Shown piece by piece: positions 1 to 64,000 of a DNA stretch of 64,000 nucleotides. The first letter of the stretch is position 1. Each line of letters begins with the position of its first letter. This DNA is from a virus, in IMG/VR virus record IMGVR_UViG_3300005253_000015, positions 1 to 64,000 of that record. The stretch is one strand, 5' to 3'. The notes below the pieces were generated by a model. The model saw nothing but the letters and a program-made list of their open reading frames with translations, was not told where the DNA came from and made no database searches. Position numbers and translations under genes: made by a program.

Positions 1-211
1 CAATAAACTCTACCTCTGCTATTTCTGGTCTAAATTCTCCTCTAAGAATATCTCTGGTAGCTACTTCTAATGTCAGTAAATCACCAATGCTTTTAGGATT
101 ATAACTTGGAAAATGCTTCTGAGCTTTTACCCATGCCTTATCACAATCCTCTCTATTAAAGCCTAAATCATTAATAAGATAAAACAAGTACGGAGCTCTT
201 ATATTACTCAA
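1..211 (-). CDS. Hypothetical protein, 3' end outside window
   Basis: Open frame from a TTG at 209-211 running off the left edge, about 70 residues visible. The start is two bases after the stop of the upstream gene, as in the rest of this operon. It is charged and mostly helical (starts LSNIRAPYLFYLINDLGF). I recognise no family. The TTG start is an inference from position. Confidence 0.55.
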   Translation of the reverse strand, partial: MSNIRAPYLFYLINDLGFNREDCDKAWVKAQKHFPSYNPKSIGDLLTLEVATRDILRGEFRPEIAEVEFI

Positions 212-213
212 AA

Positions 214-399
214 TTAATTAACACCTACATACTTCTTTAATTCATCAAATTTCTTCTGAAAATCCGATAGTCTGATAGCATCAGCTATAGTAAGTTCGAT
301 ATTACTACCCTTTTCTATAAACTCAGAAAAAACCTTATCCATATCAGAAACAATCTTTCTTAGATGATGCTCAAAACTCCAAGCCTCGTTATTGCACAT
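214..399 (-). CDS. Hypothetical helical protein
   Basis: 61 residues, acidic and helical, with no motif I know. Its ATG overlaps the stop codon of the upstream gene, so it is part of the minus-strand operon 1-1173. Confidence 0.6.
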   Translation of the reverse strand: MCNNEAWSFEHHLRKIVSDMDKVFSEFIEKGSNIELTIADAIRLSDFQKKFDELKKYVGVN

Positions 400-572
400 T
401 ATACATTAGCCCCCTCTGAACGTAATATTTTTTTAATTTCCCTTATAATATCTCCAACATCGTCACCAACTTCATACCCTACTAATTTTTCTAAGAGTGA
501 ATAAACTAAACCCAATAAAGAATTAAACTTGGTATGTATATCAGCAACAGCATTGTAATTCATCATAGTCAT
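399..572 (-). CDS. Hypothetical small protein
   Basis: 57 residues from the ATG at 570-572, which has AAGGTG about 7 bp upstream; an in-frame start at 593 is possible but would overlap the upstream gene more. It contains repeated hydrophobic heptads (FNSLLGLVYSLLEKL). No family recognised. Confidence 0.55.
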   Translation of the reverse strand: MTMMNYNAVADIHTKFNSLLGLVYSLLEKLVGYEVGDDVGDIIREIKKILRSEGANV

Positions 573-585
573 ATCAGCACCTTTT

Positions 586-1173
586 TTACCCAATATCTTT
601 TACCCCCTCTTCTTTATTCATTGACAGCTCTAACTTAAAAATCTCAGTTTTAAAAGTGTCCCATATCACATTCCAAGTGTTTAGTGGTTTACCCAACTTA
701 ATTTGATGGCATATCCGAGTGAGTATGTCTAATATTTCGTGTATATTACTTTCATTATTTCTTATACGTAGACTATGTGCAGCTAATCCAATACTATGAC
801 TTCCAGATACAGTAGTCTTTAGATTTGCAATACCACATTTATCATCATTACAAACTTCAAATTCATCATCATTTTGTTTCTCAGTATAGAAATGACTATT
901 ACAATTAGTGCAAGTATAAGCTCCTTTTCCACCAAGATATTGAACATTTGTATCAGAATTACAATCGGGACATTGTATCACTTTAGGTGTACACTCAGAA
1001 GGTATAACAATATCCGTATTATTATTACAAAAATCTTCTTTTAAAACTTTTGACAGTCCACTAAAAGTCTTAAAGTCTATTGAAGCATCAGCTATTCGTA
1101 ATAAAGACTTCATAATATTTTTTAATTTCTCTACTTTCTCTTCTAATTTTACTATTTTACTTTCTTCACTCAT
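586..1173 (-). CDS. Zinc-ribbon protein with N-terminal coiled coil
   Basis: 195 residues. Residues about 5-30 are heptad-like. The middle carries a treble-clef style zinc ribbon, CPDC at about 68-71 and CTNC at about 87-90, followed by a second Cys pair (CNDDKC). The C-terminal third is helical. It heads the operon that continues to the left edge, and a GC-rich candidate RNA lies just upstream. Zinc binding is inferred from the Cys spacing; the role is unknown. Confidence 0.65.
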   Translation of the reverse strand: MSEESKIVKLEEKVEKLKNIMKSLLRIADASIDFKTFSGLSKVLKEDFCNNNTDIVIPSECTPKVIQCPDCNSDTNVQYLGGKGAYTCTNCNSHFYTEKQNDDEFEVCNDDKCGIANLKTTVSGSHSIGLAAHSLRIRNNESNIHEILDILTRICHQIKLGKPLNTWNVIWDTFKTEIFKLELSMNKEEGVKDIG

Positions 1174-1194
1174 TTCTTTTCACATTTTTTTTAA

Positions 1195-1290
1195 TTTATG
1201 ATGTGCACTCGGCTAAAGGGCTCTCCCCTCTATTTACTAGGCTTTAGCAGTACGAAACACGCTTACACCACACCGATTTATGCTCCATTT
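1195..1290 (-). ncRNA. GC-richer island A, candidate structured RNA
   Basis: The only gene-free stretch here, clearly richer in G+C than its surroundings. On the minus strand GCTAAAG and CTTTAGC form a 7-bp stem around a loop with a GGGGAGAGCCC hairpin. It shares a GTGTAAG-type segment with islands B and C. It lies in the leader of the zinc-ribbon gene ending at 586. It could be a leader element or a separate RNA. Confidence 0.35.
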
Positions 1291-1431
1291 CTATCCTCTA
1301 TTTATTTTTAAATCTCGATATAATTTACAATCTTTATAATCTTTAATTAAACATAATCCATAAAATTCTTTACAAGTGGGTTCATCATTCATGGTGATTT
1401 TATAAGGACACTTACCTTTAGTTTTTGTCAT
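1291..1431 (-). CDS. Small four-cysteine protein
   Basis: 46 residues, short enough to be missed by length cut-offs. Contains CPYKITMNDEPTC followed by two further Cys (GLC and DC). This pattern resembles the 47-residue protein at 23900-24043, so both may bind zinc or an Fe-S cluster. The start codon lies two bases after the stop of the 1433-1699 gene. Confidence 0.55.
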   Translation of the reverse strand: MTKTKGKCPYKITMNDEPTCKEFYGLCLIKDYKDCKLYRDLKINRG

Positions 1432-1432
1432 T

Positions 1433-1699
1433 TTAAAATTCGAATAGATGATATACAAGTTTATCATCCATCATTTTAATAGTACCTATATATGTTAATC
1501 CAGTCTTTATAATATCATGTCCCGTTCCAACTAATCTAAATCGCCTTTCAGCTTTCTCTAATGTAGGGTCTACAAGAGCCCATATTGTAGGGACACCATA
1601 CTGCAATTGAAAAGTTAATATCTTTGCTCCAAATGGCATTTCTATTGACTGATAATCTTTTAATAGAATACTATATTTCCAAATTATTATCTTTACCAT
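1433..1699 (-). CDS. Hypothetical beta-rich protein
   Basis: 88 residues with alternating hydrophobic strands (VPTIWALVDP, RRFRLVGTGHDI), suggesting a small beta fold, perhaps SH3- or OB-like. No motif recognised. Candidate RNA island B lies just upstream. Confidence 0.55.
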   Translation of the reverse strand: MVKIIIWKYSILLKDYQSIEMPFGAKILTFQLQYGVPTIWALVDPTLEKAERRFRLVGTGHDIIKTGLTYIGTIKMMDDKLVYHLFEF

Positions 1700-1719
1700 A
1701 TTTAATCATTCCTTTTAAT

Positions 1720-1885
1720 TTTCTCTGTGGGTTGGCTCTTCGAAGAATTATGGGTTCGGGTATCTCTTGCCTATCCTTAAGCATTATACACATTTTAATG
1801 GTATGTGCGACACTCTGACTCTTACACAGATAGCGAATCGTCATTTATATCTTCAACCCTCTGAATCCTACCAACTTTCCACTTT
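1720..1885 (-). ncRNA. GC-richer island B, candidate structured RNA
   Basis: Gene-free stretch between the 1433-1699 and 1890-2027 genes. On the minus strand GGGTTG and CTGTG near the 5' side can pair with CAACCC and CACAG near the 3' side, making a closing helix. Just inside it is GTGTAAGAG, comparable to GTGTAAGC in island A and GCGTAAGA in island C. It does not fold as a tRNA in my hands. Confidence 0.35.
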
Positions 1886-1889
1886 ACGT

Positions 1890-2027
1890 TCATTTCTTTA
1901 ATTTCTTGATTGTTTTTTGTACTTTATTATAAAATTGTATATTACAACTTTCAGAACATTCATTACAATTATGATAAAAGCATTTATTTCGCAACATTTC
2001 ACGTAAAAAGCTTCTCTTAATTCTCAT
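1890..2027 (-). CDS. Small Cys-cluster protein
   Basis: 45 residues with Cys spacing C-x5-C-x2-C-x3-C (CFYHNCNECSESC), then a basic tail. ATG overlaps the upstream stop by four bases, the usual arrangement in this region. A metal site is likely; no family recognised. Confidence 0.55.
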   Translation of the reverse strand: MRIKRSFLREMLRNKCFYHNCNECSESCNIQFYNKVQKTIKKLKK

Positions 2028-2236
2028 GATACATCATTTTTTTTCAATAATTCATCTATTTTATATTTGATAATATAATATTCCCATGCAGGGTCTCTAT
2101 TTTCTAACACATTTTTATCTTTTTTTAATATTTTAATTCCCTTTTTCGCCTTTCTCCTTGTAGAAAATACACCATAATCTGCCCATGCTTCTCCACATAT
2201 ATTATCTGCTCCACCTACAAAAAAAACATTTCTCAT
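2024..2236 (-). CDS. Hypothetical protein
   Basis: 70 residues, beginning with a Gly-rich strand (VFFVGGADNICGEAWADYG) and ending in a basic helical part. No family recognised. Candidate RNA island C lies immediately upstream of its start. Confidence 0.5.
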   Translation of the reverse strand: MRNVFFVGGADNICGEAWADYGVFSTRRKAKKGIKILKKDKNVLENRDPAWEYYIIKYKIDELLKKNDVS

Positions 2237-2251
2237 AATGATATTCTCTTA

Positions 2252-2372
2252 TTATATATTTGTGGTCGGTTGGGATTCAGCCCCTTCTGCCTTGAGAGTT
2301 GCCACATGATAAGGAATATAGCCTTACCTCTTCTCATAGGAATCTTACGCACCGAAGTCCACATATAATAGC
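2252..2372 (-). ncRNA. GC-richer island C, candidate structured RNA
   Basis: Between the gene starting at 2236 and the gene ending at 2379. On the minus strand TGTGG and CGGT near the 5' side pair with ACCG and CCACA at the 3' side, giving a two-part closing helix with a small internal loop. GCGTAAGA sits just inside. Inner hairpins such as TAAGG/CCTTA are also visible. Third member of the island A/B set. Confidence 0.35.
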
Positions 2373-2378
2373 TCACTA

Positions 2379-2555
2379 TTATTTTTTTCTCCACCTTGAA
2401 TTTGATGGGTTGAAGAAAGTCTCTATATTATACCAATAGGCAATTTTACCTCTAATAAAGAAAAGAAGATGTGTAGGTGCTTCTTTTATTGAAAACCAAA
2501 ACCATATTTCCCATAAAATATTATAAAGACAATGTAATAATTTGTTTTTTTTCAT
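2379..2555 (-). CDS. Trp-rich small protein
   Basis: 58 residues, very aromatic (LWEIWFWF near residue 14), possibly membrane-active or a single membrane-surface helix. No family recognised. Confidence 0.5.
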   Translation of the reverse strand: MKKNKLLHCLYNILWEIWFWFSIKEAPTHLLFFIRGKIAYWYNIETFFNPSNSRWRKK

Positions 2556-2573
2556 TTTAATATACTTCTATTA

Positions 2574-2720
2574 TTAGTAATACCCCTTTATAAATCTTAA
2601 AACATCTGGAAAAGTTTCATAGAGCTCATCTTCGGGCATAAGCCAACCTATTTCATGTAAAACTTCAGCTAATTTTATTTTTGCTCTTAATAATTCTTCT
2701 TTTTTATCTATATTTATCAA
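2574..2720 (-). CDS. Small acidic helical protein
   Basis: 48 residues from a TTG start; coding content looks good (VLHEIGWLMPEDELYETFPD). No ATG is available in frame before the stop upstream. No family recognised. Confidence 0.45.
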   Translation of the reverse strand: MINIDKKEELLRAKIKLAEVLHEIGWLMPEDELYETFPDVLRFIKGYY

Positions 2721-2741
2721 CTCACTAATAGTTCTCTATTA

Positions 2742-2867
2742 TCATCGATTAGCTCCACCAAATCTACGCAGACCAGAAGTTCTATTATCTAACTCAGATA
2801 CTTTTTCTTCGAGTTTTTTAATCTTTTTTTCAAGTTTGTTAATTCTCTCTTTTAAATTCTCACTCAT
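2742..2867 (-). CDS. Mini coiled-coil protein
   Basis: 41 residues; residues 4-29 form a clear heptad repeat rich in Lys and Glu, followed by a Gly/Arg tail. Its ATG overlaps the upstream stop by four bases (ATGA), so it is translated with the 2864-3034 gene. Confidence 0.55.
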   Translation of the reverse strand: MSENLKERINKLEKKIKKLEEKVSELDNRTSGLRRFGGANR

Positions 2868-3034
2868 TTTATCATTTCCACCCACTTCGCTCTAATAGTA
2901 CTTACCAAATGACCATCTAATTTAAAATAGCTAACAACTTTCTCAAAGTCCTCAAGGAACCTCATGATAAGCTTCTTGTTTTCATTCTTTCTTGCAGTTT
3001 TATACCATTCCGAAAATTTGGATTCTTCACTCAT
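2864..3034 (-). CDS. Hypothetical helical protein
   Basis: 56 residues, mostly charged helix (NKKLIMRFLEDFEKVVSYF). It begins MSEESK like the 586-1173 protein. ATGA overlap couples it to the mini coiled-coil gene. Function unknown. Confidence 0.5.
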   Translation of the reverse strand: MSEESKFSEWYKTARKNENKKLIMRFLEDFEKVVSYFKLDGHLVSTIRAKWVEMIK

Positions 3035-3156
3035 CTTGGTCTTATCTCTCTATTATAGTTTCTTTTATAGGACATAGTGTGACAGTGGGAAAAATCTAAA
3101 TCAAACCATGAGAGTAAAAATATGAATGAAAAAAAACCCACAATCATTTCACTTCC

Positions 3157-3462
3157 TTATAAAGTATAATTGAAATCATTTATTATTCTATCAGAAACGC
3201 TACCATCAGCTCCCACGTCATTATACACAATATCTAATATATGATTTATTAAATCTGTATATGGAATCTTACGATTTACTTTACCTAGTATCACATTCTG
3301 AAGTACAATTAGTCTATTCCTAACAGTATGTTTTACTGACATTGTAGTATAGATAGCCTTTTTACTTTTTAATTCACAGTCTACTGAACAAAAATTCTCA
3401 TCTCCTTCAATAGATTTATCAGTGAACTCCTTACGACAATGATGACAATAAGATATTTTCAT
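3157..3462 (-). CDS. Zinc-finger protein
   Basis: 101 residues. The N-terminus has CHHC at residues 6-9 and CSVDC near residue 26-30, a small zinc-binding knuckle, followed by helices with basic residues. Likely nucleic-acid binding, by analogy to similar virus zinc proteins. It lies just beyond the 36-bp repeat array, and the array would be upstream of its promoter. Confidence 0.6.
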   Translation of the reverse strand: MKISYCHHCRKEFTDKSIEGDENFCSVDCELKSKKAIYTTMSVKHTVRNRLIVLQNVILGKVNRKIPYTDLINHILDIVYNDVGADGSVSDRIINDFNYTL

Positions 3463-3552
3463 AATTAAATTAAAAAATAGGTTAAAATTTAAAAACTTTA
3501 ATGGTTTAATGGTTTTTTGATTTATTTAGTTTTTTTTTAACTAAAAAAATTT

Positions 3553-4658
3553 TACTCGCTACATAGATTTGGTTTTCTTATACAAAATGACTCGTTTATC
3601 TCAATTGGTTTACTCTTTGTTGATGACTCGCTACCTTATTTTGGTTTTCTTATTACCCATGACTCGCTGTTCACCTATGGTTTTCTCGGAAATAATGACT
3701 CGCTCAATCCAATTGGTTTTCTCAACTTTTTTGACTCGTTAATCTAGCTTGGTTTTCTTATACGAAATGACTCGCTTAAGTCTTGTGGTTTCCTTCACTA
3801 AGATGACTCGCTATTTGTCATTGGTTTTCTTTTCTCTCATGACTCGCTAAAAACCGTTGGTTTTCTTAGATATTTTGACTCGCTACTCCGTAGTGGTTTT
3901 CTTCCTTCTTATGACTCGCATTATTTTAATGGTTTTCTATTGTTTAATGACTCGCTATCTTCTAATGGTTTTCCTAAGTCTTTTGACTCGCTTTCTTCAG
4001 ATGGGTTTCTTTTTTATAATAACTCGCTTCAATTTCTTGGTTTTCTAATATTTAGTGACTCGTTTAATTCATATGGTTTTCTATTCTTATATGACTCGCT
4101 ACTCCGTAGTGGTTTTCTTCTCTTATATGACTCGCTTATAGATTGTGGTTTTCTACAGATTGTTGACTCGCTATTTGTCATTGGTTTTCTTTTATTCTTT
4201 GACTCGCTATCTTCTAATGGTTTTCTGATTTTACTTGACTCGCTAATCTGATATGGATTTCTGATTTTACTTGACTCGCTAATCTGATATGGATTTCTTA
4301 TATTTAATGACTCGCTTATTTTTTATGTTTTTCTAAAATCATGTGACTCGCTACCTTATTTTGGTTTTCTTATTACCCATGACTCGCTGTTCACCTATGG
4401 GTTTCTCGGAAATAATGACTCGCTTAATGAATTTAGTTTTCTTATACTTCTTGACTCGCTAACTTATATTGGTTTTCTGTATTTATTTGACTCGCTTAGT
4501 ATTTATGGTTTTCTTGTTTAACATAACTCGCTATTGTTCAATGGTTTTCTTTAATATAATGACTCGTTCGGTAAAATTGGTTTTCTGATATCTAGTGACT
4601 CGCTAATCTCCAATGGGTTTCTTAAGTCTTTTGACTCGCTAAGGCGAAATGGTTTACT
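3553..4658. repeat. 36-bp phased array of two alternating 8-mers
   Basis: Thirty-one units with a period of exactly 36 bp from 3553 to 4633+, without a single insertion or deletion. Each unit is GACTCGCT, 10 variable bases, GGTTTTCT, 10 variable bases. Some variable blocks recur at exact multiples of 36 (720 bp: units at 3625 and 4345; 216 bp: 3877 and 4093; 360 bp: 3805 and 4165; 252 bp: 3949 and 4201), and units at 4237 and 4273 are neighbours in copy. The last GGTTTACT overlaps the stop of the IS110-like gene. The 12-codon frame on the plus strand has six stops, so the array is probably not coding. Likely a protein-binding array. Confidence 0.9.
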
Positions 4659-5568
4659 TGTTCTCTATGGCTTTTTCTTTTGGTACTAAAGTACCTTCCA
4701 TTTTAAGTGCTTTTCTCCATGTAATAATATTATCATGTAGTAAAACACCTTCAACATAATTCTTCTTAGCAGGTAAACCCATTATCTCTCTTGCACAATG
4801 CCAATAGTGGTCTAAAAAGATTTTCCTCATCTTTCTAAGTGCTCTATTATGAGCATGACCTTTACTTAATTTCGTGTCAGTTTTTTTATATGGTTTTCCG
4901 TATACCTCAAAAAGTGTATTAACATTATATTCTCTGTTTAACTGTTTTTCCTTTTCTGTATCATAAATCTGTCTATAATATCCTTTATTATGTATCAATA
5001 ATCCTTTAGATACCATCCATACTAAAGATTTCAATCTGGGATTATAATTAATAGTTTCTCCTTTTTTACGTTTTTGAGCTACTCCATTCACCACTGATTG
5101 ACCAGCATAAGCCCATAACTTACTAACTGTATCTGGTACGACATCACAATATCCTATTTCTTTTACTAGTTTGGCACTGATAACCTTATCTATACCTCGT
5201 ATCTTATCAAGAAAATCAATATATATAGCTTCATCTTTAACCAACTTCCCTAAACTCTTTTTAAACTCACGTTCAAGCGTCTTTACAGTAGGAATAGTTA
5301 CATCAAAAAATTTACTAATATAAGCCCCCTCTTCTGGTGTCACCCTACCTTCTTCTATTAGTTTATTTGCTAAAGGAAGTAACTTAGCATCAGCATATTT
5401 GGTATCAAAGGTTTTGCTCTCCTTTTTCTCTTCGACTTCATCGAAATCAATTCCCATATCAATCTTTCTGAGAATATCACGAATCTGATTCATAAAAATC
5501 TTTCGAACATTCTGGATAGATTCATATTCTACAGCATGTAATCTCAGAAGCACACGTTTTAAATTCAT
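4654..5568 (-). CDS. IS110/IS116/IS902-like protein lacking the DEDD domain
   Basis: 304 residues. The middle (about 118-215) matches the C-terminal domain of IS110-family transposases: a helix-hairpin-helix (IRGIDKVISAKLVKEIG), an AYAGQS segment, then KRKKG...NPRLKSLVW. The N-terminal RuvC-like DEDD domain of true IS110 recombinases is absent; instead there is a helical region. So it is probably a DNA-binding relative, not a complete transposase. It overlaps the ParB-like gene by four bases, and its stop codon lies inside the last unit of the 36-bp array, so transcription would run into the array. A role in binding or recombining the array is an inference. Confidence 0.7.
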   Translation of the reverse strand: MNLKRVLLRLHAVEYESIQNVRKIFMNQIRDILRKIDMGIDFDEVEEKKESKTFDTKYADAKLLPLANKLIEEGRVTPEEGAYISKFFDVTIPTVKTLEREFKKSLGKLVKDEAIYIDFLDKIRGIDKVISAKLVKEIGYCDVVPDTVSKLWAYAGQSVVNGVAQKRKKGETINYNPRLKSLVWMVSKGLLIHNKGYYRQIYDTEKEKQLNREYNVNTLFEVYGKPYKKTDTKLSKGHAHNRALRKMRKIFLDHYWHCAREIMGLPAKKNYVEGVLLHDNIITWRKALKMEGTLVPKEKAIENK

Positions 5569-6422
5569 AAAAGCCCAGCCTCTCTAAGTTGCTTAATTGT
5601 TGGAAAAGACGAATCTTTTTTCAGCATTACATTTTCTATTATATATGTAATTTGATTAGCTATTTCATCCCAGTATCCAAGCTTTGTAGCAATTCCTTTA
5701 ACTTCATTGTATAATGTTTCATAATGATATTTTGATGTCTTTACAGATGCTAATTCTTCCTTTAAATCAATTATTTCTTGTCGAAGGTCTAACTTTGTTT
5801 TTACTTTTTGCTTTGTTACCTTACCTTTTTTTTTAGGAGTTGTTAAATGTTTGATGTAGAGTCTATTGATTGACTTCTCTTTCCTCCCTCTCTCTAATTG
5901 GTCTAAGGCTTTCCTAACCTCTGGATTCGATTCAGCCTCTTTTTTAAGCTCTTTAAATTGATTTAATGCTTTTAATGTAGTATGTATTTCTCTAGCAGTC
6001 CTCTTAGTCTGTGCCAATTCCTGTATTTTACGTAAATTAACATCTTCTTGAACAGCAATACCATGCTCTTTTCTTATCCACTCTTCCATCTCAATACCAA
6101 TCTCTAATTTTGTACCGAGTGCCATATGTCTTCGGTCAAAATTACATAAGCTAATAATATCAACTAATGCTTCAGTACTACTTATATCTAAGTCTAAAAA
6201 ATATGGCTCTATTTCTGCCATTAGACATAGTATTAAACGAATTCGTCCATCTATAATCTCTTGAGTTGATTGGAGTCTTAGAATAGGATAATACTGTCCA
6301 CTCTTCTTCATTCTCTCTGCCATTGAAAGTAGTTCTCTTTCTGGTGGTATAGGGAAAAGTATACATAATGGATGAAACTTATGTTCTTCCATCTGTTTTG
6401 TTATATCTTTAAACACTTTCAT
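5565..6422 (-). CDS. ParB-like partition / nuclease-fold protein
   Basis: 285 residues. Residues about 15-95 fit the ParB/Spo0J N-terminal fold: a PPERELLSMAERMKKSGQYYPI segment, then a strand ending in IDGRIRLILCLMAEIEPY, and later NFDRRHMALGTKLEIGIEM, which corresponds to the NxxRR helix region of ParB proteins. The C-terminus is a long Lys-rich helix and a coiled coil (about 205-240). No ParA-type ATPase is next to it. With the IS110-like gene and the repeat array it may form a centromere-like system. Confidence 0.7.
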   Translation of the reverse strand: MKVFKDITKQMEEHKFHPLCILFPIPPERELLSMAERMKKSGQYYPILRLQSTQEIIDGRIRLILCLMAEIEPYFLDLDISSTEALVDIISLCNFDRRHMALGTKLEIGIEMEEWIRKEHGIAVQEDVNLRKIQELAQTKRTAREIHTTLKALNQFKELKKEAESNPEVRKALDQLERGRKEKSINRLYIKHLTTPKKKGKVTKQKVKTKLDLRQEIIDLKEELASVKTSKYHYETLYNEVKGIATKLGYWDEIANQITYIIENVMLKKDSSFPTIKQLREAGLL

Positions 6423-6521
6423 ATTCTTTACCTCTTATTTTTTTATTTATATTATAGCCCAAGAAACTTATAAGAGTTTATACTTGGACATCTCTTAATA
6501 AAAAAAAGGTAATTAAAAATT

Positions 6522-6710
6522 TTATAATCGTGCCATCATTATTAACCTGTCAAGTTGTTTAAGTGGTATATCATTTTCTTTACAATAATTCTTCAATTCA
6601 TCAAACATTGCAAATTTATGTTTTATGATAATACTAAATACAGCTACAACATGTAGGTCAAAGTCTTCTATATCTACCATATTATTATCCACCTTCAACA
6701 TCGTTAACAT
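6522..6710 (-). CDS. Hypothetical helical protein
   Basis: Up to 62 residues; the start may be the internal ATG at residue 11 (MVDIEDFD). It overlaps the end of the winged-helix gene. Small, possibly an HTH-like fold (FDELKNYCKENDIPLKQLDRL). Function unknown. Confidence 0.5.
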   Translation of the reverse strand: MLTMLKVDNNMVDIEDFDLHVVAVFSIIIKHKFAMFDELKNYCKENDIPLKQLDRLIMMARL

Positions 6711-6939
6711 ATTCTCTTGTTAGAGACCATAAAACATGTGGTCTTCCACGCTTTTCATTATATAATGTCTCCTTGATAAGAATATCTCGTTCTAATAATT
6801 TCTTTAGATTATCATATATAGTGGTTCGTGGAGTTTCCAGTTCTGATACAAATGTAGAACGTGAATAAATATTATTTCTCCACAATAACTCAATTATTTC
6901 ATTTTGTATATATGTTAATCTCTTAAACTTGTCCTTCAT
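6685..6939 (-). CDS. Winged helix-turn-helix regulator
   Basis: 84 residues from the ATG at 6937-6939, which overlaps the upstream stop by four bases. The sequence YIQNEIIELLWRNNIYSRSTF, followed by ETPRTTIYDNLKKLLERDIL and a basic beta wing (NEKRGRPHVLWSL), is a typical archaeal wHTH. It probably regulates this early-type block or nearby ParB-like genes. The exact subfamily (MarR/TrmB/PadR) is unclear. Confidence 0.75.
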   Translation of the reverse strand: MKDKFKRLTYIQNEIIELLWRNNIYSRSTFVSELETPRTTIYDNLKKLLERDILIKETLYNEKRGRPHVLWSLTREYVNDVEGG

Positions 6940-7148
6940 TTTTTTATATCCTCTGTTACTTTTTTCCATTCATCAAATAATTCAGCAAAACAACTGCTTA
7001 CATCCGTAAGTAAAATTCTTATCTCTTCAATTGTACCATTAATTTGATGTAATTGTGATTGTAATGATGAATACGCTCCATAACACTTCCTTATCTGAGC
7101 CTTTATATCCTTATGTTCCTCATCAATCTTTTTTGAAACATTCTCCAT
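6936..7148 (-). CDS. Coiled-coil protein
   Basis: 70 residues, almost wholly heptad-like (SLQSQLHQINGTIEEIRILL). First gene of an operon with the wHTH regulator, so it may be its partner. Confidence 0.55.
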   Translation of the reverse strand: MENVSKKIDEEHKDIKAQIRKCYGAYSSLQSQLHQINGTIEEIRILLTDVSSCFAELFDEWKKVTEDIKK

Positions 7149-7175
7149 AAGATAACACCAAAAAAAAAAAGAAGT

Positions 7176-8471
7176 TTAGATAAATTGTACTAAATCCTTC
7201 TGAGAATCATCGTCATCAAATTCTATAACATCAGCTCTGGAAATAGATTTACCAAGATTAGAAACAAATGTGTCTGGTTGCCGTAAAATTCTCATGACAT
7301 TATCATATGCAGTCATTCTTGCAGCCTCAGTCTCAGCCATACTACTCGCCCAATCCATTACTGTATATGCCACACCCTCAAGTGTACTGGGATATCCTTT
7401 ACTTTCTTTTATCTTGATTAAATCATTCATTTTGTTAGACATTTTTAACTGCAATCCAAGAGCATTTTTACCATCTTCATTAACAGCATCAAACTCAATT
7501 GCTACACCTCTGGATTCACAAGTAGTTAGATTCCCGAACAGATTAGCTATTAAGTCACTCTTACCAAGTATTTTTTTTACTCCGAACACTAATGTTTCCT
7601 TGAAAACCTCTGGGTCACCTACATGTTTTAAGGCAATAGATAACTCAACGGTACGTATCACTAGTTCAATATCTTCATCTGGTAAACAAACATATCCAGT
7701 AATAACAAGTTTTTTACTTTTAAACTCAGAATTAATTACTGAACAGCCAACCAAAGTCGGTCTATCATTAATCAATACTGGATTTGAGCTAACAAAATTA
7801 CCTCTTGATACAAGAGCCGTAGCATATCCAGATTGAAACACTATATCTGTATTATTTTTCTTAGCTTCGTCAAAACATATCTGCATTGTTTCACCATCTG
7901 GTTGATGAACATACTTCCCAGTAACATAGCACCTACCATCACCATCTTCCGATGCTGTGGCAAAATCCCATACTCTATGACAAATCACGGGACTCGTACG
8001 ACTATTCTTATTCCGTCTAATATCCCAAACACTAACAAATATTTCATTCAGTTTGATGATATTCTCAGTACTTGGAATGAAATTACCATCCTCACCCATT
8101 AATTTATCAAGCTTTTTATCAACATTATATACAGTTTCAACCATATGTGTAAGGTCTCCAAGCTGTAATATATCTCTCGTAAATTGTGTGAAAGCGTATG
8201 CTGGGGATTCTATAAAATCATCACTTATATCATCATACTCTTTAGTTACCACATCATATTCTTTAGCTATTTCGCAATGAAGCCTGTACACTTCCTCAGA
8301 AGGTACATACACGAAAGAATAAAAATTCTTTATGTATATCCTTTCGACAATCCTTTCATCATCAATAACCTTCATCATTCCCTCAAAAGTCTTAAATCTT
8401 AATATTCTACGGGAAAGAGAAATGCTATGATTGATGTAATCAAATTTTATCAATTTTTTTTTACTCTCCAA
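7176..8471 (-). CDS. Large hypothetical protein (431 residues)
   Basis: Soluble mixed alpha/beta protein ending in an acidic tail (FDDDDSQKDLVQFI). N-terminal part is basic and beta-rich (residues 1-60); the central part has WDIRRNKNSRTSP and SRGNFVSSNPVLINDRPT. The overall length and the late helix MAETEAARMTAYDNVMRIL remind me weakly of DUF932-type phage proteins, but I would not assign it. It lies directly downstream of the Ycf46/DUF1257/DUF2997 set, probably in the same transcript. Confidence 0.6.
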   Translation of the reverse strand: MESKKKLIKFDYINHSISLSRRILRFKTFEGMMKVIDDERIVERIYIKNFYSFVYVPSEEVYRLHCEIAKEYDVVTKEYDDISDDFIESPAYAFTQFTRDILQLGDLTHMVETVYNVDKKLDKLMGEDGNFIPSTENIIKLNEIFVSVWDIRRNKNSRTSPVICHRVWDFATASEDGDGRCYVTGKYVHQPDGETMQICFDEAKKNNTDIVFQSGYATALVSRGNFVSSNPVLINDRPTLVGCSVINSEFKSKKLVITGYVCLPDEDIELVIRTVELSIALKHVGDPEVFKETLVFGVKKILGKSDLIANLFGNLTTCESRGVAIEFDAVNEDGKNALGLQLKMSNKMNDLIKIKESKGYPSTLEGVAYTVMDWASSMAETEAARMTAYDNVMRILRQPDTFVSNLGKSISRADVIEFDDDDSQKDLVQFI

Positions 8472-8566
8472 TATTCTTTATTTTTACATCTGAAATAGAC
8501 ATTCTGTGCGATATATCTGAAATAGATATACCATGACACAAAAAAGAGTGTCTTTTTAAATTTAAT

Positions 8567-8707
8567 TTATCCACAATAATCATCACCATAATTATCATTA
8601 CAAGAAGTTTTTAGTATTGAGCCAAGAGAAATCATCATATTCACTAAATCATCTGGTAAGTCTGAGATAGTTACATTATCATTTTCAATAAATACTGTAA
8701 TGTTCAT
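8567..8707 (-). CDS. Small acidic protein
   Basis: 46 residues; a beta strand start (MNITVFIENDNVTI) then an amphipathic helix. Its ATG overlaps the stop codon of the DUF2997-like gene by one base. Unknown function. Confidence 0.5.
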   Translation of the reverse strand: MNITVFIENDNVTISDLPDDLVNMMISLGSILKTSCNDNYGDDYCG

Positions 8708-8898
8708 TATCTTTTAACCCTCTGAGTATCAGTTTGTCTAATCTTCGCATAAAAATCTGGTTTTTTGTCACGCTTAGTAACTACACCAAGTTTATCTTCA
8801 AGCTCTTTAGTTTCCTTTAGACATTTATCGCTTTTAACACCGTTGACCTCAATTCTCATATTGCCTTCGTTATCTATATCAATAATCATTTCTTTCAT
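8707..8898 (-). CDS. DUF2997 family protein
   Basis: 63 residues. Matches the DUF2997 pattern I know: a short strand (MIIDIDNEGNMRIEV), then GxKxxKC, a helix ending LEDKLG, and VTKRDKKPDFY. Members of this family commonly sit next to DUF1257 and a Ycf46-like AAA+ ATPase, and both are here upstream in the same operon. The biochemical role is not known to me. Confidence 0.75.
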   Translation of the reverse strand: MKEMIIDIDNEGNMRIEVNGVKSDKCLKETKELEDKLGVVTKRDKKPDFYAKIRQTDTQRVKR

Positions 8899-9053
8899 TT
8901 TTTCTTACCTCTTTTACCACATAAAAGTTGTTCCGATGTATTATTCACTAGCGTTTTACCAAATACCTTTAATATCAAAGGATTAGTACAGAGTCCTAAC
9001 AGATAATCATATGCTTTTTGACCTTCAAAATAATCGCATTCTTGACAAATCAA
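8895..9053 (-). CDS. Small Cys-pair protein
   Basis: 52 residues from a TTG start (no ATG available). Begins ICQEC and has two more Cys (GLC, LLC). It overlaps both neighbours by four bases, inside the DUF1257-DUF2997 operon. Probably metal-binding; identity unknown. Confidence 0.45.
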   Translation of the reverse strand: MICQECDYFEGQKAYDYLLGLCTNPLILKVFGKTLVNNTSEQLLCGKRGKKK

Positions 9054-9436
9054 TATTTCTGTAACACCATCCTAATAGTTTTATCTTTGTTAACTATCTC
9101 CTTTACATTATAGCCCATCGCCTTTGCCTGACGATAAACTATTTTTTTACTATACTCTTGCATCAAGTTTCGTTTGAAGTCTCTTCGATTTACTCCTCGT
9201 ACACTCATCCAATCAACTTCAATATTGAAGTTTCTCTCACCAGCCTTTTTTCTAAAACCAATATTAGAGGAGTTAGGGAGTTCAATCTGAAAATTAACCG
9301 TAGTATGTCCCCCGTAATTATTGGTTAATCGTGTATTAGTAGATATTGTATAGCCCATCTCTTTCAATACTTCCCATAGAGTTGCTTCTTCATAAATTTC
9401 GCAACGCACACTCGTGAAATGTGATATATTAAACAC
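9050..9436 (-). CDS. DUF1257 (Ycf35-like) protein
   Basis: 128 residues from a GTG at 9434-9436. I chose this start because the family begins near MSHF: here the start reads (V)FNISHFTSVRCEIYEEA, followed by LWEVLKEMGYTI and a conserved RxxFxxNLxQxYxxxxxxxxAKxxGY core. A longer upstream frame overlaps another gene and has no homology. Function is unknown in the family, but the linkage to a Ycf46-like ATPase is a known pattern in phages and cyanobacteria. Confidence 0.8.
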   Translation of the reverse strand: MFNISHFTSVRCEIYEEATLWEVLKEMGYTISTNTRLTNNYGGHTTVNFQIELPNSSNIGFRKKAGERNFNIEVDWMSVRGVNRRDFKRNLMQEYSKKIVYRQAKAMGYNVKEIVNKDKTIRMVLQKY

Positions 9437-9569
9437 CTCTACAATAAGTACATTCATCATCACAATAAGGACATCCATATTTACTCTCATAAATAATAGA
9501 TTCAGAACAATTATGATGAAAATGTCTTTTCTTACGTCCACATGTACAATACCCTATACTTAAACTCAT
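9429..9569 (-). CDS. Small zinc-finger protein
   Basis: 46 residues with CTC at 8-10, a His/Cys cluster (HFHHNC) and CPYCDDECTYC near the end. Overlaps the ATPase stop by four bases and the DUF1257 start by eight, so it is translated between the two. Likely an accessory zinc protein of the Ycf46/DUF1257 set. Confidence 0.6.
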   Translation of the reverse strand: MSLSIGYCTCGRKKRHFHHNCSESIIYESKYGCPYCDDECTYCRGV

Positions 9570-11104
9570 AAATCCAACCTCATACTCTTCGGAATTTCCT
9601 TATTAGAAGTAGTTGGTCTAGCTCTATCCCTAGCCCAGAGTCTCATTTTACTAATTGGTTCTGCCATAGTTTTGCTTAGTGGAATTGACCTTTTAAGATT
9701 TGCCATTATATAATCTGTATCCAATTCAACTCCATCATCATACGCATCAAATAATCCAGAAACTATAGATGCCTCAATCTCAGCTCCACTGTATTGTACA
9801 GAATTATCAATTAATGAAGGTAAATCGAATTGTTCGAAATCTCTTTTTCTCTTTGTTAGATGGATTCTGAAAATATCAAACCGTTCATCTTCATTAGGAA
9901 GGTCAACAAAGAATATCTCATCTAATCTTCCTTTTCTTAATAATTCTGGTGGCAAATTAGTAATATCGTTCGCAGTGGCAACTACAAAAATAGGGGCTTG
10001 ATTTTCTTGTAGAAAGGTAAGGAAACTACCAATAACTCTAGATGTAGTACCACCATCGCTAAAATTAGAACTGCCACTACCCCCTAAAGCTTTCTCTATT
10101 TCATCAATCCATAAAACACATGGACTACAAGCCTTAGCCAACTGTATAGCAGCACTCATATTCCTCTCAGAGCTCCCAACTATTCCTTCAAAAATAGCAC
10201 TCATATCCATTCGTAGTAAGGGAAAGTTCCATACATTTGCAACAATCTTACAAATAAGGCTTTTTCCACACCCTTGAACTCCAAGCAGAAGCATACCCTT
10301 TGGATAAGGCAACCCAAAATCACGTGCCTTATCCGTAAACGCATTCTTCCTCTGAATTATCCATTTCATTAAAATATCATTGCCACCAACATCTTCAAGT
10401 GTATTAGTGGTATGAGTATATTCCAATATCCCAGTTTTACGTATTATTTGTTCTTTCTCCTTTATGATAGTATTAACTGAAAAATTTTTATTCTGTATCA
10501 ATGATTTATATAAAACATTCTCGATTTCATTAGTATTCAAGCCCATTAAAGCCTTTATTACATGCTCTCTTTTTCCATTAGTTTCAACCCTAGCGTCATC
10601 TTTAACACTTTCAGCTACAGTATTACAAATATCGTTAATTTCATCTTTATCTGGTAAAGGAAAATCAATAACAGTAATATCCTTTTCCAAGTCAGATGGT
10701 ATGCTAAGCTCTGGAGCAATAATAACAACGTTCTTCTGTACTAACTTTAATGATTTATTCAATTCCCTAAGATAACGTACTATCTCTGGGTTTGAATCTA
10801 TCATAAAAGCATGAAAGTCCAAAAGAATAAAAATACCCCTTTTCTTGATATTATTGATAAAATGTAATGCTTCAATAGGATTCATAGTTGCTGTGTTTAC
10901 CGTAGTTATATCTTTCAATTCCCGTATACCACATACCAAAGACCAAACATATATAGTAGGTGAATTCTCTATAGACCTTCTAGTGATATCATTAATACTC
11001 TGGATAACTCTATCTTCCTCACTAGATACCACATAAATTAACGGATATCTAGCTCTGATAAGTATATCAATCTCTTTTATCTCTTTCATTTTTTTTTCAT
11101 TCAT
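9566..11104 (-). CDS. Ycf46-like AAA+ ATPase
   Basis: 512 residues. N-terminal domain begins IDILIRARYPLIYVVSSEEDR, the typical Ycf46 start. The AAA+ module (about 240-440) has Walker A GVQGCGKS, Walker B CVLWIDEIEKAL, sensor 1 VVATAND and arginine finger ELLRKGRLDE, all intact, so it should hydrolyse ATP. The family is spread in cyanobacteria, plastids and phages, with unknown target. First gene of the operon with the zinc protein, DUF1257 and DUF2997. A TATA-like AT stretch lies upstream at 11105-11260. Confidence 0.85.
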   Translation of the reverse strand: MNEKKMKEIKEIDILIRARYPLIYVVSSEEDRVIQSINDITRRSIENSPTIYVWSLVCGIRELKDITTVNTATMNPIEALHFINNIKKRGIFILLDFHAFMIDSNPEIVRYLRELNKSLKLVQKNVVIIAPELSIPSDLEKDITVIDFPLPDKDEINDICNTVAESVKDDARVETNGKREHVIKALMGLNTNEIENVLYKSLIQNKNFSVNTIIKEKEQIIRKTGILEYTHTTNTLEDVGGNDILMKWIIQRKNAFTDKARDFGLPYPKGMLLLGVQGCGKSLICKIVANVWNFPLLRMDMSAIFEGIVGSSERNMSAAIQLAKACSPCVLWIDEIEKALGGSGSSNFSDGGTTSRVIGSFLTFLQENQAPIFVVATANDITNLPPELLRKGRLDEIFFVDLPNEDERFDIFRIHLTKRKRDFEQFDLPSLIDNSVQYSGAEIEASIVSGLFDAYDDGVELDTDYIMANLKRSIPLSKTMAEPISKMRLWARDRARPTTSNKEIPKSMRLDL

Positions 11105-11333
11105 TTTTTTTGTTTGATTTTAATTTTTGTTAATATTTAAATTTATCGACAAAATTTATGTCTTGCCATCATACTAAATATGTCGCATTTGTTTATAAAT
11201 ATACGTTATTTATTATATAATTATATTATAGTTATCATAAGTTATAATAAAAAAAAAGTGTTAATTATTTAGGTTTATTATTTTTTTCTAATGTTCTATT
11301 AGCCTTTTTTAGACATCTTGGACAATACATTAA

Positions 11334-11462
11334 TTATATCACCTTTATTTCTACTATTCCGAATACTCTATTACATTCAATACAAAAACATAACCAGAAT
11401 TCGTTGAACTTTTTCCAGTTCTCAACTGGTCTTAAACTCCCTTTACATTCTGGACAATCCAT
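11334..11462 (-). CDS. Small zinc-ribbon protein
   Basis: 42 residues with CPEC at 3-6 and CIEC near 29-32, a complete minimal zinc ribbon. Two bases from the stop of the upstream gene. A possible 21-residue frame with CPRC follows at 11265-11330 and may be a broken copy. Confidence 0.55.
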   Translation of the reverse strand: MDCPECKGSLRPVENWKKFNEFWLCFCIECNRVFGIVEIKVI

Positions 11463-11463
11463 A

Positions 11464-11646
11464 TTAATCTCCTTTGAAGTAATTGCATTGTTCATCCAGC
11501 AAATTAAATGCTTCCCTTACATCACTGATAGTACATTCACAAACTTCATATGGGTGTTCTTTGCCTAATATTTTTACATCTTCGCTTGTATTATAATCAA
11601 GATATGAACCAATTATCTCTTTAGCTCTACTAATTGGCATAGTCAT
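11464..11646 (-). CDS. Hypothetical protein
   Basis: 60 residues from the ATG at 11644-11646, which has GGTGAT 7 bp upstream, the local Shine-Dalgarno; a longer frame exists but lacks this signal. It has a CEC motif. Function unknown. Confidence 0.55.
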   Translation of the reverse strand: MTMPISRAKEIIGSYLDYNTSEDVKILGKEHPYEVCECTISDVREAFNLLDEQCNYFKGD

Positions 11647-11647
11647 T

Positions 11648-11965
11648 TTATTTATCACCATATAAATGAAGTAACACAAGATAGAACTCATAATGAGTCT
11701 TATTACTTCTACATAGTTTTGCTGTTAACTTAGTATGATATTTAACAGCCTTCCTCTGTGATTTATGATATTTAATAGCTTTCCATCCTCCATCAGTAAA
11801 GTCAAATCTATTAAGGGCATGATTTACATTTAGAGCTTCAATAAAATATATCGCTGTTTCATTCTCATCAATCTTACCAGTTATATTATGAGTATGAACT
11901 GCTGTAGATAAAAGCAAAACTGGTTTAGTAAATGTTGGTGGGGCATATGCAGAAATCAATCGCAT
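11648..11965 (-). CDS. Hypothetical basic protein
   Basis: 105 residues; basic middle rich in His and Lys (YHKSQRKAVKYHTKLTAK) after a beta-rich N-terminus. No family recognised. It belongs to the operon 11334-13137. Confidence 0.5.
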   Translation of the reverse strand: MRLISAYAPPTFTKPVLLLSTAVHTHNITGKIDENETAIYFIEALNVNHALNRFDFTDGGWKAIKYHKSQRKAVKYHTKLTAKLCRSNKTHYEFYLVLLHLYGDK

Positions 11966-12033
11966 TATATTACCCCCAGCTTAACCAACTTGCCAATAAT
12001 TATATTCTTACCATTTTCAAAGTTTTTCTTCAT
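11965..12033 (-). other. Possible 22-codon ORF, duplicate of a neighbour's tail
   Basis: Encodes a 22-residue frame ending KLVKLGVI, which resembles the C-terminus KLVNLGVI of the zinc protein at 12388-12627. Probably a remnant of a local duplication; translation is uncertain. Confidence 0.3.
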
Positions 12034-12388
12034 TATTATTATACCCCATTACTGATTTATTATTTTTTCCTAATGTTTTTACAAGTGTGCAATCATATAT
12101 AGTACCAAATACGCCACCATCCTGCTTACGTATCTCATTCCCAGTAATAATATAACTACCAAGCCCTAAGTCCTTTAGAACATCTGATATTGGGATAATA
12201 TGATAAGAGGACATATAAGGATTAAATATATTATTTCCCTCATCAACTTTAGCTTGTCCCTTAACCATGTCAACATCTAATACATCTACGATAATAAAAG
12301 CATTAGCAAACTGTCCACCACCGAGTAGTATGGCTTTCTTACCTATTTGCTGTTTAGCAAGTTCTAAGTATTCTTTATTTATTTCCAT
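12017..12388 (-). CDS. Hypothetical beta-rich protein
   Basis: 123 residues with an SH3/OB-like alternation (GKKAILLGGGQFANAFIIVD). Overlaps the upstream zinc gene by one base. Unknown function. Confidence 0.55.
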   Translation of the reverse strand: MEINKEYLELAKQQIGKKAILLGGGQFANAFIIVDVLDVDMVKGQAKVDEGNNIFNPYMSSYHIIPISDVLKDLGLGSYIITGNEIRKQDGGVFGTIYDCTLVKTLGKNNKSVMGYNNNEEKL

Positions 12389-12627
12389 TATATTACCCCC
12401 AAATTGACTAATTTAGCCCATATAACATCCTTACCACCTTTAGACTCTAAAAACTTATCTAAACGTGTCATGACTTCCCAACAGAGATTACATTTGTCAT
12501 GAGCAATTGTATTAACTGGTTTTCCACAAATATGACAATTTGGGATACAATTACGGCAAAAAGAACCCATACCATTAGAAGTTCTTGGTACACCAATTAT
12601 TCCTTGTTTACAATTTCCACATTGCAT
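12388..12627 (-). CDS. Zinc-binding protein (LIM/RING-like Cys pattern)
   Basis: 79 residues with four Cys pairs: CGNC, CRNC, CHIC and CNLC. This is enough for two zinc sites. It is probably a nucleic-acid or protein adaptor. Its C-terminal sequence is partly duplicated in the small ORF at 11965-12033. Confidence 0.65.
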   Translation of the reverse strand: MQCGNCKQGIIGVPRTSNGMGSFCRNCIPNCHICGKPVNTIAHDKCNLCWEVMTRLDKFLESKGGKDVIWAKLVNLGVI

Positions 12628-12629
12628 TA

Positions 12630-12977
12630 TTATAATCCCTCTAAACCATTTCTCTTAATAAAATCCTTAGTCCATTCTTTTAGGTCATTATCATTTTTAA
12701 TACCAAGCACTTCTCTTATAGTAACCTTTTCCCCAGCGTCAATTTTACGTTTAAGTTCTCTATTATCATCAGTTAGACCATCTTCTCCTATGAAATTAAA
12801 ATAGAATCTCGGCATATGCTGAAACATCATAATACCCTTACGATTATCAGACTTTCTAGTACAAGTTATATGGGGTGCTAGGAAGCTATGAACTTTAAAA
12901 TCTTTTTGAAGCTCTTGAGTATCCCATACTTGTCCGTATTTCTTTTCTAATTCTTCTCTATTCATATTCATAATCAT
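12630..12977 (-). CDS. Hypothetical protein
   Basis: About 113-115 residues; the start may be the second or third Met. Mixed alpha/beta with an HITCTRKSDNRKGIMMFQH segment and an acidic, helical C-terminus. No family recognised. Overlaps the 12958-13137 gene. Confidence 0.55.
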   Translation of the reverse strand: MIMNMNREELEKKYGQVWDTQELQKDFKVHSFLAPHITCTRKSDNRKGIMMFQHMPRFYFNFIGEDGLTDDNRELKRKIDAGEKVTIREVLGIKNDNDLKEWTKDFIKRNGLEGL

Positions 12978-13137
12978 CTCCGAATAGGTTTAAGTCCTTA
13001 GCTAAGTCCCAGTATTCTACTTTATCATCATCGTTAAGCTCGTTTATAACGTCTCCCCAATTTACTAATTCACAATACTTTTGTTTAGCTTTTGTTTCTA
13101 AGACCTTTATCCTATCCAACTTTTCTTTTTTATTCAT
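12958..13137 (-). CDS. Small acidic protein with hairpin leader
   Basis: 59 residues from the ATG at 13135-13137 (MNKKEKLDRIK); an upstream GTG at 13152 would start inside the leader hairpin and is less likely. GGGAGTGA about 5 bp upstream can act as ribosome-binding site. First gene of the operon reaching 11334. Confidence 0.6.
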   Translation of the reverse strand: MNKKEKLDRIKVLETKAKQKYCELVNWGDVINELNDDDKVEYWDLAKDLNLFGDDYEYE

Positions 13138-13149
13138 ATTATTCACTCC

Positions 13150-13181
13150 CACTAAAGAAGTATTGAAGCCTCAATTCAGTG
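13150..13181 (-). promoter_or_regulatory. Leader hairpin, copy 1 of 5
   Basis: On the minus strand an outer stem ACTGAA/TTTAGT and an inner stem GAGG/CTTC around a short loop, 13 bp before the start codon. A T8ATTATGATAA stretch lies about 20 bp upstream (13190-13209). Same design as the other four copies with different arm sequences. Confidence 0.7.
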
Positions 13182-13230
13182 TTAATTGTCTTATCATAAT
13201 AAAAAAAAGAGATTTATTATTAATTTATAT

Positions 13231-13770
13231 TTACTTTACTGTATGGTCTGGTTTGCCTTTCCTATCTGGAATATCTTTACCACTAACAAAATCAAGTCCA
13301 GCACTATTAAGCATCTGTCCAGTGAATTTTATAACGCCATCTGATTGCTCCTTACTTTCAGTTAATACTTCATCATCCATACTATCCCAATAATCTGCAT
13401 CATCATGAACTTTATCGAGTATTCCATGTCTTTCACAAACCTTCAACATACTACAAACAATTTTATGGCATTTCATAAAGTCTTCTGCATACTGAGTCTT
13501 AGTAAATTCGTGGGATGTCCATAGATTAATTCCTCTATGGAATAGCATTACAGTAAACCATTCAGAGCCCTTCATTACATTAACTTCGAATCCGATTCCC
13601 TTATTTGCTTTCCACCCAATATCACAATCACTAGCCTTATCGTCCATATGAACTTTAGATATACTTATTATATCCATAGGCTTTATTACCTCATATATTA
13701 ACTCCAATCTTGACAATAATTCTTTTCCAGAACCATTGAATTTGAAGTCAAAATGTATTGTTATGCCCAT
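13231..13770 (-). CDS. Hypothetical protein (179 residues)
   Basis: Starts with a strand (MGITIHFDFKFNG), then WKANKGIGFEVNV and ESEQSDG-like acidic parts. No family recognised. It appears to be a single-gene unit: leader hairpin copy 2 lies upstream and a T tract downstream. Confidence 0.6.
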   Translation of the reverse strand: MGITIHFDFKFNGSGKELLSRLELIYEVIKPMDIISISKVHMDDKASDCDIGWKANKGIGFEVNVMKGSEWFTVMLFHRGINLWTSHEFTKTQYAEDFMKCHKIVCSMLKVCERHGILDKVHDDADYWDSMDDEVLTESKEQSDGVIKFTGQMLNSAGLDFVSGKDIPDRKGKPDHTVK

Positions 13771-13800
13771 ATTTTTCTCTTCACAATTCTTTTATCTTTC

Positions 13801-13833
13801 CACTAATGAAACCATTACATTTCAAAATTAGTG
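13801..13833 (-). promoter_or_regulatory. Leader hairpin, copy 2 of 5
   Basis: Outer stem ACTAAT/ATTAGT, inner stem GAAA/TTTC on the minus strand, 30 bp before the start at 13770. A T8 tract lies at 13863-13870, just after the upstream gene. The arm sequence differs from the other copies but stays paired. Confidence 0.7.
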
Positions 13834-13886
13834 TTATTTGTTGTATTTTATTAAGAAAACTTAAAAAAAATGAAAAAAAGTTAAAT

Positions 13887-15194
13887 TTATATTACTAAGT
13901 GTCTAATCGCAATAGTACCATCTTTATACCTAACGGCATATCTACTAAGATTATGACTCCCATTCCATCCACTACAAAATTTATGTACCCAATCAAGAAA
14001 GTATGTATATTCAATACCCTCTGAGATATACGCCTTAATTAAAGTAGAATGTCCATACCTACCTCTATCATCTAATCTGCTCCAAGATACTAAATCCTTA
14101 GACCATAGATATGGTAAATAATCTACATAATCAGATACAACAGAAACATCATGGTCTCTTAACTGTCTTAACCATCTACGATACTGCAAGTTATTTCCAT
14201 ATATCTTTCTCTCCCAATAACTACGCCTTCTCTGATATGCCTTCCATTCTGTATCACTTTTTCTATCACGCCCAGCATTACGATTCCAATAATTATCATA
14301 CTCCGTCAACCCTAATATAATCTTTGCTAAACGGTCATCTTTGGCTTTAACATATTGGTAAACATCTCTTATGAATATATCCATATTAGCACATACTCTT
14401 AAATGATATAATGCACGAAGGAATATAGAATTATTCGCATTTTCCATATCAATATTATATAAACGGATACAACCAAATACTATTTCTCGATAACTATTCA
14501 TTACAAACTCTTTTCTCTCACGTGTTTTATATTCCTTCCACATAGTATCAAGATGAGTCAATAAGCTATGAAATATATGTATATCCTTATGACATAATTC
14601 TTTTAATAATGGCATAGCTAAGTTACTATGTAGCACATTCGGGTTGTATTTATTCTCAACCCAAGCTTGAATATTACTACAATGCCCCCAAAACTCTGTT
14701 TCTGGTGGTATAAGATGCTCTTCACTATTATCAGTGACTTCCATCTCACCTGAATACTTTCTTTGAAACTCATCTATATTTACACAATTCTCATCCTCAG
14801 CTTCCATAGTTGGTATATTTATGAGCAAAAACATACATTGGAAAAATCTTTTACCGTTAATGAATATGTCTGTCCTATCTCCAATAAGACGTAAGTCAAT
14901 AAACTCATTAATAACATACTTCTTGAACTCTGTTTTATTATAACATGTCTTACAATAAGGTTCACCTTCATAACCGTATTTAATATCACCAAGCATATTA
15001 TAACTAATCTGACATTTAGTACATAGTACATGTTCGTCCTTTCTCTTATTATAACATTTATGACATATAACTGTGCCATGCCCTATATCATTAACGTAAT
15101 ATACATTATCTTTATGGAAAGACAATCGACAGTAATGACAGATTACCCAATCAGAATCACTATTACCATTTACGTCCTTAATTATTTCTTCCAT
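13887..15194 (-). CDS. Large protein with two LIM-like zinc fingers
   Basis: 435 residues. The first 75 residues carry CHYC...CHKC and CTKC...CKTC, in the order seen in LIM or treble-clef double fingers. The remainder is helical and rich in Trp, Tyr and Arg (YQRRRSYWERKIYGNNLQY), with no motif I know. LIM-type fingers usually bind proteins, so an adaptor or host-interaction role is possible; that is inference only. Confidence 0.65.
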   Translation of the reverse strand: MEEIIKDVNGNSDSDWVICHYCRLSFHKDNVYYVNDIGHGTVICHKCYNKRKDEHVLCTKCQISYNMLGDIKYGYEGEPYCKTCYNKTEFKKYVINEFIDLRLIGDRTDIFINGKRFFQCMFLLINIPTMEAEDENCVNIDEFQRKYSGEMEVTDNSEEHLIPPETEFWGHCSNIQAWVENKYNPNVLHSNLAMPLLKELCHKDIHIFHSLLTHLDTMWKEYKTRERKEFVMNSYREIVFGCIRLYNIDMENANNSIFLRALYHLRVCANMDIFIRDVYQYVKAKDDRLAKIILGLTEYDNYWNRNAGRDRKSDTEWKAYQRRRSYWERKIYGNNLQYRRWLRQLRDHDVSVVSDYVDYLPYLWSKDLVSWSRLDDRGRYGHSTLIKAYISEGIEYTYFLDWVHKFCSGWNGSHNLSRYAVRYKDGTIAIRHLVI

Positions 15195-15399
15195 TTCATT
15201 ACGCTCTCTTTAATTTAATGTATAACTATAAATACTCCATAAAACCAATCAGAATTGCTAAATAGCTCATCCTTTTGTCTTATATTCGGAGTTGGATATA
15301 AGATACCAAAAAAACGATTACTTATTAATTATAATTTTAATGCTTTTAATACTGCTAGACCCTTATAATCTAAAAATGTATGTTGCTTTTTAATTACTC

Positions 15400-15657
15400 T
15401 CAAATTCCAAAGTGTCTATAACTCCTTATTATTGATTTATCGACATATTCTTCTTCAATAAACTGAAACGATATTCCTAATTCCTTCAGCTTATCACAGT
15501 ACGTTGATAAGTCGCAATCTTCTTCCAGATAGGCAAACTTATCTTTCATATATGAATATTGACTAATATTTTTTTCAATACCTAACTCCTTCAGTCTTGA
15601 AATAAGGACTTTAGCCCATCCATGTCCTGCATCTGTATATAAATGAATTACTTCCAT
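15400..15657 (-). CDS. Hypothetical small protein
   Basis: 85 residues beginning MEVIHLYTDAGHGWAKVLISRLKELGI, then Asp/Glu-rich helices. The strand-then-loop start recalls alpha/beta folds, but I cannot assign it. Its ATG overlaps the stop of the 40-residue gene upstream. About 200 bp between 15195 and 15399 show no other gene. Confidence 0.6.
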   Translation of the reverse strand: MEVIHLYTDAGHGWAKVLISRLKELGIEKNISQYSYMKDKFAYLEEDCDLSTYCDKLKELGISFQFIEEEYVDKSIIRSYRHFGI

Positions 15658-15779
15658 TATTCATCAATTATAGTTATTTCTATTTTGTTTTCATATTCAG
15701 AAACATTGAAACTAACATTACCCTTTATATTATTTATAATATTCTCCAAATATTCTAATAATTCCTTCTTGTTTATCAT
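15657..15779 (-). CDS. 40-residue protein with hairpin leader
   Basis: One helix and one beta hairpin (NVSFNVSEYENKIEITIIDE). First gene of a pair with 15400-15657 and preceded by leader hairpin copy 3. Unknown function. Confidence 0.5.
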   Translation of the reverse strand: MINKKELLEYLENIINNIKGNVSFNVSEYENKIEITIIDE

Positions 15780-15802
15780 ATCTAACTTCTCTTTTATTCC
15801 TT

Positions 15803-15833
15803 ACCGAGGAGCATTTGAAAGCCCATGCTCGGT
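15803..15833 (-). promoter_or_regulatory. Leader hairpin, copy 3 of 5
   Basis: Outer stem ACCGAG/CTCGGT and inner stem GGGC/GCTC with one G-U pair on the minus strand. T8ATTACATAAT lies about 10 bp upstream. Compare copy 5, where the outer stem is ACCGAA/TTCGGT: both sides changed. Confidence 0.75.
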
Positions 15834-15857
15834 ATTATGTAATAAAAAAAATTAGAG

Positions 15858-16406
15858 TTATCTTTGAGTTTTAATATCATCAGTTAAGTCTATTATGGAC
15901 ATGATAGGCTTATGAGGACGGTCAAAATATTTCATAGAATGAAGTATATCACCTATATCTGGTGGACAATCCATTCTCAATAATAAATGTCCTTTCCAAT
16001 ATATTAGAAAACTAGCCTGACTACTTAAACTATGACAGTCACTCCATATAGATACATTATATTTATCTCTTAGTATATTTGCATTTATAATATAACGGTC
16101 AAAAACGATTCGATGAACCCTATAATATATTATACCCTCAGAATTAAGTTGCTCATTAGTTATCAATGCTAATCTAACAAATATATCCTTATAATCCTCG
16201 ATAAAGTCTTCTCTGTCACATTCTTCATCTGGGCTATATCCTATTGTTGATTCTGCGTAATGCCTTAGGCTTTCTACATAGTCAATCTTATTTGATATAT
16301 CAGAGTCTGTTTTACGTACACATGTATTATCTAAGTTTATAATCACATCATAAAGACATGAGCATAGATTTATATCTTTTTCTTGGTCTAATTGTTTATT
16401 TGACAT
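15858..16406 (-). CDS. Hypothetical protein (182 residues)
   Basis: Helical N-terminus with Cys (NLCSCLYDVIINLDNTC), acidic middle, and a beta-rich C-terminus (SDCHSLSSQASFLIYWKGHLLLRMD). No family recognised. Single-gene unit with leader hairpin copy 4 upstream and a T tract right after the stop. Confidence 0.6.
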   Translation of the reverse strand: MSNKQLDQEKDINLCSCLYDVIINLDNTCVRKTDSDISNKIDYVESLRHYAESTIGYSPDEECDREDFIEDYKDIFVRLALITNEQLNSEGIIYYRVHRIVFDRYIINANILRDKYNVSIWSDCHSLSSQASFLIYWKGHLLLRMDCPPDIGDILHSMKYFDRPHKPIMSIIDLTDDIKTQR

Positions 16407-16420
16407 ACTAATTAAATCCT

Positions 16421-16451
16421 ACTGAAGAAGCTATGAGACTTCATATTCAGT
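16421..16451 (-). promoter_or_regulatory. Leader hairpin, copy 4 of 5
   Basis: Outer stem ACTGAA/TTCAGT, inner stem GAAG/CTTC on the minus strand, 14 bp before the start at 16406, with AGGAT as possible ribosome-binding site. T8ATTATAATAAT lies about 28 bp upstream. Confidence 0.75.
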
Positions 16452-16521
16452 ATTATTTGTTTTATCATTATTATAATAAAAAAAAGGTATTAAATTTAGT
16501 CTATAATAGTTAGGTTTAACA

Positions 16522-16920
16522 TTATGTAAATGGTTTACCACATACCTCGCAAAAGCCTCTATTACCAATAGGACACTTAGCCAAATCATCACAACCAGAA
16601 CAATCGAATAGAGTTATCATATATTCAGAACATTTATGTTTGGATTTTGGCAATAACAACTTCTTATAATCTGGTGTACCTTCTAATACTGAAAGGTATT
16701 CACGCAAGATATCACTTATCGAATCAATTACTTTATCCATATTTATATCTAATTTCTTATCGTCAATATGATATAATCTAAAAGATAAAATAATACGCAA
16801 TTTGCGAAGTATCTCAAACTTATACGCATTTGGAGTATATCCTGCAAGAGCTTCAACAAGAGCCTTACCTTTATCCAGATGGCTTAAATTCGACAACAGT
16901 TTATTTAATTCTACATTCAT
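16522..16920 (-). CDS. Hypothetical protein with C-terminal Cys cluster
   Basis: 132 residues from the ATG at 16918-16920; I reject the longer start at 16959 because it would lie inside the leader hairpin. The helical part resembles the neighbour 16992-17237 (both have NxYxxxILRKxRII). The C-terminus has CSGCDDLAKCPIG and CEVCGKPF, so probably two metal sites. Confidence 0.65.
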   Translation of the reverse strand: MNVELNKLLSNLSHLDKGKALVEALAGYTPNAYKFEILRKLRIILSFRLYHIDDKKLDINMDKVIDSISDILREYLSVLEGTPDYKKLLLPKSKHKCSEYMITLFDCSGCDDLAKCPIGNRGFCEVCGKPFT

Positions 16921-16935
16921 TTTGTTTACTCTCAC

Positions 16936-16966
16936 ACCGAAGAGCATTCGAAAGCTCATATTCGGT
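16936..16966 (-). promoter_or_regulatory. Leader hairpin, copy 5 of 5
   Basis: Outer stem ACCGAA/TTCGGT, inner stem GAGC/GCTC on the minus strand, 15 bp before the ATG. A TATATAAA box at 16993-17000 is about 27-34 bp upstream of the hairpin, so the transcript would begin right at the hairpin. Confidence 0.75.
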
Positions 16967-16991
16967 ATTACGTAATAAAAAAAAGAATAGT

Positions 16992-17237
16992 TTATATAGA
17001 AGTAACTCCAACTGAGAGCTCAATCTCTCTATTATGCTTTACTATCTTTTCAATAATTCGTCTTTCCTTGCGAAGTATTCTCAAATTGTACTTGTTGCTC
17101 ATAATAAGACCAAGAAGTAATTCTTTTTCATCATTATTAACTTCATTAAGATAATTCTGAATAAGAAGTTTGAGTTTACCCTTACAATCGAAAATCTTAA
17201 TATCGAAAGTATTCAAACCGTTTCGTGTAGTTCTCAT
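16992..17237 (-). CDS. Hypothetical helical protein
   Basis: 81 residues. The core (KLLIQNYLNEVNNDEKELLL, then NKYNLRILRKERRII) aligns with the first part of the 16522-16920 protein, so the two are paralogues; this one lacks the Cys tail. It is the first minus-strand gene beside the long non-coding region. Confidence 0.55.
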   Translation of the reverse strand: MRTTRNGLNTFDIKIFDCKGKLKLLIQNYLNEVNNDEKELLLGLIMSNKYNLRILRKERRIIEKIVKHNREIELSVGVTSI

Positions 17238-18048
17238 AACTCATCACATATCTAAAATTTTTTTTGGTTTAAAAAATGGTTTAAATTGGATTAAAAATCG
17301 ATTAAATTTAAAGTTTACTAAAAAATCAAACCGAAGGTAAGCCAGATAAATGTTTCGGCAGAGTAGAGTAAACGGAAGGCAGTTAGAGATACGATTTGGC
17401 AGTAATGATTTCTTAAACGAAGTACAAATAGGGGAAAGAACAACACACCCCTTAATACCAAATAAGTAACCATTTATATCAATAATCAATTCTAAATTCC
17501 AACTAACCTAATATAATTATGTAATTTAACCATAACCGTAATTAAATCATTCTTTATTATCTTAATTATCATAACCTAACCTTTAACTAACCACAAATTA
17601 ATGTATATATATAAATACATACCCATAAATGTAATTTTCACTAAATAGTGACCTCTAGAAAAGAAAGTTACTAAATTTGAATTGTTCTTACAATCAATCA
17701 TCATTTATACTCTATTAGCTTACTTATCAGAGTAAAAAAAATTAGGTTTGAAAGGAAAATCCGACAAATAAAACGTATTTTTAATCGATTTTAAAGGGAA
17801 TTTGAAGGCATTTTTTTGGATAAATAGGTAAAAATATTGAGAAAAATTTAATAGCGAAATAATCAATTTTTTTGATGTTTTAGGAAAATTATGGTTTAAA
17901 ATGCCAAATTTTAGGAGTTTAAAGGAAAAAAAGTCAAAACAATAATCAGATAATAAACCAAGCATAATTTAACACATTTCAATTTTAAGCATGATTAGAA
18001 AGAATAAAAAAAAGAGTTAAGATTTGATTACTAAATAGAAAGGTCGTT
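17238..18048. other. Long AT-rich non-coding region, possible origin
   Basis: About 810 bp without a convincing gene. It holds AATCGATT palindromes at 17297-17304 and 17783-17790, a dyad TCACTAAATAGTGA at 17638-17651, CATAACC-type short repeats around 17530-17590, and a TATATATAAATACAT stretch near 17605. With 18406-18875 it flanks the switch from an all-minus to a mixed gene order, which is why I suggest a replication or transcription control region. Confidence 0.4.
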
Positions 18049-18405
18049 TTAAATCGATAAAACGTTATCAGAATCCAAGTTATCTGAATTGAAAACAACT
18101 TTTGCAATTGCAGTTAAAAAATCAATTTGTTTAACCCAATTATTAATCATTTGTCCCTTCACGTGACCAAATTGTTCAGAACTCTTGATTGTAAAACCCG
18201 TCCGCTGTTTTCCGTCCGTATATTGAAATAACGGATTCCCATCTGAATCTTTACATAAAAAGATTCCACTTAGTTTCTTAATAGGGATTTTTTTCCATTC
18301 GAACTTCCCTTTCTTTGTCCCTTCAGTAATGACTTTTTGCTCTTCCTTAAGGAATTTAAGAATTAAATCCTTACGTTCCTTACTCAAGATAGGTTGATTT
18401 ACCAT
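18049..18405 (-). CDS. Hypothetical protein between two non-coding regions
   Basis: 118 residues, basic N-terminus, then beta-rich (LSGIFLCKDSDGNPLFQYTD) and a helical end. ssDNA- or RNA-binding is possible from its charge, but I see no family. It is isolated between the two longest non-coding stretches, so it could act on them. Confidence 0.6.
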   Translation of the reverse strand: MVNQPILSKERKDLILKFLKEEQKVITEGTKKGKFEWKKIPIKKLSGIFLCKDSDGNPLFQYTDGKQRTGFTIKSSEQFGHVKGQMINNWVKQIDFLTAIAKVVFNSDNLDSDNVLSI

Positions 18406-18875
18406 TTTTCATTCACTTTTTTTTTTTCAAGTTTTTTTTGTTGCCCGTTAAAATCTCACGTGCCTTTTAAAGTTTTCGATTTTTCGATACACCACCTTTT
18501 TGATTTTCAAGTCCCAGCTGTGCTATTTAGCAATAATTAAATTTAGAGTGTATATATAGTTATACATTAAATTATGAAGGTTATTAGGTTTAATTAAGGT
18601 TAACGGGGGGTGGGTAATTAAATTACCTTATCCATCCGACCCAAATTATATTAACCCTTCGTCCCAATAAATGTTATATGATATTTCAGATGTATAACCG
18701 AACCTATATTTTAAGTTTAGTTGGAAAATCTTTCGAGGGTTCTCGGTTAATTATATGAAAGTAAATAACCTCTCCATGCCCAACTCTCTGGTTATGTTTA
18801 GGATATAATTAGAAGGAAAAATTATCCGACCATAACCATAAATTTATAAATTTCATATGAATAGTATTAATTATT
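18406..18875. other. Second long non-coding region
   Basis: About 470 bp without a gene. It has a G-run (GGGGGGTGGG at 18605-18614) next to the palindrome GGTAATTAAATTACC at 18613-18627, further CATAACC/CCGAACC repeats, and an AT-rich promoter stretch before 18876. The G-run beside a dyad is loosely like archaeal origin-binding sites, but I cannot show a real ORB consensus. Confidence 0.4.
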
Positions 18876-19172
18876 ATGACCGATATTGATTATAGTATAT
18901 TAGATAAAAATACGGCTAAAATTCTCGCTGAAGCACATAAATCAGTAGAAGGTGTTGATTTAAAACAACTTCAAATAACCAAAAAGAAGCTCGGATTAAT
19001 TAAAAACATCATCAGCGATATATATAAAATTAAAGAGTGTTGTGGAGAAAAAAGGGGTATTGACCCATTAATGATGTTGATGATGATGAATAATATGAAG
19101 AGTGGAGAATCGATGGAAGTTCTATTAGAGAAAGCTAAAACCCTCTTGAAAAAGGATGGACTTCCAACATAG
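18876..19172 (+). CDS. Hypothetical protein with Met-rich IDPxM motif
   Basis: 98 residues, helical. Near residue 65 it has GIDPLMMLMMMNNMKSG, a Met-rich motif repeated in the Asn-rich protein at 39348-40643 (GIDPTMLMMLMN). Leaderless start with AAATTTATAAA about 30 bp upstream. First gene of the plus-strand part. Confidence 0.6.
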   Translation: MTDIDYSILDKNTAKILAEAHKSVEGVDLKQLQITKKKLGLIKNIISDIYKIKECCGEKRGIDPLMMLMMMNNMKSGESMEVLLEKAKTLLKKDGLPT

Positions 19173-19176
19173 TAAT

Positions 19177-19419
19177 ATGCCAAAAAATTTTGATGATTTT
19201 GATGAACCAAGTTATGATGATTTTATAGAAAGATACACACCCATAATAGAAAACATCAAAACTATATTAAAAACTGTTGACCTTAATGCAGTAGCAGAAT
19301 TATTTGAAACCTTTAGGTCACTCATGAAACATATAGACATATCAAAAGAACAACTATTAGAGATACTTGAACATTTTACCCAACATGGTGAACAGTTTAA
19401 AAAAGAGAAAATATGTTAA
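19177..19419 (+). CDS. Acidic helical protein, paralogue of 20147
   Basis: 80 residues from the ATG at 19177 (MPKNFDDFDEP); an upstream in-frame ATG at 19156 lies in the previous gene. The core IENIKTILKTVDLNAVAELF and HIDISKEQLLEILEHF aligns with the 68-residue protein at 20147-20353. Function unknown. Confidence 0.6.
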   Translation: MPKNFDDFDEPSYDDFIERYTPIIENIKTILKTVDLNAVAELFETFRSLMKHIDISKEQLLEILEHFTQHGEQFKKEKIC

Positions 19420-19739
19420 TTAATTGTTATTGCTATAACTTTACCATCCGCATTCTTTATTAATGCTATCCTATCAAATAAATCAGGATTGTTATCAATT
19501 ATTATATTTGCCATACTTTTATCCATCTTTATAGTATTAATGGTACGAAGCCTCACTGGGCTATTATATTTCTCATTTTGTCGTCCTTTTTTACCTAAAG
19601 CATAAGGCATCATAAGTAATACTTCTTTAAGTGCATTGATAATAACACTAATAACTCCCATAAAATCTTCATCCCCCTCTACAGTAAAAGTTGAATGCTT
19701 TGTTTCAGAATCAGTTTTTTGTGATATATTAAATTCCAT
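19416..19739 (-). CDS. Hypothetical protein
   Basis: 107 residues: a beta-rich start, a hydrophobic helix (VISVIINALKEVLLMM), basic middle and a beta C-terminus. It has its own promoter at 19759-19772. No family recognised. Confidence 0.55.
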   Translation of the reverse strand: MEFNISQKTDSETKHSTFTVEGDEDFMGVISVIINALKEVLLMMPYALGKKGRQNEKYNSPVRLRTINTIKMDKSMANIIIDNNPDLFDRIALIKNADGKVIAITIN

Positions 19740-19758
19740 AATAATTAAATAATTGTAT

Positions 19759-19772
19759 GTTAACTTTATAAA
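19759..19772 (-). promoter_or_regulatory. TATA-type promoter TTTATAAAGTTAAC
   Basis: On the minus strand TTTATAAAGTTAAC, about 20-33 bp before the start at 19739. The same 14 bases occur at 20036-20049 and 25445-25458, each before a minus-strand gene. Confidence 0.65.
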
Positions 19773-19803
19773 TTTTGACCTTCGTTAAAAATTAAAAAAA
19801 ATT

Positions 19804-20016
19804 TTATTCAATACCTAATTTTGATTTTATTTTATTCATGGCTTCAGATATTGCATTAAACTGTTCTGATACATATTTCTTTACCTTACTTCTATCAATA
19901 AGATGATAAATAATACTAACTCGGAGTATTGTTGCATAGAAATCATCAATTAAAGTACGGAAGTTAGTAATTTCGTCTTTAAACTCTTTAACAAACCCTT
20001 CTTTAGAAACAGACAT
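19804..20016 (-). CDS. Hypothetical helical protein
   Basis: 70 residues, wholly helical (FKDEITNFRTLIDDFYATIL). Single gene with the TTTATAAAGTTAAC promoter. Function unknown. Confidence 0.55.
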   Translation of the reverse strand: MSVSKEGFVKEFKDEITNFRTLIDDFYATILRVSIIYHLIDRSKVKKYVSEQFNAISEAMNKIKSKLGIE

Positions 20017-20035
20017 AATTATTTATTAGTTATTA

Positions 20036-20049
20036 TGTTAACTTTATAA
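20036..20049 (-). promoter_or_regulatory. TATA-type promoter TTTATAAAGTTAAC
   Basis: Identical 14 bases to the element at 19759, 20-33 bp before the start at 20016. Confidence 0.65.
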
Positions 20050-20146
20050 ATTCTTTCAAATTCCACGAAATTCCAAACAATTATTGATAATTCCAAATAA
20101 TTATTAAGTTAAGTTTAAAATGTTCTTATGATTAATTTTAATTGTT

Positions 20147-20353
20147 ATGTTAGATATAGATGATGATTTTAGTTTTGAGGACTATACAGAAAAGCTTAGT
20201 CCAGTAATGAAGAATCTTAAGGAAATATTAAAAACCATTGATATTAAAACATTAGTAGAGTTATTTGATAATTTAATATCATTTATAAAATTTGTAGATA
20301 TTTCAAGAGACACTCTAATAGAGGCACTCGAAATGTTTAAGAAATCTAAGTAA
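20147..20353 (+). CDS. Acidic helical protein, paralogue of 19177
   Basis: 68 residues. Shares the EDYTEKLSPVMKNLKEILKT / VDISRDTLIEALEMF pattern with the 19177-19419 protein. Unknown role. Confidence 0.6.
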   Translation: MLDIDDDFSFEDYTEKLSPVMKNLKEILKTIDIKTLVELFDNLISFIKFVDISRDTLIEALEMFKKSK

Positions 20354-20362
20354 TTTATCCGA

Positions 20363-20385
20363 CCTTAAATTTTTTATATCCAAAA
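20363..20385 (+). promoter_or_regulatory. Leaderless archaeal promoter, copy 1
   Basis: CTTAAATTTTTTATATCC followed by an A-run, ending 17 bp before the ATG at 20402. The TATA part is about 25-30 bp upstream of the start codon, so the transcript should be almost leaderless. A near-identical copy precedes 20961. Confidence 0.7.
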
Positions 20386-20401
20386 GATAAGTATTATTTA
20401 T

Positions 20402-20926
20402 ATGAGTAAAGATATCTTTGACCCTAAATCTGACTTTCTTAAGAGTATAAAAACTCCAAAAGATAGAAGTAAAGAAAAATTCATTAAAGAGTGGAATGAA
20501 AGGTATACCGACCCATATGAATATGGAATAATAACTTCCAACGCTAGAAAAGTATTTGTGTATTGTGATTATGTTTTCGAGTCAAATATAGCTCGTTCTC
20601 AAACAAAGAGAGACAAACTAAAAGAGTTACTATTAGAGACCATCCCCAAAATAAAGAGTGAAGATGGTAAAGATAATGCTTTTTATCCTATTAAGAAATT
20701 TAAGATAGACAATCCTATTAAGCTTATTATATCTAAGGACATCACTAAACGTAGGGCTGGAGAATTAGGTTATGGAGTTATATATGAATATTTAGATTTA
20801 CTTCAAAATACTCTGAAACAAATGGGAAAATTGCAGTATACCATTAATGCCCATAAAAAAGAGAATAATATAATTAGGGAATGTAATATTATATGGGGAA
20901 GTGAACAAAGCAATATCTTACCTTAA
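20402..20926 (+). CDS. Partner protein of the ART-like gene, copy 1
   Basis: 174 residues. Aligns by eye with the 26586-27122 protein: KVFVYCDYV against KIFIKCDVK near the start, KRDKLKELL against KRDKERLIN, and the shared C-terminal CNIIWGSEQ against CNIYWGWED. Each copy is next to an ADP-ribosyltransferase-like gene. It lacks the C-terminal zinc ribbon of the other copy. A fixed partner, such as an immunity factor, specificity factor or target mimic, is plausible but not shown. Confidence 0.6.
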   Translation: MSKDIFDPKSDFLKSIKTPKDRSKEKFIKEWNERYTDPYEYGIITSNARKVFVYCDYVFESNIARSQTKRDKLKELLLETIPKIKSEDGKDNAFYPIKKFKIDNPIKLIISKDITKRRAGELGYGVIYEYLDLLQNTLKQMGKLQYTINAHKKENNIIRECNIIWGSEQSNILP

Positions 20927-20943
20927 ATTTTTTATATCCAAAA
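20921..20943 (+). promoter_or_regulatory. Leaderless archaeal promoter, copy 2
   Basis: Same CTTAAATTTTTTATATCC as copy 1, 18 bp before the ATG at 20961. It overlaps the stop codon of the upstream gene. The identity suggests that both genes are switched on together. Confidence 0.7.
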
Positions 20944-20960
20944 AATAAATATTAATTATA

Positions 20961-21467
20961 ATGCCCGTATCTAAGTTTAAATGTTCATCCCTATTAGGTA
21001 ATGAAGGTATTGATACATATCATGCTTCTACAAATATAGAGGGTATTAAAAAGAAAGGTAATATTGGAAGGGATGGTAAAAGAATCTATATTGCCTTTAC
21101 GAAGGAAGAGGCTCAAGACTATTTGAACGCCTTTATGAAATATAATGATTATGATAACCCTAGTTTTGGACTTACTAAATTTAAGTTAAATAAAAAAGAC
21201 ATATTTATGGACTGGGAATCCCCATTGGGTGGAAACCTTAAAGGTAGAGGTAGGGACTATTGGCGTTTAGCATGTGGCAATACTAGAGAAACTGAAGAAA
21301 TATGCCATGATGTAATTGGGTTTGTACGTGATGCAGATAATACTCTACCTATAGAAGCATTATACCCTATATGCAAAAATATTGGTGAAGATGATTTTAG
21401 TAAATCCGTATGGGGTGTAACGGGTGTTGGTAAAAAAATTCCAATTAAAGATATTACATTTATATAA
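20961..21467 (+). CDS. ADP-ribosyltransferase-like protein, short
   Basis: 168 residues. The start of the fold resembles KptA/ART proteins: TYHASTNIEGIKKKG (His-containing first strand plus helix) followed by RIYIAFTKEEAQDYL. The rest is unlike the other copy. Catalytic residues beyond the His/Tyr pair cannot be fixed by eye. Viral ARTs (such as Alt/ModA of T4) modify host proteins, so host takeover is a reasonable guess. Alternative: a divergent RNA 2'-phosphotransferase. Confidence 0.5.
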   Translation: MPVSKFKCSSLLGNEGIDTYHASTNIEGIKKKGNIGRDGKRIYIAFTKEEAQDYLNAFMKYNDYDNPSFGLTKFKLNKKDIFMDWESPLGGNLKGRGRDYWRLACGNTRETEEICHDVIGFVRDADNTLPIEALYPICKNIGEDDFSKSVWGVTGVGKKIPIKDITFI

Positions 21468-21596
21468 AGTCTGAAAGCATTTATTATGACAGATATTGAT
21501 GATAAGATTACCTTAGTAGTATTATCTGGTACTATACTTGGTGGAATATAATTAATTACAAAACTTATCAGATTAATAAGAAAGAAAATACGATAA

Positions 21597-21734
21597 TTAT
21601 TTAACCCATTCTAACTTCCAATGGAACTTATTTCTAAACATTCGCTTTACCCACTTATAACAGATTACGTCATCAATTATATAAAAAGTCCCTTCCTCAT
21701 TCTTGACTATTTTACGCTTAATTGTTATAACCAC
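21597..21734 (-). CDS. Small basic protein
   Basis: 45 residues from a GTG start; aromatic and basic (CYKWVKRMFRNKFHWKLEW). Overlaps the zinc gene upstream by 17 bp. Coding status is likely but not certain. Confidence 0.4.
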   Translation of the reverse strand: MVITIKRKIVKNEEGTFYIIDDVICYKWVKRMFRNKFHWKLEWVK

Positions 21735-21882
21735 ATTTAAAATGATATAATTTCGTATACAAAATAATTGCTTGAGTATTCAGTAAAATTGGTTTCCCGC
21801 ACTTCTCACATATAAGTTCGATGTTTTTTATTACGAATCTTCCTTTGTTATTATCCATCATTTCACCTTTATTCTCGTTCAT
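21718..21882 (-). CDS. Small zinc protein
   Basis: 54 residues; CEKCG at about 32-36 and a single Cys near the end. Last-but-one gene of the minus-strand operon 21597-25429, which is unusually rich in zinc proteins. Confidence 0.5.
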   Translation of the reverse strand: MNENKGEMMDNNKGRFVIKNIELICEKCGKPILLNTQAIILYTKLYHFKCGYNN

Positions 21883-21885
21883 ATA

Positions 21886-22155
21886 TTATCCACCAACCAT
21901 TCTTTTATAATCATCAGCCAATTTCTTTATATCTTCTTGCGAAAGCTCATTTATTTCTAACATTAATAGTTTATAACAATTATCACATACAACAGCCATA
22001 TCCCACTCCATACTATCTGGGTATTTAGAAAAGTTTTCCTCACATTCTTTAGCACACTCTGCATCACTCCATCCCTTTTCATAATCGTTTCCACATTTAG
22101 CACATTTATAGCTATTATAAAGCTTCCCTCTACCCTTCTTCTTAGGTTTCTTCAT
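21886..22155 (-). CDS. Zinc-ribbon protein
   Basis: 89 residues, basic N-terminus (KKPKKKGRGK), then CAKC, a Cys pair in AECAKEC and CDNC. Overlaps its upstream neighbour by four bases. Likely nucleic-acid or protein adaptor. Confidence 0.6.
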   Translation of the reverse strand: MKKPKKKGRGKLYNSYKCAKCGNDYEKGWSDAECAKECEENFSKYPDSMEWDMAVVCDNCYKLLMLEINELSQEDIKKLADDYKRMVGG

Positions 22156-22334
22156 TTTTTCTTTTTTACTATTTCATATTCTCCTCTTTCTAAGGTTTCC
22201 ATTATAGAACCTATAGCCAATTGGGCATCTTCTAAAGCTTCGAATAGAGGGTTTCCCTCATATCTCTTTTGAAGGTTTTCATATAAATCTACTTGTCCTT
22301 CTCTCCATTTCTTTTCTTTTTCTTCTTCACTCAT
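22152..22334 (-). CDS. Small acidic helical protein
   Basis: 60 residues, charged helix throughout (NPLFEALEDAQLAIGSIMETLE). ATGA overlaps at both ends. Unknown. Confidence 0.55.
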   Translation of the reverse strand: MSEEEKEKKWREGQVDLYENLQKRYEGNPLFEALEDAQLAIGSIMETLERGEYEIVKKKK

Positions 22335-22729
22335 TTTTCTTTCTCCAATAAGTATAGAATAACTTTATTACAAAGAGTAATCATATTTCCAAATGATATA
22401 TTGGTAATATCAAAGTTATCTTTATTCAAAAACTCTAAAAACTCTTTAGGAAGGCTATTATAACCCAGTTGGATTAGAACTTTTTTTAATTCAACCAAAC
22501 TCTCATAAATCTCTTTTTTTACCTTAATAGCTACAAATTCTTTTTTATTTGGTGGTATAGATACTAACCATCCATGCTTTCTTAATTCGGGAATCATTGC
22601 TTCTAGCTCTTCTTTTGTAAGTTCCACATTATTATCGAGTTTTATTGGATGACATATAGGACATTCAGCATCATCAAGCTCAGAATAAAAAGCTTCTTTA
22701 CAATCCGTACAATATATTTTAATTGTCAT
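22331..22729 (-). CDS. Protein with N-terminal zinc ribbon
   Basis: 132 residues. CTDC at 8-11 and CPIC at 24-27 form a compact zinc ribbon; the rest is helical (KKEIYESLVELKKVLIQLG). Function unknown. Confidence 0.6.
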   Translation of the reverse strand: MTIKIYCTDCKEAFYSELDDAECPICHPIKLDNNVELTKEELEAMIPELRKHGWLVSIPPNKKEFVAIKVKKEIYESLVELKKVLIQLGYNSLPKEFLEFLNKDNFDITNISFGNMITLCNKVILYLLEKEK

Positions 22730-22991
22730 TATTTCTATTTCTTAATTTTAATAATTTAATTAATTCATAATAGGCTTCAGCTGTAAGATAATATTTTAAT
22801 ATCTTTTTATTATCATATTGACAAAAACATGGAAACACCACATAAGTATACCAATCTGGGTCAATACCTATTTTTATACTTGATGATGGATTCTTTACAA
22901 TAGGGTGAGTTTCTAAAGTATTTATATTAAAATCTAATGGCTTTCCACATTCCCCGCAATGTAATATATTATTAATCACTTTCTCAGTCAT
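22719..22991 (-). CDS. Zinc-binding protein
   Basis: 90 residues from the ATG at 22989-22991, which overlaps the upstream stop by four bases. CGEC near residue 13 and FCQY further on. Beta-rich centre. Function unknown. Confidence 0.55.
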   Translation of the reverse strand: MTEKVINNILHCGECGKPLDFNINTLETHPIVKNPSSSIKIGIDPDWYTYVVFPCFCQYDNKKILKYYLTAEAYYELIKLLKLRNRNNDN

Positions 22992-23458
22992 TTTAAAAAT
23001 CCCATCCATATATGATATAGTTCAGATATTCTACCATTTACTAATCCCACTGAATGCAGTTTATCCTTTACATCTTCACTTGGTATATTAAATACACTTA
23101 TAATTGTTGCCATTCCGTCATGAAAGCCCTTATTAAATGCTTCAAACAAAGTTTTCTTCTTTACCTTTTTGTTTTTTATTGGTGTTTTATGTACAATTAT
23201 TTTATCTATTCCAAGTTTATTTGGCTTACATTTTACAATTCTAGGTGGTGTATCTATATCATCTGATTCATTTACCTTACGTATCCAAAAGGATATACTT
23301 TTAAGTCTCTCCCTTACTTTAATAGAACTCGCTCTATACAAAAAGTTATTATCATATTCCCATAGCTCCTTTAGAATTTTGGCATCATTATCATTCTCAG
23401 ATTCAAAACATAAAGCATGTGAATTGGTTCTTTCATCATTTACTATTTTAACCTTCAT
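22988..23458 (-). CDS. Hypothetical protein (156 residues)
   Basis: Starts with a strand MKVKIVNDERTNSHALCFES, then charged helix and a basic linker (KTPIKNKKVKKKTLFEAF), then a helical end. No family recognised. Confidence 0.55.
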   Translation of the reverse strand: MKVKIVNDERTNSHALCFESENDNDAKILKELWEYDNNFLYRASSIKVRERLKSISFWIRKVNESDDIDTPPRIVKCKPNKLGIDKIIVHKTPIKNKKVKKKTLFEAFNKGFHDGMATIISVFNIPSEDVKDKLHSVGLVNGRISELYHIWMGFLK

Positions 23459-23471
23459 ATATTCACCTTAT

Positions 23472-23645
23472 TTATATTTTTTCTTCTTTTAAAGTGTTTC
23501 CTTCCAAATCACTAATTCTTGTGTAATTAAGGTCTAAATCAAAAACCTCTTCATTATAATCTTTCATAACACTGTCTATAGTTTCTCCTTCTTTTAAGGT
23601 ATATTCACCACCACACCAAACAATTACTTTTTTCTCTTCACTCAT
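23472..23645 (-). CDS. Small acidic protein
   Basis: 57 residues, starts MSEEKKVIVWCGGEYTLKEG, mixed alpha/beta. Overlaps the next gene upstream by eight bases. Unknown. Confidence 0.5.
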   Translation of the reverse strand: MSEEKKVIVWCGGEYTLKEGETIDSVMKDYNEEVFDLDLNYTRISDLEGNTLKEEKI

Positions 23646-23910
23646 TATTTAACCTCTCTAATTCTTTTTCGATATCTTCTATCTGTTTCTCAATTATGTT
23701 TATAAATGAGCTCAGATATAGTATTAGCTTCTTTAAAGGAGTAGTGTCTACATAAGTATTATATAATACCTCTTTAACTTCCATCTTCCAGCCCATTGAT
23801 TTCTCAATGCCCTTTGCTATATTCTCAGCAACTTCCTTACTCTTTTGAGCAGAGTGGATAAATTTAGCTTCCCACTGAATAACAAGATATATCGCTTTAC
23901 TACCAAGCAT
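23638..23910 (-). CDS. Helical / coiled-coil protein
   Basis: 90 residues; C-terminal 30 residues are a coiled coil (IIEKQIEDIEKELERLNNE). Its start overlaps the end of the small Cys protein upstream. Unknown. Confidence 0.55.
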   Translation of the reverse strand: MLGSKAIYLVIQWEAKFIHSAQKSKEVAENIAKGIEKSMGWKMEVKEVLYNTYVDTTPLKKLILYLSSFINIIEKQIEDIEKELERLNNE

Positions 23911-24043
23911 TTTCTTCTAACTCCTTATATTTTTTTAAACTTTCTCGGTTAATATAACCCACACAAATGTCTGGTTTACTTATTTTATCTTTAATTATAC
24001 AAATATCGTCAAAACCACAATCATCGTGTACTGGACATTTCAT
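23900..24043 (-). CDS. Small four-cysteine protein
   Basis: 47 residues: MKCPVHDDC, then DIC and DIC. Resembles the 46-residue protein at 1291-1431 in Cys number and order, so it belongs to the same small family. Metal binding likely. Confidence 0.5.
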   Translation of the reverse strand: MKCPVHDDCGFDDICIIKDKISKPDICVGYINRESLKKYKELEENAW

Positions 24044-24333
24044 TTTTTATCTCTCACTTCAAATATATCTGTGCCATCTAAGGCTTTAATTAATTCTTTC
24101 CCTAACTTTCTTTTATCCATTAAACCTTTAATAAATTCACTTATTTCATTAAGGCAGATTGTATCATAAATAACATTACCCTCTGAAAAAAAACAATATT
24201 TTCTCCATGCTGAGTGCCATTTAATAACTCCTAATATATTTCCAAATTTTATATTTACCACAGCATAGACCATAGTTTTAGGTTTCTTCTCTAAAAAATC
24301 AAATCTAATATACTTCTTCTTGTTTTTTATCAT
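24040..24333 (-). CDS. Hypothetical beta-rich protein
   Basis: 97 residues with strands KTMVYAVVNIKFGNILGVI and WRKYCFFSEGNVIY, then helices. Unknown. Confidence 0.55.
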   Translation of the reverse strand: MIKNKKKYIRFDFLEKKPKTMVYAVVNIKFGNILGVIKWHSAWRKYCFFSEGNVIYDTICLNEISEFIKGLMDKRKLGKELIKALDGTDIFEVRDKK

Positions 24334-24336
24334 ATA

Positions 24337-24546
24337 TTAACTTCCGCTCAAGCTTTTGTCTAATTCATTCATCATATTCTTAATCATTTCATTCATACCC
24401 CCTTCTTCATTAAAATCATCTATATTCTTAAAGCGTTTTAATAGGAATTCCAAAGCAGCTGATAATGATGATTTCTCAGACTCCGTAAAGAAATGAAATC
24501 TATCAAACTCCCATATATAGTTTCCTGATTTTGAGTACAATTTCAT
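24337..24546 (-). CDS. Hypothetical protein
   Basis: 69 residues; short beta start then helices with acidic patches. No motif recognised. Confidence 0.5.
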   Translation of the reverse strand: MKLYSKSGNYIWEFDRFHFFTESEKSSLSAALEFLLKRFKNIDDFNEEGGMNEMIKNMMNELDKSLSGS

Positions 24547-24549
24547 ATA

Positions 24550-24666
24550 TTAACTATCTCCTTTAATTTGTTTTTTAAGTAGTCTATCTTGCTTTTTTAA
24601 TTCAACCTTAATTTGTCCTTCAAACCATTCTTTTAATTTATCTGGGTCTGGTTTTTTATTTGACAT
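24550..24666 (-). CDS. Very short basic helix
   Basis: 38 residues, Lys-rich amphipathic helix (KLKEWFEGQIKVELKKQDRLL). Overlaps the upstream gene by 11 bases. Confidence 0.4.
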   Translation of the reverse strand: MSNKKPDPDKLKEWFEGQIKVELKKQDRLLKKQIKGDS

Positions 24667-24820
24667 CTAATTTCACCCCACAATAAGGACAGAATTTTAT
24701 ATAATATATCGTTATTCCATAATTCCCAAGATATATACACCAAATTGTATGAGTAATTGGGGTAGTACAAATTATAATTTTATCCTTATACTTCATCTCA
24801 TCGCAGTTATGCTTTGGCAT
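24656..24820 (-). CDS. Small protein with CPYCG
   Basis: 54 residues; N-terminal CD and CTTP, a hydrophobic beta hairpin, and CPYCG at the end. Probably a small zinc protein. Confidence 0.45.
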   Translation of the reverse strand: MPKHNCDEMKYKDKIIICTTPITHTIWCIYLGNYGITIYYIKFCPYCGVKLDVK

Positions 24821-25010
24821 TTAATTTCTCCTTTAAATCATTTGGGACACATTCAAGACAAACTAATTCTGATTCTATAACATCAGTCGCTATAACAGAG
24901 AAACCTATCTGTTTATTATCGTGAATTATTACTATAGTGCTTAAAGTATATCTTCCCTCTTTACCACATTTCCAACATTTTTTTGATACATCAATTTCAC
25001 TATCTGGCAT
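24807..25010 (-). CDS. Small zinc ribbon
   Basis: 67 residues; CWKC at about 13-16 and CLEC at about 53-56 with beta strands between, a classic zinc ribbon. Unknown role. Confidence 0.6.
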   Translation of the reverse strand: MPDSEIDVSKKCWKCGKEGRYTLSTIVIIHDNKQIGFSVIATDVIESELVCLECVPNDLKEKLNAKA

Positions 25011-25206
25011 TCAATATTTCCTTTAATTTATTATATTCAACACATTGAGTATCACAATCAGTACATCTCTCTTTATCAATCCAATCATCTTCAAGAATAC
25101 ATTTAACTGCTATATGTCCTATGCTATACGTTTTTGGATTCCTGAAATGTCGTATGAACCACCCTCTTAAACCAGCTTTCCAATTCTTTTTTTTATAATC
25201 CAACAT
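25000..25206 (-). CDS. Small Cys protein
   Basis: 68 residues; basic aromatic N-terminus, then CTDCDTQC near the end, a tight metal-site motif. Overlaps both neighbours. Confidence 0.5.
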   Translation of the reverse strand: MLDYKKKNWKAGLRGWFIRHFRNPKTYSIGHIAVKCILEDDWIDKERCTDCDTQCVEYNKLKEILNAR

Positions 25207-25429
25207 TTAATCTCTCCTTTAAATCTAATATCACATTATCTTTATCATCTAAGGCACTATTTAACTTAAAAAATATATTTGGTATGGCACGAATAAATTC
25301 ACTTAAGGTCATCTTTCGGTATCCCGCTTGGTTTTGATACCATTTTTGATGCTCTTCATTAATTTTAGCACTAATTTTTTTGGGGAATAAACTTGGTTTA
25401 TTTCGAGATACTACTTTCTTTTTTGCCAC
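25193..25429 (-). CDS. Ribbon-helix-helix-like DNA-binding protein
   Basis: 78 residues. After a basic arm, KISAKINEEHQKWYQNQAGY and KMTLSEFIRAIPNIF fit a strand-helix-helix order. First gene of the minus-strand operon down to 21597, with the TTTATAAAGTTAAC promoter upstream, so it may regulate its own operon. The RHH call is by pattern only. Confidence 0.5.
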   Translation of the reverse strand: MAKKKVVSRNKPSLFPKKISAKINEEHQKWYQNQAGYRKMTLSEFIRAIPNIFFKLNSALDDKDNVILDLKERLNVGL

Positions 25430-25444
25430 ATATTTTATATTAAT

Positions 25445-25458
25445 GTTAACTTTATAAA
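25445..25458 (-). promoter_or_regulatory. TATA-type promoter TTTATAAAGTTAAC
   Basis: Third identical copy of this 14-base box, 17-30 bp before the start at 25429. It would drive the zinc-protein operon 21597-25429. Confidence 0.65.
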
Positions 25459-25565
25459 CATTCTTATTCGTCAGACCGTCAGACCCAAAAATACCTCTAT
25501 AAATTGTAAAAGGTAGTACGGATAATCCCTAAAATTTTTATATTTTTAAATCAATTCTATATTTA

Positions 25566-26591
25566 ATGGAAGAGTCTGATATTACTAATTGGTATCAAGC
25601 TGGAAAAAAAATTATAGAGAATTTTTATAAAGACTATAATTATGAAAGATTTCGCCCCTTTTATCATGGTACAAGTTCTTATCATATTAAGAATATAAAG
25701 AAACTTGGATTATGCCCACGAGGAGAAACACCATCCGTATGGGATGAACTACCAAGTCATAAGGATAGGATATACTTTGCTCAATGTCAAGATTATTTAC
25801 CAAATACAGCTGCTAATTATGCAGTTAGCCAAGCAGAATGGTTTAGAAATACTCGTTTTAAAAAAAATATACCCATACAACATATATATAAAGGTGAGAA
25901 ATTAGAAAAAACATTCCAAGATGTTGATTTTTCTGAAGAACCGATTACCATGTTTGTTAAATTTGATGCTATTGATAAATATAAGGAATTTATAGATGCT
26001 GATACTGACCGTTCATATATTGATGAGATAACAGACCCAGATTATAATTATCAAACCTTTTATAAACAAGACCCTCATTCAAACATAATTAATAATTCAA
26101 AAGCATCTAACTACTCGGTTTTATGTAGTAGTAGAATAGAAAAGTCTGTAATAGATGTATTAGATACTTTATGGATAAAATGTGGCTGGAAATGTGTTAA
26201 AGATATTATTGATAAAGATATACCACCTTCCATAAAAAGCCTTTATGCATTACCATTAACTATTTCATTACGCAAATGTTCAATTCCACCAGAAGACTTA
26301 ACAGTATTAACAAAGGAAGAATGGAATGAAGACAAAAAAAACTGTTGGGAATGGAATACAAAAACTGGTGGATGTGATAATAAAGAGATTACATTAAAAC
26401 AAAAATATGCTAATTTAATTGAAAAATATGATGTTAAATTTTGGACATATCATGATATTGAACGTAGAGTGAAGGAGAAGGCACGTTCTAGGGAAGCTGA
26501 AAAGGAAATTCCATTTGCTAGAAAAGAATTAGTTGATTATATACAAAAAGAAAAAGTGCCTAAATTTTTACAGATGTTAGAAAAATTATGA
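25566..26591 (+). CDS. ADP-ribosyltransferase-like protein, long
   Basis: 341 residues. FYHGTSSYHIKNIKKLGLCPRG (residues about 35-55) is the H-G-T-S first strand and helix of KptA/PARP-type folds, and DRIYFAQCQDYLPNTAANYAV is the following Y-containing strand. The long C-terminal half (about 180-341) has WIKCGWKCV and a Trp/Cys segment WEWNTKTGGC. Leaderless start with TTTTTATATTTTT about 30 bp upstream. It converges with the partner gene 26586-27122. Role in host protein modification is inferred. Confidence 0.6.
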   Translation: MEESDITNWYQAGKKIIENFYKDYNYERFRPFYHGTSSYHIKNIKKLGLCPRGETPSVWDELPSHKDRIYFAQCQDYLPNTAANYAVSQAEWFRNTRFKKNIPIQHIYKGEKLEKTFQDVDFSEEPITMFVKFDAIDKYKEFIDADTDRSYIDEITDPDYNYQTFYKQDPHSNIINNSKASNYSVLCSSRIEKSVIDVLDTLWIKCGWKCVKDIIDKDIPPSIKSLYALPLTISLRKCSIPPEDLTVLTKEEWNEDKKNCWEWNTKTGGCDNKEITLKQKYANLIEKYDVKFWTYHDIERRVKEKARSREAEKEIPFARKELVDYIQKEKVPKFLQMLEKL

Positions 26592-27122
26592 TTTTATAAC
26601 TTTTCTACATTTTGGACATCGGTAATATTTCCCTGATATATGTTTCATAATTATCCAACATGCTGGACAATATACATCTTTAAAACTAACTGATGATAAA
26701 TCTCTTGAGGCTTTATCAGTCTCAGAATCAAAATCTTTATCTTCCCAACCCCAATAAATATTACATTTTTCATATACAGTTTTTCCAGAATTAACAAAAT
26801 CATTTATATCTTTATGAAGTACCTCAGCAGTCTTTTGTACATCCTCATGCAATCCTAGATAGTCAAAATCACACAATATAAATCTATGTCGTGACCCCAT
26901 TCGCCAATAATCACCCTCTTCTTTACTACCAAGTGATAACACAGATGTATCAAAAGCACATCCCTCTGTATATATTATTTCATCGTCACTTTTTAATTTT
27001 TTCTTTATATTTTCAACAACATTGATTAGTCTTTCTTTATCTCTTTTTAATTGTGTAGGATGTTTTCTATCATATTTAGGTTTTACATCACATTTTATGA
27101 ATATCTTAAATTCATTTGGCAT
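26586..27122 (-). CDS. Partner protein of the ART-like gene, copy 2, with zinc ribbon
   Basis: 178 residues. Aligns with 20402-20926 (see there). It adds a C-terminal zinc ribbon: CPACWIIMKHISGKYYRCPKC. It overlaps the end of the ART-like gene by six bases on the other strand, so the two are convergent. Repetition of this pair with both members present argues for a functional link. Confidence 0.6.
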   Translation of the reverse strand: MPNEFKIFIKCDVKPKYDRKHPTQLKRDKERLINVVENIKKKLKSDDEIIYTEGCAFDTSVLSLGSKEEGDYWRMGSRHRFILCDFDYLGLHEDVQKTAEVLHKDINDFVNSGKTVYEKCNIYWGWEDKDFDSETDKASRDLSSVSFKDVYCPACWIIMKHISGKYYRCPKCRKVIKS

Positions 27123-27215
27123 TTTCTTTATAATTCTTTTTAATAATAATATTAAGGTGATAGAAATATAAAAAATTGGCTGAAAATTTTTAAGTTCATA
27201 TACTAATTATTATTC

Positions 27216-27812
27216 ATGAGAAATAATGAACAGTCTCTGAAATATGCAGAGACGCTTCGAGAATTTTATTCTGAAATGTCGAAAAAAGACATTCCATTTG
27301 ACCAACTTCTTGATTTCTATGCTAATGAACTTCTATCGGATATGCCTAAAAACATCCGAGAAGGATGTATAAAACTGAGTGATTTTAGTGAGAAAGATTG
27401 GAAATGCCTTATTGCTGCAAACGTAGGAAGCGATAAACTGGTTTCATATGGAATAAAAGGCTCTATCGTTAAAGAGAGAGGTACAAAAATGAGTTGGTCT
27501 AACGGTTCTCGAACTTGGTTTACTCATCAACCTGTTGATAAAAGAGACTCAATTAGGCTTGATGCTAATGAAATGATTATTCCATGTTCATTTAAAAGAG
27601 CTGAAAGACTGAGATGTTATATTAATGAATTACCACTTTATTATAGCTCTACGGAAGCAAAGATGAGGGGGGAGATTTCTGCTAAGGATTCATTAGATAT
27701 CTATACTGAGGGAAGAGTAGGTAGTATTCTTGATTCACTACCAAAAGACCAAGCTGATAAATTAAAAGACCAAATTAGAAAAAAAGGGTGGGGTTTTTTC
27801 TTTGGTTCGTGA
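27216..27812 (+). CDS. Hypothetical protein (198 residues)
   Basis: Helical N-terminus, then a Trp/Ser-rich beta part (WSNGSRTWFTHQPVDKRDSI) and a helical end. AATATAAAAAATT upstream serves as a TATA region. It overlaps the next gene by 11 bases. No family recognised. Confidence 0.6.
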   Translation: MRNNEQSLKYAETLREFYSEMSKKDIPFDQLLDFYANELLSDMPKNIREGCIKLSDFSEKDWKCLIAANVGSDKLVSYGIKGSIVKERGTKMSWSNGSRTWFTHQPVDKRDSIRLDANEMIIPCSFKRAERLRCYINELPLYYSSTEAKMRGEISAKDSLDIYTEGRVGSILDSLPKDQADKLKDQIRKKGWGFFFGS

Positions 27813-28539
27813 AAAATATTCCTTTCCTAAAGGCTATTGTTTAGTAAATAATAGAGCAAGTTTTGAAGATGTAATTCAAACAGTAGAAAATATTCCCTTA
27901 GAGTTAATGCCACCATCCTTTAAAAAAGCAGAAGATTTTGTAAGAAATGTAATGAAAATAGATTATGGTCATTGGAGTCCAGAAGAAGCAGATGGAAGTA
28001 ATTTTGAAAAAGTGTGTCATTTTGGTCAAACAGCGGAAGAGGCAGTGAGAGACTTTGATTTACATGAGGCACGATTAACTATTGAGTATGGTCTTAGTGG
28101 GGGAGCTTGGCATTTAAAAAAGATAAAGCATCTTTTAGATAAGGATTTCTATGATGAATGGATTGAACCTAAATACCAAAATCCTAATACCGTTGGTAGA
28201 GAAGACTTAACAAGTAAGTTATATATGTTAGCGAGTGATGTCTATAATGGTAGACGTGAAGACTTTATGGATAATGATATTAGAGAATTATTTACTGAAA
28301 GTAAAATATTAGGGGATATGATGGATTTTGGAAGTGAATCAACTAAAACAAAAGAGGAAAATAGAGCGATACGAAAGGAAGCAAGTGAAATCAGAAGCAG
28401 AGGAAATGCTATGATTGAAGCTAAAAAGCAACATATAAAGGATGAGATTCATAATAGAGCCATCGAAAATTGGTATGAGAAATATGCGTGGGATTTTGAT
28501 AAGGAAGAGAGAAATGAATTAAAAAACCCGTACAAATAA
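27802..28539 (+). CDS. Hypothetical protein (245 residues)
   Basis: TTG start within the end of the previous gene. Acidic helical protein with a long C-terminal coiled coil (about 185-225). No motif recognised. AT-rich runs after 28540 look like a terminator region between converging genes. Confidence 0.55.
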   Translation: MVREKYSFPKGYCLVNNRASFEDVIQTVENIPLELMPPSFKKAEDFVRNVMKIDYGHWSPEEADGSNFEKVCHFGQTAEEAVRDFDLHEARLTIEYGLSGGAWHLKKIKHLLDKDFYDEWIEPKYQNPNTVGREDLTSKLYMLASDVYNGRREDFMDNDIRELFTESKILGDMMDFGSESTKTKEENRAIRKEASEIRSRGNAMIEAKKQHIKDEIHNRAIENWYEKYAWDFDKEERNELKNPYK

Positions 28540-28630
28540 GTAGAGAAGAAATGATAATGCGGGATTGGTTTAAAAAAAAATAATAAAAAAAAAGATTTTA
28601 AAAATACTAAATGTTAGGATTTATTAGCGT

Positions 28631-28834
28631 TTATTTTTTACCTTGTTTCTTTCCGCCACCAGTTTTACCTTTACAGTCATCACTAGCTGCATAGAAATCC
28701 TTTCCAGCCAATAATTCCTTTCTCATACATCTAGAACGGTTATTAGTGCCAGGTGACCTACGTACTCCACCTTTGTTATTAAGATTAATAACCATTTTCT
28801 TTCCAAGCAATAGAACTTGTCTTCCTTTTCCCAT
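28631..28834 (-). CDS. Small strongly basic protein
   Basis: 67 residues with about 19 Lys/Arg and a GGGKKQGKK tail; two Cys (SRC, DDC). The charge suggests a DNA-packaging or virion-core protein. It is the last gene of the minus-strand block. Confidence 0.55.
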   Translation of the reverse strand: MGKGRQVLLLGKKMVINLNNKGGVRRSPGTNNRSRCMRKELLAGKDFYAASDDCKGKTGGGKKQGKK

Positions 28835-28931
28835 AACTTTTCAACTCAGTTATTTTTTTACTTTTTAATGTTAAATTAAAAATAAGCAAACTTATATATA
28901 AAGATGTGTTCAAGCTATATCTTTAACATTA

Positions 28932-29279
28932 TCATTCATTAAATATAGGCGCAATTAATCTTTCTTGACCTTCTATATCAATAACAAAATAGTCTCCCAG
29001 TACTTCCTTTATATTATCATCAATTATCAAAACAAGTCTACCTATCTTAATAATATCTGTATTTAATTGATAATGTGCTACTCTCTTTTCTACTGTACCG
29101 TTATGAATTACTCCATTTTTAATCCACGTTTTTAGTCGTGAAATAATAAGATTGTTTTTTTTTAGTGATTCACTTCTATTTTTTGGTTTAAATATCGTAT
29201 TAGCTATTTCTGTACTTGTAAGGTCTTCATTATCCAAAAAAAGATTTAGCATTTTTACTCCTATTTCATCAAACTTCAT
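28932..29279 (-). CDS. Winged helix DNA-binding protein
   Basis: 115 residues. LTSTEIANTIFKPKNRSESLKKNNLIISRLKTWIKNG gives a helix-turn-helix, and the following strands a wing. Ends in a beta part. It overlaps the gene upstream by 11 bases. Likely regulator of the late block. Confidence 0.6.
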   Translation of the reverse strand: MKFDEIGVKMLNLFLDNEDLTSTEIANTIFKPKNRSESLKKNNLIISRLKTWIKNGVIHNGTVEKRVAHYQLNTDIIKIGRLVLIIDDNIKEVLGDYFVIDIEGQERLIAPIFNE

Positions 29280-29454
29280 TCTCTCTCTCTTCGTCTGTTA
29301 ATCTATTAAACTTATTTAATACAGCAATATCTAAATTATTTATTTCTTTTCCACTACAATGTTCACCAATTTTAATATTACCATTTTTTCCGAATTCTAT
29401 CTTACACTTATCACCAAAATCTAATATTTCTTTTTCTTCACTCATTTTTATCAT
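29269..29454 (-). CDS. Hypothetical small protein
   Basis: 61 residues, beta-rich middle (KCKIEFGKNGNIKIGEHC) then a helix. Overlaps the 38-residue gene and the wHTH gene. Confidence 0.5.
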   Translation of the reverse strand: MIKMSEEKEILDFGDKCKIEFGKNGNIKIGEHCSGKEINNLDIAVLNKFNRLTDEERENEV

Positions 29455-29554
29455 CTCTTAATTGTTTTTTATTTCTTTTAACTCTTGGTAATATATTTAT
29501 TTTTATTCTACGACCAATATATCTATATATGGATGTTTCTTCTTTATTCTCCAT
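29438..29554 (-). CDS. Very short basic protein
   Basis: 38 residues, Arg/Lys-rich (RYIGRRIKINILPRVKRNKK). Two bases from the stop of the HMG-like gene. Coding status moderate. Confidence 0.4.
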   Translation of the reverse strand: MENKEETSIYRYIGRRIKINILPRVKRNKKQLRDDKNE

Positions 29555-29555
29555 A

Positions 29556-29891
29556 TTATATAGGACATCCTTCTAATGCTTTTTTATTATAAGAAGCTTT
29601 AACATCATCGGAAAGTTTACCCCATCCCTTGTCAGTAAGACATTTTCCAAAATTACCAGATTTTTTAGCACATACTTTCATATAGCAATTATAGCCAGAC
29701 ATTTGTTTTTTCTCTCCCTTTACCTTATTAGCCTTTCTTGAGGTTTTTGATGTTTTTTTAGCACAATTAGTCATTAATTCTTCTAATAATTCAATCTTTC
29801 CAGTATGAGACCTAACATTTTTAAGCTGGAAAAGTGCTGCTCCACCAGAACATTCTCCCATTCCGCCCTTTCCCATTTCATTTAACCTCAT
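29556..29891 (-). CDS. HMG-box-like Cys protein, copy 1
   Basis: 111 residues. Basic linker (KTSRKANKVKGEKKQ), then YNCYMKVCAKK, GKCLTDKGWGKLSDDVKASYNKKALEGCPI. The order Tyr/Met helix, WGKLSDD, ASYNKKA is what HMG boxes look like (wk-LSDeeK-pYekkA). Cys residues are in the same places in 30570-31028. Overlaps the next gene. Structural similarity to HMG is a suggestion; disulfides would fit a virion protein. Confidence 0.5.
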   Translation of the reverse strand: MRLNEMGKGGMGECSGGAALFQLKNVRSHTGKIELLEELMTNCAKKTSKTSRKANKVKGEKKQMSGYNCYMKVCAKKSGNFGKCLTDKGWGKLSDDVKASYNKKALEGCPI

Positions 29892-30582
29892 TTAATTCTT
29901 TTAGGAATGACTTAAATACTCCAGTTTTCATAGTTTTATAATTTGTTGGTTCTTTATCTGGAAATTTTTCTTTAAAGAGACTTATTTCTTTTGCTATGGA
30001 AGCAAGTTCTGGATAACGTATACCTATTTTTTCAATATTATATAGTACGGACTGTCTTTTACCAGTCTCTGGAAAGACACCATGTTCACGCCCAAGAAGT
30101 GCGATATTAGTAGCCCATGCCTCTATTACTTCACTATCCAACACCTTCGCTACCTTTGTCTTAATATCTCCATATTTATTTCTTAAATCCCTTTTTTTTT
30201 TATCGCTTATATATTCTCCACAATAGTCTTTTACTACTTTATGTCCTATTATAGCATTCCCTATTGGAGTAAATATTTTGTGAATATTTTCAAGATTATT
30301 ATATTCATCTCCTATCTCAGTAAATTTATCTTCATATTCATAAGTATTATCTATGATACCATCATAGGCAAGATGACATATTTTAACCATTTCATTATGA
30401 TTAAATGTAAATGCTGGTTCTCTTCTTGCTTTTATTAATAATCTTTTCTCTACAGTAGCTTTTTCTAGCTCAACCATCATTTTTCTAAATGGTAAATCAC
30501 TACCACCTACGGCTAGAACCTTTCTTCTATGCTCTGCTTGTGCTTTAGCTAACTGCTCTTTATATCCTACTATATCAAACAC
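29878..30582 (-). CDS. Hypothetical protein (234 residues)
   Basis: Helical and basic at the start, acidic later; no motif. It is translationally coupled between the two HMG-like genes (overlaps of 13-14 bases), so probably part of the same particle or complex. Confidence 0.6.
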   Translation of the reverse strand: MFDIVGYKEQLAKAQAEHRRKVLAVGGSDLPFRKMMVELEKATVEKRLLIKARREPAFTFNHNEMVKICHLAYDGIIDNTYEYEDKFTEIGDEYNNLENIHKIFTPIGNAIIGHKVVKDYCGEYISDKKKRDLRNKYGDIKTKVAKVLDSEVIEAWATNIALLGREHGVFPETGKRQSVLYNIEKIGIRYPELASIAKEISLFKEKFPDKEPTNYKTMKTGVFKSFLKELNEVK

Positions 30583-31028
30583 CCTTCATCAGCTTTATCT
30601 TTCCAAGAATCTTCCTTACCATTATATTCAGTTTGCCTTATTTTCCAACCCAATGTTCCACTATACTTTTCATCACTAGATTTCATACAAGTTTGAAAGT
30701 CAAGTGTCTCTCCTTCAAATGATTGACTACTACACCATTTTAGATAACAATTCCACCTATTTAAAGGGCGTTTAGGTTTTGGTATATGAGCAGCAATCGC
30801 AGCCCCTTTTCCAACACCAGTGGCACATGAACTTATTATAGTATTAAGAAAAGATTCTTGTTCTTTTTTTGATTTATTTTTAGTAAAAAGCCATTTAAAT
30901 TCTTTTCTCGCCCAATACGGGTCACATATATGATATTTAGTTCTTTTTTTAGGCTCTATCTTTTTTGGGGGTGGGGGTGTTTCATCATTTTCAGACGTAT
31001 ATATTTGTGGAATTTCTGCTTCTACCAT
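30570..31028 (-). CDS. HMG-box-like Cys protein, copy 2
   Basis: 152 residues. KPKRPLNRWNCYLKWC is close to the start of an HMG box (KPKRPLSAY...), and the end (WKDKADEGCLI) matches copy 1. N-terminal third is Pro/Lys-rich. Its start overlaps the thioredoxin-like gene stop by one base, so a disulfide-related pair is possible. Confidence 0.5.
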   Translation of the reverse strand: MVEAEIPQIYTSENDETPPPPKKIEPKKRTKYHICDPYWARKEFKWLFTKNKSKKEQESFLNTIISSCATGVGKGAAIAAHIPKPKRPLNRWNCYLKWCSSQSFEGETLDFQTCMKSSDEKYSGTLGWKIRQTEYNGKEDSWKDKADEGCLI

Positions 31029-31321
31029 TATAAATCAACCTTATTATGTTTGCATACTGCCCTTTTCCCGTCTGGGGATATATTACATGCCTCTGTGAAG
31101 TTTGTGGTCTTATCCTTTAATATAAGTGTAGGAGCACCTTTAACATTGTGTAGAGCAGCTAATTTACGAGCTGACTCATCATTAGATAGATTTCCAATCT
31201 TTATCTTTCCACTCGCTATTCTATCCTTTAGTTTCTCTTTAGCATCGGCACAATGACCGCATCCATCTAAAACCAGCATTGTAACTTCATAATCATCTAA
31301 AGACTTATTATTACTTGACAT
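31028..31321 (-). CDS. Thioredoxin/glutaredoxin-like protein
   Basis: 97 residues. TMLVLDGCGHCADAKEKL gives the CxxC active site (Cys21, Cys24) after the first strand, and KGAPTLILKD is the cis-Pro strand. Family members reduce or form disulfides. It is directly coupled to two Cys-rich HMG-like genes, which are natural clients. Confidence 0.75.
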   Translation of the reverse strand: MSSNNKSLDDYEVTMLVLDGCGHCADAKEKLKDRIASGKIKIGNLSNDESARKLAALHNVKGAPTLILKDKTTNFTEACNISPDGKRAVCKHNKVDL

Positions 31322-31385
31322 TATAATAATACTTTATTTTTTTACTATAAAAGATTTAGGCTCTAATTCAAATATAAAAAAAAGA

Positions 31386-31634
31386 TTATCTTACGGTACA
31401 CTCTTTAAAGCCCTTATAAGCTCGATATAACAACACAGAGCCAATACCCTTAAGAATTATACTAGGTATCCAAGCAGCTGTTTTTCCTATATGTTTATAT
31501 GTTTTCCAATAGGCTACACATCCAACTAAACCTATAATTGAACCATAAAGAAGATTATTTCTAAATTTAGGACAATACTTCCATTTTTCTATTAGCTGTG
31601 TTATTGGCTTAGGTTTAATTATTTGTGTAGGCAT
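31386..31634 (-). CDS. Two-helix membrane protein
   Basis: 82 residues; membrane segments at about 25-43 (YGSIIGLVGCVAYW) and 50-68 (AAWIPSIILKGIGSVLLY). No signal peptide. Possibly an envelope protein. Confidence 0.55.
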   Translation of the reverse strand: MPTQIIKPKPITQLIEKWKYCPKFRNNLLYGSIIGLVGCVAYWKTYKHIGKTAAWIPSIILKGIGSVLLYRAYKGFKECTVR

Positions 31635-31684
31635 TATTATACTATACGATTATTTATTATTTAAATTATATTATTATTATTTCT

Positions 31685-32026
31685 TTAGTCTGTCTTACCA
31701 AACCAGTCTCCAACTGTTACTGGGAATCCCACATCTGATGGAAATTCCTTTTTATTATTACAAAGTATTTGTTTATCTTTCACTAATTCCTGTACCACAC
31801 ATACAATATCATTATCCATTTCCATTACTATACCACCATTCTGATATATATCTGTACTAATAGAATTACCTATACTAACCATATTTACTGGTGTGATAAC
31901 TGTAGGGTCAATATTCTCTTCCATATCATTGTCATACACTTCAACTCTCCATGTCCCATCAGCATTCAAATCAAGTGCTAATTTATATACTTCTAATCCA
32001 ACCATACCACCCCTTCTATTCCTCAT
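31685..32026 (-). CDS. Cys-motif family member (C-terminal GDWF)
   Basis: 113 residues from the ATG at 32024-32026. Beta-rich. Ends QILCNNKKEF...VTVGDWFGKTD, comparable to TMGEW ends in the three genes upstream, so it is a family member. ATGA overlap with the gene upstream. Confidence 0.55.
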   Translation of the reverse strand: MRNRRGGMVGLEVYKLALDLNADGTWRVEVYDNDMEENIDPTVITPVNMVSIGNSISTDIYQNGGIVMEMDNDIVCVVQELVKDKQILCNNKKEFPSDVGFPVTVGDWFGKTD

Positions 32027-32376
32027 TTCAACCATTCCCTCATTGTCGGTTCTTTACTACATACTGCTGCTGTTAAGACCTCATCACCCATAATCGTCTT
32101 TTCTAATTTACAATATCCATTTTTGTCATTATAATTAATAGCTAAGGTATTTTCTATTATACCAAATTCATCAACGTCATCCTCTCCTTTATCATAACTC
32201 CATAATGTTGTGCTTGTACTATCTTCAGCACGAATAGAATTAACTTGAAATCCATCTAAAGTAGAACCTTCATTAGTAGTATGATGTACCTCACAGAAGA
32301 ATATAGTTGAAGTTTCAGTTGGATAACATATTACCCGTGAAATCCTACTCCAAGTCTTTATAATCGTCTCTGTCAT
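32023..32376 (-). CDS. Cys-motif family member (C-terminal TMREWL)
   Basis: 117 residues from the ATG at 32374-32376. Beta-rich; ends AAVCSKEPTMREWLK. Coupled by four-base overlaps to both neighbours. Confidence 0.55.
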   Translation of the reverse strand: MTETIIKTWSRISRVICYPTETSTIFFCEVHHTTNEGSTLDGFQVNSIRAEDSTSTTLWSYDKGEDDVDEFGIIENTLAINYNDKNGYCKLEKTIMGDEVLTAAVCSKEPTMREWLK

Positions 32377-32645
32377 TCTTCTAGCCACTCTCCCATAGTT
32401 ATATGAGGTTTACATTCTATAATTTTAGTACCAATATTTAGCATATGTATTATTTTACACTCGGAATGCTTAGGAAAATCAACAACTATTTTATTTAAAT
32501 GCTTTATTTTTATGTCTGCTTTCTTCAAATCAAAATCAGAGACCCCCATTCTGTATTGAGCCAGCCCCTTATCATTCCGCATGGCGCAATCCCAAGCATT
32601 TGTATCACTATTATATTCACACTCAATTTTATCAACTCCCTTCAT
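32373..32645 (-). CDS. Cys-motif family member (C-terminal TMGEWL)
   Basis: 90 residues from the ATG at 32643-32645. N-terminus has DKIECEYNSDTNAWDC, the I-[ED]-C...W-x-C motif of this family; ends IIECKPHITMGEWLEE. Confidence 0.6.
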   Translation of the reverse strand: MKGVDKIECEYNSDTNAWDCAMRNDKGLAQYRMGVSDFDLKKADIKIKHLNKIVVDFPKHSECKIIHMLNIGTKIIECKPHITMGEWLEE

Positions 32646-32940
32646 CGAACCACTCACCCATAGTCATTACATGTTTACAATGAAATATATCATTAGGAGT
32701 TTCTTGTGTCTCTCTCGTACATATAATATATTCGCCCTCTTTAATTGGTTTTACTTCTATTGCTTCATAGTCAGGGTATAATGTTGCACTTACATTATTA
32801 TTACCCTCAAAAATCACTTTCTTTATACCTCTATAACTCTTTCCGATTGAATGTAGCGTATCGAAAAAACATGTAAATCCCCCAGTATTTTCTGTCTTTA
32901 TACAATAAATCCGTGTTATTAACTCTTTTTTATATAACAT
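32632..32940 (-). CDS. Cys-motif family member (C-terminal TMGEWF)
   Basis: 102 residues, beta-rich, ends FHCKHVMTMGEWFDEGS. Four such genes lie in a row and share the Cys-x(4-8)-T-x-G/R-E/D-W end, suggesting tandem duplication followed by strong divergence. Confidence 0.6.
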   Translation of the reverse strand: MLYKKELITRIYCIKTENTGGFTCFFDTLHSIGKSYRGIKKVIFEGNNNVSATLYPDYEAIEVKPIKEGEYIICTRETQETPNDIFHCKHVMTMGEWFDEGS

Positions 32941-33101
32941 TATTTTTTTTTCTTTTTTATTATATCACATTTATCCATTGTATCTCTTAAATCATTAAAG
33001 GCTTCTATAACTTTTTCTTTTCCACTTTTCTTAAGCCATAACCAATAAAGAGCCTTCTTTTCTACTTCATCAATACAATCTTTAAAATCTTTTTCACTCA
33101 T
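32940..33101 (-). CDS. Small helical protein
   Basis: 53 residues, charged helix (FKDCIDEVEKKALYWLWLKK) and a poly-Lys end. Stop overlaps the next gene start by one base. Confidence 0.5.
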   Translation of the reverse strand: MSEKDFKDCIDEVEKKALYWLWLKKSGKEKVIEAFNDLRDTMDKCDIIKKKKK

Positions 33102-33118
33102 TCTAAACATCTCTTTTT

Positions 33119-33589
33119 TTAGTCTTTATCTAATGTAATTCTATATGCTGGAGCAAAATAATATATAAAATCCTCAATAGTACCACAAATTAGAACTTTC
33201 TTTTTACTATTATATTTATTTCCTATTATACAATGATAATCTGGGTCATTTCGTCTCTTAGTTTTAAAGCTAATATACGCATCTTTTCCACCAGTATTAA
33301 TGGCTTTCCCAAAAGTAATAGGTTCTTTCCCCACAAAAAGATTACATTTACCAGTTTTATCTAAAATATTGATATGGTCTATATTATCAATATCATATTC
33401 ATTAAATCTACCCCCACATCTCCAAGACTCGCCATTAAAAGCACAGTCCATCTTTACTTTATTAAGCATTTTTGGGTTATCAATACCCTTTTCTTCAGCA
33501 ACAAAGTTTATTAACTCCTTTAGATTACTAGGATCTCTCTCTTTCTTAATAGATTTAATTCTACCCTCTCTTGATTCTATATCTTTCAT
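33119..33589 (-). CDS. Cys-motif family member
   Basis: 156 residues. VKMDCAFNGESWRC near residue 47 matches the I-[ED]-C...W-x-C motif; later Cys (KCNLF, HCIIG, LIC) fit the family. Beta-rich. It overlaps the upstream gene by four bases. Confidence 0.55.
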   Translation of the reverse strand: MKDIESREGRIKSIKKERDPSNLKELINFVAEEKGIDNPKMLNKVKMDCAFNGESWRCGGRFNEYDIDNIDHINILDKTGKCNLFVGKEPITFGKAINTGGKDAYISFKTKRRNDPDYHCIIGNKYNSKKKVLICGTIEDFIYYFAPAYRITLDKD

Positions 33590-33849
33590 ATCCTAAACAT
33601 CTCTTTTTTTAATTTATTTATTATCTCAAGAGTAGTGTCTTTTTTACCATACCCTTTATTTTTGGCTCTAACAGCAGCTTGAAGCCCAGACATAGACCCA
33701 TCTAAATATTTATGTAGAGTATAGGCTTTAATAATATCAAAAGTAGAATATTTACTGCCATATAAAAAAATCATTTGAATTAAGGCTTTTAGGTCATGCC
33801 CACCCATATCTCGATGTTTTTGCCTATATTTCTTAGCAAATCTATCCAT
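33586..33849 (-). CDS. Hypothetical helical protein
   Basis: 87 residues, basic start (RFAKKYRQKHRDMG), then helices. No motif recognised. Confidence 0.55.
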   Translation of the reverse strand: MDRFAKKYRQKHRDMGGHDLKALIQMIFLYGSKYSTFDIIKAYTLHKYLDGSMSGLQAAVRAKNKGYGKKDTTLEIINKLKKEMFRI

Positions 33850-33854
33850 AAATG

Positions 33855-33965
33855 CGTGAAGGTCATGTATGTAGAGAGCCGAAGGGACTATTCTATACCA
33901 CTAAAACCTAAAAGCATTGAGTTCATCAAATTATGAAGCGTACGGGAGGGCATACTTTATTATCA
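33855..33965. other. GC-richer non-coding segment
   Basis: Between genes 33849 and 34081 (231 bp without a gene). This part is less AT-rich and holds a hairpin TTCAT/ATGAA (about 33922-33937) and GAGCCGAAGGG. It does not look like islands A-C and does not fold as a tRNA. Could be a leader or small RNA. Confidence 0.3.
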
Positions 33966-34080
33966 CCATTTCTATAAATAGTTATACTTTCTTTATTTAT
34001 ATTTTAGTTTTCTCTTATAAAAATATGACTGAACCTATAAAAACCAAATATAATAAAGAAGAGGGAGAATGTTTTACTCT

Positions 34081-34371
34081 CTAATCTCTTTTTTTTCCAA
34101 ATTCTACATATGCATCCCATTCAATATCAAGCTGGTTTATATCAAGAAAAAGCTTTTCTATAGATTTTGTTAGAGTAGATGTTAAATGACAATTATTATT
34201 AACAACATCAAAATAAAGGGTATTAGCCCTTATTTGTTTCTTTAGAGTATATAAATCCTCTCGTTCTCCAAGAGTAAAATCTAAGATAGAATTGCTTACA
34301 TTAGATAATTGTGTCCTTAATCCCATGATTGCTAATGTGCATAAGACCATCTTGTCCAGCTTCTTAACCAT
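34081..34371 (-). CDS. Hypothetical helical protein
   Basis: 96 residues; mostly helical, with a possible weak membrane segment at residues 8-25 (MVLCTLAIMGLRTQL). Unknown. Confidence 0.5.
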   Translation of the reverse strand: MVKKLDKMVLCTLAIMGLRTQLSNVSNSILDFTLGEREDLYTLKKQIRANTLYFDVVNNNCHLTSTLTKSIEKLFLDINQLDIEWDAYVEFGKKRD

Positions 34372-34386
34372 AGCATTATTACGCCT

Positions 34387-34755
34387 TTATTTTGCTATAT
34401 CTTCTGAGCCGTCTGTTGGAGTTGCTGAGACTTCTGTTGCTGATTCCTCTACAACTGCGACTAATTCTTCTGCTTCTACAACTACATCCTCTACCACAGC
34501 TATTACTGGAGCTGGGATTGGAAATAGTTCAGACCTACCAAAAAACAGAATAATTATCGAAGTTATAGCAATAACTAAAGCAGACCATACAAGCATGACA
34601 TATCCTTCATAAATAGGATTCCAGCCAAACGAATCTACAATCGTGGCAATTGGAAAATTACCAAAAATATAAACGAATAATGCTCCCATGATTGCTTTTA
34701 ATTTCGCAGCCTTATCTTCTCCAATTTTCGTAACTACATATGTATTTATTCCCAT
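34387..34755 (-). CDS. Two-helix membrane protein with acidic tail
   Basis: 122 residues. Membrane helices at about 20-42 (LKAIMGALFVYIFGNFPIAT) and 53-74 (YVMLVWSALVIAITSIIILFF), then an acidic Val/Glu-rich tail. Candidate envelope or membrane-anchor protein. Confidence 0.6.
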   Translation of the reverse strand: MGINTYVVTKIGEDKAAKLKAIMGALFVYIFGNFPIATIVDSFGWNPIYEGYVMLVWSALVIAITSIIILFFGRSELFPIPAPVIAVVEDVVVEAEELVAVVEESATEVSATPTDGSEDIAK

Positions 34756-34778
34756 AATATTTACCTCTTATTCTTTAT

Positions 34779-34955
34779 TTATTTTAGAACACATTTCTTA
34801 AATTTTTCATATGTGTCTGATTTTATTAAACATTGTCCATAATGCCCTAATAATGAAACATCTCCGTCTAACTGTGATAATGTTATTTCCATAGCTTCAG
34901 CTATATCTTTAAAACCCTTACTTAATTTATGTGCCTCTAATAATGATTCCACCAT
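34779..34955 (-). CDS. Hypothetical small protein
   Basis: 58 residues, helical (AHKLSKGFKDIAEAMEITLSQL), a possible HTH-like two-helix unit. Unknown. Confidence 0.5.
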   Translation of the reverse strand: MVESLLEAHKLSKGFKDIAEAMEITLSQLDGDVSLLGHYGQCLIKSDTYEKFKKCVLK

Positions 34956-34960
34956 AATTT

Positions 34961-35083
34961 TTACCTCTTTTTACTTTTTTCTTCTATTTTTTTAATTATA
35001 TAAGTTACTATGATTGCTATAGTGGGTGCTATTACTCCACTTGCCACTATTCCTAACAAAATCGTTTTATGCTCTTTATCCAT
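34961..35083 (-). CDS. 40-residue single-pass membrane protein
   Basis: One membrane helix (residues 8-30, ILLGIVASGVIAPTIAIIVT) and a basic tail. Its start overlaps the stop of the upstream gene. Confidence 0.5.
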   Translation of the reverse strand: MDKEHKTILLGIVASGVIAPTIAIIVTYIIKKIEEKSKKR

Positions 35084-35268
35084 TATTTTATTTCATTACA
35101 ATTTAAATTACTGAATAATGCTGCTGCATCTTTTAGACGTTTTGACTTTATGATATATTCTCCTACAGCCTCTTTTCTAATCCCATCTCTTATACTCTTA
35201 AAACCCTCTACGATTTCATCTCTAACTAATCTGCATATATCAATTCTTATCACTGTTGGGATTTCCAT
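35083..35268 (-). CDS. Hypothetical small protein
   Basis: 61 residues, amphipathic helices with balanced charge. One-base overlap with the membrane protein upstream. Unknown. Confidence 0.5.
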   Translation of the reverse strand: MEIPTVIRIDICRLVRDEIVEGFKSIRDGIRKEAVGEYIIKSKRLKDAAALFSNLNCNEIK

Positions 35269-35435
35269 TATTTCTTTCTCTCTTTAACCTTTTTTGCTAC
35301 GTATTTAACACCCTCAACGGCTATTGGAATAGCCACTAAAGGTAATATAAATGACACAAAACTCCAACCCTTCGGGCTATATTGTGTGATAAGATTTTTC
35401 CATTTATCAGCATAACTTTTAAAATAGTTTGGCAT
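35268..35435 (-). CDS. 55-residue single-pass membrane protein
   Basis: Membrane helix at about 23-42 (WSFVSFILPLVAIPIAVEGV), basic end (KKVKERKK). Third small membrane protein of this cluster (34387-35435). Confidence 0.5.
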   Translation of the reverse strand: MPNYFKSYADKWKNLITQYSPKGWSFVSFILPLVAIPIAVEGVKYVAKKVKERKK

Positions 35436-35522
35436 TTTTATATCAAAATACTTTTTATATAGAATAATATTCCCTTTTTTCTTTATTAAATTTGATGTTT
35501 CCTTTTTTAAATAATTATAGAC

Positions 35523-36164
35523 TTAATTAATCTTAGTATTGGGGTCACCAATAAGTTTTGTATGCTTAATATTCCACTCTGTACTTTTTGCGTACCAGTC
35601 ATAGTTACGATAACCAGACTTAGCTTTATATATATTAAGATATTTGGTAGCACGTTTAACAAATAAATTATATGCTTCCCCAAAGGTTTTACCGTCTAAT
35701 ATAGCTTTATCCTTGACGGTTGTATAATCTATCCACGATGATAAATAATTATACTCTTTTTCTGGAAATGCTGCATAGTATAATTCATCAGTTCCAATAT
35801 AGGCTTTAACACCTTTCTTAATAGCAGCAACACCAAGCTCCTTAAGTGATAGACATGCCATAGTGCTAACACCAGCCCCTTTTAATTTATGTATATTTTT
35901 AATATTAATTATTGACCTAATAGCATTGATACCAATTAATCTATTCTTTTCTCCATGACCATAATATATAATTAAATCATAACCCTTTTTTAGTGCTGTT
36001 TTCCAACTGAAAAAAGCTCGATTTGCTCCTAAACCCCATAGATAATCAATATCGAGGTCATATTTAGTTGCTGCATAGTTCATAAGCTCAGCAATTGCAA
36101 GATTTGATGTTATTGTAGGAATATCTTGAAGAGGACTGATAATAAGAATTTTAGCTTTATTCAT
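35523..36164 (-). CDS. Caspase-fold (C25/CHAT-like) cysteine protease
   Basis: 213 residues. A Rossmann-like start (AKILIISPLQDI), then DLIIYYGHGEKNRL with candidate catalytic His70, and VSTMACLSLKELGVAAIKKG with candidate Cys104, followed by AYIGTD. This His-Gly then Ala-Cys order is that of gingipain/CHAT clan CD peptidases. No signal peptide. With virion genes nearby a maturation protease is plausible; an effector role is the alternative. No regulatory domain is attached. Confidence 0.65.
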   Translation of the reverse strand: MNKAKILIISPLQDIPTITSNLAIAELMNYAATKYDLDIDYLWGLGANRAFFSWKTALKKGYDLIIYYGHGEKNRLIGINAIRSIINIKNIHKLKGAGVSTMACLSLKELGVAAIKKGVKAYIGTDELYYAAFPEKEYNYLSSWIDYTTVKDKAILDGKTFGEAYNLFVKRATKYLNIYKAKSGYRNYDWYAKSTEWNIKHTKLIGDPNTKIN

Positions 36165-36225
36165 TTTATAAAAAACCTTTTTACACTTATAATTCTAATA
36201 TTATCTTTATCATTATTAAATTATT

Positions 36226-36912
36226 ATGGAGTCATTAATCTGTACAGAATGTGATAAAACTTGTGGAAATAAAGGAGCATTATCAACTCATTTTAATTGG
36301 AATCATAATAAAGATTTCCAGAAAGTCACTAAGGAAAAACTTAAGGAAAGATACAAGCCTAAAAAGTATCATGATGAAGCTTGGTTAAAAGGTCAATATA
36401 TTGATAAGGAAAAAAGCTCTAATAAAATAGCTGAAGAATGTGGAGCACAGGCAAGTACAATTAAATATTGGTTAAAAAAATTCAATATTAGAACAAGGGA
36501 TTCAAGTGAAGCACTAAGTAAGTATAGAAAAGAGAATCCAATACCACACAACTATAATGGCGGAGTTCGACATCAAGGTGGTTATATTACACTACTAAGA
36601 CCAAACCACCCTAGAGTTAACAAAACAAAAATGCCTTATGTTCCAGAACATATATTAGTAATGGAGAAAGATTTAGGGCGATATATTAAATATTATGGAA
36701 AATGTCATAAGAATAATGAACAAGTACATCATATAAACGGAATTAAAACTGATAATAGAATAGAGAACCTTTTTCTATGTAAGAATAATAGTGTTCATTC
36801 TAAGATTGAAGGACAAATGAAGGCATTATTAGCTGAGATTTATAATTTAAAAAAACCAGTCATAGTTAATTTTAATAAAGAAAATGGCAAGTATCATTAT
36901 GAGTTATACTAA
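36226..36912 (+). CDS. HNH homing endonuclease with C2H2 finger
   Basis: 228 residues. A C2H2 finger (CTEC at 6-9, HFNWNH at 23-28), then a helix-turn-helix (SSNKIAEECGAQASTIKYWLKKF), then an HNH core: VHHINGIKTDNRIENLFL. Inserted on the plus strand in the minus-strand block, with its own AT-rich promoter, as expected for a mobile free-standing endonuclease. Paralogues at 41620 and 45961. Confidence 0.8.
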   Translation: MESLICTECDKTCGNKGALSTHFNWNHNKDFQKVTKEKLKERYKPKKYHDEAWLKGQYIDKEKSSNKIAEECGAQASTIKYWLKKFNIRTRDSSEALSKYRKENPIPHNYNGGVRHQGGYITLLRPNHPRVNKTKMPYVPEHILVMEKDLGRYIKYYGKCHKNNEQVHHINGIKTDNRIENLFLCKNNSVHSKIEGQMKALLAEIYNLKKPVIVNFNKENGKYHYELY

Positions 36913-36948
36913 GTCGGGATGTCTTGCAAAGGAGCAATTATTAATATT

Positions 36949-37293
36949 TTATTCTTTTTCATTTGGTATTTCTCCTGTCCAATAATCTTTATTCTTTTGA
37001 TATTTTATAATTATATCTACTTTATCAGTCCCAAACTCTTTACTCTTATCAGAAAGTATTTTCATATCTTCTTTATTTATTGACTTAAATAGTTTTTTTC
37101 CTAATTTCTTTGACATTTTATTCAAAATTTTATTAAATTTTTTCTTAGATAAGGGAGTATCAAGTGGCATATGCTTTTCAATATATTCATTAGCTTCATT
37201 CATTATCGCATCTTTATCTATATATTCACTAAAAACCTCTTTACGAAAAGCTCTTTCCAATCCTTTTCCTAACTGTCTGTTTACATTAGTCAT
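36949..37293 (-). CDS. Hypothetical basic helical protein
   Basis: 114 residues rich in Lys (FNKILNKMSKKLGKKLFKSI). Possibly DNA-binding or virion-internal. No family recognised. Confidence 0.55.
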   Translation of the reverse strand: MTNVNRQLGKGLERAFRKEVFSEYIDKDAIMNEANEYIEKHMPLDTPLSKKKFNKILNKMSKKLGKKLFKSINKEDMKILSDKSKEFGTDKVDIIIKYQKNKDYWTGEIPNEKE

Positions 37294-37320
37294 AAGCTTT
37301 ATGTAATTTTATATTTTTTA

Positions 37321-37977
37321 TTATTTTATATCATCCAATCGTTTTATAACTTCATTTAGTTTTTCTTCACTTGCTCCTTTTTTCAGTAGGTTTTTCCATA
37401 AATCCCAGACATCACGCTTCTGTTCAGCAGGGGTAGGTTGTAGTTTTTTAGTAATTGGCTCTGGTTCTTGTGGTTCTATTTGTATATCTGTATCTTTTAA
37501 AATACGTATATGTGATGATGAAAGAAATTCATTTTTCCATTTTATATAACCTATACTGTCCTTCCCTCTCCATATAGCTTCGTTACCAGTCTCTTCCTCA
37601 TATAACTCTTCTAATGTTATTCTTGACCTTTTTCCAATGTTCCAATGACTTGGTGTTTCAGAATATGTTTTACAACTTGTATGGGGTAATGGTGTAAATA
37701 TTTTACCCGATTGGTTAATTCTACAGAATCCATATGTCGTTAATGCAGTATTAACAGAGTGTATTGATTTATTATATATAGAGGGGTTCATTACTTTTAC
37801 ATGATATGTCTTTGCATAAAGATTATTATTCCTATCAGGAAATTCGGTATATATACTACATTCATATATATAATCCTCTTCAGGAAATTTAGAGTCAGAA
37901 TTAGGATGAATTCTAAATGTATTTGTACATTCTATATTCTTTACATTCTTTATCCAATTAAAGTCTTCATCCATCAT
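37321..37977 (-). CDS. Cys-motif family member (218 residues)
   Basis: VKNIECTNTFRIH...YIYECSIY near residue 12-40 matches the family's I-[ED]-C...x-C motif. Central beta domain with more Cys (FCRI, TSCKT), then a Pro-rich linker and a C-terminal coiled helix. Longest but one of the family. Confidence 0.55.
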   Translation of the reverse strand: MMDEDFNWIKNVKNIECTNTFRIHPNSDSKFPEEDYIYECSIYTEFPDRNNNLYAKTYHVKVMNPSIYNKSIHSVNTALTTYGFCRINQSGKIFTPLPHTSCKTYSETPSHWNIGKRSRITLEELYEEETGNEAIWRGKDSIGYIKWKNEFLSSSHIRILKDTDIQIEPQEPEPITKKLQPTPAEQKRDVWDLWKNLLKKGASEEKLNEVIKRLDDIK

Positions 37978-38002
37978 TACATCAAGAACTATTTATATTA
38001 TT

Positions 38003-38497
38003 TTATGTGTAGGGACTCTGTATTTCGTGTAGTCGTCTCCATTCTTCTGGTGTATGTCTTTCGGGGGTTGGTCTGTCACATGTTAATGAGTCCAAATCAT
38101 CATCAAAAAGGCACATAAGACCTTTACCCTTCAATATTATTCTATCTTTTTTTATATTAGTTTGTTTTATACCTTTCCCTATGATTAAATCCTTAATAAA
38201 ATATTTTTCTGTTTTTGGTCTAAATTCTGCACCAGAATATTCGCCACTCATAAGAAGCTGTGGTTCATATTCTCTCTGTTTACCCCTACAACTCCGTGAT
38301 GCATGTGTAAACATATTTTTAATAATATTGGGTTGACCTCTAGTCCCACCAATCATTCTACCCCTTAGAAAGTCACCAATACATCTAGCGAACCAACCAA
38401 CATAAGCCCCAGAGGTTATATCACAACTATATGAGCCATCATTTTCTATTTTACAATCAATCTTTCTTACATCATCAGCTATTTCATCTTTAGCCAT
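38003..38497 (-). CDS. Cys-motif family member (164 residues)
   Basis: VRKIDCKIENDGSYSC near residue 12-27 is the family motif. Gly/Arg-rich middle (GDFLRGRMIGGTRGQ), then LMCLFDDDLDSLTC, and HTPEEWRRL at the end, comparable to the TMGEW ends. Unknown function. Confidence 0.55.
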   Translation of the reverse strand: MAKDEIADDVRKIDCKIENDGSYSCDITSGAYVGWFARCIGDFLRGRMIGGTRGQPNIIKNMFTHASRSCRGKQREYEPQLLMSGEYSGAEFRPKTEKYFIKDLIIGKGIKQTNIKKDRIILKGKGLMCLFDDDLDSLTCDRPTPERHTPEEWRRLHEIQSPYT

Positions 38498-38515
38498 TTT
38501 TTTACCTTTTTTTGT

Positions 38516-38764
38516 TTAATCAAATGCTTTATGCAATTTTATATTAATAATTGAATTTCTGGATATATACGTTTTTTCTGTAAAAGGTCTAAAATCCTTA
38601 TGCCTAATTTTTATATTATATTTACCATCCACAATACCTTCAAACTCAGCAACCCCGTTAGTATCAGTATCGTCAACCCAGCTATTAGACATACTCTCTA
38701 TTCTGACCAACACAAATGGTATAGGAGCTCTACTGACCTTTTCTGTCAAAATTACTTTTAGCAT
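38516..38764 (-). CDS. Carboxypeptidase-regulatory-like beta-sandwich
   Basis: 82 residues. APIPFVLVRIES, DTDTNGVAEFEGIVDGKYNI and IRHKDFRPF follow the CarboxypepD_reg / transthyretin-like pattern, common in virion and surface proteins. First gene of the minus-strand block ending at 36949. 270 bp upstream to 39033 show no gene and hold the divergent promoters. Confidence 0.65.
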   Translation of the reverse strand: MLKVILTEKVSRAPIPFVLVRIESMSNSWVDDTDTNGVAEFEGIVDGKYNIKIRHKDFRPFTEKTYISRNSIINIKLHKAFD

Positions 38765-39033
38765 ACTTATACTTCTACTTCCACTTTATTAAAGTTTATG
38801 ATGGTTCTTTATGAAACTATGTGTTTCCTATTAAGTCGGCATTATTATGATGTCAGTGTTAAGTATTAACTTAATATCGAAATAACGTGTTTTTGAGGTA
38901 GTATTTATATCGGCATTTATATGATTCATACTACTATTCTGTAATAACTATCAAAAATATCTCAAACAACTTTATTAACTACAATTAACATTTATCATAC
39001 AATACTATATTAAAAATAATTGGCACGTAATAA

Positions 39034-39348
39034 ATGACTGAAAGAGTATCTGGGTACAAAAAGTATACTTGGGCTACAAGTCTCAATGTCCAAGAAAATG
39101 CGTACTTAGAACGTGTTATTGAACGTTTCTTCACTGAAGAAATTATTGAGGGTAAGAGTCGATATTCCTTAGTAAAATTCCTTACTGACCTTTGTTCTAA
39201 GGTTCTCTATGATGACTCTCTGATATTGTTTATCAATAGAACGTTATTATCAAAGAGTTATATACACAAAAAGGGAGATATGATAGAAGGAATCAATAAA
39301 ATGCTCGTTTACGCAATGAATTATATGCCAGAGGATAGTGAATGGTAA
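39034..39348 (+). CDS. Hypothetical helical protein
   Basis: 104 residues, helical. First gene of the plus-strand operon to 41416; TATTAAAAATAATT upstream. Four-base overlap with the Asn-rich gene. Unknown. Confidence 0.6.
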   Translation: MTERVSGYKKYTWATSLNVQENAYLERVIERFFTEEIIEGKSRYSLVKFLTDLCSKVLYDDSLILFINRTLLSKSYIHKKGDMIEGINKMLVYAMNYMPEDSEW

Positions 39349-40643
39349 TGCCTATAGATTTTAAAGAGCTAAAGAAAAAACATAAAACAATACCTAAAGC
39401 AAAGAGACCACCAGAAAAAAAACCACCGCTTATTAAAACAGAACCAGAAGTGGATTCTGATGTTGATAATAGTGGGCAGAATTTGTTTCAAAAAAAACTT
39501 TTAATAAAACAGCTTTTTGATGAAAATCAAGACTTACCATTAGAAGAAATGTTAGTTCATTATATAACTCAAGGTGATGAAAAAAAAATGGGAAAAACAG
39601 TAAGTCCGTTAAAGGGCATCCGTGAAGGATTAGAAGATATGCTAAACATCCAACAATTAAAAGATTTATTAGGTGGGTTTAGAAATATGAAAAGTAGTAA
39701 TAATAAGAAAGCTGAAGATAATGAAGACGATGATTCGGGAAATAATATGATGTCTATGCTTCCATTGATACAACAAATGCAAGATAAAGGTGGAAACGGA
39801 AATGATGGTGGAATGTTTAGTGGAATCGACCCTACGATGTTAATGATGTTAATGAATTCGGGGAAAAAAAACAATAATAATTTAGGACAGTTATTCTTTA
39901 TGATGTCAATGGCTAAGATGCAAAATAACAATAATAACAACAATAATAACAATAATAACAAAGGAAATACCCAACAAAATAATAGTAATGTAAATAGTGA
40001 TGTTATAACTTCGCTCTATAAAGAATTACAAAATGTTATGAATCAACAAAATCAAAAACCACCTATAGACCCTATGACAATGCTAATGATGAACTCTATT
40101 AATAAATCTAATCAAGCACCACCACCTACTAATCAGAATTTCGAGGTTTTGTTAGATAAATTCAATACTATGATGAATAATAACCAATCTCAGCAAATGG
40201 CAATGATTATGCAGCAATCCAATGATAGATTTGAGAGGGGTATGGAGATGATTGCGGGTGCTCTTAATAGAGAAAGACCAGAGGAGAAGTTAATGGCAAA
40301 TTTTAATTTATTTAGAGAACTTGCTGGTGATAAACGTCAGAAAAGCGTTCAAGAAATGGAGTTTGATTTAAGGAAGCAGGAATTAACCCAAAAGGAGCAA
40401 GGTCGATTAGATTTATTAAACAGAGAAGAAAGAATTCAAGTACGAGAAGATACGAAATCGAGTCGTCTTATGGATACGGCAACGACAGTTCTGGATAAAA
40501 TATTCACTAATGGAGTTGGTAGTTTAGTTAAGGATGTTATGAGTGCCAAATCTGAAAGTGGTGGTAGTCCACGTAGAGGTAGAAAAGGCAAACACCAAGA
40601 ACCCGTAGAAGATTTTGACCCTAGTTATTTAGATGATTTATAA
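39348..40643 (+). CDS. Asn/Met-rich protein with poly-Asn run
   Basis: 431 residues from the ATG at 39348 (MPIDFKELKKKHK); another ATG lies two codons upstream. Pro/Lys-rich start, then Met-rich GIDPTMLMMLMN and PPIDPMTMLMMNS, a run of 12 Asn near 195, and a C-terminal coiled coil (about 325-380) with basic tail. Low-complexity plus coiled-coil suggests a scaffold or internal virion protein; that is inference. The IDPxM motif is shared with 18876-19172. Confidence 0.65.
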   Translation: MPIDFKELKKKHKTIPKAKRPPEKKPPLIKTEPEVDSDVDNSGQNLFQKKLLIKQLFDENQDLPLEEMLVHYITQGDEKKMGKTVSPLKGIREGLEDMLNIQQLKDLLGGFRNMKSSNNKKAEDNEDDDSGNNMMSMLPLIQQMQDKGGNGNDGGMFSGIDPTMLMMLMNSGKKNNNNLGQLFFMMSMAKMQNNNNNNNNNNNNKGNTQQNNSNVNSDVITSLYKELQNVMNQQNQKPPIDPMTMLMMNSINKSNQAPPPTNQNFEVLLDKFNTMMNNNQSQQMAMIMQQSNDRFERGMEMIAGALNRERPEEKLMANFNLFRELAGDKRQKSVQEMEFDLRKQELTQKEQGRLDLLNREERIQVREDTKSSRLMDTATTVLDKIFTNGVGSLVKDVMSAKSESGGSPRRGRKGKHQEPVEDFDPSYLDDL

Positions 40644-40654
40644 GAGGCATAAAA

Positions 40655-41416
40655 ATGATTTCTACTAAAGAAAAGGGAGAGAGATTTAGAGGCTGGGTAT
40701 TGGGTATCATAAATGGTATTGATACTAAGATGTTAAAGCGTATGATAATAAAAAATGAGATACCTATATTATGGGAATATGAATTACCCAAATATTTAGG
40801 CTTTATGAAAATCTTAATTACTGAATATAAAGACCAAATAATAGAGCAATTAAAGTTTAGTGTTGTAATGGACTACGCTAAAGAATATCGCCCAGATTTA
40901 GCTAGGATTATAATACATCCCCAAGGTAAAAAGTGGATGGAACGCTTTCTTAGAATGATACGATTTCTCATTGAGAATTCACATTTAGAGAACTTTGAGA
41001 TTGCTGCTAAGTATAATGAAAGAATGCATGAAATTAAGGCACAACGGGCTAAACAAAAAGAAAATGTCCAACTTGAATTAGTAAGACAAGAGCAAGAACG
41101 TTTATATTATGAAAACGCACAAAAGGAGCAAGAGCATATAAATAAGGAAAATGAAAGAATGACACGACTAAGAATTAGAGAAGAGTTAAAAGAAGAGTTT
41201 AGACTTAAGAGAGAGGAAAAACGTAATGAAAGACGTAGACCAATAGAGTTTGCCGAAGAGAATAAACCTATATCAGAACCAGAAAGCGTAGAACTTGAGG
41301 AAGAGACTGTACCTTTAATAGAAGCAGAAGAAGTAGCCCTTGAAGAGGAAACTGTTTCAGACCCACTTGATGTTGATACTACTGTTGACCTTAAAAATAA
41401 GTATGATTTTCTATAA
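40655..41416 (+). CDS. Coiled-coil protein (253 residues)
   Basis: Globular N-terminus (1-115), then a long Glu/Arg/Gln-rich coiled coil (about 120-200), then an acidic tail with repeats of EEETV (LEEETVPLIEAEEVALEEETV). Next to the Asn-rich protein; both look like assembly or scaffold proteins. Confidence 0.6.
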   Translation: MISTKEKGERFRGWVLGIINGIDTKMLKRMIIKNEIPILWEYELPKYLGFMKILITEYKDQIIEQLKFSVVMDYAKEYRPDLARIIIHPQGKKWMERFLRMIRFLIENSHLENFEIAAKYNERMHEIKAQRAKQKENVQLELVRQEQERLYYENAQKEQEHINKENERMTRLRIREELKEEFRLKREEKRNERRRPIEFAEENKPISEPESVELEEETVPLIEAEEVALEEETVSDPLDVDTTVDLKNKYDFL

Positions 41417-41491
41417 ACAAACTTAAATATTTTTTATACTAATTTTATAATTTTTCACAATCCTTAAATGTATTACTACATATTAATATGT

Positions 41492-41632
41492 ATGGCTAAA
41501 TATAAACAAGTGACTTTAACTCTTAATGGTAAAATAGTTAAAGGTTTACAAGATAGGGGTTTTAATATCAGTAAATTAGTCCGTATATATTTAAAGAAGA
41601 GACTTGAGGATGAAGAAAAATTACAGAAGTAA
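41492..41632 (+). CDS. 46-residue ribbon-helix-helix-like protein
   Basis: KQVTLTLNGKIVKGLQDRG then NISKLVRIYLKKRLEDEE: one strand and two helices, as in CopG-type repressors. Overlaps the HNH gene by 13 bases. Likely a small regulator of this homing unit. Confidence 0.6.
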   Translation: MAKYKQVTLTLNGKIVKGLQDRGFNISKLVRIYLKKRLEDEEKLQK

Positions 41633-42159
41633 AACAATACCGTAATAAAGAATGGTTAGAAGACCAATATATTAACCAGAAAAAATCTAAGGATAAAATA
41701 GCTAAAGATATTGGAATATCAAATACAACAATCTCTAGATGGATGGGTATACATAATATTAAGTCGAGAAGTTGTTGGGCTCATTGGGTTGGAAAAATAG
41801 GAGCTGAAGCTAATAGTTGGAAAGGTGGTAGGATATATAAAAGAGGATATACTTTAATTATGAATAAAGGGCATCCAAGGGCAGACTCGAATGGATATGT
41901 ACTTGAGCATATATTAGTAATAGAGAAATATTTAGGGCATTATATTAAATATTATGGAATAAGGCATAAGGATAATGAAATTGTCCATCACTTAAATGGA
42001 ATTAGAAGTGATAATAGAATAGAGAATCTCATATTAACTGATAATTTATTAGAACATAATAAAATACATCATTCTTTAATAAAATGTGCTTATAGAAAAT
42101 TTGAAGATAATACCATAAAATTTAATTATAAAAAGAAGGAATATTATATTAATGAATAA
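41620..42159 (+). CDS. HNH homing endonuclease, non-ATG start
   Basis: About 179 residues if started at ATT 41620; the first ATG (41743) would cut off the helix-turn-helix KDKIAKDIGISNTTISRWM that both paralogues have. The frame is open only back to 41614, so a non-standard start (ATT) or a frameshifted join with the upstream RHH gene is needed. HNH core VHHLNGIRSDNRIENLIL. Related to 36226 and 45961. Confidence 0.65.
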   Translation: MTEVKQYRNKEWLEDQYINQKKSKDKIAKDIGISNTTISRWMGIHNIKSRSCWAHWVGKIGAEANSWKGGRIYKRGYTLIMNKGHPRADSNGYVLEHILVIEKYLGHYIKYYGIRHKDNEIVHHLNGIRSDNRIENLILTDNLLEHNKIHHSLIKCAYRKFEDNTIKFNYKKKEYYINE

Positions 42160-42511
42160 AACAAATGTAATAGAAACTCCCGATTTTATTTATGTTATGA
42201 TAAATAATTTTCCCCCTTATAAAAAACCTATAGTTGTGGATAAAGAAAAGGGCATTATTAAGCACAGAGGTATAGATGGAGACTATATTAAGACTAATTA
42301 TGTAAAGTATCCAACCAAGCATTATACCAAAGAGTATGTTGAAAAATATATATCACCTCAATATGAGGACTGTCCCAAATGTAATATTGGTGAATTGATT
42401 ACAGATGATACAAAAAGTATGAATACTCTGTCATTTAAGAATAGTGCCCCTTTACTATTCTTTGTTGGAGCAATTGCAGTTCCCTTATTATATCGTTTTT
42501 TAAAAAGATAA
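42152..42511 (+). CDS. Tail-anchored zinc protein
   Basis: 119 residues: beta-rich start, CPKCNIGE zinc pair near residue 73, and a C-terminal membrane helix (APLLFFVGAIAVPLLYRFLKR). Overlaps the HNH gene by eight bases. Confidence 0.55.
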   Translation: MNKTNVIETPDFIYVMINNFPPYKKPIVVDKEKGIIKHRGIDGDYIKTNYVKYPTKHYTKEYVEKYISPQYEDCPKCNIGELITDDTKSMNTLSFKNSAPLLFFVGAIAVPLLYRFLKR

Positions 42512-42599
42512 CACTATAAATATGAATAATCCTAAGTTTTAAATACTCGAAAACAAATAATAATTCATAATAAACATTTTATAAATTTGGTAAAAAAAT

Positions 42600-43166
42600 A
42601 TGGCAAGATTACCCAGCGTAAGTTTGAAGGGATTTGGAAGATGGATTAAACAACCAGCAGTTGCAGGTCAAGGCTTAGCTCAGATTCCTAAGTTCGCAAT
42701 TGGCTTAGCCAGTACAGAATTAGGAAATAAAGTCTATAATACTCTTATAGGCATAGTTGGAAATATTATAAATGAGAATACAAAAAAGAGTGCCCTGCTA
42801 CGTTCTTTATTCACAAATATGATGTTTACGGTTGCTGACCCTACTGCTAATCAAATTAGAGAGTTAAGTAGAAATGTTCAAGATTTAATGGGTGGATTGA
42901 AACTGAAAAGTTATTCAACTGCCTTCGGTGCTTTAAATGAAGACCCACAAGAGATAGTTAGTGCGATTCGCTCAGCAATACCTAAGTTTAGTGGGTTTAA
43001 AGGTTTTAAAATTCCTTCATTAAAGAAATTCAAAAATATTTCTATTGGTCGTACTGATGCTATTTCAGAAGTCACATCAGATTTAGTCACTAAATTCACT
43101 GGTGGATTTGACGGGGGAATGTCTTATGGAGACCCTCTATCTGAAGATGATTTAGTTGAATATTAG
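42600..43166 (+). CDS. Hypothetical virion-type protein (188 residues)
   Basis: Basic Gly/Leu-rich N-terminus, hydrophobic middle (NTLIGIVGNIINENTKKSALLRSLF), and a Gly/Asp-rich end. ATTTTATAAATTTGG upstream as TATA. First plus-strand gene before the tandem virion-like genes. Function unknown. Confidence 0.55.
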   Translation: MARLPSVSLKGFGRWIKQPAVAGQGLAQIPKFAIGLASTELGNKVYNTLIGIVGNIINENTKKSALLRSLFTNMMFTVADPTANQIRELSRNVQDLMGGLKLKSYSTAFGALNEDPQEIVSAIRSAIPKFSGFKGFKIPSLKKFKNISIGRTDAISEVTSDLVTKFTGGFDGGMSYGDPLSEDDLVEY

Positions 43167-43215
43167 ACTCTCAATCCAAAATAATTAAATTTTTTTAAAT
43201 TCATTTTCCTACATT

Positions 43216-43383
43216 TTAGAATATATCTGAAGTCTCAGTTTTTTTAAGGATTAGTTCTCCTTCTTTGTTTAAACACCACATAACTAAGTCTCCGTCTTTA
43301 AATCCTATTCTTGATAAAATTTTTTTACCAATAAAAACTTTTGATTGTGTTATTTTTGTTGTTTTTAAAACTTCAGTAATCAT
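43216..43383 (-). CDS. AbrB/SpoVT-like DNA-binding protein
   Basis: 55 residues. TKITQSKVFIGKKILSRIGFKDGDLVMW then GELILKKTE is the swapped-hairpin AbrB pattern (V-T-I-P-K-x-I-R-x-x-L-G-I-K-x-G-D). On the minus strand just upstream of the plus-strand structural operon, so it may regulate it. Confidence 0.65.
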   Translation of the reverse strand: MITEVLKTTKITQSKVFIGKKILSRIGFKDGDLVMWCLNKEGELILKKTETSDIF

Positions 43384-43557
43384 ATTTATATTATTTTTTT
43401 ATATCTTAATAAACTTTAGTGTAGATACGTACTGGCAGTACAATATAATACAACTCTTTACTGAAGCCTTATATATGGATTATTCTAAATAATATCTAAC
43501 TTAAAAAAAAAAATATAAGTATAGGTTATAAAGGACTGATGGATTTCAGACTACCTA

Positions 43558-43577
43558 TTAAATATATATAAAAAAGG
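43558..43577 (+). promoter_or_regulatory. TATA region of structural operon
   Basis: AAATATATATAAAAAAGG, 11-28 bp before the ATG at 43588. It is the strongest TATA-like stretch on this side and would drive 43588-45868. Confidence 0.5.
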
Positions 43578-43587
43578 CTCGATAAAA

Positions 43588-44172
43588 ATGTTAGGAAATT
43601 TAATTTTCGAAGCTCCTCATATTTGGAAACTTATTAGACACCAATTGATTGGAAACGGTGGAAAACCAGATGAACTTGGAAATGCTGTTGGTGGATTCGT
43701 TCGAAAGACCGAAGTTAAACATAATGCACAGCAAGGCTCTTACTGGTATCGATTTTTTAAAGCTGATGACCCTATGATTAACGGTGGTACTGTTAAAACT
43801 TATGATGCTACTTTAACTACAGTAACCGAAGAGAATATCTTGGCTACTGGAAATGTTGTTACAGTTCCTACTGGAGAGGCTATGGCTTCTTTTGGATGGA
43901 TTGATTTAGTTGATTTAGGAAGACTTGGATACTTACATGTTAAAAAAGAGGGTGTGCTTAAAAGTGAACTACCTGCAAGGGTAGCATATAGACAGCAAAA
44001 TCCTACTGGTTATTATGTAGACTTAGACACAGTTATGTTTGGTGAGGAAAATGCCAAAGTAGATTTCGTTATCTATAATGGTAATGCATTTGATGTTACT
44101 GATATTTGTATTCCTATCATGTTTAGAATTGCTTCAAGGGCAGCTCTAAACTTAGAAAAGCCATTTTATTAG
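43588..44172 (+). CDS. Tandem virion-like protein 1 (candidate major structural)
   Basis: 194 residues, beta-rich. Shares with the next gene QGSYWYRFFKADDP, EENILATG, VPTGEAMASFGW, GYLHVKKEGV and the end IMFRIASRAALNLE. First gene after a strong promoter, no Cys cluster, moderate size: consistent with an abundant capsid or shell protein. No known capsid fold is recognisable from sequence. Confidence 0.6.
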   Translation: MLGNLIFEAPHIWKLIRHQLIGNGGKPDELGNAVGGFVRKTEVKHNAQQGSYWYRFFKADDPMINGGTVKTYDATLTTVTEENILATGNVVTVPTGEAMASFGWIDLVDLGRLGYLHVKKEGVLKSELPARVAYRQQNPTGYYVDLDTVMFGEENAKVDFVIYNGNAFDVTDICIPIMFRIASRAALNLEKPFY

Positions 44173-44185
44173 AGGTTGATTAATT

Positions 44186-44713
44186 ATGTTGGCAATGTTA
44201 ATTAATAAATACCCAGAAATAATGAATATTATCAAACGTAGGCTAAAAATATATGTTGCTGAAGCTGAACGTAGGTATAACTCCAGTGCTGGTAGTTATT
44301 GGTATCGGTTCTTACGACCAAATGACCCTGCTATTGGTGGAACTGATAAGGTTTATACCGCTACATATACTAATACTGCTGAAGAGAATATTTTTGCTTC
44401 TGCCGCTACGATTACCGTACCAGTCTCTAATGCTTATGTCATCTTCGGATGGTATAACGATGCTGATTTTGGTGTCGGTGGTTATCTAAAGGTAGAAAAA
44501 CAAGGAGTAGAAAAATCGTTGATTCATGCAAGATTACCTTACCAAAACGCCAATCCTAAATATCTCTATCTTGACTTCGACCATGTAATTGTCGGATGGC
44601 AGCAAGAGATTTTAGACCCAATCGCTTATAATGAATTCGGTGCTGACCAGATTTGTATGTGCTTCCCTTTCATGTTTCGAATTGCAAGTAAATCTGCTCT
44701 GAATTTAGAGTAG
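44186..44713 (+). CDS. Tandem virion-like protein 2
   Basis: 175 residues, clear paralogue of the previous gene (SYWYRFLRPNDP, EENIFASA, FMFRIASKSALNLE). Two divergent tandem copies suggest two related structural components of one particle. Confidence 0.6.
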   Translation: MLAMLINKYPEIMNIIKRRLKIYVAEAERRYNSSAGSYWYRFLRPNDPAIGGTDKVYTATYTNTAEENIFASAATITVPVSNAYVIFGWYNDADFGVGGYLKVEKQGVEKSLIHARLPYQNANPKYLYLDFDHVIVGWQQEILDPIAYNEFGADQICMCFPFMFRIASKSALNLE

Positions 44714-44742
44714 AAATACTCACTATTTTAAGGTGATTAAAT

Positions 44743-45102
44743 ATGGCAACTGCTATGACGGTCTATGACCAAGATGAGGTTGCGGGACATAATTTGGTAG
44801 TAGCTATAAGCTTTACTTCTGGTGGAGTAGCTAATACACTTACTATTCCCGCTGGACATCCCGACTTTGATTTACGACACGCACATCCCTTAATTGGTGC
44901 TCTGGCACTGTTAAATGAAGCTAATACTGACCAATCTGAATCCTCTCTTATGAACTGTGCTAAAGAGATGAAACGTGCTGTAGCTGCTGATTCTGCTGGT
45001 GAAATGAGTATTATGAGTGCTACTACAGTAAGTCTATATACAATTGATAAAGATGGAATTGCGTTAGTATCTTATAGAGCTGGTGGAGCAAGGCGTTACT
45101 AA
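44743..45102 (+). CDS. Triplet virion-like protein A
   Basis: 119 residues; starts TAMTVYDQDEVAGHNLVVAISFTSGG and ends VSYRAGGARRY. Aligns over the whole length with B and C. GGTGATT 8 bp upstream. Beta-rich, small; likely a spike, fibre or minor capsid subunit. Confidence 0.6.
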   Translation: MATAMTVYDQDEVAGHNLVVAISFTSGGVANTLTIPAGHPDFDLRHAHPLIGALALLNEANTDQSESSLMNCAKEMKRAVAADSAGEMSIMSATTVSLYTIDKDGIALVSYRAGGARRY

Positions 45103-45113
45103 GGTGATTAAAA

Positions 45114-45485
45114 ATGGCTGACCCAATTACTGTTTATGACCAACGACAAGAAGGGCATATAGTTACTATCTTCTTGGATTTCACGTCTGGTGGAGCTACT
45201 ACTGCGGTAGAGCTTACTATTACTGCTGGATATCCAAACCTCGACTTAAGCAAAGCACATCCCATAATTAGTGGGGCTCTGTTTGAATTTGAAGGTGATG
45301 TTATAGTTAATTCTCTTGCTATGCTACCCTCTGCTGAGGTTTCTCGAAGTGATGCTACAGCTCCCGATACTGCTGGTGAATATCAGATAACTGCTGCTAA
45401 TACTTTTAAATATTGTAATGGTGCTGGTAATGCTGATGGTATTATTGCTATCTGTTACTGGGCTGCTGGGAACAAAAACGTATAA
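45114..45485 (+). CDS. Triplet virion-like protein B
   Basis: 123 residues; DPITVYDQRQEGHIVTIFLDFTSGG ... YWAAGNKNV. Paralogue of A and C, with GGTGATT upstream. Confidence 0.6.
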   Translation: MADPITVYDQRQEGHIVTIFLDFTSGGATTAVELTITAGYPNLDLSKAHPIISGALFEFEGDVIVNSLAMLPSAEVSRSDATAPDTAGEYQITAANTFKYCNGAGNADGIIAICYWAAGNKNV

Positions 45486-45496
45486 GGTGATTAAAA

Positions 45497-45868
45497 ATGG
45501 TCGCAACTCCTATAACCGTATATGATAGAGAAGAATGTGCTGGACATATTGTTACTATTTTTCAGTTAGTAAGTTCTACAGGAGCTACTAAGGCAGAGAC
45601 GATTACTCTTAATGCTGGTTATCCTGCTATAGATTTAACTAAAGCTCATCCAATTCTTAGTATTCTTTGGTATAATATTGAAGCTAGTGATTCCAGTGCT
45701 ACTGAAGAAGAATCCAATGCCGATGACGAAATAGCAAGGGGTACTGCTCCTACTGCTTCTGGAGACTTCGATATTGAAGGGTATATGTCATTCAAACTAT
45801 ATCTGACTGCTGATGTAAATGGGCTTGTAATGGTTTCATACTGGGCTGCTGGAAGTAAGCAAGTATAG
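45497..45868 (+). CDS. Triplet virion-like protein C
   Basis: 123 residues; TPITVYDREECAGHIVTIF ... SYWAAGSKQV. Paralogue of A and B. Last gene of the operon; a T-rich tract follows at 45895-45930. Confidence 0.6.
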   Translation: MVATPITVYDREECAGHIVTIFQLVSSTGATKAETITLNAGYPAIDLTKAHPILSILWYNIEASDSSATEEESNADDEIARGTAPTASGDFDIEGYMSFKLYLTADVNGLVMVSYWAAGSKQV

Positions 45869-45960
45869 TTTAGCACTATCAAAAAAAACTTAGTTTTAAC
45901 TTTCTTTTTTTTATTTATTTTTTCTAAAAGTTTATTAAATTCATATGTCATTTCTTATTT

Positions 45961-46479
45961 ATGGCTAAACTCTACCATTCAAAAGATTATCTAATTAATG
46001 AATATATAAACAATAATAAAGAGATACAAGAGATAGCAAGAGAGAATGGTGTTTGTGATAGTACAATCAGTCGTAGAATGGATAAATTAAAAATTCCGAA
46101 GAGAGGACAGAAAAGAGAGAATCATCCTATGTGGAAGGGTGGTAAATATACAGATATGTATGGTTATGTAAAAATAAAGAATTATAATCATCCAAATGTT
46201 GATAGTGGAAATTATATAGGAGAGCATACTTTAATTATGGAAAAATCAATTGGTAGATATCTAAAACATTATGGAAGAAATAATAAAAATAATGAATTAG
46301 TACATCATATAAATGGTATAAAAAATGATAATAGAATCGAAAATCTTTTTTTATGTAATAATATGTCTCATCATAAAAATATTCATTATAATTTAGAAAA
46401 AGTAGCTTTAAAGTTATATATGGAAGGTAAAATAAAATTTAAGGAAGGAGATTATAAAATTGGTAAAATTGGACTATAA
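45961..46479 (+). CDS. HNH homing endonuclease
   Basis: 172 residues: HTH (IQEIARENGVCDSTISRRMDKL), then HNH core VHHINGIKNDNRIENLFL. Paralogue of 36226 and 41620. Overlaps the CxxC protein by 20 bases. Confidence 0.8.
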   Translation: MAKLYHSKDYLINEYINNNKEIQEIARENGVCDSTISRRMDKLKIPKRGQKRENHPMWKGGKYTDMYGYVKIKNYNHPNVDSGNYIGEHTLIMEKSIGRYLKHYGRNNKNNELVHHINGIKNDNRIENLFLCNNMSHHKNIHYNLEKVALKLYMEGKIKFKEGDYKIGKIGL

Positions 46480-46882
46480 TAGGTGTCTTGTTTGTGAATG
46501 CAGAGGTTTATGTTGTTATTTTTCAACTTTAATAGATGGCAAACATAATATAATTTTAGACGACCATCCATGTACTTTTTTGAATATTGATACTGGTTTA
46601 TGCAAACAATACAAAAATAGAAAGGAAGTATTCGAGAATTGTATAAGTGTCGAAGATGCTAAAAAGATAGGGGGTCTACCAGAAGGCTGTCTTCATTTAA
46701 AGAAAGATGGGATATATCCTTATCCACCAAAACGGAAATTAAGGGAAGATGATAATGAACGAATTAAAGTACGAACTGCGTTTGTAAATGCGATGTCTCA
46801 TAAAAACTTCCAAGAATATATACCCGATTTTATGAAACCATTATCAGACGAACTAAAAAAAATACCAGAAAAAGATATATAA
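46460..46882 (+). CDS. YkgJ-like Cys-cluster protein, copy 1
   Basis: 140 residues, TTG start. N-terminal cluster Cys9, 12, 14, 18, 19 (CLVCECRGLCC) with later Cys at HPC, LCK and NC, the pattern of YkgJ/UPF0153 proteins, thought to bind zinc or an Fe-S cluster. A second member lies at 56749 behind the radical SAM operon. Function is not known. Confidence 0.65.
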   Translation: MVKLDYNRCLVCECRGLCCYFSTLIDGKHNIILDDHPCTFLNIDTGLCKQYKNRKEVFENCISVEDAKKIGGLPEGCLHLKKDGIYPYPPKRKLREDDNERIKVRTAFVNAMSHKNFQEYIPDFMKPLSDELKKIPEKDI

Positions 46883-46902
46883 TTTAACCTTATCTTCTAA
46901 GC

Positions 46903-47142
46903 TTATTTAGCATCCTTTAATTTATCTCTAAATTTATCTAAAAGCCTACTTGTATGAGTTCGCTTACTTTCATCCTTGATTTCACGCCAGTGAATATCGT
47001 ATTTCCGCTGTAAATCCTCTATAAATATTTTATGGAAGCGAAACTTATCTATACCAATACATAATTCTTTATCATTCTTAATTATGCATAATTCTATTGG
47101 TAAATCCTCTTCATTATAAACAACCTTCCTTTCAGCCATCAT
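46903..47142 (-). CDS. Hypothetical protein
   Basis: 79 residues; beta start then basic helices. Downstream of the beta-helix gene on the minus strand. Unknown. Confidence 0.5.
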   Translation of the reverse strand: MMAERKVVYNEEDLPIELCIIKNDKELCIGIDKFRFHKIFIEDLQRKYDIHWREIKDESKRTHTSRLLDKFRDKLKDAK

Positions 47143-47165
47143 AATTCTATATTATTTTGGGTATT

Positions 47166-48380
47166 CTATATCACTTCGATATTAATCCATATATCGGCAT
47201 CATTACCACCAGTCTCAGACTTAACAGAACATTCAATAGCAGTACCCTGAGACACTAAATATCTTTCATTAAAAAGGATTCTATTAGACCTATTAGCAGC
47301 AGCTTCTAATATACCATCCCAGAAATATGTAGTACCACCATCCTTAGTCAGTCTGATACCCCACTTTTCTAATGTATCAAACTCAAATACTACTCCAGTA
47401 ACATAAAAAGGTTTAGTGGCGGCAGCAACATTCCTTATTTCTACATCAGCAACAGTCCAATTATTAGCACCCGCAGCCGCAGTGACTACCACCCCAGTTA
47501 AATCGGCTGGAGCAAGTGTAGCATTTAGAGAATCAGCATTAATATCAAAAAGCTCAGTTGAAGTACCATTATCATCAATATTAGCAGTACAACCGTAAAG
47601 ATATATATGAAAAAAGGCGTTCCCAGTCGAACCAGCATTATCAATCTGTATTCCCATAACACAATCGTCTATTTCAAATATCTCAAAATGGTTGTCATCA
47701 TCATCTGCATTGTCTAAATGAATACCAATTAAACAATCGTCAACCTCATTATCCTTAAATAATCCATCAGTACAATCATCCAAATGTATTCCCGTAGTAT
47801 TGGTAACAACTCCATGAAAAAAGCAATCCCTAATCTTAGGATACTTAACACCACCATCCAACATTAACAAATCCATAGCTCCAGTGGCAGTATCACCTTC
47901 AAAATGGACATTCTCAGCCTCAAATCCGTTAGCCCCAGTTCCATTGACTAAAATACCATCAATAGAAGTAGCTCCAACATCAATTTTAAGATTACTTAAA
48001 ATTGCACTACCAGTAAATTTTAAAATACAAGTAGCCCCACTATTACTATTAGTTATGGTTGTTAAGTTTCTACCCATACCCACAATAGCAATATTTTCAT
48101 CATAGGTCGGATTTCCAGTAGTGTCAATATCGAAAGAGCCCACACCAGTTACTATCAAATGAAACTGTCCAGATGATTGATTTGAAGCAATCCAATCGAG
48201 AGCTGTAGTTAATGATGTGTATGCTTTAATCCAGCTACTTCCATCAGAATTATCTCCAGCACTTGATACAAAAAGAGTATCCTCAAAACCAAGAGCTTTA
48301 GCTAATGATTTGAGGAGGTTAATAACTTTAATATCTACAGTTTCCCCTAGCATCACATTCTTTAAGCCCATTAATGACAT
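47166..48380 (-). CDS. Parallel beta-helix fibre/spike protein
   Basis: 404 residues. Residues about 40-280 consist of short strands with N/D ladders (DCTDGLFKDNEVDDCLIGIHL, DNADDDDNHFEIFEIDDCVMG), a right-handed beta helix. The C-terminal part (about 300-404) is a beta-sandwich-like domain. Probably an adhesin of the particle. Confidence 0.7.
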   Translation of the reverse strand: MSLMGLKNVMLGETVDIKVINLLKSLAKALGFEDTLFVSSAGDNSDGSSWIKAYTSLTTALDWIASNQSSGQFHLIVTGVGSFDIDTTGNPTYDENIAIVGMGRNLTTITNSNSGATCILKFTGSAILSNLKIDVGATSIDGILVNGTGANGFEAENVHFEGDTATGAMDLLMLDGGVKYPKIRDCFFHGVVTNTTGIHLDDCTDGLFKDNEVDDCLIGIHLDNADDDDNHFEIFEIDDCVMGIQIDNAGSTGNAFFHIYLYGCTANIDDNGTSTELFDINADSLNATLAPADLTGVVVTAAAGANNWTVADVEIRNVAAATKPFYVTGVVFEFDTLEKWGIRLTKDGGTTYFWDGILEAAANRSNRILFNERYLVSQGTAIECSVKSETGGNDADIWINIEVI

Positions 48381-48397
48381 TATTTAGTCTCCCTTTA

Positions 48398-48583
48398 TTA
48401 TAATTCTTTTAGTAATTTTTCATATTTTTCTTTATATTCTAAATATTTCTGATGATGTTTTTCTGTCACTTTACAAGCAGCTTCAATATGATGATATTGA
48501 CAATCGTGAAAAGCCATACGTTCTTCTATTTTAAAGATTAAAGTCGAAAATAAAGTATCAAAGACTTTCTTGATTTCACTCAT
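48398..48583 (-). CDS. Helical protein
   Basis: 61 residues with His-rich part (FHDCQYHHIEAACKVTEKHH) and a coiled-coil end. Overlaps the next gene by four bases. Confidence 0.5.
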   Translation of the reverse strand: MSEIKKVFDTLFSTLIFKIEERMAFHDCQYHHIEAACKVTEKHHQKYLEYKEKYEKLLKEL

Positions 48584-49068
48584 TTTGTCTCCCTTCCCTC
48601 TCTTAATGTATATTTACATAGAGCTACTGTTAATGTAGTGGCTGTACCACCAGTTAATTCAATTACAAAACCTTTCTTAAAGTATAAATTTCTAATACTA
48701 AAAACAAAAAACGCTCCACTTGGAAAAGCAGATAAATTATCTAACCAATCATCATAGGTTTGAAACCATGAGAATAGTTCATTAAATAATTCAGTATCAT
48801 CAATAATAATTCTAATTCTATAATCAGACTGGTCATTATATATAAATATCTGGTCTATTAAACCATTTCCACCAACGGACAGAAACTTATAGTAAGTATT
48901 AGCCCCTATACTATGTGATTTGTCTAATTCTGTTTTTGTGGTAAAATCGTGCCTTTCAGAAGTTGTTATAGCTCTACCATCAGTCAATAAGTCTAATATC
49001 GTCTTATTCTGTTTCTGAAACTCAGAATTGAGATACATTTGTAAATTTGCTTTCTTATCTTGAGACAT
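48580..49068 (-). CDS. Virion-associated protein, paralogue 1 of 3
   Basis: 162 residues. Shares with 49410 and 60660 the central pattern GLIDQIFIYNDQSDYRIRIIIDD, then a helix, a strand (FFVFSIRNLYFKKGFVIEL) and a final strand KYTLREG. Likely the same component encoded on both strands. Confidence 0.55.
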   Translation of the reverse strand: MSQDKKANLQMYLNSEFQKQNKTILDLLTDGRAITTSERHDFTTKTELDKSHSIGANTYYKFLSVGGNGLIDQIFIYNDQSDYRIRIIIDDTELFNELFSWFQTYDDWLDNLSAFPSGAFFVFSIRNLYFKKGFVIELTGGTATTLTVALCKYTLREGRETK

Positions 49069-49186
49069 TATAATTTATTATTCATTTCTAATTATATAAA
49101 TTTTTATTTGTTCCTTAAATTTTATAAAACTAAAGTACATAAATATACATATAGATTTATATAATTAATATTATTGAGGTTATATA

Positions 49187-49387
49187 ATGCCAAGTGAAGA
49201 AAAACTAGCTCTTATTAATGATATAAAAAGGATGATGAGTGTTAATACTCAGAGAAGGTCAAGCTACGATTCACTTGGCACTCATAAGCTTTTAGACAAG
49301 TTATTTATGCGATTGGGTTTAGTTATTATAATTGGCTTACTTGGATATCTTGCTATAAGAGATTCTAATCGAAATAAGAAATGTTAG
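49187..49387 (+). CDS. Single-pass membrane protein, paralogue pair with 60429
   Basis: 66 residues. Basic Ser/Arg middle then membrane helix (LGLVIIIGLLGYLAIRDSN). Same order (helical start, RxSxYxSxG, membrane helix) as 60429-60653, and each precedes a virion-associated paralogue. Confidence 0.55.
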   Translation: MPSEEKLALINDIKRMMSVNTQRRSSYDSLGTHKLLDKLFMRLGLVIIIGLLGYLAIRDSNRNKKC

Positions 49388-49409
49388 ATGTGATAAGTGG
49401 GGATTATGA

Positions 49410-50099
49410 ATGAATTCGGTTGACTTTAGTAAATATTCGCTTGAAGAGTTAAAGAATTTAAAAAATAACCTAGAAAAGAAACCTAAACCTAATTTTGCTC
49501 CAAAATTAAATATTATAGATAAATTTACTAATATTGATGAGTTATTAATAGAAACTATTAGAGCTCTAAAAGATTTGACTCAAGACCAGAGGGAGACTAA
49601 TCGCCAATTACAAATATCAAATAAACTTTTACTTGGTCTCTTAATTGAAGAAGCTGCTGATGGTACTATTAGTTTGAGGGGTGAGTCTGGTATTGATACT
49701 GCTGCTATATTAGAGGAAATAGGTGGGGGGGGAGCAGTAATTACTCGAAAAATTGATTTAGCTAATACAACTGTAGAGGGGAATAAAATAATTTTTCAAG
49801 CTGAGTTTGAGGGTGGCTTAGCTGAAGTATTATTTACAAGTTCAACATCAACTACAGATAATAAGGATTATTCTGTTAGAGTTTTAGGTGATGATGAAAT
49901 AGCATATCAAGGTACATTTGCTGAATTTGAAGCTCGTGGTGGTACAGAAACTGATATGGCTTGTTTTGAAGATGAGATTAATAATTGGTATCTTTTGCAA
50001 TTCCAAAATGTGAATTTTGCTAATAAAATTTTAATAGAGGTTTATGATTCTTCAGCTACATTTTTAAGAATTTATGTAAAATACCATAAATCTACTTGA
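49410..50099 (+). CDS. Virion-associated protein, paralogue 2 of 3
   Basis: 229 residues. N-terminal helical extension with QTDQRETNRQLQ-like coil (about 60-85), Gly-rich linker, then the shared beta domain (DNKDYSVRVLGDDEIAYQG, YLLQFQNVNFANKILIEV, IYVKYHKST). Confidence 0.55.
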   Translation: MNSVDFSKYSLEELKNLKNNLEKKPKPNFAPKLNIIDKFTNIDELLIETIRALKDLTQDQRETNRQLQISNKLLLGLLIEEAADGTISLRGESGIDTAAILEEIGGGGAVITRKIDLANTTVEGNKIIFQAEFEGGLAEVLFTSSTSTTDNKDYSVRVLGDDEIAYQGTFAEFEARGGTETDMACFEDEINNWYLLQFQNVNFANKILIEVYDSSATFLRIYVKYHKST

Positions 50100-50153
50100 G
50101 ATTTAAAATAATAAATAGATAATATTGTAATATATATAATAAACATTTAAAAA

Positions 50154-50402
50154 ATGGGAAATATCAAAAAGTTTAAAATCATTACCGATTTGGTAGGCTA
50201 CACTGTTGGGGCTATATCATCATTGTGGATGGGAATATTGGTTCATCACTTCTTTAGATATGGTGGTGTAATATTCTATGAAGAGAGTAGGGCTATCACT
50301 ATCATAGAAGGTATAGCAGCTGCTTTTGGTGTATCATATTTTGGCTATAAGATTGCGAAAATGATGACTAAAAAGGAAATAGATAAATATATTAGAGAAT
50401 AG
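50154..50402 (+). CDS. Two-helix membrane protein
   Basis: 82 residues: helices at about 12-33 (VGYTVGAISSLWMGILVHHF) and 48-66 (GIAAAFGVSYFGYKIAKM). Sits between the membrane/virion pair and the giant fibre gene. Confidence 0.55.
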   Translation: MGNIKKFKIITDLVGYTVGAISSLWMGILVHHFFRYGGVIFYEESRAITIIEGIAAAFGVSYFGYKIAKMMTKKEIDKYIRE

Positions 50403-50405
50403 GAA

Positions 50406-53400
50406 ATGGCTGGTAAAGGTTCAAAACAACTTGTTCGGGAACTCATTAATTTCTATAAGGTAAATAGAGGTGGATATCCATACGAGATTATTTATAAATT
50501 AATCCAACTCTATCAAGTAATAGAAGATGTATACTCCGTCTCCACTGTGATAGAACTCCAAGAAGCTATTGATAATATAGGAACTGATGCTGGTACTATT
50601 TTTATAGCTTCTGGAACTTATGATGTCACTACAACAATAGATATTGATAATTGTGGTTCACTTGTTATATATGGGCATGGAGACAATACAATTCTTAAAG
50701 CCGCTGATGGTATTACGATATTTAATATAACATGTGTTGCTTCTTGTCTAATAAAGACATTAAAATTGGATATTACTAACTATACGGGAGATACTCAAGC
50801 CGTTTTAATTAATGAAACTAATAATAATATTGTTGGTTTTGAAGATGTATCTATTCTTGGAGCAGCGGCAAATGGTATAGGCATTGAAGTTCAATCCGAT
50901 AACTGTTATATTGACCAATGTAATATACTACAAATGAAAACGGGCATTTATTTGAATGGAGCTGAGAAAACAAAAATAACTGGAACTCTCTCTGGTCTTC
51001 ATGTTAATTACGGGCTTCATTTAAATCAAGCAGATTTTAGTATTATTACTGGAAATTCTTTTACTGCTAATACTTCTTATGGTATATATATTTATAATAG
51101 TGATTATTGTATTATTTCCAATACTGGATGTACGAGTAATCTTACTGGAATGTATTCGGATATTTCAAATTATAATACAATATCATCATGTTTATCTAAT
51201 AGTAATTCGGAAAATGGTATATTTATAACTCAAGGCAATTATAATACAATATCAAGTAATACATTAAACAACAATGACTCTAATATAGCTGGTAATACTG
51301 CTGGATTATATATCACTAATAACTCTGATTTTAATACTATAACTGCTAACTCTATTAATAATAACAATAATTCTGGTGCTGGTACTGCTTACGGTATCTA
51401 TATTGCTACAGCTGATTGTGATGAGAATGTAGTTGCCTCTAATAATGCTAACGGGAATGATGTAGATTATCAAGACTCTGGAACATCCACAACTGTAATA
51501 TATTATGTTCAAAATAGTGATGAGCTTCAAGACGCAATAGACTCTATTGGTTCTAGTGCTGGGACAATATACATTAATTCTAGCTTTACTGTATCAACTA
51601 CTATTGATATTGATGGTGGTGGAAGCTATCTTATCGAAGGCGAAGGTAGTAATACAGTTTTAACTACTGGTATTGATATAAAATGTTTGAATGTAGACCT
51701 AGCTCGTCAATGTATATTACGGAACTTCAGAATTGACGCTAGTGCGTATACTGCTGCTGGTGTGGCACTGGAAATAATAGATGTTAATGAGAATAATAAT
51801 GATTTAGTTATATTAGATAATGTATCTATTACTGGAGATGGTACTAATGGATACGGAATTGAATTAAATTCTAACAATTGTAGGATTGAAAATTGTGAGA
51901 TAGATAATATAAGTATCGGTATTAATATTTTATCAACTAATAATATAATCTCTGGTAATAATGTTAATAACTGTAATACATATGGGATTCAAATAAGCTC
52001 AGCTAATACTAACAATGTAACAACAAACATCGTAGATAGCAACACAACTGGTATATATTTATCATCATCTGATTATGTTTTAGTAAGTGGGAATTCAGTA
52101 AACACTAATACTGAAAACGGTATAGAGCTCACTGGTAGTGATTATACTAATATTAGTGGGAATTCATGTATAGGGAATGATTCAAGTACAGCAAATCCTC
52201 AAGCTGGAATGTATATAAGCACAGACTCTAACAATAATAGTATTATTGGAAACACTATTATCAATAATAATAATGCTGGTGCTGGAATTGGATACGGAGT
52301 ATATATAGGAACAGCTACTTGTGATGAGAATATAGTTCGCTCTAATAATATTTCTGGAAATGATACACAGTGGGGTGATACTGGTACTAATACTCAAATA
52401 GAATATTTCTGTCTAACTGAGGGTCATATACAAGATGCTGTAGATTCTATAGCTGGTAAGGCTGGTACGATAATTATTGGAGAGGTTACCATTGCTATTA
52501 CAACTGGCATAACTGTAGATAATGCTACCGCAAAGATACGCATTATTGGGAAAGGACAACCATCTATATTACAACCAACTATTGGTATCACAGTATTTAC
52601 ATTTACAAATGCTTATGAGCTTCATTTAGAAGCCTTTTATATAGATATGGATAATTATACAGCAGATACTACAAAAGCAATATTCAATAATGGTGCTAAT
52701 TGTTTAAGACAAACTTACGAAGATATAACATTCGAGGGAACAGCTGATGGGATTGCGATATATAATTCTGGTGATTCTATTACTGTTAATAATTGTTATT
52801 TTAACAATGTATTTAATTGTATATACATTACGGGTTCTGTTGTAGCTTTTAAAATCACTGGTAACGAATTCTGGACTATTAGAGATAGTTCTGTTTATAT
52901 TGATTATGGTGAACAAGGTGTTATTGCCAATAATATAGCTGATGCTACTGGTGGTAAACCCGTTATAGATGTAATTCGAGGTAAATATATATCTATATCA
53001 AATAATCAAATCATTACGGGTGGAAGTACAGCTACTAATGGTTCATCAATACAAATAACTGGTGCTGTTGCCAGTAGTGATATTCAGATAGTAGGTAATA
53101 CCATCAGAAGTACAAATTCAAGTGGCACTACTAATAGTATGGTATACATGAGTGGTACTGTTTCTCGAATAACAATATCTTCTAATGTAATCATTTCCTA
53201 TACTAATAGTGATGATTCTTGGGGTATAATAATAGAGGATGCTACAGTTATAGATTGTACTATCACTGGGAATAGTATTTATGCTTTCGGGGGTATTAAA
53301 GTAGTAAATGCTGATAATATGGTTATCTCTGGGAACAAAATTACTGGTAATACTTCTTTAAAACAATCTGGTATATTATTAGAAGGGTCAATTGGAAATG

Positions 53401-53867
53401 CAATAACATCAAATATTATTGATGGAGTATCTGTTAACTTTGGTACGGATGTCAATGGGATATCATTAACTTCCGTATCGACTGATAATATTATTGCGAA
53501 CAATCGAATACTTGATATGGCTAATGCGGGAGCTGGAGATGGTTATGGAATAATTATAGCTGCGGGATGTAATAATAATGTTATATCTGGAAATGTAATT
53601 ACGAGTTGTGATACTAACTTGTCTGATGCGGGGACTGGAACTATATTATTTGGCGATGATACTGCCTACGGAGCTGGTTGGAACGGGGACTTAGGCACTC
53701 CGACCAAGAATGTTATATATGACCAATTTGTAGCTACTTTAGCTGCTGCTGTTGCTTTAATATCTGATACTGCTTATGCGGCAAGTTGGGATGGAGTCAC
53801 TACAATTGCTCCGAGTAAGAATGCTGTATATGATAAAATACAAGCTCTTATTGCTGTATGGGGTTAA
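50406..53867 (+). CDS. Giant beta-helix fibre protein
   Basis: 1153 residues. At least three tandem modules of about 320 residues, each starting with a Q-D/E-A-I/V-D-S/N-I-G-x-x-A-G-T-I motif (near 45, 375 and 680) and ending in a NosD-like ladder (GIYI...GNxxNNNNxxGAGxxYGxYI). The last part repeats DTAYGAGWNGDLGTPTKN, and the very C-terminus (TAYAASW to AVWG, 32 residues) is nearly the same as that of the 61514 gene. Likely receptor-binding or glycan-active adhesin. Confidence 0.75.
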   Translation: MAGKGSKQLVRELINFYKVNRGGYPYEIIYKLIQLYQVIEDVYSVSTVIELQEAIDNIGTDAGTIFIASGTYDVTTTIDIDNCGSLVIYGHGDNTILKAADGITIFNITCVASCLIKTLKLDITNYTGDTQAVLINETNNNIVGFEDVSILGAAANGIGIEVQSDNCYIDQCNILQMKTGIYLNGAEKTKITGTLSGLHVNYGLHLNQADFSIITGNSFTANTSYGIYIYNSDYCIISNTGCTSNLTGMYSDISNYNTISSCLSNSNSENGIFITQGNYNTISSNTLNNNDSNIAGNTAGLYITNNSDFNTITANSINNNNNSGAGTAYGIYIATADCDENVVASNNANGNDVDYQDSGTSTTVIYYVQNSDELQDAIDSIGSSAGTIYINSSFTVSTTIDIDGGGSYLIEGEGSNTVLTTGIDIKCLNVDLARQCILRNFRIDASAYTAAGVALEIIDVNENNNDLVILDNVSITGDGTNGYGIELNSNNCRIENCEIDNISIGINILSTNNIISGNNVNNCNTYGIQISSANTNNVTTNIVDSNTTGIYLSSSDYVLVSGNSVNTNTENGIELTGSDYTNISGNSCIGNDSSTANPQAGMYISTDSNNNSIIGNTIINNNNAGAGIGYGVYIGTATCDENIVRSNNISGNDTQWGDTGTNTQIEYFCLTEGHIQDAVDSIAGKAGTIIIGEVTIAITTGITVDNATAKIRIIGKGQPSILQPTIGITVFTFTNAYELHLEAFYIDMDNYTADTTKAIFNNGANCLRQTYEDITFEGTADGIAIYNSGDSITVNNCYFNNVFNCIYITGSVVAFKITGNEFWTIRDSSVYIDYGEQGVIANNIADATGGKPVIDVIRGKYISISNNQIITGGSTATNGSSIQITGAVASSDIQIVGNTIRSTNSSGTTNSMVYMSGTVSRITISSNVIISYTNSDDSWGIIIEDATVIDCTITGNSIYAFGGIKVVNADNMVISGNKITGNTSLKQSGILLEGSIGNAITSNIIDGVSVNFGTDVNGISLTSVSTDNIIANNRILDMANAGAGDGYGIIIAAGCNNNVISGNVITSCDTNLSDAGTGTILFGDDTAYGAGWNGDLGTPTKNVIYDQFVATLAAAVALISDTAYAASWDGVTTIAPSKNAVYDKIQALIAVWG
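53768..53867 (+). repeat. Inverted copy of a 99-bp C-terminal module (left arm)
   Basis: Encodes the last 32 residues of the giant fibre protein. About 89 of 99 bases match the reverse-complement segment at 61514-61612, and the final 41 bases are identical. The two arms flank the radical SAM operon. Confidence 0.8.
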
Positions 53868-53924
53868 GAGTTATATTTATTAATTTAATATCTATTTTAT
53901 AATATATAAAACTAGGTTGAAAAT

Positions 53925-54845
53925 ATGAAGAAAATAGAGTTTAAAAGACAGTTTTTTATAAAAGATTTATTCATACCTGAAAGAGTTATTAATTGTTTTA
54001 ATTGTATTGAATTTGAATCTTATCAAATATTTAGTTATTGTATTGAGAATGATTTGTTTATAATCCCAGAGAATGGGTTTATATTTATACCAATAAAGAG
54101 TATATCTGATTATAAAAGTATGGTTAAGATATTTAACGAAACTAATATATGTAATAATAGCTATTTATATTTAATAATAGAAGAACAATCCCTTCTTGAT
54201 GCGGTACTTTCCACTATTGTAGATAAAAGGTTTAGTATTTTAATCACTAAAGATTTAAAAATAGATTTTGTTAAGTACTGGAATAATACAATTGGAAAAG
54301 AATGGATTTCTAAAAACAGAATCATTAAAAAGATAAAAATAGACTATCCTAATTATGATAGACAAATTAATGAAATGATTAGTATATTCAATGAGGAATT
54401 TATAAGATTTTTCTTATTAGATTTTGATTATGTATCATTTGAAAAGATAAAAATAGAAGAGATACACAAACTAAAATTCTGGATACGTAATTTTATTGGC
54501 TGGACAAAATTAAAAGATGTTGATTCAATAGAAATCATATCAACTCCATTTGTTAGAAAGATTTTTGTTTCTGATGAGTTGGTCTTATATATGGATAATA
54601 AGAAAAAAGACATATGGTCATTTGATTTAATGTTATATTTAAAAGACGATGGAGAAAGTATGCCAATGAGAGAGCTCAATCTTCTTAGGAAATATATTGA
54701 CTTTGTACCAAATGCTATGTACACAGAATCTAAAATAACAAATTGGTTTTTAATGGATTATGCTCAATGTAAAGAAATTCAGGGAAGTTTAAATGAAATA
54801 CCATTAATGATGGGATTAATAAATAGGTGGTTATATGATTTTTAA
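53925..54845 (+). CDS. Hypothetical protein upstream of radical SAM
   Basis: 306 residues, soluble, rich in Ile, Phe, Asp and Lys; no Cys cluster or known motif. It overlaps the radical SAM start by 11 bases, so it belongs to the same operon; it could be a leader-recognition or partner protein for the modifying enzyme. I cannot show a RiPP recognition element by eye. Confidence 0.55.
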   Translation: MKKIEFKRQFFIKDLFIPERVINCFNCIEFESYQIFSYCIENDLFIIPENGFIFIPIKSISDYKSMVKIFNETNICNNSYLYLIIEEQSLLDAVLSTIVDKRFSILITKDLKIDFVKYWNNTIGKEWISKNRIIKKIKIDYPNYDRQINEMISIFNEEFIRFFLLDFDYVSFEKIKIEEIHKLKFWIRNFIGWTKLKDVDSIEIISTPFVRKIFVSDELVLYMDNKKKDIWSFDLMLYLKDDGESMPMRELNLLRKYIDFVPNAMYTESKITNWFLMDYAQCKEIQGSLNEIPLMMGLINRWLYDF

Positions 54846-56010
54846 TGTTGTGTGTCCAGATATTTTGATTTCAACAAATTGTAATATGAGATGTAAGTAT
54901 TGTTTTGAGAAGGATAAAATTAACGAGGTTATGGATGAAGAAAGAATATTAGAATATTATTCACATAATCCCTGTACAGGAACATTTCCTATTGGTGGTG
55001 AACCTTTTCTAAATTTAGATTTACTCTTCAAAATAATGGATACAGTAGAAAATAATAAAATTATACAAGAGAAAAGAAAAAAAACGTTATTACAGAATTT
55101 AAAATGTGTTATTACTAATGGAACTTTAATTAAACAAAACATACAGAAGATTAAGGATTATGGATTAATATTACAGATAAGTTTCGATGGTTCTAAAAAA
55201 GTTCATGATACTTATAGGGTTTTTCCTAATGGAAAGGGAACGTATGATAAAATCATTGAAGGATTAGAACTTTGCGTAAAAGAAGGAATTGAATGGTCTA
55301 TTCATGGTGTTGTAGCTAAAGATACTATTAAATATTTCTATGATACGTTTGTATGGTTTTTTGAGATATATAAAAAATACAAAGAATTAGATATAGCAAT
55401 AGATTTTATGAAGAATAACGTATTTCAAGTAATATTCGAACAAGATTATTCTGATAAAGATGTTGATGAACTAGTCAGACAGTTTCATAAAATTGCTGAA
55501 TGGATTTATTCAAGAGATTATATGACTATTAAACAAAAAGACCAATTATTTCATAACTTCTTAGAAAGACGTGGTGGTGTTTGTTCAGCTGGAACAACAT
55601 TAATAGCTTTTGATAATAATTTAGATATGTTTCCATGTCATAGACTTGCTGTTGTACCAGAGAAAGAAAATTATTACCTAGGAAATGCTATGGATATTAA
55701 GACTATTAAAAATTTCAAACAATATAACTCTTACTATAATATTGGGAGAGGTTATAAATACATGTATTCAGCTATACAACATAACCACGATTACAAAGAC
55801 AAGGAGAGTTTGAGATGGTTTATGTGGTGTCCTGCTACAAATTTACAAACATCTGAAAATGTTTATTATCAGAATGCTAAATATAATGTGATGTTTGTTG
55901 AAGTAAATAGAATGGTTAGAGCACTTAAGAAAATATATTATCAAAATAGTGATTTAATAAAAGAAAAGGATAATGCCAATAAGCTCAGGAAGCCCGATAC
56001 TAGCAAGTGA
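54835..56010 (+). CDS. Radical SAM/SPASM-like enzyme
   Basis: 391 residues. Cys16-x3-Cys20-x2-Cys23 (CNMRCKYC) binds the [4Fe-4S] SAM cluster; GGEPF at 54-58 is the SAM methionine loop; QISFDG is the typical beta-4 segment. The C-terminal CSAGTTLIAFDNNLDMFPCHR and later WCP fit a SPASM or twitch auxiliary-cluster domain, as in peptide-modifying enzymes and anaerobic sulfatase-maturating enzymes. Start overlaps the upstream gene by 11 bases and its end overlaps the Cys-repeat gene by 38. Substrate inferred from that coupling: the Cys-repeat protein. Confidence 0.8.
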   Translation: MIFNVVCPDILISTNCNMRCKYCFEKDKINEVMDEERILEYYSHNPCTGTFPIGGEPFLNLDLLFKIMDTVENNKIIQEKRKKTLLQNLKCVITNGTLIKQNIQKIKDYGLILQISFDGSKKVHDTYRVFPNGKGTYDKIIEGLELCVKEGIEWSIHGVVAKDTIKYFYDTFVWFFEIYKKYKELDIAIDFMKNNVFQVIFEQDYSDKDVDELVRQFHKIAEWIYSRDYMTIKQKDQLFHNFLERRGGVCSAGTTLIAFDNNLDMFPCHRLAVVPEKENYYLGNAMDIKTIKNFKQYNSYYNIGRGYKYMYSAIQHNHDYKDKESLRWFMWCPATNLQTSENVYYQNAKYNVMFVEVNRMVRALKKIYYQNSDLIKEKDNANKLRKPDTSK

Positions 56011-56749
56011 TGTAAATGCTATTATCGCTAAGATAAATTCAGAGGAAAATAATAGAACTGGGTTAGGTCTGTCTGATTTACCAGATATGATTGTTAGTAA
56101 TCCTTGTTTGGCTTCAGACCACGATTCTTGGAGAACTCGTAATGATGCTATTAATGCTTTTCATTGTTATTGTGAAGCAGATGGAGGGCGTGATGCTGGT
56201 GATACTACTAAGACAGGTACAACATTAGGTCTAACTGCTCCTAATGTTACTTCTGGTAATTCAATGTTAGCTTCTCAACTTACAACTTTAGAAACAGATA
56301 TAGATAATTTAGTAGCTCAATGTGATTGTGATACTTATGTTTGTAGTTGTGTAGGTAATTGTACTACTGTTTGTACTTGTAATACAAATGTATGTACTTG
56401 TGTAGGTAATTGTACTAGTGTCTGTTCTTGTAATACTAATGTTTGTACTTGTGTTTCCCAATGTGGTTGTAATACTAATGTATGTACTTGTGTAAGTCAA
56501 GGGTGTGCCTGTAATACTATTAGAACACCTGAATGTCTTGATTGGACATTCATATGTGGTTGCCAAAGTCAGGGGTGTAGTTGTAATCAATTATGTACTT
56601 GCGTAAATCAAGGCTGTGGTTGTAATCAATTGTGTACATGTGTAAGCAATGTGATTGCACAGTGTACTTGTAATCAATTGTGTACATGTGTAAGTAATGT
56701 GATTGCACAGTGTACTTGTAATAAAGTCTGTGGGTGTGAATATAACTAA
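55973..56749 (+). CDS. Cys-repeat fibre-like protein, candidate rSAM substrate
   Basis: 258 residues with 42 Cys. The N-terminus (PISSGSPILASDVNAIIAKIN) has the I-x-A-S-D-x-N pattern I know from phage tail/virion proteins. From about residue 100 the chain is repeats of VCTC-V-GNC-T-VCTCN-TN type, and from about 195 of NQLCTCVSN-VIAQCTC (48-bp DNA repeats near 56624-56720). There is no signal peptide. The dense CxC pattern and its overlap with the radical SAM gene suggest thioether or other Cys cross-links, or metal binding. Confidence 0.75.
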   Translation: MPISSGSPILASDVNAIIAKINSEENNRTGLGLSDLPDMIVSNPCLASDHDSWRTRNDAINAFHCYCEADGGRDAGDTTKTGTTLGLTAPNVTSGNSMLASQLTTLETDIDNLVAQCDCDTYVCSCVGNCTTVCTCNTNVCTCVGNCTSVCSCNTNVCTCVSQCGCNTNVCTCVSQGCACNTIRTPECLDWTFICGCQSQGCSCNQLCTCVNQGCGCNQLCTCVSNVIAQCTCNQLCTCVSNVIAQCTCNKVCGCEYN

Positions 56750-57165
56750 TGGTAGATAAAGAAACTTATTGGAAGAAAGTTAATTTTATAGTAGATACTT
56801 CCATCTTTATTAGAAACGGAGCTTGTAATCGTTGTGGTAAATGTTGTTATGCGTATGATGAAGAACATCCCCCAGAAGAGGGAATAAAAGTTCCATGTAC
56901 TAAATTAAGTTATGATGGTGCTTTAGCAATATGTGGAATTCAAGAAAATAAATATCAAATCTGTAAAGATAATCCGATTTATCCTACACCATGTATGGTT
57001 TCAGAAGCTGTTGATACTTGTGGATATTCTTGGGTAGTTGATAATAGTTTAACAAAAACAAAAGCATTGGATAAGTTTAATATTATATGTGATGTTTGTC
57101 ATAGAAAAGAACCATGTACTTATTACGATAAAATAGTTAATGAAATAAATGAGGTGTGTAAATAA
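56749..57165 (+). CDS. YkgJ-like Cys-cluster protein, copy 2
   Basis: 138 residues. Cys26-x2-Cys29-x2-Cys32-Cys33 (CNRCGKCC) then VPC, AIC and further Cys to the end (CDVCHRKEPC). This is the UPF0153/YkgJ pattern. Its ATG overlaps the last base of the Cys-repeat gene stop (TAATG), so all four genes 53925-57165 are translationally linked. It may supply or use a metal cluster in the modification. Confidence 0.65.
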   Translation: MVDKETYWKKVNFIVDTSIFIRNGACNRCGKCCYAYDEEHPPEEGIKVPCTKLSYDGALAICGIQENKYQICKDNPIYPTPCMVSEAVDTCGYSWVVDNSLTKTKALDKFNIICDVCHRKEPCTYYDKIVNEINEVCK

Positions 57166-57233
57166 TAATTCTAAAAAATGCGTCTATAATAACTTTTAAC
57201 GATTCTACTGTTGAAGTAGAGGATACTGATATT

Positions 57234-57536
57234 ATGGTGAATTCTGATATTCATATGTATTATTATCATATAAGACCCCCTAATTTTGACTTTACATCTA
57301 AGTCTATACATTTTATAGTTAAGTTTATGAAGAATATTATGGATTTTATACATGGTATTGAATCAGGTTATAGGCTTTGTTGTATTATATCATACCTACG
57401 AGGAAAGGCTAAGTTCATAAGACCAACACACCAGTATTTTTGTTATAAATGCCAAGACAAAATTAAAAAAGGTATTTATAGACATCGTAAGAGACTACTT
57501 AAAATTAGAAAAGAATGGAAAGGTCTAGGTAACTAG
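57234..57536 (+). CDS. Hypothetical protein, start uncertain
   Basis: 100 residues from ATG 57234, but the frame is open back to about 57162 with good coding content (SIITFNDSTVEVEDTDI), so the true start may be a non-ATG codon nearer to the YkgJ stop. CxxC near the middle (CYKC). Basic, Lys-rich end. Last gene of the rSAM operon. Confidence 0.5.
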   Translation: MVNSDIHMYYYHIRPPNFDFTSKSIHFIVKFMKNIMDFIHGIESGYRLCCIISYLRGKAKFIRPTHQYFCYKCQDKIKKGIYRHRKRLLKIRKEWKGLGN

Positions 57537-57550
57537 TACTTTTTTGTACT
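57535..57550 (+). terminator. Hairpin with T-run after rSAM operon
   Basis: AGTAC TTTTTT GTACT, a short stem with a T6 loop directly at the stop region, followed by AT-rich DNA to 57728 with a T8 run near 57632. Likely transcription end of the operon. Confidence 0.45.
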
Positions 57551-57728
57551 ACATGCTTATATGTCTATAAAACAATAGTTATTTAATTCTCTAATATCAC
57601 AAAATCGGAGAGAAGAGTGTAGAAATGCCCTTTTTTTTGAAGTTATGTGTATTTAGAGACTAATCTAAATAAAAATTCAATAAAAAAACAACTATTAAAA
57701 ATTAAATATAAAATTAGAGGAATACAAA

Positions 57729-58256
57729 ATGATAATTTTTATAGATGGCGAGAGAAAATTTAAATTTATGAAAGGTTACAATATTAAACTCGGGGCTAAG
57801 ATGTTTAAGATTATGGGAATCGAAGAGTTGCGATGGAAAGAGGCTATTGGTTCTGTAGCAACTGGAATTGCAACAACTAAAGACTGGGATACATATATGA
57901 AACCACTTGATAACTATATATATTTTGTTGAGTATATGGGAATAGACGGGTTCTGTGGGTTCGCATTACAATTTCCTAAAGGAATTGTTCATGGAGCTCC
58001 AAGAGGGCAAACTGAATATGTATATAAAGATGAGGCTGGAAAGCTAAATCCTATGTTCTATCCGTTTCTAATTTCCTCACCCGACTATCCAACATGGGCT
58101 GTATTTAATGCTGCTGCTATCGCTAATAACTCTGATGCTTACTTCTTTGGGGAAAGATGGAGAGTTAAAATACTTAGTGGTACTGAGATTCAAGAAATAG
58201 GCTCTAATTTTACCGAAATGACTGACTATGCCAATAGTGGTATAGGTCAAGGATAA
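57729..58256 (+). CDS. Virion-like beta protein
   Basis: 175 residues, beta-rich (YIYFVEYMGIDGFCGFALQF, YFFGERWRVKILSGTEI). ATATAAAATTAG upstream as TATA. Opens a new operon of structural-type genes to 60325. No family recognised. Confidence 0.55.
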   Translation: MIIFIDGERKFKFMKGYNIKLGAKMFKIMGIEELRWKEAIGSVATGIATTKDWDTYMKPLDNYIYFVEYMGIDGFCGFALQFPKGIVHGAPRGQTEYVYKDEAGKLNPMFYPFLISSPDYPTWAVFNAAAIANNSDAYFFGERWRVKILSGTEIQEIGSNFTEMTDYANSGIGQG

Positions 58257-58267
58257 GGTGATTAAAG

Positions 58268-58750
58268 ATGACACGAAAAGTTAGAAATCTGACTCAAGTT
58301 ATCCAGATGGCGGAAGACGCAGACGGTAAAATTAAATTTGGTGGTCAATTTCCTATGGATATAAGTGCTAGGGTTGCTGCGTGGACTGAAGCTGAAGGGC
58401 TCGAAGTTGTAGGAGATGGTGTTGCTAATGGTACTACGGTAGTTTCCTTATCTATAGCTACCCTTACTAAGTTTGCTTGTATGAGCATTTCAGGCAGCAC
58501 TAATATATCAGCTGTTATAGCTATTGCATCTGGTACTTTAGCTTCACACACAGATATATATCATATTGATTTACAAAATGCTGGTGGATTTGTAGCTGTG
58601 ACTGAAAATACTCCGATATTTGTATATAATAATTCCACTGCTGCTGCTGTGACTCTTTTGATGTTAGTTCCACAAACAGCAATGGGAGCGGCTACTAACA
58701 ATGATGCTAATCATTACTTTAATGGTTATATGGGAGGAATACTGATTTAA
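58268..58750 (+). CDS. Virion-like Ala/Thr-rich protein
   Basis: 160 residues, low-charge beta protein with Ala/Thr/Gly-rich strands (SISGSTNISAVIAIASGTLA), as in capsid and tail-tube proteins. GGTGATT upstream. Candidate structural protein. Confidence 0.55.
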   Translation: MTRKVRNLTQVIQMAEDADGKIKFGGQFPMDISARVAAWTEAEGLEVVGDGVANGTTVVSLSIATLTKFACMSISGSTNISAVIAIASGTLASHTDIYHIDLQNAGGFVAVTENTPIFVYNNSTAAAVTLLMLVPQTAMGAATNNDANHYFNGYMGGILI

Positions 58751-58751
58751 A

Positions 58752-59030
58752 ATGTCTCAAAACGAAGCTGATAAGGATAAACCTACTATTATTAATAGTC
58801 AACCTCGGCAAGTTAAAGAAAACCCTTTGGTAGCTATAGGGAAAGTTATTAATAATCATGCCCTGTCTATCAATGAAATAAAGAATGCTTTTGGTCTTAG
58901 CCAAATTGATATTAAGGCTAATAAAGCTACTGCTGAGATATTTGATAAACGGTTTACCCTTTTCGAGAGACAACTTGACAATTTAGATAAGGAACTCTCT
59001 CGATTAAGAAAACAAATTAACGAAGAATAA
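58752..59030 (+). CDS. Coiled-coil protein
   Basis: 92 residues; C-terminal coiled coil (FERQLDNLDKELSRLRKQINEE). Starts two bases after the previous stop. Possibly an assembly factor or fibre stalk. Confidence 0.55.
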   Translation: MSQNEADKDKPTIINSQPRQVKENPLVAIGKVINNHALSINEIKNAFGLSQIDIKANKATAEIFDKRFTLFERQLDNLDKELSRLRKQINEE

Positions 59031-59044
59031 AAGGTGAAATAAAC

Positions 59045-60325
59045 ATGGCTATAATTCAAAGAAGTGGGGCTTCAAGAATAGACCCAGACACTATTAGATT
59101 TGTTGATAGACTAGACACAGACTTATCTCATTATTTTGAGATTAATGTTGACGATACTAATAATTTGATTGATTTTCTTGCCAAGATAGGCGATTTTAGG
59201 TTTAAGGATGCTGATGATTCAGATAACTCTGATACCTTTCAGATAGTAGCTGATGATGCTGGTGGCTCAGTAATACAGAAAACATCAATGATAACTGATG
59301 GAACAGTATACGATATAATAGCGACTGGTACTATTACTGGTGCTGTTGCTACTGTTGATATTGATTATATATCAATAGATTTAGATTCTTTAGTTCTTAA
59401 TGATGCTGCTACAAGTGCTCTAACTATTGTTGGTCAGAGGATTGATTTTAATGGAGCTACTTTAACTGCTATAACATTATCTACTGTATATGGTCTATAT
59501 ATTGATATGCCTACTGGTTTAGGTGTAGCATCGAAGACTATGGAAGGAGCATATATTATAGATGGTGAAGGACATATAGCTCATTTATGTAATGGTTCTA
59601 TGGCTGTTTCTGCTATGGGTATAAACGAAGAAAAATATTATAAATGCGAAGATTTTGACGAAGAGGCTGCTGCTGTCACCCTAGAAGCTGGGTTAAGAAC
59701 TGATGAATGGGCTCCTGGTGGTCTTAATGATACTGCTGCTGATGTAACTTATATTCAAGACCAAGGCGGAGTTATTCAATTAAAGTCACGAGCAGCAGAT
59801 AATGACAGTACAGAGATTACTTGGTTAAGCACTGCTGTTAATATCGCATCTAATCCGATTTTAGAATTTCGAGTGAATGTTGATGCTATAACAGCTTCTC
59901 TTACTGGATTCTTTGTGGGAATAACTGAAACGGCAAATATTCAAAATATAAATGATATTGTTGGTGCTGTTGATGATTTCTATGTCGTTGGTATGAACAG
60001 CGATTTGGGTACTCCAGCAAATCTCAGAGCCTTTTCTGAGGATAATAATGGTGGATTAGTTACTGATAATTTAGGTGTTGCTATTGCAGCTACTTGGTGT
60101 ACCATAAGAATGGACTTTACTGATACTGAACAGCCTAGAGTATGGATTAATACCACTGGTGGAGCAATTGACTCAAGTCATGAAATTGCTGCGGCAACTA
60201 TTACTGGTACTGTACAAGACTCTATATATGTATTTCCAGTTATATTTGTTCAATGCTTAGATGTCACCCCAACTCAACGAACTTTACTAGTGGACTATTG
60301 CAAAATCTGGCAAGATAGAAGTTAA
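59045..60325 (+). CDS. Tail-fibre-like protein with lectin-like C-terminus
   Basis: 426 residues. N-terminal half of short beta repeats with Asp/Ala/Thr; from about 210 a jelly-roll/LamG-like domain (NPILEFRVNVDAI, GFFVGITETANIQ, WCTIRMDFTD, PRVWINTTGG, VDYCKIW). A carbohydrate-binding adhesin is plausible. GGTGAAAT before the start. Confidence 0.65.
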   Translation: MAIIQRSGASRIDPDTIRFVDRLDTDLSHYFEINVDDTNNLIDFLAKIGDFRFKDADDSDNSDTFQIVADDAGGSVIQKTSMITDGTVYDIIATGTITGAVATVDIDYISIDLDSLVLNDAATSALTIVGQRIDFNGATLTAITLSTVYGLYIDMPTGLGVASKTMEGAYIIDGEGHIAHLCNGSMAVSAMGINEEKYYKCEDFDEEAAAVTLEAGLRTDEWAPGGLNDTAADVTYIQDQGGVIQLKSRAADNDSTEITWLSTAVNIASNPILEFRVNVDAITASLTGFFVGITETANIQNINDIVGAVDDFYVVGMNSDLGTPANLRAFSEDNNGGLVTDNLGVAIAATWCTIRMDFTDTEQPRVWINTTGGAIDSSHEIAAATITGTVQDSIYVFPVIFVQCLDVTPTQRTLLVDYCKIWQDRS

Positions 60326-60428
60326 AATTTAATATTAAATTCTTTTTTTGTTTTTTTTCCTTAACTTTTTTATAGTCTCTAACCGATATTGTATTAAGAG
60401 CATAAAATATTTCTAACGATTATATATA

Positions 60429-60653
60429 ATGAGTGATAAGTTTAATTTAATACGAGAGCTAAAAGATAGTTTAAACGAGCTTAATTCACTTAATAGACCT
60501 CAACACACCCGATATAGTAATTATGGTTTTCCCTCTAAATATGAAATATCTGATAGTGTAGTTAAAAAACTCAGTTTTATTGGAATATTTTTTATATTAG
60601 GAACTTTACTTGGTCTTGCGATTAGTTTAATTGCTAAACAAAATAAGAAATGA
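60429..60653 (+). CDS. Single-pass membrane protein, paralogue pair with 49187
   Basis: 74 residues: helical start, RYSNYGFPSKY linker, membrane helix (LSFIGIFFILGTLLGLAISL). Terminator-like T tracts (60341-60372) and a TATATATA stretch lie upstream. Confidence 0.55.
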   Translation: MSDKFNLIRELKDSLNELNSLNRPQHTRYSNYGFPSKYEISDSVVKKLSFIGIFFILGTLLGLAISLIAKQNKK

Positions 60654-60659
60654 TGATGT

Positions 60660-61178
60660 ATGGAAGATGCTGGTTTTGAGAATCTTACTGTTGAACAGTT
60701 GCAAAAATATATAAAACAGACTAAAGATAGAATAGCTATTATTACTAATACTGAAAAAATTAAAAATACAATAAAAAAAGATGAAGCTCCCACTAATATT
60801 ACTGTAAACATAGAGGACATCTATACAACTAGAACCGTAATAAAAACAGAAGAGACTATTACTGCTTTTTATGAAATCGCTAGAGCTGGTGGGAAGGGGT
60901 TAATCAATCAGATATTATATAAAACGGATTCTAATGATTATACAGTACAGATTTTCCTAGATAATTATACTTTATTTGATAGAGATTATTCATATTTCTA
61001 TGATTATTCATCCATATTAGAAAATATTAGTGCCTATGACCTAGCTGGTTATTATTATCTAAGTATTAGAACCCTAAATTTCTTAGAGAAATTTATTATA
61101 AATGTAGTTCCGAATTCGAGCATTACCTTTAATGAGATTCATGTGAAATATACCATTAGAGACGAGCATTATATATAG
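60660..61178 (+). CDS. Virion-associated protein, paralogue 3 of 3
   Basis: 172 residues. GGKGLINQILYKTDSNDYTVQIFLDN, YYLSIRTLNFLEKFIINV and HVKYTIRDEHYI align with 48580 and 49410. As there, it follows a small membrane protein. Confidence 0.55.
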   Translation: MEDAGFENLTVEQLQKYIKQTKDRIAIITNTEKIKNTIKKDEAPTNITVNIEDIYTTRTVIKTEETITAFYEIARAGGKGLINQILYKTDSNDYTVQIFLDNYTLFDRDYSYFYDYSSILENISAYDLAGYYYLSIRTLNFLEKFIINVVPNSSITFNEIHVKYTIRDEHYI

Positions 61179-61179
61179 A

Positions 61180-61455
61180 TTACTTATTCTCTAAAGCCAT
61201 TATACGGGCTTCTAAATCTATATTTTTAGCTTCTAATTCTTCTATTTTTATTTGTTCGGGAGTTTTTTGAGGGATTATATTTCTATTTGGCGAGTCTTTC
61301 AGACTTATATTGTTTATAGAATCCCAAGAATCATAACTAACCCAATCTCCCATAGGTAAATCTAAATAATCCTTATCATCAATAGAATTATCTCTTTTAT
61401 TTATTAATTTTGAACAAATATCGTGTATTTTTCCATCTTTTATTCCTAATTTCAT
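61180..61455 (-). CDS. Helical protein with coiled-coil end
   Basis: 91 residues; Asp-rich middle with MGDWVSYDSW and a C-terminal coiled coil (EELEAKNIDLEARIMALENK). Downstream of the minus-strand fibre gene, so a possible chaperone for it. Confidence 0.5.
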   Translation of the reverse strand: MKLGIKDGKIHDICSKLINKRDNSIDDKDYLDLPMGDWVSYDSWDSINNISLKDSPNRNIIPQKTPEQIKIEELEAKNIDLEARIMALENK

Positions 61456-61513
61456 TATTTTTAACCTAGTTTTATATATTATAAAATAGATATTAAATTA
61501 ATAAATATAACTA

Positions 61514-61612
61514 TTAACCCCATACAGCAATAAGAGCTTGTATTTTATCATAAACAGCATTCTTACTGGGAGCGATTGTAGTCACCCCATTCCAAGAGGC
61601 AGCATAAGCAGT
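61514..61612 (-). repeat. Inverted copy of a 99-bp C-terminal module (right arm)
   Basis: Encodes the end of the fibre protein; about 90% identical on the opposite strand to 53769-53867, with the last 41 bases the same. Protein identity is 31 of 32. Confidence 0.8.
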
Positions 61613-64000
61613 ATTAGAAGGAGCAGTATGTAGAGCAGTAACTTGTGCTGCTGTTAAGTGTTGTTCATTAACATTTCCATTGGGAAGTGTAATACTATCG
61701 TGTGTTAAATCTCCCCCTACAGTAGCAGCATGGTCTCTTGCCGCAATATCAACTCCGTCTACAGTTCCACTAACAGTTATATTACCAGTTATATCTAGAC
61801 TTGCTACTCCAGCACCACTATTATTAATCGAAAAAACAGTAGCACCAGCATTCACCATGTCTATAGATATACTCCCAGTAGTTGCAAAAGCAAAAGCTCC
61901 ACCATTGCTATTAATACCATCAAATTGTAATGTATCTCCATCATGAACATGAGCTACGGGGGCTGGTTGTGCTTGAAAGCTTGGGGCTGCTGCGACACCA
62001 TTCCCAATCAGTATTGTTGCTGCTGCTCCAGTCGCTATTTCAGTCATAACACCAGCTCCATTAGTACAATATACCTTCCAATTATTAACTGCTGTAGGCA
62101 TATTTGTGATACTAAGAGCAGATACATCAACGCCATCAACAGTCTCAGCTCCAGCCATCGTAATATTAACGCCATTCATTTGTAGACCACCTGTTATTAC
62201 TAAGGCATTAGCTTCTATATAAGCATGTGCCTCTGCGTCAGTATATTTTTGACCAAAAGCCATAGCATCTTGAGCCGCAGAACCATTACCAAGACCAGTT
62301 ATTTTAGAAGTTCCCATAACGATTGGAATACCCATTGTTAATTCAGTGGCAGTCATAGTCATTTTAGCAGAATTATTAATTCTAAAAACAACACTTTGAC
62401 CAGTAGCAGCATTCAATAAAGTAAGTCCAGTAGCATTTTGTGCTAAAGCATAATTAGTTCCAGATAACATATCTCTATGACTAAAAACCATCCAATCAGC
62501 AGTCGTACTTCCTAATGCTGCTCTTCCAAAAGTAAAGGTTAAATCCTCATCGGCAGAAGTAATAACTTGAGTGCCGTGAAGGGTCATACCAGCCGAGTTG
62601 ATTAGCGGAGTGTAATTATCCCCGACAGTATAATTAGGGTCTTCCTTCTCTCCATAAGCATCTAAATAAAAATAATCAGTAGAATCTCCAAAACATTTAA
62701 TATGTATTCTATTTACACCAGAAACCATATTATCATCAGTAGAGACATTATTGGCTTCTAATACATCATTTACATATATATCTTGAGTGTTATCTGCTCT
62801 CCATACTAACTGAACATGATATAAAATATTATTTGAAACAACAATAAGAGCAACCCACGCAGCTCCGTTATAATAATCCATACTACTTGCTGTTATACGG
62901 AGGCGATTTATATAACCGACGCCTCCTTCAAAAGTATAAAACTCCCAATATTTTGTTACATCATTAGTTCCAATCCAGAATTCATGAGTTCCACTTGTAG
63001 CCTGAGTTATGCTATGATATATGGTTGGATCTTCTCCTCCAGTAGCATCATCTTGTAATCGTAATACTTTTTTATGACCTTGCCATTCATCAACAATAAT
63101 ACATTCTCCATCATAGAGAGTTGCTGCATCTATAAATGGTATATCTGTACCTTCCGTACCTACAGGCACATCCTTAAAATTATATGTAGCCCAGAATATT
63201 CCAGCTTCAATCCCACCTTTTATATTTCCTATGCTCTTTATATCGTTTCCATCCATAACAATATTGCCACTCATCTGTCCGCCAGTAAGGGGTAGCATTA
63301 AGTCTGCATATTCCTTTACTGTAGTATTTGTAGGAACTTTTACATCACTGTTAGCTAATGCGGCAATATCGCCCAACGTAGTTATAGTAGCCCCAGTACC
63401 TATTTTTATACTTGATTTAACGGTTAATATTCCACCTGTGGTAAGACTCATAGCACCATCATTTTGGGCATCATCAGAATCTCTCCAAACAAATCCTCTA
63501 TCAGCATCAGGGTTCATAGTAAAGGTCATAGCCCAGTCATTAAGTCCTCCATAGGTCATAGCACTATGCATACCAATAGTATAAACACTCAAATTATATA
63601 CTCTAAGTTTGTCGTAATCTGATTCGGCTCGAGTTGATATTCTATTAACATTGTTGATATCATAAAAACCCATATCAATATCACCATTCATAGTATCCCC
63701 AACAAGTTTAAGATAAACATCTGCTGCCGCTATTGCTGCAACAGCTTCAGCATCTGTATAGACTGCATGAAGTGCAGCCACTTGAGCAGCAGAAATATGT
63801 TCATAGACAGTACCAGCATTTATATTAGCTAAGTCATTATGATTTAAATCTCCTGCTACTGTCGCAGTATGATGTGCAGTAGCAACCCCTGTATGAGTGG
63901 ATATTAAAGCATCTATTGCAATATCAATAGTACCAGCGGGATTAGTATTTTGCACAACAATTCTTGCATCTACTTCTGCATCAGTGTATTTAGCATGATG
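61514..64000 (-). CDS. Tail-fibre protein, 5' end outside window
   Basis: At least 829 residues, open to the right edge; the GTG at 63955 is internal (the frame continues HHAKYTDAEVDARIVV upstream). Repeats of HISAAQVAALHAVYTDAEAVAAI and LPLTGGQMSGNIVMDGNDI are typical of phage tail fibres. A LamG-like domain lies in the middle (about 260-430), and the C-terminus carries the 32-residue module shared with the giant fibre at 50406. Confidence 0.75.
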   Translation of the reverse strand, partial: HHAKYTDAEVDARIVVQNTNPAGTIDIAIDALISTHTGVATAHHTATVAGDLNHNDLANINAGTVYEHISAAQVAALHAVYTDAEAVAAIAAADVYLKLVGDTMNGDIDMGFYDINNVNRISTRAESDYDKLRVYNLSVYTIGMHSAMTYGGLNDWAMTFTMNPDADRGFVWRDSDDAQNDGAMSLTTGGILTVKSSIKIGTGATITTLGDIAALANSDVKVPTNTTVKEYADLMLPLTGGQMSGNIVMDGNDIKSIGNIKGGIEAGIFWATYNFKDVPVGTEGTDIPFIDAATLYDGECIIVDEWQGHKKVLRLQDDATGGEDPTIYHSITQATSGTHEFWIGTNDVTKYWEFYTFEGGVGYINRLRITASSMDYYNGAAWVALIVVSNNILYHVQLVWRADNTQDIYVNDVLEANNVSTDDNMVSGVNRIHIKCFGDSTDYFYLDAYGEKEDPNYTVGDNYTPLINSAGMTLHGTQVITSADEDLTFTFGRAALGSTTADWMVFSHRDMLSGTNYALAQNATGLTLLNAATGQSVVFRINNSAKMTMTATELTMGIPIVMGTSKITGLGNGSAAQDAMAFGQKYTDAEAHAYIEANALVITGGLQMNGVNITMAGAETVDGVDVSALSITNMPTAVNNWKVYCTNGAGVMTEIATGAAATILIGNGVAAAPSFQAQPAPVAHVHDGDTLQFDGINSNGGAFAFATTGSISIDMVNAGATVFSINNSGAGVASLDITGNITVSGTVDGVDIAARDHAATVGGDLTHDSITLPNGNVNEQHLTAAQVTALHTAPSNTAYAASWNGVTTIAPSKNAVYDKIQALIAVWG

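What the first reader, a model, noticed from the sequence alone, without database searches (positions are those of the whole stretch)
3553..4658. Thirty-one units of an exactly 36-bp array with two alternating conserved 8-mers
GACTCGCT and GGTTTTCT alternate every 18 bp with 10-bp variable blocks and no indel over 1.1 kb. Such strict phasing with free spacers means spacing is under selection. Copied spacers at exact multiples of 36 show that the array grows or is shuffled by unit-wise recombination. It fits neither CRISPR (repeats too short) nor a gene (six stops).
Basis: seen in the sequence. Interest (0 to 1): 0.85.

Follow-up and report, generated by a model that had tools for sequence, protein, structure and literature searches.

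The report
A viral TIGR-TasA guide-RNA array
The strictly phased repeat is a guide-RNA array of the recently described TIGR-Tas family, read together with a nuclease-less TasA protein and a ParB-like protein in an archaeal-type virus; what its 31 two-part guides aim at is still unknown.

Summary
Window 3552-4667 holds 31 units of exactly 36 bp: two 9-bp repeats (TGACTCGCT, TGGTTTTCT) and two 9-bp spacers. It is a dual-repeat TIGR array. On the minus strand it follows a ParB-like gene (5565-6422) and tasA (4654-5568). The TasA protein passes NCBI's TIGR-Tas model (146.6 bits, cut-off 100) and folds like the TasR and TasH tigRNA proteins, without a nuclease domain. The same repeats occur in about 95 IMG/VR contigs; in all 69 with a tasA beside a parsed array, array and gene share a strand. 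An edge-repeat pair varies as G-C, G-U or A-U but never A-C (1190 units), so RNA is the selected form. Arrays evolve by whole-unit and half-unit (18-bp) shuffling and by point mutation. I found no target in the virus's own 111 kb; four guides searched in IMG/VR gave only chance-like matches. Best reading: tigRNAs lead TasA, probably with the ParB-like partner, to foreign DNA without cutting it. New member of a known kind; TasA-ParB operons were already noted by Faure et al. 2025. The binding-site/plasmid-stability idea is not supported. Targets remain open.

The parts
3552..4667 (-). TIGR array, 31 units of 36 bp. On the transcribed (-) strand: edge repeat AGCGAGTCA, spacer A (9), loop repeat AGAAAACCA, spacer B (9)
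   Evidence: same repeats in about 95 IMG/VR loci
4668..4672 (-). 5'-truncated edge repeat (AGCCA) that opens the array, inside the 3' end of tasA
   Evidence: in 36 of 56 relatives the same half edge is joined to the tasA stop codon
3531..3560 (-). 3'-truncated edge repeat AGCGAGT followed by T7 and an A/T-rich inverted repeat: probable transcription end
   Evidence: sequence; termination itself is inferred
4654..5568 (-). tasA, 304 aa, nuclease-less Nop-domain protein of the TIGR-Tas family
   Evidence: NCBIfam TIGR_Tas_endo 146.6 bits with cut-off 100; TasR 1.2e-28 and TasH 1.3e-12 in PDB; family profile to TasH 2.7e-54; AF2 pLDDT 79, Foldseek top hits TasR and TasH
5565..6422 (-). tasParB-like gene, 285 aa; its 3' end overlaps the start of tasA by 4 bp; ParB_N-like N-terminus
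   Evidence: BLASTP 2e-6 (single comparison) to a ParB_N protein of an array locus; weak profile match to ParB_N above all 60 shuffles; no Pfam hit

Best explanation
The locus is a dual-repeat TIGR-TasA system with a ParB-like partner, carried by an archaeal-type virus. The operon tasParB-tasA-array is transcribed on the minus strand. The array transcript is cut within each edge repeat into 31 tigRNAs of 36 nt (inferred from Faure et al. 2025). A TasA dimer holds one tigRNA by its two box C/D-like repeats, and the two 9-nt spacers pair with opposite strands of one 18-bp DNA site (inferred from TasR/TasH). TasA has no nuclease, so it binds and bends the target instead of cutting it. Most likely it blocks or marks foreign DNA (rival virus, plasmid, or host), and the ParB-like protein may load there. 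Shown here: anatomy, family membership, transcribed strand, RNA pairing, absence of self-targets, mode of array growth. Inferred: processing, DNA binding, role of ParB, identity of the targets. The confidence given is for the identification as TIGR-TasA; RNA-guided non-cutting DNA binding I put at about 0.8, a role against other mobile elements at about 0.5, a ParB loading step at about 0.25.
For: TasA passes the curated TIGR-Tas model and its predicted fold is closest to TasR-tigRNA-DNA and TasH-tigRNA complexes, then IS621. Anatomy matches Faure et al. (PMC12045711): 36-nt unit, two alternating repeats, 9-nt spacers, A-rich loop repeat ending in CCA, truncated edge repeats at both ends, array downstream of tas. 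Pattern search found 109 stretches in IMG/VR, about 95 with arrays, 72 TasA homologues, array strand = tasA strand in 69 of 69. Edge position 2 of the 3' half and position 7 of the 5' half of one tigRNA: G-U 407, G-C 391, A-U 387, A-C 0 of 1190. The same pattern is rarely an array in cellular genomes (5 of 118). No 18-bp self-target. ParB_N-like genes sit beside arrays of other loci too, as in Faure's tasParB operons.
Against: No RNA or binding data for this locus. No natural target found: 873 spacer pairs against 1 Mb of related loci show no excess, and four guides in IMG/VR gave 0, 0, 4 and 5 matches in unrelated contexts. The ParB assignment is weak: no Pfam hit and the single-sequence model failed. 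Host not identified.
Confidence: 0.93

Rival explanations
1. The array is a DNA-level site: a centromere or iteron array bound by the ParB-like protein (and the 4654 protein) for partition or copy control of the viral genome.
For: A ParB_N-like gene lies in the operon and the phasing is rigid.
Against: Accepted G-U pairs and the complete lack of A-C between the two edge halves point to RNA pairing. The array is strand-locked to tasA in 69 of 69 loci and most of those loci have no ParB neighbour. Half of each unit is free sequence, which a centromere would not need.
Confidence: 0.04
2. It is a TIGR-TasA system, but the guides regulate host genes (host take-over) instead of acting on rival mobile elements.
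For: Related viruses keep homologous units with point-mutated spacers, as if tracking slowly drifting targets; no match to the own genome.
Against: No codon-like period in spacer substitutions (0.278 against 0.251 expected, p about 0.3); host genome unknown, so not tested directly.
Confidence: 0.35
3. The locus is a variant IS110-type transposon or bridge-RNA remnant, since the protein is annotated as transposase in some libraries.
For: Weak Pfam Transposase_20 (E 0.012), PHROG 'transposase' 1.1e-42, NCBIfam IS110 8.2e-5.
Against: TIGR-Tas model far stronger than IS110 (9.6e-43 against 8.2e-5); predicted model lacks the beta-sheet RuvC/DEDD domain; a 31-unit array is not a bridge RNA.
Confidence: 0.02

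Closest known systems
TIGR-TasA with tasParB (Faure et al. 2025, PMC12045711, fig. S14 as described in its text)
   Same: Nuclease-less Tas protein in an operon with a ParB-like gene and a dual-repeat array; mobile-element setting
   Different: 31 units against the usual 5-15; the text gives 10-nt repeats for the tasParB loci, here 9 nt; the ParB-like protein is very divergent
TIGR-TasR (Thermoproteota archaeon TaTIGR, PDB 9mty)
   Same: Nop fold, A-rich loop repeat ending in CCA, edge-repeat covariation, 9-nt spacers
   Different: TasR cuts DNA with a RuvC domain; absent here
TIGR-TasH (Salicola phage, PDB 21kl/9w04)
   Same: Best profile match of the family (2.7e-54), tigRNA-guided
   Different: HNH nuclease absent here; 16-nt combined spacer in SpTIGR against 18 here
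Microcystis phage Mvi-JY20 TasA array (PP438412.1)
   Same: 36-bp dual-repeat array TGCGAGCC/ACGAAACCC directly after tasA
   Different: about 10 units, bacterial host, rho-independent terminator, unannotated in the record
CRISPR arrays
   Same: Guide-RNA arrays with spacers
   Different: two alternating 9-bp repeats, 9-bp spacers, half-unit shuffling

Membership tests
TIGR-Tas | Tas protein with Nop domain (TIGR-Tas family model) | tested here: met
   NCBIfam NF052498 146.6 bits, cut-off 100; fold match to TasR/TasH
TIGR-Tas | Array of two alternating 8-12-nt repeats with about 9-nt spacers next to tas | tested here: met
   relatives
TIGR-Tas | Truncated edge repeats at both ends of the array, then a terminator | tested here: met
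   (T7 run; termination itself not tested)
TIGR-Tas | Conserved box pairing within repeats (edge covariation) | tested here: met
   G-U/G-C/A-U, no A-C, in 1190 units of the related loci
TIGR-Tas | Array processed into 36-nt tigRNAs bound by Tas | not testable with these tools
   needs small-RNA sequencing
TIGR-Tas | tigRNA-guided binding of an 18-bp DNA site by tandem spacers | tested here: inconclusive
   no target found in own genome, relatives or IMG/VR
TasA subtype | No RuvC or HNH nuclease domain | tested here: met
   no HNH/RuvC Pfam hit; almost all-helical model with two short strands only
TasA-TasParB operon | ParB-like gene operonic with tasA | tested here: inconclusive
   4-bp overlap with tasA; ParB_N similarity 2e-6 in one pairwise comparison, weak profile match, no Pfam hit
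CRISPR | Single repeat of about 25-36 nt with spacers of like size | tested here: not met
   two 9-bp repeats, 9-bp spacers

The most novel reading that the evidence does not exclude
An RNA-programmed ParB loader: 31 tigRNAs steer TasA to 18-bp sites on foreign DNA, where it nucleates a ParB-like protein that spreads or clamps and silences or mis-segregates the target without cutting it, while arrays renew themselves by half-unit shuffling.
Probability: 0.25. Interest if true: 0.85.

Novelty: new member of a known kind. Interest (0 to 1): 0.5.

Why it matters
TIGR-Tas is a young family whose natural targets, array growth and TasA function are stated as open questions. This locus has about twice the usual number of guides and a ParB-like partner, and it led to about 95 viral arrays with the same repeats. 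Those arrays show RNA pairing by covariation, a tas stop codon joined to the first half repeat, divergence of homologous guides by point mutation, and 31 within-array half-unit reuses against 0.5 expected. They make array evolution and targeting directly testable.

Tried and rejected
Self-targeting: 18-bp targets, gaps 0-2, no better than shuffled pairings. Targets among 1 Mb of related loci: 0 exact, 3 with one mismatch, like controls. IMG/VR scans for four guides: 0, 0, 4, 5 matches, unrelated contexts. Codon periodicity of spacer substitutions: not significant. Close relatives of TasA, the ParB-like protein or the AAA ATPase in viral contigs by peptide patterns: none. Plasmids: none. Host by TasA in 887 archaeal genomes: one hit at 1e-10 or better, without a comparable array. 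ParB structure: single-sequence model too poor to use. A first hhalign run was set to global by mistake and repeated. The Acidianus tailed spindle virus paper, where a like array was first seen, is not held.

Full report
Observation. The window holds 31 consecutive 36-bp units at 3552-4667 with no indel. Each unit is TGACTCGCT, 9 bp, TGGTTTTCT, 9 bp on the plus strand. The conserved blocks are 9-mers, not 8-mers, since the leading T is in all 31 copies of both. The best phase scores 16.7 of 18 repeat positions per unit and the next 9.5. No other part of the window reaches this 36-bp periodicity. The window lies in a 111,456-bp IMG/VR virus record.

What it is. The neighbouring 304-aa protein (4654-5568, minus) gives only a weak transposase hit in Pfam, but phmmer matches TasR (1.2e-28) and TasH (1.3e-12) among solved structures, and NCBI's TIGR-Tas model gives 146.6 bits with a cut-off of 100. 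A profile of 36 relatives hits TasH at 2.7e-54, TasR at 3.2e-37 and the IS621 transposase at 7e-4. The AlphaFold model (pLDDT 79) is nearly all helical, with no RuvC or HNH fold, and its best Foldseek matches are TasR-tigRNA-DNA and TasH-tigRNA complexes. It is thus a TasA. Faure et al. 2025 (PMC12045711; [quoted passage not shown] All of these except the processed RNAs are seen here on the minus strand: edge AGCGAGTCA, loop AGAAAACCA, a 5'-truncated edge AGCCA inside the end of tasA, and a 3'-truncated edge AGCGAGT before T7.

Relatives. The repeat pair occurs in 109 stretches of IMG/VR. About 95 hold arrays, up to 37 units, and 72 TasA-like proteins, the window's included, were found beside them. 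In all 69 loci where both could be placed, array and tasA are on one strand; 53 arrays lie downstream. In 36 of 56 loci the first full edge is 30-31 bp after the tasA stop, so that a half edge repeat is joined to the stop codon, for example TGAGCCA. The same pattern in cellular genomes is mostly chance: 5 of 118 matches were arrays. The loci were found by their repeats, so likeness of repeats among them is by selection; the proteins are only 22-30% identical to the window's.

RNA-level selection. In each tigRNA, position 7 of the 5' edge half and position 2 of the 3' edge half are G-U 407 times, G-C 391, A-U 387 and A-C never, in 1190 units. Within one edge copy A-C occurs 8 times, so pairing between the two ends of one processed tigRNA is the better description. 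This agrees with the covarying edge pair in the TasR structure and speaks against a DNA-binding-site array. Units of related loci are not independent, so counts are not independent events, but no locus is of the A-C type.

The partner gene. The 285-aa protein at 5565-6422 overlaps tasA by 4 bp. It has no Pfam hit, but its N-terminus matches a ParB_N protein found in another array locus (2e-6) and aligns to ParB_N at the expected motif, above all 60 shuffles. ParB_N-like genes lie beside arrays in several other loci, and Faure et al. report tasParB-tasA operons. I take it as tasParB-like with moderate confidence.

Array growth. Within arrays, 26 unit pairs are whole copies, nearly all at multiples of 36 bp, and 31 pairs share one spacer with a clearly different partner, against 0.5 expected from between-locus comparison. 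Six of the 31 are in the window. Recombination therefore also breaks at the loop repeat and re-pairs half-guides. Related viruses keep homologous units with point-mutated spacers. Substitutions show no significant codon period.

Targets. By the geometry that I derived from the cleavage rules of Faure et al. (A followed by the reverse complement of B, 0-2 bp gap), no guide matches the virus's own genome better than shuffled pairs. 873 pairs show no excess in 1 Mb of related loci. Four window guides in IMG/VR gave 0, 0, 4 and 5 matches in unrelated contexts. Targets stay unknown, as in the original work.

Virus. A TFIIB-like protein (NCBIfam 4.6e-11, below that model's curated cut-off), an AAA ATPase, an ERCC4-type nuclease with an MCM-like end and ThyX point to an archaeal virus; the host was not found.

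Verdict. New member of a known kind: a long TIGR-TasA array with a ParB-like partner. The mechanism of RNA-guided, non-cutting DNA binding is likely by family; the purpose and the ParB step are inference.

Noticed in passing
L115 3500-3890 (Microcystis phage Mvi-JY20, PP438412.1): Unannotated dual-repeat TIGR array of about 10 units (TGCGAGCC/ACGAAACCC) directly after an unannotated TasA, ending in a rho-independent terminator; an isolate with known host, good for target work.
   Followed up: partly
L114 2008-2344 (Mycobacterium phage BPBiebs31), L116 2036-2477 (Rhodococcus phage Peregrin), L117 1925-2198 (Gordonia phage Morrissey): Non-coding gaps before TasA-like genes (one annotated transposase) look like stem-loop TIGR arrays; in BPBiebs31 near the repressor and superinfection immunity genes.
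   Followed up: partly
window 54835-56749: Radical SAM gene followed by a gene for a cysteine-rich tandem-repeat protein (tandem repeats 56326-56722): possible peptide-modifying pair carried by a virus.
   Followed up: no
window 44743-45868: Three tandem paralogous genes of about 120 aa, perhaps virion proteins.
   Followed up: no
L023 9814-11153: Longest related array seen, 37 units, with several half-spacer reuses.
   Followed up: partly
L236, L238: Small cellular genomes (about 0.5-0.7 Mb) with TasA-like genes and 36-bp periodic DNA beside them.
   Followed up: partly
L264 about 770-1200: Archaeal genome with a TasA-like hit near a 15/30-bp coding-like repeat (GACATCGAGGCACG), not a TIGR array.
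   Followed up: no
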